Shown here: positions 1-14,979 of the stretch, in pieces
Layout: every line of letters begins with the position of its first letter
Numbering within the stretch: the stretch's first letter is position 1
From: Candidatus Dadabacteria bacterium
GTDB lineage: Bacteria > Desulfobacterota_D > UBA1144 > Nemesobacterales > JADFKM01
Assembly: GCA_022564935.1 (NCBI GenBank)
Contig: JADFKM010000051.1
Span: 1 to 14,979 of the forward strand
Reading direction: 5' to 3'
DNA length: 14,979 nt
Made by a program: the position numbers and the translations under genes
Notes under the pieces: model-generated
The model's input: the letters and a program-made list of their open reading frames with translations, nothing else
What the model was told of the DNA's origin: nothing
Databases searched by the model: none

Positions 1-612
1 GGTCTTGTCGGAGAACCATATCACCACATCTCTAGTCCCGGTGATGTGATTTTCTTCTATCCTTGTACCCGAGCTGTACCAGATACGGATCCCATCACCC
101 CTCGAGGCGATGGGAAGCTCCTTGCCCACAACGACATTGCCGCGAACTGTGGTATTCGGCGAATTTCTGAGATAAATACCGAATAGAACGTCTTTTAGGG
201 TGTTGTCCTCGATGAGGGTGCCCGAAGCCCCGTCGAGACTAATGCCTCCGTCCTCGCTGTTGAGGCTCGAGCCGCTGCCCCTGATCTCAAACCCCTTGAC
301 CACACAACCGGGTGCACTGATAGAGAGTACAGTCCCCTCGCCCCCGCCGTCTATTACGGGTCTGCCCACGCCCTTAAGGGTCAGAGGTTTGTCTATTACT
401 ACCCGCTCCCTGTAAACACCATCCTCTACAACTACAATATCCCCGTCTGAAGCGGCGCCTATGGCCTGCGCGATAGTGCTGTACCCGCCCCGCAGCGAAA
501 CAGTATGGATCTCGGCTACTGCGCTGCAGTTTCGCTGTGCTCCGGAGGCGGCCACAAAAACAAGTACGGACAGGCAAGCGAACATTTGTTTTTGTAAGGA
601 CATGCGTTGCAT
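1..612 (-). CDS. nosD: NosD, periplasmic copper/maturation protein for nitrous oxide reductase (3' end outside window)
   Basis: NosD is a secreted right-handed beta-helix protein needed, with the NosFY ABC transporter, to assemble the CuZ centre of NosZ. The minus-strand frame stays open to base 1, so only the N-terminal ~204 residues are seen. I chose ATG 612 because GAGG lies 8 bases upstream and it gives a signal peptide with basic residues before the hydrophobic stretch ACLSVLVFVAAS; ATG 603 and 585 are alternatives, the last without a charged N-region. After the signal come a CASH/NosD-like segment (STIAQAIGAASDGDIVVVED) and turn repeats typical of the fold (GVYRERVVIDKPLTLKGVG, GGISLDGASGTLIEDNTL, GIYLRNSPNTTVRGNVV, GDGIRIWYSSGTRIEENHI). 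It is the fifth gene of the nos operon and overlaps the preceding gene by about 97 bases. Seen: frame and repeats. Known: NosD role. The C-terminus and downstream nos genes lie outside. Confidence 0.9.
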   Translation of the reverse strand, partial: MQRMSLQKQMFACLSVLVFVAASGAQRNCSAVAEIHTVSLRGGYSTIAQAIGAASDGDIVVVEDGVYRERVVIDKPLTLKGVGRPVIDGGGEGTVLSISAPGCVVKGFEIRGSGSSLNSEDGGISLDGASGTLIEDNTLKDVLFGIYLRNSPNTTVRGNVVVGKELPIASRGDGIRIWYSSGTRIEENHITGTRDVVIWFSDKT

Positions 613-1256
613 ACCGTAAACCTCAACAATAATGCTGCTAAGACAAAAATCAAAGACCCAAGAGCCAAATAAAACCCTACATCCAGTGACCCGACCGTCG
701 AAAACTGGCCTATTTTGCCTTCCCCAATAAGGCGAGGCGTGAACGGCTCAAAGGTGATAGGCGCCCTTGGGTCGAGGTCGTGCCCGAATCGGTAGAGCCA
801 AAACATCATGTTCATGATGAAAGCGATCGGGAAAACGAGCGCGGGAAGCGCCAGCAGGCTCATCCACCGCCTCCCTGAGAACACAAATAGAAGGGTAAAC
901 AGCGAAATAAAGGCCAGACCGTAAAGGGCGATCGAGCGCTCGAAGCGCGCGGCCTCCTCCAGCTTCTTCATCCCGATATAGTGGTTCAGCAGGTCAATCT
1001 CGAACGTGTCGCCTTCGATCTTCGTAAGGTGGACCTGCACATGAAGTCCGTCGGGATACTGGGGGGCGTTCAATACCACACTCCAGTACGGGAACATCAA
1101 TGAAAGCATAAGAAGAACAACCGCGACCAGCGACAGTGCCGCGGCCGCGTATCTTCTCTTCCCGTGGGGCATGGGCCCCGGGACCCATGATGTGATCTCT
1201 GTGACTTTGCCGGGCTCGGGTCTTTCTTCAATTATAACCGTAGAAGCTCTCGACAT
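516..1256 (-). CDS. Polytopic membrane protein in the nosB position, with Cys-rich tail
   Basis: This 246-residue protein has about four membrane helices (roughly residues 36-58, 110-127, 132-153, 195-213). A periplasmic-type loop after helix 1 carries the motif QYPDGLHVQVHLTKIEGDTF followed by EIDLLNHYIGM. The start is ATG 1256: AAGGAG lies 9 bases upstream, and a TTG 21 bases further up would put that ribosome site inside the gene. Clade II nos clusters carry a polytopic protein of unknown function (NosB) between nosZ and nosD; position and topology match, so NosB-like is my inference, and I recognise no enzyme domain. The tail after the last helix has four cysteines in a CxxC-x5-CxxxC pattern (about residues 216, 219, 225, 229), suggesting metal binding or a redox centre. 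This tail lies wholly in the region that also encodes the NosD signal peptide. The stop is TAG. Confidence 0.75.
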   Translation of the reverse strand: MSRASTVIIEERPEPGKVTEITSWVPGPMPHGKRRYAAAALSLVAVVLLMLSLMFPYWSVVLNAPQYPDGLHVQVHLTKIEGDTFEIDLLNHYIGMKKLEEAARFERSIALYGLAFISLFTLLFVFSGRRWMSLLALPALVFPIAFIMNMMFWLYRFGHDLDPRAPITFEPFTPRLIGEGKIGQFSTVGSLDVGFYLALGSLIFVLAALLLRFTVCNACPYKNKCSLACPYLFLWPPPEHSETAAQ

Positions 1257-1328
1257 AGCGAGTGTCTCCTTTTTCAAAACCGGAATAGAACTCTACTGAG
1301 CAAATATTGTGCGTGTGTACAGAATTTG

Positions 1329-1700
1329 CTAACTGCCGCCTAAAATGCTCTTCGCATTCAGGGCCGCCGTGGCGGATTTTACCAGGTACTGCCATGCCAT
1401 ATTGTAGTTGGAGCCGGCCTTTTCAAAATCCTTCTTTCCCATCTCGCCGTCCGCCTTTGAAAATATCTCATCGGCCTTCTCCATCCACATCTTGGCATCG
1501 GCTATCAGGTCTTTTGCCGCATCATTCCCTTTGTCCCCCGTTTTATCGAGTTCCCCGATCACACTGGCAACGATCACCCTGGTATCAATTGCCTGCTTCT
1601 GCCAGGACAGGGCGCTTTCTTTACTGCCGGCCAGGGCCGGAAGCGCCGATGCGATCATAAAAAAGGCTGACAAGGTAATTAAACTCAGCAATGTTTTCAT
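1329..1700 (-). CDS. Small secreted helical protein of unknown function in the nos operon
   Basis: This 123-residue protein starts at ATG 1700, with GGAGG 8 bases upstream. A clear Sec signal peptide (MKTLLSLITLSAFFMIASA) ends near LPALA before GSKES, leaving about 99 mature residues. The mature part is predicted to be nearly all helix, with alternating charged and hydrophobic positions and aromatic/Met positions (SWQKQ, MWMEKADEIF, NMAWQYLV), as in a small helical bundle. It has no cysteine or histidine, so heme or classical copper binding is unlikely. It sits between nosZ and the nosB-like gene, about 100 bases after the nosZ stop and behind a GC-rich hairpin, and so is probably transcribed with them. 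I do not recognise the family; a periplasmic NosZ accessory or assembly factor is inference from location only. Confidence 0.8.
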   Translation of the reverse strand: MKTLLSLITLSAFFMIASALPALAGSKESALSWQKQAIDTRVIVASVIGELDKTGDKGNDAAKDLIADAKMWMEKADEIFSKADGEMGKKDFEKAGSNYNMAWQYLVKSATAALNAKSILGGS

Positions 1701-1743
1701 CTTTAATGCCTCCTTTTGTAAAAATTTGTGATAAATATCTTTG

Positions 1744-1782
1744 GGGGCCGCCTCTAGGAAATTAGTTTTGAGGAGCGGCCCC
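1744..1782 (-). other. Intercistronic GC-rich hairpin between nosZ and the small secreted gene
   Basis: GGGGCCGC (1744-1751) and GCGGCCCC (1775-1782) are a perfect 8-base inverted repeat, extended by CTC/GAG (1752-1754 and 1770-1772) with a two-base bulge. It lies just 3' of the nosZ stop in the sense of transcription. No T-run follows it on the minus strand, so it looks less like a full terminator than like an mRNA 3'-end stabiliser, processing site or partial attenuator that could raise nosZ over downstream genes. The repeat is seen; the role is inferred. Confidence 0.55.
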
Positions 1783-1800
1783 GTCCTGCGTTTAAGATCC

Positions 1801-3810
1801 TTACTTCTTAGGCTCCACGAACAGATACCCCGCCATCTCTAGATGGAGCGCCGAGCAGAACTCGGTGCAGTAGAAGGGGTATACCCCAGGCTTGTCTGCG
1901 GTGAACCTGACGGTGCTGCTCTCGCCGGGCTCGAGGCTCAGATTAATGTTGTATCCGCTGATGGCGAACCCGTGCGTGGCGTCCCTTGCGCGCTCTACAT
2001 TCGTTATATAAATAACGACGTTATCTCCCTCCATCACTTTTATATGCTCGGGGTTGAAACGGCTTCTTAGAGCCGTCATCCAAACCTCTACTTTGTTGCC
2101 ATTTCTCACTATCCTCTCTTTGCCGAGCATCGCGGCATTGGGGTCTTTGCTCATGGTGGCGGGGTTAAACCCTACCTCGGGATAGACCTTCCAGGGGCTG
2201 AGCTTGTCGGCCTTTATCATCTGCACGTAATGGGGCTCGCCGATACCGATCGGCATATCGTAGAGGAGCTTCATTTTATTCCCAGTAATGTCAAGGAGCT
2301 GGAAGTTCTGCGGGTAAAGGGGCCCGACTTCATTGAACCGGTCTATCGACCACTTGTTCAGAGACACGCAGTACTTGCCGTCCGGAGTAACGGTGTCGCC
2401 CTCGGCGCAGACAATGTGGCCGACGTTGTAATGTATCGGGATTTTATCGATCAACTGCCATGCCTTCTCACCCTCATGGTACGGGGGCCCGAGGCTCCAT
2501 TTGGCGACCGTACTCTCGATGAAGACGCTCGTATAGGCATAGCCCTTATTGTCAAACTGTGTGTGCAGGGGCCCGAGACCTATATTTAGCTGGGCTTCCA
2601 CCACGTCGTTGTATTTAAGAATAGGAACCCCATACGGGTCCTTTCCCTCATAGTTCTTGTTCTTGATAGCCTTCATTATCCTATCGAAGGTAAATATGGT
2701 GACGTGGGTGTCCAGTTTTCCCGAGATCACGATGTAGTTGCCGTCGGGGGCAACATCTACTCCATGGGGGCTCTTGGCTTCAGGGACAAAGTAGAGGATC
2801 TCTTCGGCAACGGCCACATCGAGGGGGATCACATCTACCCCGGAGACCTTCTTTGCCTTGCCCTGCTTCACAATCTGGATGGCCTTACGCATGTTTATCA
2901 CGTGAAGGTAGTCCATATCCCTCTGAGAAGCGCCGGCCTCGAACGGCGGTTTGCCCTGGCCTATGCCTCCCGTGGCCATCTCTGTGTTGAACGAGTTGCA
3001 GAAGATCCACCCTTCGCTCACCTTTTTCCCGGGGTCGCACAGGTCTTGCCAGTATGGAGGCACCTCAATCTGGAAGGAGCCCTCAGCTACAATTTTTCCC
3101 TTCTGCCTGTCGAATTTGTGGAACACGATCAACCCCCGGTACTTCTCTTTGTACTGTTCTATAGGGGCATATTCATGAAATGGCAGCGGTGTGGCGTACT
3201 GCGATCCCGAGATTATGTATTCGGTATTCGGGGTAACGAAAGCGCCGCCGTGATTCGATATCAGGTTAGGGGTCTTGACGATCTGCTTGGTCTCGAAATC
3301 CCGGAGGTCGATAACGGCAATTCTTGCGTTCGCCTTGTCGTTGATAAAAAGGAACTGTCCGTCGTATTCCCCGTTAGTCTCGCTTAAGGCCGGATGGTGG
3401 GTGTCCCCCCAGTTGAGGGTGCGCTGTTTGCCGACCGTCATATTGCCGGAGCTCAACAATATAGCCGATTCTTCAGAGCCCTGTCCGAACCCCTGCCACG
3501 GCTCAGGCGTGAAAACGGCTATTACTTTGAGAAGCCTCATAGAGGGAACGCCAATGACAAGAACCTGACCCGAATGACCGCCTGAGGCGAACATTAGGTA
3601 TTCATCACGCTTACCCGTAGGAACATAGGTCTTCAGGGCAGCTTCGATGTTGGCCGGGGTAAGACCGCGCGCCTTCGCAATCTGCTCTGCGTTTCCCGAA
3701 AGACCCGGCTGCCTGCTCTTGCTCTCCAATACACCGGAGAACAGAAGCAGCAGACCGATTAAAAAAGCGAGGCCCAGACCGCCCAGGCCAAACTTTGTCC
3801 ACTTAATCAT
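1801..3810 (-). CDS. nosZ: Nitrous oxide reductase, clade II (Sec-exported)
   Basis: NosZ reduces N2O to N2 in the periplasm using CuZ (catalytic) and CuA (electron entry) centres. The protein has 669 residues from ATG 3810, where AAGGAGG sits 8 bases upstream; GTG 3816 is too close to that site. The N-terminus (MIKWTKFGLGGLGLAFLIGL) lacks a twin-arginine motif, which together with the sequence style marks clade II. All seven expected CuZ histidine contexts are visible: DTHHP (about 138-139), NHGG (about 187), SPHG, GPLHTQF, YNVGHIV and GEPHY. The C-terminal cupredoxin domain has the CuA set: THGFA (His about 613), then C-x3-C-x3-H-x2-M (about 648, 652, 656, 659). No C-terminal heme domain is present. 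The cytochrome c gene ends inside its start (shared ATGATTAA), implying translational coupling and suggesting that cytochrome is the electron donor. Confidence 0.97.
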   Translation of the reverse strand: MIKWTKFGLGGLGLAFLIGLLLLFSGVLESKSRQPGLSGNAEQIAKARGLTPANIEAALKTYVPTGKRDEYLMFASGGHSGQVLVIGVPSMRLLKVIAVFTPEPWQGFGQGSEESAILLSSGNMTVGKQRTLNWGDTHHPALSETNGEYDGQFLFINDKANARIAVIDLRDFETKQIVKTPNLISNHGGAFVTPNTEYIISGSQYATPLPFHEYAPIEQYKEKYRGLIVFHKFDRQKGKIVAEGSFQIEVPPYWQDLCDPGKKVSEGWIFCNSFNTEMATGGIGQGKPPFEAGASQRDMDYLHVINMRKAIQIVKQGKAKKVSGVDVIPLDVAVAEEILYFVPEAKSPHGVDVAPDGNYIVISGKLDTHVTIFTFDRIMKAIKNKNYEGKDPYGVPILKYNDVVEAQLNIGLGPLHTQFDNKGYAYTSVFIESTVAKWSLGPPYHEGEKAWQLIDKIPIHYNVGHIVCAEGDTVTPDGKYCVSLNKWSIDRFNEVGPLYPQNFQLLDITGNKMKLLYDMPIGIGEPHYVQMIKADKLSPWKVYPEVGFNPATMSKDPNAAMLGKERIVRNGNKVEVWMTALRSRFNPEHIKVMEGDNVVIYITNVERARDATHGFAISGYNINLSLEPGESSTVRFTADKPGVYPFYCTEFCSALHLEMAGYLFVEPKK

Positions 3811-4255
3811 TTTCACTACCTCCTTTATTTGTTTCTTCCAATTTGTCGCTGTTTTGGGAATCTTGGGAATCGAGGAGCTTCAAGTACTTTAGAAGCGCCT
3901 CGACTTCATCATCGCTGAGTCCCTGGTTGGGCATAGGAACGTAGTATTCCATGAGGAGCTCCTTGGCTATCGGGTCGGTGTAGACCATCTCATCGGGCGC
4001 CTTAATCCAGCGCCTGAGCCACTGCTCCTCCCTCCTCTCGGTTACGCCTTTTAAGTCCGGGCCGGAGAGCTTCCCACCCCCTATTGTATGACAGCCGATA
4101 CAACCCTTCTCAACAAAGAGTTTTTTGCCTACCTCGGCTACACCCTCACTCTCTTTGGGTTCGCTCTCATCGCTGTAAAGTGGAATGTAAGACGTGAAGA
4201 TCAAGACAAAAAAAATGGCAATAATTGATATTGCCCCTCTGTACCCGCTATACAT
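3803..4255 (-). CDS. Membrane-anchored monoheme cytochrome c (NosC-type position)
   Basis: This 150-residue class I-like cytochrome c probably feeds electrons to NosZ. ATG 4255 has AAGGAG 7 bases upstream. Residues 8-26 form a single hydrophobic helix (ISIIAIFFVLIF) that would anchor it in the inner membrane with the heme domain in the periplasm. The heme site is CIGCH (52-56), followed by GGKLSGPDLKGV; the likely distal ligand is Met108 in YYVPMPN, and a final helix (SDDEVEALLKYLKLL) closes the fold. An acidic, Ser/Asn-rich tail of about 22 residues follows. It is first in the operon and overlaps nosZ by 8 bases. Clade II nos clusters usually carry one or two such cytochromes (nosC1/nosC2); which one this corresponds to cannot be decided. 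The electron-donor role is inference from linkage. Confidence 0.92.
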   Translation of the reverse strand: MYSGYRGAISIIAIFFVLIFTSYIPLYSDESEPKESEGVAEVGKKLFVEKGCIGCHTIGGGKLSGPDLKGVTERREEQWLRRWIKAPDEMVYTDPIAKELLMEYYVPMPNQGLSDDEVEALLKYLKLLDSQDSQNSDKLEETNKGGSEND

Positions 4256-4487
4256 TACAAGACTCCTTGGATACTTGAGTATTTATTAGTATTCACTTAT
4301 ATATTAATCGAAAAGGGGGCACAATCAAGGGCAAAATGTACGCAAATGCGAAAAAACTTCGCTCCTCGATGCCCCCTCAATTCTAACCGTCTCTAATTAC
4401 ACGAATATTTCATTCACTATTTAAGAAATATTGTCAATGTCCGTGACTTCCGCACGCTATTCTGTAATATATGCTTACATGAATACT
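4256..4487. promoter_or_regulatory. Divergent control region between the nos operon and the SCO gene
   Basis: About 230 AT-rich bases separate the divergent genes and must carry both promoters. Seen here: a short palindrome ATACT-TG-AGTAT (4271-4282) just upstream of the nos operon ribosome site; AGTATT repeated at 4278-4283 and 4289-4294; and a long-range inverted pair GGGGGCA (4315-4321) / TGCCCCC (4370-4376). I found no convincing TTGAT-N4-ATCAA Fnr-type box, so which element the Crp/Fnr neighbour would use is unknown. Promoter hexamers are not assigned. Confidence 0.5.
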
Positions 4488-5105
4488 ATGAAAAAGCGCT
4501 CGCTTCTCCTCATTTTGCCCCTTGCAGCGCTTTTGGTTGCCGGAAGCGCTTTCTATATGTACCGCCATTTTCGACTTAAAGTCGAAAATGGCGCATTTCA
4601 CGGGGTTCTCTACGATGAAACGGCGCCGGGTATCTCGCTTACCGACCACAATGGCGAGAGACTGTCACTCTCGGACCTCAGGGGCAAGGTAGTGCTCCTT
4701 TTCTTTGGATACACACACTGCCCAGATATTTGCCCTACGACCCTTCTTAAGCTTAAGAGGGTGGTGACTCTGCTCCGGGAGTCCGAGGACAGGGTACGGG
4801 TTGTGTTCATCACGGTCGATCCGGAGCGGGATAACCCCAATAGGCTCAAGGCATATATACCTTACTTTGGGAAGGAGTTTGTGGGACTTACGGGAAGCAT
4901 GGGTGATATCGAAAAAGTGGCCGGTGCATACAACGTTATTTACAAAAAGGAATATGACGAGGACTCGAAGCTCGAATACCTCATGGGACACACCTCATCC
5001 GTTTACCTTATCGACCCGGAGGGGAAATTGCTTCTCCGGTACTCTCAGGGCAAGCTCGACCCTGCATGGGTTGCCGAAGATATAAAAAAGATTTTGGATC
5101 GATAA
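4488..5105 (+). CDS. SCO1/SenC-family copper chaperone / thiol-disulfide protein
   Basis: SCO proteins deliver copper or reduce cysteines of CuA centres; beside nosZ the likely client is the NosZ CuA site (inference). From ATG 4488 the protein has 205 residues: a membrane anchor (MKKRSLLLILPLAALLVAGS), then a thioredoxin-fold domain with the SCO motif THCPDICP (Cys about 78 and 82) and the third copper ligand His in GHTSSVYLID (about 168). The segment ITVDPERDNPNRLKAY is also typical. The start is uncertain: no Shine-Dalgarno sequence is visible before ATG 4488, ATG 4479, ATG 4437 or TTG 4431; 4488 gives the cleanest anchor. It is divergent from the nos operon. A 31-base near-perfect palindrome lies inside the gene just after the anchor. 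A small inverted repeat ATCGATA-N4-TATCGAT straddles the stop. Confidence 0.93.
   Translation: MKKRSLLLILPLAALLVAGSAFYMYRHFRLKVENGAFHGVLYDETAPGISLTDHNGERLSLSDLRGKVVLLFFGYTHCPDICPTTLLKLKRVVTLLRESEDRVRVVFITVDPERDNPNRLKAYIPYFGKEFVGLTGSMGDIEKVAGAYNVIYKKEYDEDSKLEYLMGHTSSVYLIDPEGKLLLRYSQGKLDPAWVAEDIKKILDR
4563..4593. repeat. 31-base perfect inverted repeat within the SCO coding sequence
   Basis: CGCCATTTTCGACTT (4563-4577) and AAGTCGAAAATGGCG (4579-4593) are exact reverse complements around a single A. The repeat encodes about RHFRLKVENG, just after the membrane anchor. As RNA it would form a strong hairpin about 75 bases into the gene; as DNA it is a candidate operator or extrudable palindrome. 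The repeat is directly seen; no function is established. Confidence 0.9.
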
Positions 5106-5115
5106 TAATATCGAT
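5098..5115. repeat. Short inverted repeat over the SCO stop codon
   Basis: ATCGATA (5098-5104) and TATCGAT (5109-5115) flank ATAA. A second small stem, GCTCT-AAG-AGAGC, lies at 5147-5159. Neither is followed by a T-run, so these are at best weak 3'-end structures and not clear terminators. Confidence 0.4.
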
Positions 5116-5592
5116 TCCGCTCAACACAGGCTGAAAATTTGCATACGCTCTAAGAGAGCAACCCGGATATTGGAACCGCCGGTCGGGGGCTCGGCTCTCT
5201 ACCGATGCGCTCCTTGTTTAATAATATCAGCTAGTTTCTGTCACGCCCAAAATCGAGTAAAATTTCTGTCTAAGAATTTTTTCAAAACTCTATACGATGG
5301 AAGTCAAAGGGGGGCGATTCTTTAAACTTTTAGATTTTTTTCTCCAGTAGAGTCGTTTCTTTTATTCTTAAAAAATTTTGATTTAGCAATTAATTTATTA
5401 TAGAGTATACAAGAGAGGGTAGAACAGGGGGCAGTGAAGATGGGGGTAAGGAAATTTCTCCGAAATCAAAACGGAGATTTCATCACTACTCTAAGAAGTT
5501 CCTATAATCTTATTCCACCAATAAAAATCAACAATTTAGGAATAAGAAGTCGGGCTTTGAGTATTAAGCTCGATTTTTTATAGGCCAGCGGT
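5106..5592. other. 487-base gap without a gene, holding inverted repeats upstream of the regulator
   Basis: No convincing coding frame is seen. The part from 5240 to 5410 is very AT-rich. A hairpin forms from 5451-5462 and 5472-5481 (CTCCG/CGGAG plus GAAAT/ATTTC with a TT bulge). Further on, TCTTATTCC (5508-5516) pairs with GGAATAAGA (5539-5547), while TTCCTA (5499-5504) could pair with the overlapping TAGGAA (5537-5542), so two alternative pairings compete. A weak promoter-like pair is TTGATT (5378-5383) and TATAGA (5399-5404). This could be a long leader or small RNA for the regulator; that is speculation. Confidence 0.5.
5557..5584 (+). promoter_or_regulatory. Candidate promoter of the Crp/Fnr regulator
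   Basis: TTGAGT (5557-5562) and TATAGG (5579-5584) match -35 and -10 hexamers at four of six positions each, 16 bases apart. Initiation from here would begin almost at ATG 5593, giving a leaderless or nearly leaderless mRNA, consistent with the absence of a Shine-Dalgarno sequence. An imperfect dyad TTGAG-N7-CTCGA overlaps the promoter and could be an autoregulatory site. Confidence 0.3.
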
Positions 5593-6324
5593 ATGGATTA
5601 TTCGAGCATAAAGCAAAATGTTCAAAGCTGTTTTGTTTGTAGTACAAGAGCAGGCAGTATCTTTTCTGACCTCGATCATTCACGCATAGAGGTACTCGAC
5701 CGTATGACGCTAAAGAGCATCTATCCAGGCGGTACTGTCGTGTTTGTAGAAGACGATCAGCCACGAGGAGTCTATTGCATTTGCTCCGGGCGGGTGAAGC
5801 TTTCGGGCTATTCGTCCGATGGGCGAGCGGTTATCGTCGATATCGCAACTGCCGGAAATGTACTCGGTGTAAAGGAGTTGCTGTCGGGGAATCCTTACAA
5901 TTTGACGGCAGAGACACTTGTTCCAACCCAGCTGTGTTTCATCAGGAAAGATGACTTCCTCGGTTTCTTGAATCAAAACGGGGATGTTTGTTTGAGACTT
6001 GTAGAGGAGTTGTGCACTAAGCTTTGTGAAGCGCATCGAAAAGTAAGCGATGCGGCACTCAAACGATCATATGAACGGCTGGTGGAATTGTTGTTAAGAC
6101 TTTACAAAAGTCATGGTGAGCCGACATCAGACGGTGTCAGGCTGAATATAAACTTGAGTCAGGAAGAACTTGCCGAGGAGATAGGCGTGTCAAGGCGAAC
6201 ACTCACTCGGGCGCTCACGAACCTCAAGCGCCTGGGAATAATCGAGTGCCGACGGCGCTCTATTATAGTCCGCGATAGAGTCGCGCTTGAGAATAGCCTG
6301 ACCTCGAAAAATCTATTACAATAA
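5593..6324 (+). CDS. Crp/Fnr-family transcriptional regulator
   Basis: This 243-residue regulator has a cyclic-nucleotide-binding-type beta-roll (about 25-125, including YPGGTVVFVEDDQPRGVYCICSGRVKL), a long dimerisation helix (about 130-170) and a C-terminal winged helix-turn-helix (LSQEELAEEIGVSRRTLTRAL, about 188-208, then the wing LGIIECRRRSIIVRD). The N-terminus has CFVC (Cys13, Cys16) ahead of the effector domain, a place where many Fnr-like proteins carry cysteines; additional cysteines are at 62, 64, 115, 133, 141 and 145. It lacks the full E. coli Fnr CxxCxxxxxC spacing, so an iron-sulfur cluster is possible but not shown. ATG 5593 has no clear ribosome site. Placed after the divergent nos/SCO pair and before the heme-propeller gene, it probably controls one or both in response to low oxygen or N-oxides (inference). 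Confidence 0.93.
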   Translation: MDYSSIKQNVQSCFVCSTRAGSIFSDLDHSRIEVLDRMTLKSIYPGGTVVFVEDDQPRGVYCICSGRVKLSGYSSDGRAVIVDIATAGNVLGVKELLSGNPYNLTAETLVPTQLCFIRKDDFLGFLNQNGDVCLRLVEELCTKLCEAHRKVSDAALKRSYERLVELLLRLYKSHGEPTSDGVRLNINLSQEELAEEIGVSRRTLTRALTNLKRLGIIECRRRSIIVRDRVALENSLTSKNLLQ

Positions 6325-6379
6325 TCAACCTCTAATCGCTTTCCCATCAACAAAATATACACGGCATTTGGAATTGAGA

Positions 6380-6408
6380 CATATATCCCAATTTTACTGG
6401 GACATATG
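6380..6408. promoter_or_regulatory. Operator-like inverted repeat upstream of the heme-propeller gene
   Basis: CATATATCCCA (6380-6390) and TGGGACATATG (6398-6408) are 11-base arms with one mismatch, separated by ATTTTAC. It lies about 65 bases upstream of the start codon at 6474, in a spot suited to a repressor/activator operator or a 5'-UTR hairpin. It does not match the Fnr half-site TTGAT. Symmetry is seen; the binding factor is unknown. Confidence 0.5.
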
Positions 6409-6473
6409 ACCTTACACATACCTCCCACCTGTGATAAATGAATAAGTAAAACAAAACAAGGAGGTAAGAAGTC

Positions 6474-8531
6474 ATGAAAAAAGTGTTAAGTTCGCTTATA
6501 GCGCTGGTCGCGTTGTTTGCTTTTTCCTTCATCATCAACTGGAATTTGCATGATGCTAAGGGGAAGCCTCCCGGGCCTGGGTTGCCAATTGACGCCGATG
6601 ATATCGGCGGGCAGGTTGTCTCTAGCGATGGACCGGAGGCCGGAGTATGGGTAATTGCAGAAACCGACGCCCTCCCCACTAAGTTCCGTAAGATAGTTGT
6701 CACCGATGATGACGGGAACTTCGTCGTACCAGACCTACCCGCTCTACCTAAACCCAATGCAAAATACGATGTATGGGTGCGGGGATACGGGCTTGCGGAC
6801 TCAAGACCCATCCAGGCTTCACCGGGTGATACAATTGCACTCGTGGCCAATATTGCGGCTACCCCGCAGGAGGCGGCGGAAGTCTATCCCGCAAATTACT
6901 GGTATTCACTTCTTGAGCCCCCCGCTGAAAGTATGTTTCCCGGAACAGGGCCCATCGTCGATGGTGGAAATGGGATCCCCACAAGTTATCCTGATCAAGA
7001 ATCTTGGGTAAATCAAATCAAGCTGATGTGTGAGCTCTGCCACCAGATGGGTAACGAGGCTACAAGGTCGCTCCCGACTGTTGGAGCGTTCGACGCTGGT
7101 CTTAAGAAGGCGGGATTTATGGATATGATCGCTACCGGTCTTGGTAGAGAGGTGGCATTGGAGGTCTTCGGCGATTGGTTAGAAAGAATAGCGGCGGGTG
7201 AGGTTCCCCCAGAGCCGCCCAGACCCCAGGGTATAGAAAGAAACTTCGTTATAACCCAGTGGGAGTGGGGAGACCGATTCGCGTACGTCCATGATGAGAT
7301 AGCAACCGATAAGCGGGATCCCTATCTGTATCCATATGGAAAGGTGTACGGCATGGACATTGGGATGGACCGCCTTTTGGCAGTTGACCCCGTTACCAAC
7401 GAGGTCTTTGAATGGGATGTCCCTACCCGGGGCGGTTTTAACACTCCGTGGTGTAAGCAGCCCGGTTTCTGTACCTGGAAAGTGTACCATAACCCCGCTA
7501 ATCCGCATAACCCTATGATGGATGATACGGGCAAGGTATGGATGACGACCCAGATAAGAGCAACAACGCTCTCAGATTACTGCCTTGATATAGATCCTGC
7601 GATTCGCCCTAGCCGTCGTGGATTGGGATTTTTTGACACCGTTACAGAAGAGTTCGCGCTGATTGATACCTGTTATGGGACACACCATCTTCAGTTTGAT
7701 TCTGATGGTGTACTCTGGACGAGCGGAGATAGCCGAGTATTTGGATGGCTTGACCCCAGTCTGCTCGACCTAGGGGATTGTGGAATAGAGAGTTGCCCTT
7801 CGGAGCAGGTGGCGCAAGGCTGGTTCCGAGTGGTAGTGGATTCGGATGGCGACGGCGTAGCCGACACACCCATGCCTGGATCTAATTATGGAATTATCCC
7901 CAATCCAAAAGATGGAACTATCTGGACGACCGCTATTGGTTACCCATCAGCAATTAAGCGCCTTGATCCTGAGACCGGCATGTTCGAGATTTATACACCT
8001 CCAGCACCAGGACATGGGGCAAGAGGAATAGATGTGGATACAAAAGGAAACATATGGACCTGTTTGGGCGGCAGTGGACATGTAGCGAAATTTGACCGCA
8101 AAAAATGTAAGCAAACGTGGGGCACGGGAGACCAGTGTCCTGAAGGGTGGACCATGTGGGAAACCCCTGGACCTCAAATGATTGGTGTGTCGGATGAAAC
8201 TAATGAGGGTAGTGCCGATTTCCACTACTACAATTGGGTAGACCAGTTTGATACATTAGGACTGGGAAAAAATACGGTTATTTGTAACGGTACAGGTTCG
8301 GATTCACTTCTTGCTTTTAATCCGAAGACCGAAAAGTTTACGATAATCCGTATGCCATACCCGCTCGGGTTCTTCCAACGTGGACTGGATGGCAGGATTG
8401 ACGACCCGAATGCAGGCTGGAAAGGTAAAGGGCTATGGGTAGATTACGGTGGAGACCCTGCCAAGCATGTTGAAACCAAGATGGGGCAGATTTGCAAAGT
8501 CCAGCTTCGTCCTGACCCGCTCGCTCACTAA
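6474..8531 (+). CDS. Secreted monoheme protein: CarboxypepD_reg-like domain, CxxCH, Vgb-like beta-propeller
   Basis: This 685-residue exported protein starts at ATG 6474 with AAGGAGG 9 bases upstream. A hydrophobic signal (VLSSLIALVALFAFSFII) is followed by an Ig-like carboxypeptidase-regulatory domain (about 44-130: GGQVVSSDGPEAGVWVIAET, GNFVVPDLP, YDVWVRGYGL). A heme motif CELCH is at 186-190 inside a helical region. From about 280 to the end it has propeller blades like streptogramin/virginiamycin B lyase proteins (LLAVDPVTNEVFEWDVP, HLQFDSDGVLWTSG, GTIWTTAIGYPSAIKRLDPETGMFEIYTPP, GIDVDTKGNIWTC, SLLAFNPKTEKFTIIRMP). A DSDGDGVAD loop (about 455-465) looks calcium-binding. Ten or so further cysteines in the propeller may form disulfides. 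Substrate is unknown; similar multi-domain proteins are annotated only by domain. A strong terminator follows, so it is probably monocistronic. A periplasmic dehydrogenase or sensor role is inference. Confidence 0.85.
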   Translation: MKKVLSSLIALVALFAFSFIINWNLHDAKGKPPGPGLPIDADDIGGQVVSSDGPEAGVWVIAETDALPTKFRKIVVTDDDGNFVVPDLPALPKPNAKYDVWVRGYGLADSRPIQASPGDTIALVANIAATPQEAAEVYPANYWYSLLEPPAESMFPGTGPIVDGGNGIPTSYPDQESWVNQIKLMCELCHQMGNEATRSLPTVGAFDAGLKKAGFMDMIATGLGREVALEVFGDWLERIAAGEVPPEPPRPQGIERNFVITQWEWGDRFAYVHDEIATDKRDPYLYPYGKVYGMDIGMDRLLAVDPVTNEVFEWDVPTRGGFNTPWCKQPGFCTWKVYHNPANPHNPMMDDTGKVWMTTQIRATTLSDYCLDIDPAIRPSRRGLGFFDTVTEEFALIDTCYGTHHLQFDSDGVLWTSGDSRVFGWLDPSLLDLGDCGIESCPSEQVAQGWFRVVVDSDGDGVADTPMPGSNYGIIPNPKDGTIWTTAIGYPSAIKRLDPETGMFEIYTPPAPGHGARGIDVDTKGNIWTCLGGSGHVAKFDRKKCKQTWGTGDQCPEGWTMWETPGPQMIGVSDETNEGSADFHYYNWVDQFDTLGLGKNTVICNGTGSDSLLAFNPKTEKFTIIRMPYPLGFFQRGLDGRIDDPNAGWKGKGLWVDYGGDPAKHVETKMGQICKVQLRPDPLAH

Positions 8532-8554
8532 ATGAGCAGGTAAATGAGTAACTT

Positions 8555-8588
8555 GGGGGGACTCAAAAAAAGGAGTCCCCCCTTTTTT
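8555..8588 (+). terminator. Strong Rho-independent terminator
   Basis: GGGGGGACTC (8555-8564) pairs perfectly with GAGTCCCCCC (8573-8582) around an eight-base A-rich loop, followed directly by TTTTTT (8583-8588). It lies 24 bases after the heme-propeller stop codon and 36 bases before the next start, so it separates the two transcripts. Confidence 0.95.
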
Positions 8589-8624
8589 AAAAAACCAATA
8601 AATAATATCTGCAGTGGAGGATAA

Positions 8625-9485
8625 ATGAAGAGACTGTATCTTTTTGCAGCTTACATGGTAGTACTACTCTTTAGCCACCCAGCTTATGCCGGTGATGCAG
8701 ACCTTCCAAACCCCTATCTCCCATCCTATCCATTTAAGAGTGCTGTTATACATTACTCCCTTAAAAACGAGTATGGTCACGGGAAATTTTTAACAGGTAC
8801 ACAGGTGGTCTATATAAAAGGCGATAGGCTTGCGAAAGTAACAAAAATGACTGTTCCTGACCCCAAGGGTAAGACCGAGAATATTGAAGCCTTGAATATT
8901 TTTAACCCCGATTATGTATATATGATTGATTTAATTAAAAAGACGGGTGCGAAGATAGATAACCAAAAAAAATACGGGAAAGCTGCTTACGATAAGTGAT
9001 CGGTAGAAGAGAAAAAGGGTTTTCACGAGAGAATAAGCAGGAGGGAAATTATATCTTTAGACCTGCTCGGTCTAGGCAGAAAAATAGGTTTGGAAACCGT
9101 CTTAGGGCGCGAATGTGAAATTTACCTGTCGGGAGAGGAATTAAATCCAGAGAAATTGCCGGAAGGTGCATTTGAAAGAGGTAAAGACTCCTATTATACG
9201 AAGAGTTGGATTTGGAAAGAAGCTGCTATTCCACTTAAAGTCATAATAACAGGTTTAGGTTGGTCCAATGAACTAATTGCAACAAAAATAGTGGAAAACG
9301 TAAAAATTCCTAACAGTCGGTTTACGGTGCCTTCTGATATAAAGGTCAATTACGATGAAGAAAAATCAGAATGGGCAAAGCGGGAGGCTCTGGCAAGTTT
9401 TGAGCTTTATAAGACTGGTAAATCAAAGGTGGTTAAGATGAAACTAAAGAGACGAGAGATAAAGCCTAAAGGAGATTCCAAGTAG
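8625..9485 (+). pseudogene. Secreted lipoprotein-sorting-like protein interrupted by one in-frame TGA (codon 125)
   Basis: One uninterrupted frame of 286 codons runs from ATG 8625 (GGAGG just upstream) to TAG 9483-9485, except for TGA at 8997-8999. The N-terminal part has a signal peptide (MKRLYLFAAYMVVLLFSHPA, cleavage after AYA) and beta-rich segments (AVIHYSLKNEYGHGKFLTGT, QVVYIKGDRLAKVTKMTVP, DYVYMIDLIKKTGAKIDNQ), in the style of outer-membrane lipoprotein carrier-like (LolA-like/DUF4412-type) proteins. The part after the TGA continues the same fold (VEEKKGFHERI, LGRECEIYLSGEE, WIWKEAAIPLKVIITGLG, VENVKIPNSRFTVPSDI). The flanks read AYDK-TGA-SVEEKK, where a leucine would fit, so TTA-to-TGA is the simplest event. 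It could be a recent pseudogene, a sequencing error, or readthrough/recoding. Both halves look conserved. The region is AT-richer than its neighbours. Confidence 0.8.
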
Positions 9486-9643
9486 GATGTAAAACCATAA
9501 CCAGCAGAGTCAAGAAAATCAAAAGTAAAGCCAGTAAGGTCTTTCTGAATACACAGACTTTTAGAAAGCCGCAGTGCCAGATAATCAAAACTCCAAGTCA
9601 ACATAAAAATATCTTGCGTCCTGACTCGGAATCGAAGCATTGT

Positions 9644-10420
9644 TTACCACGATAGAGAAATAAACAGCCCCGTGCTTCTGCTATCCGTATATGGAAGAAC
9701 CGAGAGCCTGCTTTCGTCTTCTTTTTTGTGCATCGTAGCTACCCCTCTTCCTATAGCCGTCCCTAGAGCCGCGCTAAATAAAATGTCTGATAAAAAATGC
9801 TTGTTATCCGAGAGGCGCGAGAACCCAACGAACTCAGCAACGACATAGAGTGGGATTCCGATCTCATGGCCATACATTGTATCAACGGTAGAGGCCAGGG
9901 AAAAGAACCCCGAAGTATGACCGGAAGGAAATGATGAGAAAAAACGGTTCCCGCTTCCATCCGGTTTATCTCTTCCGGTCGAGACCTTTATCATGCTTGT
10001 CATAACCGCCGTTATAATCTCAGCCTCGATAAGCGCTTTACCTGTTTTAATGATTTTTTCATCTTCAATTACTCTCCCTATTATATAAGTCGAGACTGAT
10101 ATTCCGCCCAGAGTGAATGCATTTCCTCCTATGCTCCCTACAATTGCAAAATCCCCTATCGAACCCTTGGCGCTACCGCCTTGTATCTCATTGTCCGCAT
10201 CGGTTTGAGAAAGGACTATCGCAGTTCCGGCTCCAGCTCCAATAAGGGCGAGATTCCATCCCCAGAGGCTTTCCTTAGTCCCGAGAAGCAGGTTCTTGGG
10301 CAGGGTTTTAAAGAAGTACCCCGTATAACTTTCCTCTTCGGTATTAGTGAACTTGATCTCTTCTGCAAAGACACGGTATGTAGAAGAAAGAAAAAGATAA
10401 TAACAAGCGCCATACGGCAT
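9644..10420 (-). CDS. Secreted PAP2-superfamily phosphatase
   Basis: PAP2 enzymes hydrolyse phosphate from lipids or other small phosphoesters. The three motifs are present: KVSTGRDKP (145-153; the usual RP pair is KP here), PSGH (165-168) and SRLSDNKHFLSD (201-212, with the catalytic His and Asp). Several hydrophobic stretches (about 55-70, 88-115, 128-143, 170-195, 214-226) fit a membrane-embedded phosphatase. The annotated ATG 10420 gives an odd N-terminus (MPYGACYYLFLSSTYRVFA) and has no good ribosome site. ATG 10428 in another frame starts a better signal peptide (MAKCRMALVIIFF) that would join this frame if one T were added in the T5 run at 10391-10395 of the minus strand, so the true start may be 10428 with a frameshift. 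The C-terminus (STGLFISLSW) ends in an aromatic residue, possibly outer-membrane-like. Convergent with the preceding gene. Confidence 0.85.
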   Translation of the reverse strand: MPYGACYYLFLSSTYRVFAEEIKFTNTEEESYTGYFFKTLPKNLLLGTKESLWGWNLALIGAGAGTAIVLSQTDADNEIQGGSAKGSIGDFAIVGSIGGNAFTLGGISVSTYIIGRVIEDEKIIKTGKALIEAEIITAVMTSMIKVSTGRDKPDGSGNRFFSSFPSGHTSGFFSLASTVDTMYGHEIGIPLYVVAEFVGFSRLSDNKHFLSDILFSAALGTAIGRGVATMHKKEDESRLSVLPYTDSRSTGLFISLSW

Positions 10421-10959
10421 TTGGCCATTTTATTGTTGCCTGACCCACTTACCACATATGCTAAGCGCCGTCGGAGCAATATAGTTTTTTTCTCATGGAA
10501 GGAAGCACTCACAAGCTCTATGAATGTCTGAATCATAGAGTTTCTACAGTTTTTCCATAGAGGGCAACCCTCAATGACTTGTAGGACATCGCTGACTTTA
10601 ACCGGTTGTTTATACCACAGCAAATGTGAAATTCCCGTCAATTTTATAATTTTCGAGCTTTAGTTCAAAGGCCGTCTTGAACACTGCCGGCATCTTAGAG
10701 TCTAGCGCTACGGGGGCGTTTAGTGTTATAGTCTGTACTCAAGTCTCGATAATTCATTTATTCACATTGAGGTCTTAATCCGGTACTGATTCGAGCATTA
10801 ATCCCGAAACTTCACATCGGAGCTGTCAATAAGTGAAAGTCCTTTTGTTTGGATAATTTGGCAATATTTTCTGTATGGATACGATCTTTGCATTATTCGG
10901 TTTCGGGTTTAACAGCTTATTGCTGCTAACGCGAGCACCACTAAGGAGGAAACGGAAGA
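10421..10959. other. 539-base gap; no convincing gene apart from a possible extended PAP2 start
   Basis: Apart from the possible upstream PAP2 start (10428) I see no supported coding frame. A minus-strand open frame to 10641 overlaps it but lacks a ribosome site, signal or recognisable domain upstream of 10428. The stretch must hold the promoters of the divergent PAP2 and FAD-oxidase genes. I see no strong inverted repeat, tRNA or IS remnant. Confidence 0.5.
10858..10885 (+). promoter_or_regulatory. Candidate promoter for the FAD oxidase gene
   Basis: TTGGCA (10858-10863, five of six matches to the -35 consensus) and TACGAT (10880-10885, four of six) are 16 bases apart, leaving a leader of about 68 bases before ATG 10960. 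This rests on sequence resemblance only. Confidence 0.3.
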
Positions 10960-12570
10960 ATGGACAAAAGACGCCGCAAGTTCTGGGGCTGGGGCGTGGA
11001 GGAGGCCGACCTCACGCCGGAAGAGCAAAAGCGGTGGGTCAAACGCATGGAGAGCCAGTTCGATTTGAGCGGCCTTGAGCTCACTCCGCCTCCCAAATTA
11101 GAAGAGATTGAGCTTCCTCAACCTAGAATAACTCCGCCGGACACACTGTCGGATCTGTGCTCTTCAGCTCCTTATGACCGCGCAGGACACACCTATGGAA
11201 AGGGGTTTCCCGACGTCGTAAGGGCTTATGAGAGGGATTTTTCCGTTGCTCCCGACCTGGTTGCGTTCCCGGGCACCGAGCAGGACATTGTCAATCTGCT
11301 TGATTGGTGTTCGAGTGCCGGTGTTGCGGCCATACCCTACGGCGGCGGCTCGAGCGTCGTGAAGGGTACCGAGCCGGATGTGGGCGAGGGCTTTAAGGGC
11401 ACCCTCAGCATTGATATGAAGAATATCGATAAGGTGTTGGAGATAGACGAGACTTCCCGGGCCGCTCACATGCAGGCCGGCATCTACGGGCCTGCCCTCG
11501 AAGGCGCTTTGAAGCCCCATGGCCTCACACTCAGGCATTTCCCCCAATCCTTCGAGTTCTCCACGCTGGGCGGATGGATAGCCACGCGCTCCGGAGGCCA
11601 TTACGCCACGCTCTACACTCATATCGACGAGTTCGTCGAGAGCCTGAGAGTGATTACCCCAAGCGGGACTGTTGGAACATTGCGCCTGCCCGGCTCCGGG
11701 GCGGGGCCGAGTCCCGACAGGTTCTTCATAGGCTCTGAGGGCGCAATGGGAATTATCACCTCGGCTTGGATGAGGGTTCAAGACCGCCCTACTTTTAGAG
11801 CTAACGCCGCTTTGACGTTTCCCGATTTCCTAGTCGCTTCCGAGGCCGTTAGGGCGGTTTCGCAGGCGGGTCTGTATCCCGCCAATATCCGTATTCTCGA
11901 TGCGGGCGAGGCTTACTTCAACGGGGTAGCCGAGGGAGACGAGGCCGTCATGGTGCTGGGGTTTGAATCGGCCGACCACCCCCTGGATGCATGGGTGAGC
12001 CGCGCTCTTGAGTGCTGCAGGGACCACGGAGGGACGCTGGAGGGGGAGGGTGGCGACTCTAAAACGGAGAGCAGGCACCGGCAGGGTATGGCGGGGGCGT
12101 GGCGCGACTCCTTCATTCGAATGCCCTACGTTTGGGAAGCACTCGTAGCTATGGGGATGATAACCGAGACGTTTGAGACGGCCATAACGTGGGAGCGTTT
12201 CCCGGAGTTTCACGAAACAGTGATCGGTGAGATGACGGAGGTCATGGAAGAGGTTTGCGGGGGTGGATTCATTTCGTGCCGCTTTACCTACGCTTACCCA
12301 GATGGCCCGGTGCCCTATTATTCCATCACTGCGCCGGGAAAGAAAGGCAGCCAGCTTGAGATGGGAGGGGAGATTAAGAAGGCGATCTCAGAGCTGTTCC
12401 TTCGATTAGGTGGCACAATCACACACCATCACGGCGTGGGCAGATACCATCACGAGTGGTACAAGAAACAGCGACCCGATGGGTTCGGCAAGGTGCTCGA
12501 GGAGGCAAAGCGTGTGCTTGACCCTGCAGGTATTATGAACCCCGGAGTCTTAATCGACCCTCAGCGATAG
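10960..12570 (+). CDS. FAD-binding oxidase, alkyldihydroxyacetonephosphate synthase-like
   Basis: This 536-residue cytoplasmic flavoenzyme belongs to the PCMH/VAO family (FAD_binding_4 plus FAD-oxidase C-terminal domain). ATG 10960 has AAGGAGG 10 bases upstream. The N-terminus RRRKFWGWGVEEADLTPEE is typical of the alkyl-DHAP synthase branch. The FAD pyrophosphate loop is PYGGGSSVVKG (about 126-136), preceded by FPGTEQDIVNLLDW; the second FAD segment is FEFSTLGGWIATRSGGHYAT and IGSEGAMGIITSAWM. The C-terminal domain has the histidine-rich motif HHHGVGRYH (from 489) characteristic of AGPS-type enzymes and ends LDPAGIMNPGVLIDP. Bacterial members are usually annotated as FAD-binding oxidoreductases whose substrate is not known; true ether-lipid synthesis or 2-hydroxyacid oxidation are both possible. 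The next gene, 155 bases on, is a beta-hydroxyacid dehydrogenase family member, hinting at a shared hydroxyacid pathway. Confidence 0.9.
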   Translation: MDKRRRKFWGWGVEEADLTPEEQKRWVKRMESQFDLSGLELTPPPKLEEIELPQPRITPPDTLSDLCSSAPYDRAGHTYGKGFPDVVRAYERDFSVAPDLVAFPGTEQDIVNLLDWCSSAGVAAIPYGGGSSVVKGTEPDVGEGFKGTLSIDMKNIDKVLEIDETSRAAHMQAGIYGPALEGALKPHGLTLRHFPQSFEFSTLGGWIATRSGGHYATLYTHIDEFVESLRVITPSGTVGTLRLPGSGAGPSPDRFFIGSEGAMGIITSAWMRVQDRPTFRANAALTFPDFLVASEAVRAVSQAGLYPANIRILDAGEAYFNGVAEGDEAVMVLGFESADHPLDAWVSRALECCRDHGGTLEGEGGDSKTESRHRQGMAGAWRDSFIRMPYVWEALVAMGMITETFETAITWERFPEFHETVIGEMTEVMEEVCGGGFISCRFTYAYPDGPVPYYSITAPGKKGSQLEMGGEIKKAISELFLRLGGTITHHHGVGRYHHEWYKKQRPDGFGKVLEEAKRVLDPAGIMNPGVLIDPQR

Positions 12571-12725
12571 GGGGCTTGTTCAGATAACGGTTAGACGGAG
12601 GGGCGGTGCCTGTTAACCTAAGGCGCATGAATTGTGGGTTGTGATTGAAAGTTAGTTGCTGGCTACCCTGGAATTGGCTCTGTGGTTTATTGAAGTGTAC
12701 ACAAATTCTATGTTACCTGTGAGTT
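12571..12725. other. 155-base gap between the two oxidoreductase genes
   Basis: No gene, terminator hairpin or clear ribosome site is visible here. The length allows a separate promoter for the downstream dehydrogenase, but no terminator divides the pair, so readthrough from the FAD oxidase gene is plausible. Confidence 0.4.
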
Positions 12726-13628
12726 ATGGCGAAGCGCAAAATAACCCCTTCAAAAACAAAGATAGGCTGGGTTGGAACGGGGGTAATGGGGGCTTCGATG
12801 TGCCGCCATATTATAGAGGGCGGGTACCGAACCTTCGTGTTCAACCGTACAGAGGAAAAAGCCGGGCGTCTTGTTGATGCAGGCGCCGTTTGGACAGGCT
12901 CCCCACAAGAGACGGCCCGGAAGGCAGACGTTGTTTTTACAATCGTGGGATTTCCCTCCGATGTGCGGGAAGTCTATTTCGGGGATGAGGGAATTCTTAA
13001 AGGCGTAAACGGCGGCGAGGTACTTGTCGACATGACTACGACCGAGCCCACATTAGCCAGGGAGATATACAATGCGGCGAAGCTCAAGGGGTGCGGCTCA
13101 ATAGACGCGCCCGTCTCCGGGGGTGATGTGGGAGCGGCAAGCGCAACCCTGTCTATTATGCTGGGGGGAGACGAGGGGACGGTTGATGAGGTGATGCCGC
13201 TGCTTGAGCTCTTAGGTGATAAGATCGTCTATCAGGGGGTGCCGGGCTCCGGTCAGCACACGAAGATGTGCAATCAGATTACGGTAGCCGGTATGATGAT
13301 AGGGGTGTGCGAGGGGCTGGTTTACGCATACAAGGCGGGTCTCGACGTAGAAACGGTTCTCACTTCGATAAGGGGAGGGGCCGCCTCAAGCTGGGCACTT
13401 GATAACCTGGCCCCCAGGATGTTAAAGCGTGACTTCGAACCCGGTTTTTTTGTGGAGCATTTCATTAAAGATATGAGCATTGCTCTTGCCGAAGCACAGA
13501 AGATGAACCTGTCTCTTCCGGGGCTAGCCCTGGTGAACCAGCTCTATGTTGCCGCAAGCGCCAAGGGGCATGGGCGCTCGGGCACTCAGGCGCTCATACT
13601 GGCTCTTGAGGAAATCTCAGGCATCTAG
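12726..13628 (+). CDS. 3-hydroxyisobutyrate dehydrogenase-family NAD(P)-dependent oxidoreductase
   Basis: This 300-residue beta-hydroxyacid dehydrogenase oxidises or reduces a small hydroxyacid/semialdehyde with NAD(P). The N-terminal Rossmann fold has GTGVMG (17-22) and an NADP-suggestive FNRTEEKAGRL after beta-2; the substrate loop is DAPVSGGDVGA (127-137); the catalytic lysine is K180 in GSGQHTKMCNQ; the all-helical C-terminal half includes GGAASSWALDN and the FxxxHxxKD element FFVEHFIKDMSIAL. Length and motif order are typical of 3-hydroxyisobutyrate, tartronate-semialdehyde and succinic-semialdehyde (GLYR) reductases, which cannot be separated here. ATG 12726 has only a weak upstream GTGAG. 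It probably works with the preceding FAD oxidase; that link is inference from adjacency. Confidence 0.92.
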   Translation: MAKRKITPSKTKIGWVGTGVMGASMCRHIIEGGYRTFVFNRTEEKAGRLVDAGAVWTGSPQETARKADVVFTIVGFPSDVREVYFGDEGILKGVNGGEVLVDMTTTEPTLAREIYNAAKLKGCGSIDAPVSGGDVGAASATLSIMLGGDEGTVDEVMPLLELLGDKIVYQGVPGSGQHTKMCNQITVAGMMIGVCEGLVYAYKAGLDVETVLTSIRGGAASSWALDNLAPRMLKRDFEPGFFVEHFIKDMSIALAEAQKMNLSLPGLALVNQLYVAASAKGHGRSGTQALILALEEISGI

Positions 13629-13711
13629 GTTTTATTTCAAAGGTAAAGCTCTGGGTTGAATTAGGAGCTGATGAGTTTGTAGCGATTTTTGAGAGGTTCT
13701 GGCCATGCATC

Positions 13712-13737
13712 CCGTCCCTTCGTAATTTAAGGGAGGG
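13712..13737. terminator. Possible bidirectional terminator between convergent genes
   Basis: TCCCTT (13715-13720) pairs with AAGGGA (13729-13734) around eight bases, extended by CC/GG beyond one mismatch. It lies between the converging dehydrogenase and J-domain genes. The T-runs on either side are poor, so this is tentative. Confidence 0.35.
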
Positions 13738-13766
13738 AGTATGTTGTTAGTCTTTAATTGGAGTGA

Positions 13767-14609
13767 TTAAACCATTTTGCGCTTCAACAGCTCATAGGCC
13801 TCGTTAAGCAGCTTAGACCTTTCTTCTGCGAGCACCTTGAACTCATCTGCTAAATGAGCGACACGGTCTGGGTGATACTGTATGATTGCATCACGGTATG
13901 CCCTTCGTACATCTTCCTTTTTAGAGTCTAGAGGGACATCCAGGATTTTAAAAGCGACTTGTATAGTGAGTTTTCCTTCGGGACGTTCGAACCTATCGCT
14001 TTTTTGGTCACTGAAGGTCTCAGGTTCCTTTTCATCTTCTTCCGAGAGGGTGAATTCCTCTTCCTTTCTTTGTCTGTCTTTTCTTCTCCTCTCTTCCTGT
14101 TTCCTTTGTCTCTGTGCCTGTCCCCTTTCTACAGGAGCCTGACGATCCCGTTCTTGTCGATTTTTCTCTTGAGATTTCAGTACTTCTATACTAGTCCTTT
14201 GGGTATCAATTTCTCTTTTTAATCGCGGCATCTCTTTCTCTTCTAAATATTTTTTTGATCTGGAAATACGGATCTGCTTGGTGGTGTATTCGATCGCGAA
14301 ATAGATAGAAAGCACGCCTACGACTAGTATTGTCACAGCCAGCTGTGGAGTGTTGACCTTGGGGAGGATGTAATAAACCAATACCAGTATTAAAATCAGG
14401 AAAACAACTATTCCTAATATAAAATCTGACTTGGAAGTATGGCGTTGTTCGAGAGATTGGATATATTCTGGAAAATGTTCACGAGCAATTTTGATTTGGC
14501 CGCTTTTGTATAATGTGCAAGCGTCTATTTTATACTTGTTCTCCTTTATTTTTATTTTTATCGAATCTCTCGCGTTGGTCGTAGTGGTGCTGGTTTGTGT
14601 AGAATTCAT
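13767..14609 (-). CDS. Membrane protein with two helices and a C-terminal J domain
   Basis: This protein of about 280 residues has an N-terminal Thr/Ser-rich and basic segment, two adjacent membrane helices (about 63-82 FILGIVVFLILILVLVYYIL and 90-107), a long highly charged coiled-coil-prone stretch (about 112-200, rich in Arg, Gln, Glu, Lys), and a C-terminal J domain (about 217-279) with the essential HPD at about 256-258 (IIQYHPDRVAHLADEF). J domains stimulate Hsp70 (DnaK); here the domain would face the cytoplasm if both ends do. It has no zinc-finger or DnaJ C-terminal substrate domain, so it is a type III J protein and probably a DnaK recruiter at the membrane. I used ATG 14609; GTG 14615 is also possible and neither has a good ribosome site. 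Low-GC coding sequence compared with the dehydrogenase next door. Client unknown. Confidence 0.85.
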   Translation of the reverse strand: MNSTQTSTTTTNARDSIKIKIKENKYKIDACTLYKSGQIKIAREHFPEYIQSLEQRHTSKSDFILGIVVFLILILVLVYYILPKVNTPQLAVTILVVGVLSIYFAIEYTTKQIRISRSKKYLEEKEMPRLKREIDTQRTSIEVLKSQEKNRQERDRQAPVERGQAQRQRKQEERRRKDRQRKEEEFTLSEEDEKEPETFSDQKSDRFERPEGKLTIQVAFKILDVPLDSKKEDVRRAYRDAIIQYHPDRVAHLADEFKVLAEERSKLLNEAYELLKRKMV

Positions 14610-14615
14610 ATTCAC

Positions 14616-14979
14616 GACTATCTGAAAACCCTAGTATTACTACTATTCATTAAGTTTGAGATTTTTCATACTAAGAGTCGGTTGTAGTTTTGTAGTATTA
14701 AGAACCCCGGCTTTCGCTACATACATTAATATTATAATTTAATTCTTATGAAATTGGTATGATTATTGAACTTATTTTGCGCCCAAACCCCATTTTATGT
14801 TGCAAATAAGCATTCGTCGTTAAATTATTGATGAAGCCGCATTAAAGTAACAATATCACTGTGTAGAAGTTAATATTACATCAATTTCAAACGCACTATG
14901 TTTTCTTCAAGCAGGAAGCGATGAAGAGTTATTCTCACCCCATGACTTATTAAAACATCCCGGCACTGTCGGAAGAATT
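14616..14979. other. AT-rich 364-base end of window with no gene seen
   Basis: No supported coding frame, hairpin or RNA gene is visible. It should contain the promoter of the J-domain gene and possibly upstream sequence of a gene beyond the window. The only late ATG frames (about 14900-14960) close after a few codons. Confidence 0.5.

Follow-up and report, generated by a model that had tools for sequence, protein, structure and literature searches.

The 14,979-nucleotide stretch of Candidatus Dadabacteria DNA analysed here (hereafter the window) contains a forward-strand reading frame at positions 8625-9485, the sole interruption of which is an in-frame TGA (8997-8999). This raises the question of whether the codon disrupts a gene or is translated as sense. 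The original prediction had described a single frame broken by a lone TGA, and this was borne out by translation and by the end-to-end homology of both halves. The read-through frame comprises 124 amino acids, the TGA, a further 161 amino acids and a terminal TAG (Table 1). An open run of 161 codons would arise by chance with a probability of ~2.4e-6 at the base composition of the 3′ part, while the remaining five frames of the post-TGA stretch contain 6 to 17 stops apiece. The first in-frame start codon beyond the TGA is a TTG at position 9090, approximately 30 codons downstream, and the second half is therefore not simply a separate gene.

Table 1. Sequence features of the interrupted LolA-fold gene and its upstream region, in window coordinates.
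Feature	Position	Strand	Basis
Strong hairpin resembling an intrinsic terminator, between the upstream gene and the LolA-fold gene	8555..8582	+	sequence
Shine-Dalgarno-like stretch with GGAGG, preceding the ATG at 8625	8613..8620	+	direct sequence reading
Codons 1-124 (5′ part), encoding the signal peptide and, within the LolA-like fold, strands one to six together with the first central helix	8625..8996	+	translation, alignment, structure model
In-frame TGA (codon 125); leucine (CTG/TTG) in 5/5 homologues	8997..8999	+	translation, alignment
Codons 126-286 (3′ part), continuing in frame and free of further disruption; comparison with the nearest homologue gives a dN/dS of ~0.19	9000..9482	+	translation, dN/dS
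TAG, natural stop codon	9483..9485	+	translation

Comparison of the read-through protein against the Pfam and NCBIfam families yielded no match. Its predicted structural model (pLDDT: 73; pTM: 0.71) adopts a LolA-like half-barrel fold, and a Foldseek search with this model retrieved LolA3, LolA and LprG (e-values: 1e-8 to 1e-6). In a structure comparison, several LolA structures furthermore reached Z scores of ~10, and a functionally uncharacterized Thermus protein scored 11.6. On the basis of the predicted model, the gene product is a secreted or periplasmic protein of the LolA/LolB/RseB fold. It shares secretion and a predicted antiparallel half-barrel with helices with the LolA/LolB/RseB/LprG-LppX superfamily, but sequence identities are mostly 6-16% and the window protein is assigned to no Pfam or NCBIfam family. 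The earlier description of a secreted, LolA-like or DUF4412-type protein is thus right at the level of the fold, while the DUF4412 signal lies just below threshold in one homologue, a copy from genome G042 (20.5 versus a cut-off of 21.6 bits). The protein and its homologues represent a small family of secreted LolA-fold proteins in Dadabacteria relatives, unnamed in Pfam and NCBIfam. In the predicted model the TGA falls in mid-domain, between two central helices (residues 115-123 and 127-139).

Clear homologues were identified in three other genomes of the same order among 60 related genomes searched. The G013 protein shares 70% amino acid identity with the window protein along its full length, that of G015 shares 50%, and G042 encodes a tandem array of three copies (48%, 43% and 37%), while G059 yielded a marginal match only (e-value: 0.007). 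Widening the search to 57 genomes of the phylum brought no additional homologues. Searching GTDB contigs with the single read-through protein returned no match, while the family alignment retrieved two of these relatives, one a groundwater MAG labelled 'Deltaproteobacteria' and the other a MAG of Candidatus Dadabacteria. The five uninterrupted homologues from the three genomes align end to end with the read-through protein (33-70% identity), and all five carry a leucine codon, either CTG or TTG, opposite the window TGA. None has a stop, or naturally ends or starts, at codon 125. The expectation that a leucine would fit at this site was therefore correct. The accompanying proposal of a TTA-to-TGA change as the simplest origin holds in that a single step from the leucine codon TTA would suffice, but the homologues themselves use CTG or TTG.

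Several further features of this family can be observed. The three G042 copies form a tandem paralogue trio (L004:366-3527), and the family has a patchy distribution, being present in 4/43 genomes of the order. The window gene is also AT-rich (39% G+C, against 51% in a sample of the genome), and this patchy, AT-rich gene has perhaps been transferred between lineages. A search of plasmid records for the LolA-fold gene returned no match.

The in-frame stop lies inside a region homologous to uninterrupted genes, as is characteristic of a nonsense-interrupted gene. Very likely, a codon for a conserved leucine has recently turned into a stop in this gene, either through a real change or through a base error in the one assembly available. 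A single nonsense change would have struck the conserved leucine codon of a LolA-fold gene and, if the stop is real, translation would end after 124 residues. According to the structural model, the truncated product would be left with approximately half of the β-sheet and a single central helix out of two, and would be expected to be unstable or inactive. The locus resembles young bacterial pseudogenes with one nonsense stop, in which the gene is otherwise intact and conserved, and no difference from these was seen. As it stands the finding is of little significance, and it illustrates that recoding is not indicated merely by a frame that stays open past a stop and has both halves conserved.

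The recency of the nonsense change can be inferred from the pattern of constraint. In comparison with G013, the part preceding the stop has a dN/dS of 0.22 (0.17 when the signal peptide is left out) and the part following it a value of 0.19, and the gene contains neither a frameshift nor a second stop. The stop is probably young, given that dN/dS is ~0.2 on either side of it and that free drift of the second half over most of the branch would have produced far more change, although synonymous sites (dS) are too diverged for the stop to be dated. With G015 as outgroup, the window branch has a higher dN than the G013 branch before (0.129 versus 0.047) as well as after the stop (0.147 versus 0.020), with overlapping intervals and no clear difference between the halves, while the asymmetry in whole-gene distances at the protein level is smaller (0.164 versus 0.144). 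This asymmetry does not single out the post-stop part, and the faster window branch may reflect slightly relaxed constraint across the entire gene or a lineage that evolves faster. The earlier observation that the second half shows no decay is broadly right, but it carries no weight as evidence for recoding, since exactly this appearance is expected of a young nonsense allele or a base error.

Other interrupted genes in this genome, a fragmented draft assembly of 104 contigs that is 88.6% complete, provide a context for the stop. A survey of 101 non-overlapping stretches with homology to genes of G015 (34,562 codons) detected two internal stops, of which only the window TGA is genuine. The other, a TAG at L073:3205, was rejected as it precedes the ArgJ domain and most likely reflects an over-extended start in the relative. 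A second survey, based on composition and codon usage, misses the window gene, the AT-rich codon usage of which scores low, and most of its candidates represented shadow frames or neighbouring genes. It did, however, recover the single-copy ilvC gene, which is split by one in-frame TAG (L081:1756-1758 on contig C5; also L074:13816). Seven aligned homologues have proline or alanine at the TAG position, and ilvC of this genome carries one extra codon downstream of the TAG relative to the same seven. No stop was found in any full-length ilvC match in the other genomes of the order. In the relative G007 (G007:C24:8673-9470), ilvC matches as two pieces that span residues 1-119 and 224-339 but not the part between them, a pattern that points to an internal deletion or an assembly fault. 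Two lone stops of different kinds, TGA and TAG, in otherwise intact genes are as expected from mutation in a population or from occasional base errors, and give no hint of a mechanism specific to TGA.

The decoding machinery of the genome lends no support to a special reading of the TGA. The selA gene is absent, no selB candidate exceeds the cut-off either in this genome or in 41 further genomes of the order, tRNA-Sec likewise yields nothing over the cut-off (the best eight matches are ordinary tRNAs), and none of the 36 tRNAs found carries a UCA anticodon, all anticodons being ordinary, although at 88.6% completeness the lack of any single gene, whether a suppressor tRNA, selA or selB, is not absolute. 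A suppressor tRNA among the 36 was accordingly rejected. The changes known to increase UGA reading by tRNA-Trp are a 4-bp anticodon stem, A9C and G24A (PMC13092985). Read by eye, tRNA-Trp of this genome is normal, in that its anticodon stem has all 5 bp and positions 9 and 24 are A9 and G24, and a UGA-reading variant was likewise rejected. Reassignment of UGA to sense was also rejected, as prfB is intact, TGA terminates 59 of the 154 long genes having a stop in a 376-kb genome sample, no UCA tRNA was found and the 34,562 aligned codons hold no other internal TGA. The original prediction had seen no convincing SECIS hairpin directly after the TGA, and folding agrees, the downstream sequence forming no stable or SECIS-like hairpin and folding no better than shuffled sequences; the fold of the region surrounding the TGA is likewise unremarkable. 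Its suggestion that read-through or recoding is possible thus finds no support in the searches for selenocysteine genes and suppressor tRNAs. Selenocysteine insertion, for which the identity of the codon as TGA is the sole point in favour, can be virtually discounted given the missing machinery, the lack of a hairpin immediately downstream and the presence of leucine rather than cysteine in the homologues.

The nonsense change may be real or may have arisen during assembly. A real change in the sampled population, making the gene a young null allele or pseudogene, is reasonably probable, while a pure artefact, in which base 8998 is a single-base consensus error or the product of strain mixture (a chimera) and the cells carry an intact gene, is possible but rather doubtful. 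The fragmented, incomplete draft assembly is consistent with an artefact, as are the lone TAG in a single-copy core gene such as ilvC and the lack of decay elsewhere in the LolA-fold gene. However, apart from the window TGA and the ilvC TAG no genuine internal stop occurs in ~34,500 aligned codons, and the assembly is therefore not generally error-ridden. It is highly unlikely that the locus encodes two separate proteins, the second initiated internally at the TTG at 9090. This in-frame TTG does follow the stop by ~30 codons, but homology runs on through the codons between the TGA and the TTG, the second piece would be devoid of a signal peptide, the cut would pass through the middle of one predicted domain, and the gene is split in no relative.

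Low-level read-through of a tolerated stop, with a near-cognate tRNA decoding the TGA to give a little full-length protein, is improbable and finds no positive support in this genome, although the undamaged second half leaves a small chance of functional read-through on sequence grounds. For bacterial genes in which an in-frame stop coincides with a dN/dS below 1, read-through has been proposed in a study that needed the same stop in at least two species (Belinky et al. 2021; PMC7918605), and such stops are claimed to be common (PMC7918605). Furthermore, the ordinary tRNA-Trp of Escherichia coli is reported to give background UGA read-through (PMC13092985). The window gene resembles the stops of Belinky et al. 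(2021; PMC7918605) in that dN/dS lies well below 1 on both sides, with purifying selection on both halves relative to G013, but differs in that the TGA is found in one genome only. It occurs in no relative, so that dN/dS does not speak to selection after its origin, and such stops mostly last only at the scale of population polymorphism (PMC7918605). The tRNA-Trp shows no UGA-reading feature, the structure downstream of the TGA is unremarkable, and the homologues have leucine rather than tryptophan at the site. Programmed read-through would entail the same stop in diverged relatives, and all five homologues instead have leucine. It is likewise improbable that a genuine, fixed TGA is decoded at a useful rate through some undetected mechanism, yielding small and perhaps regulated amounts of full-length protein.

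Additional genes can be observed upstream of the LolA-fold gene in the window. The nearest (6474-8531, + strand) encodes a secreted protein of 685 amino acids with a CELCH (CxxCH) heme-type motif, which matches no family over the cut-off and is weakly similar to the SMP-30 and virginiamycin B lyase propellers. Further upstream, the genes at 1801-3816 (- strand), 3803-4255 (- strand), 4431-5105 (+ strand) and 5593-6324 (+ strand) form a small denitrification gene group. This group encodes a Sec-dependent (clade II type) nitrous-oxide reductase, NosZ, scoring well over the family cut-off, with a cytochrome c, a Sco-like protein and a Crp/Fnr-type regulator as its neighbours.
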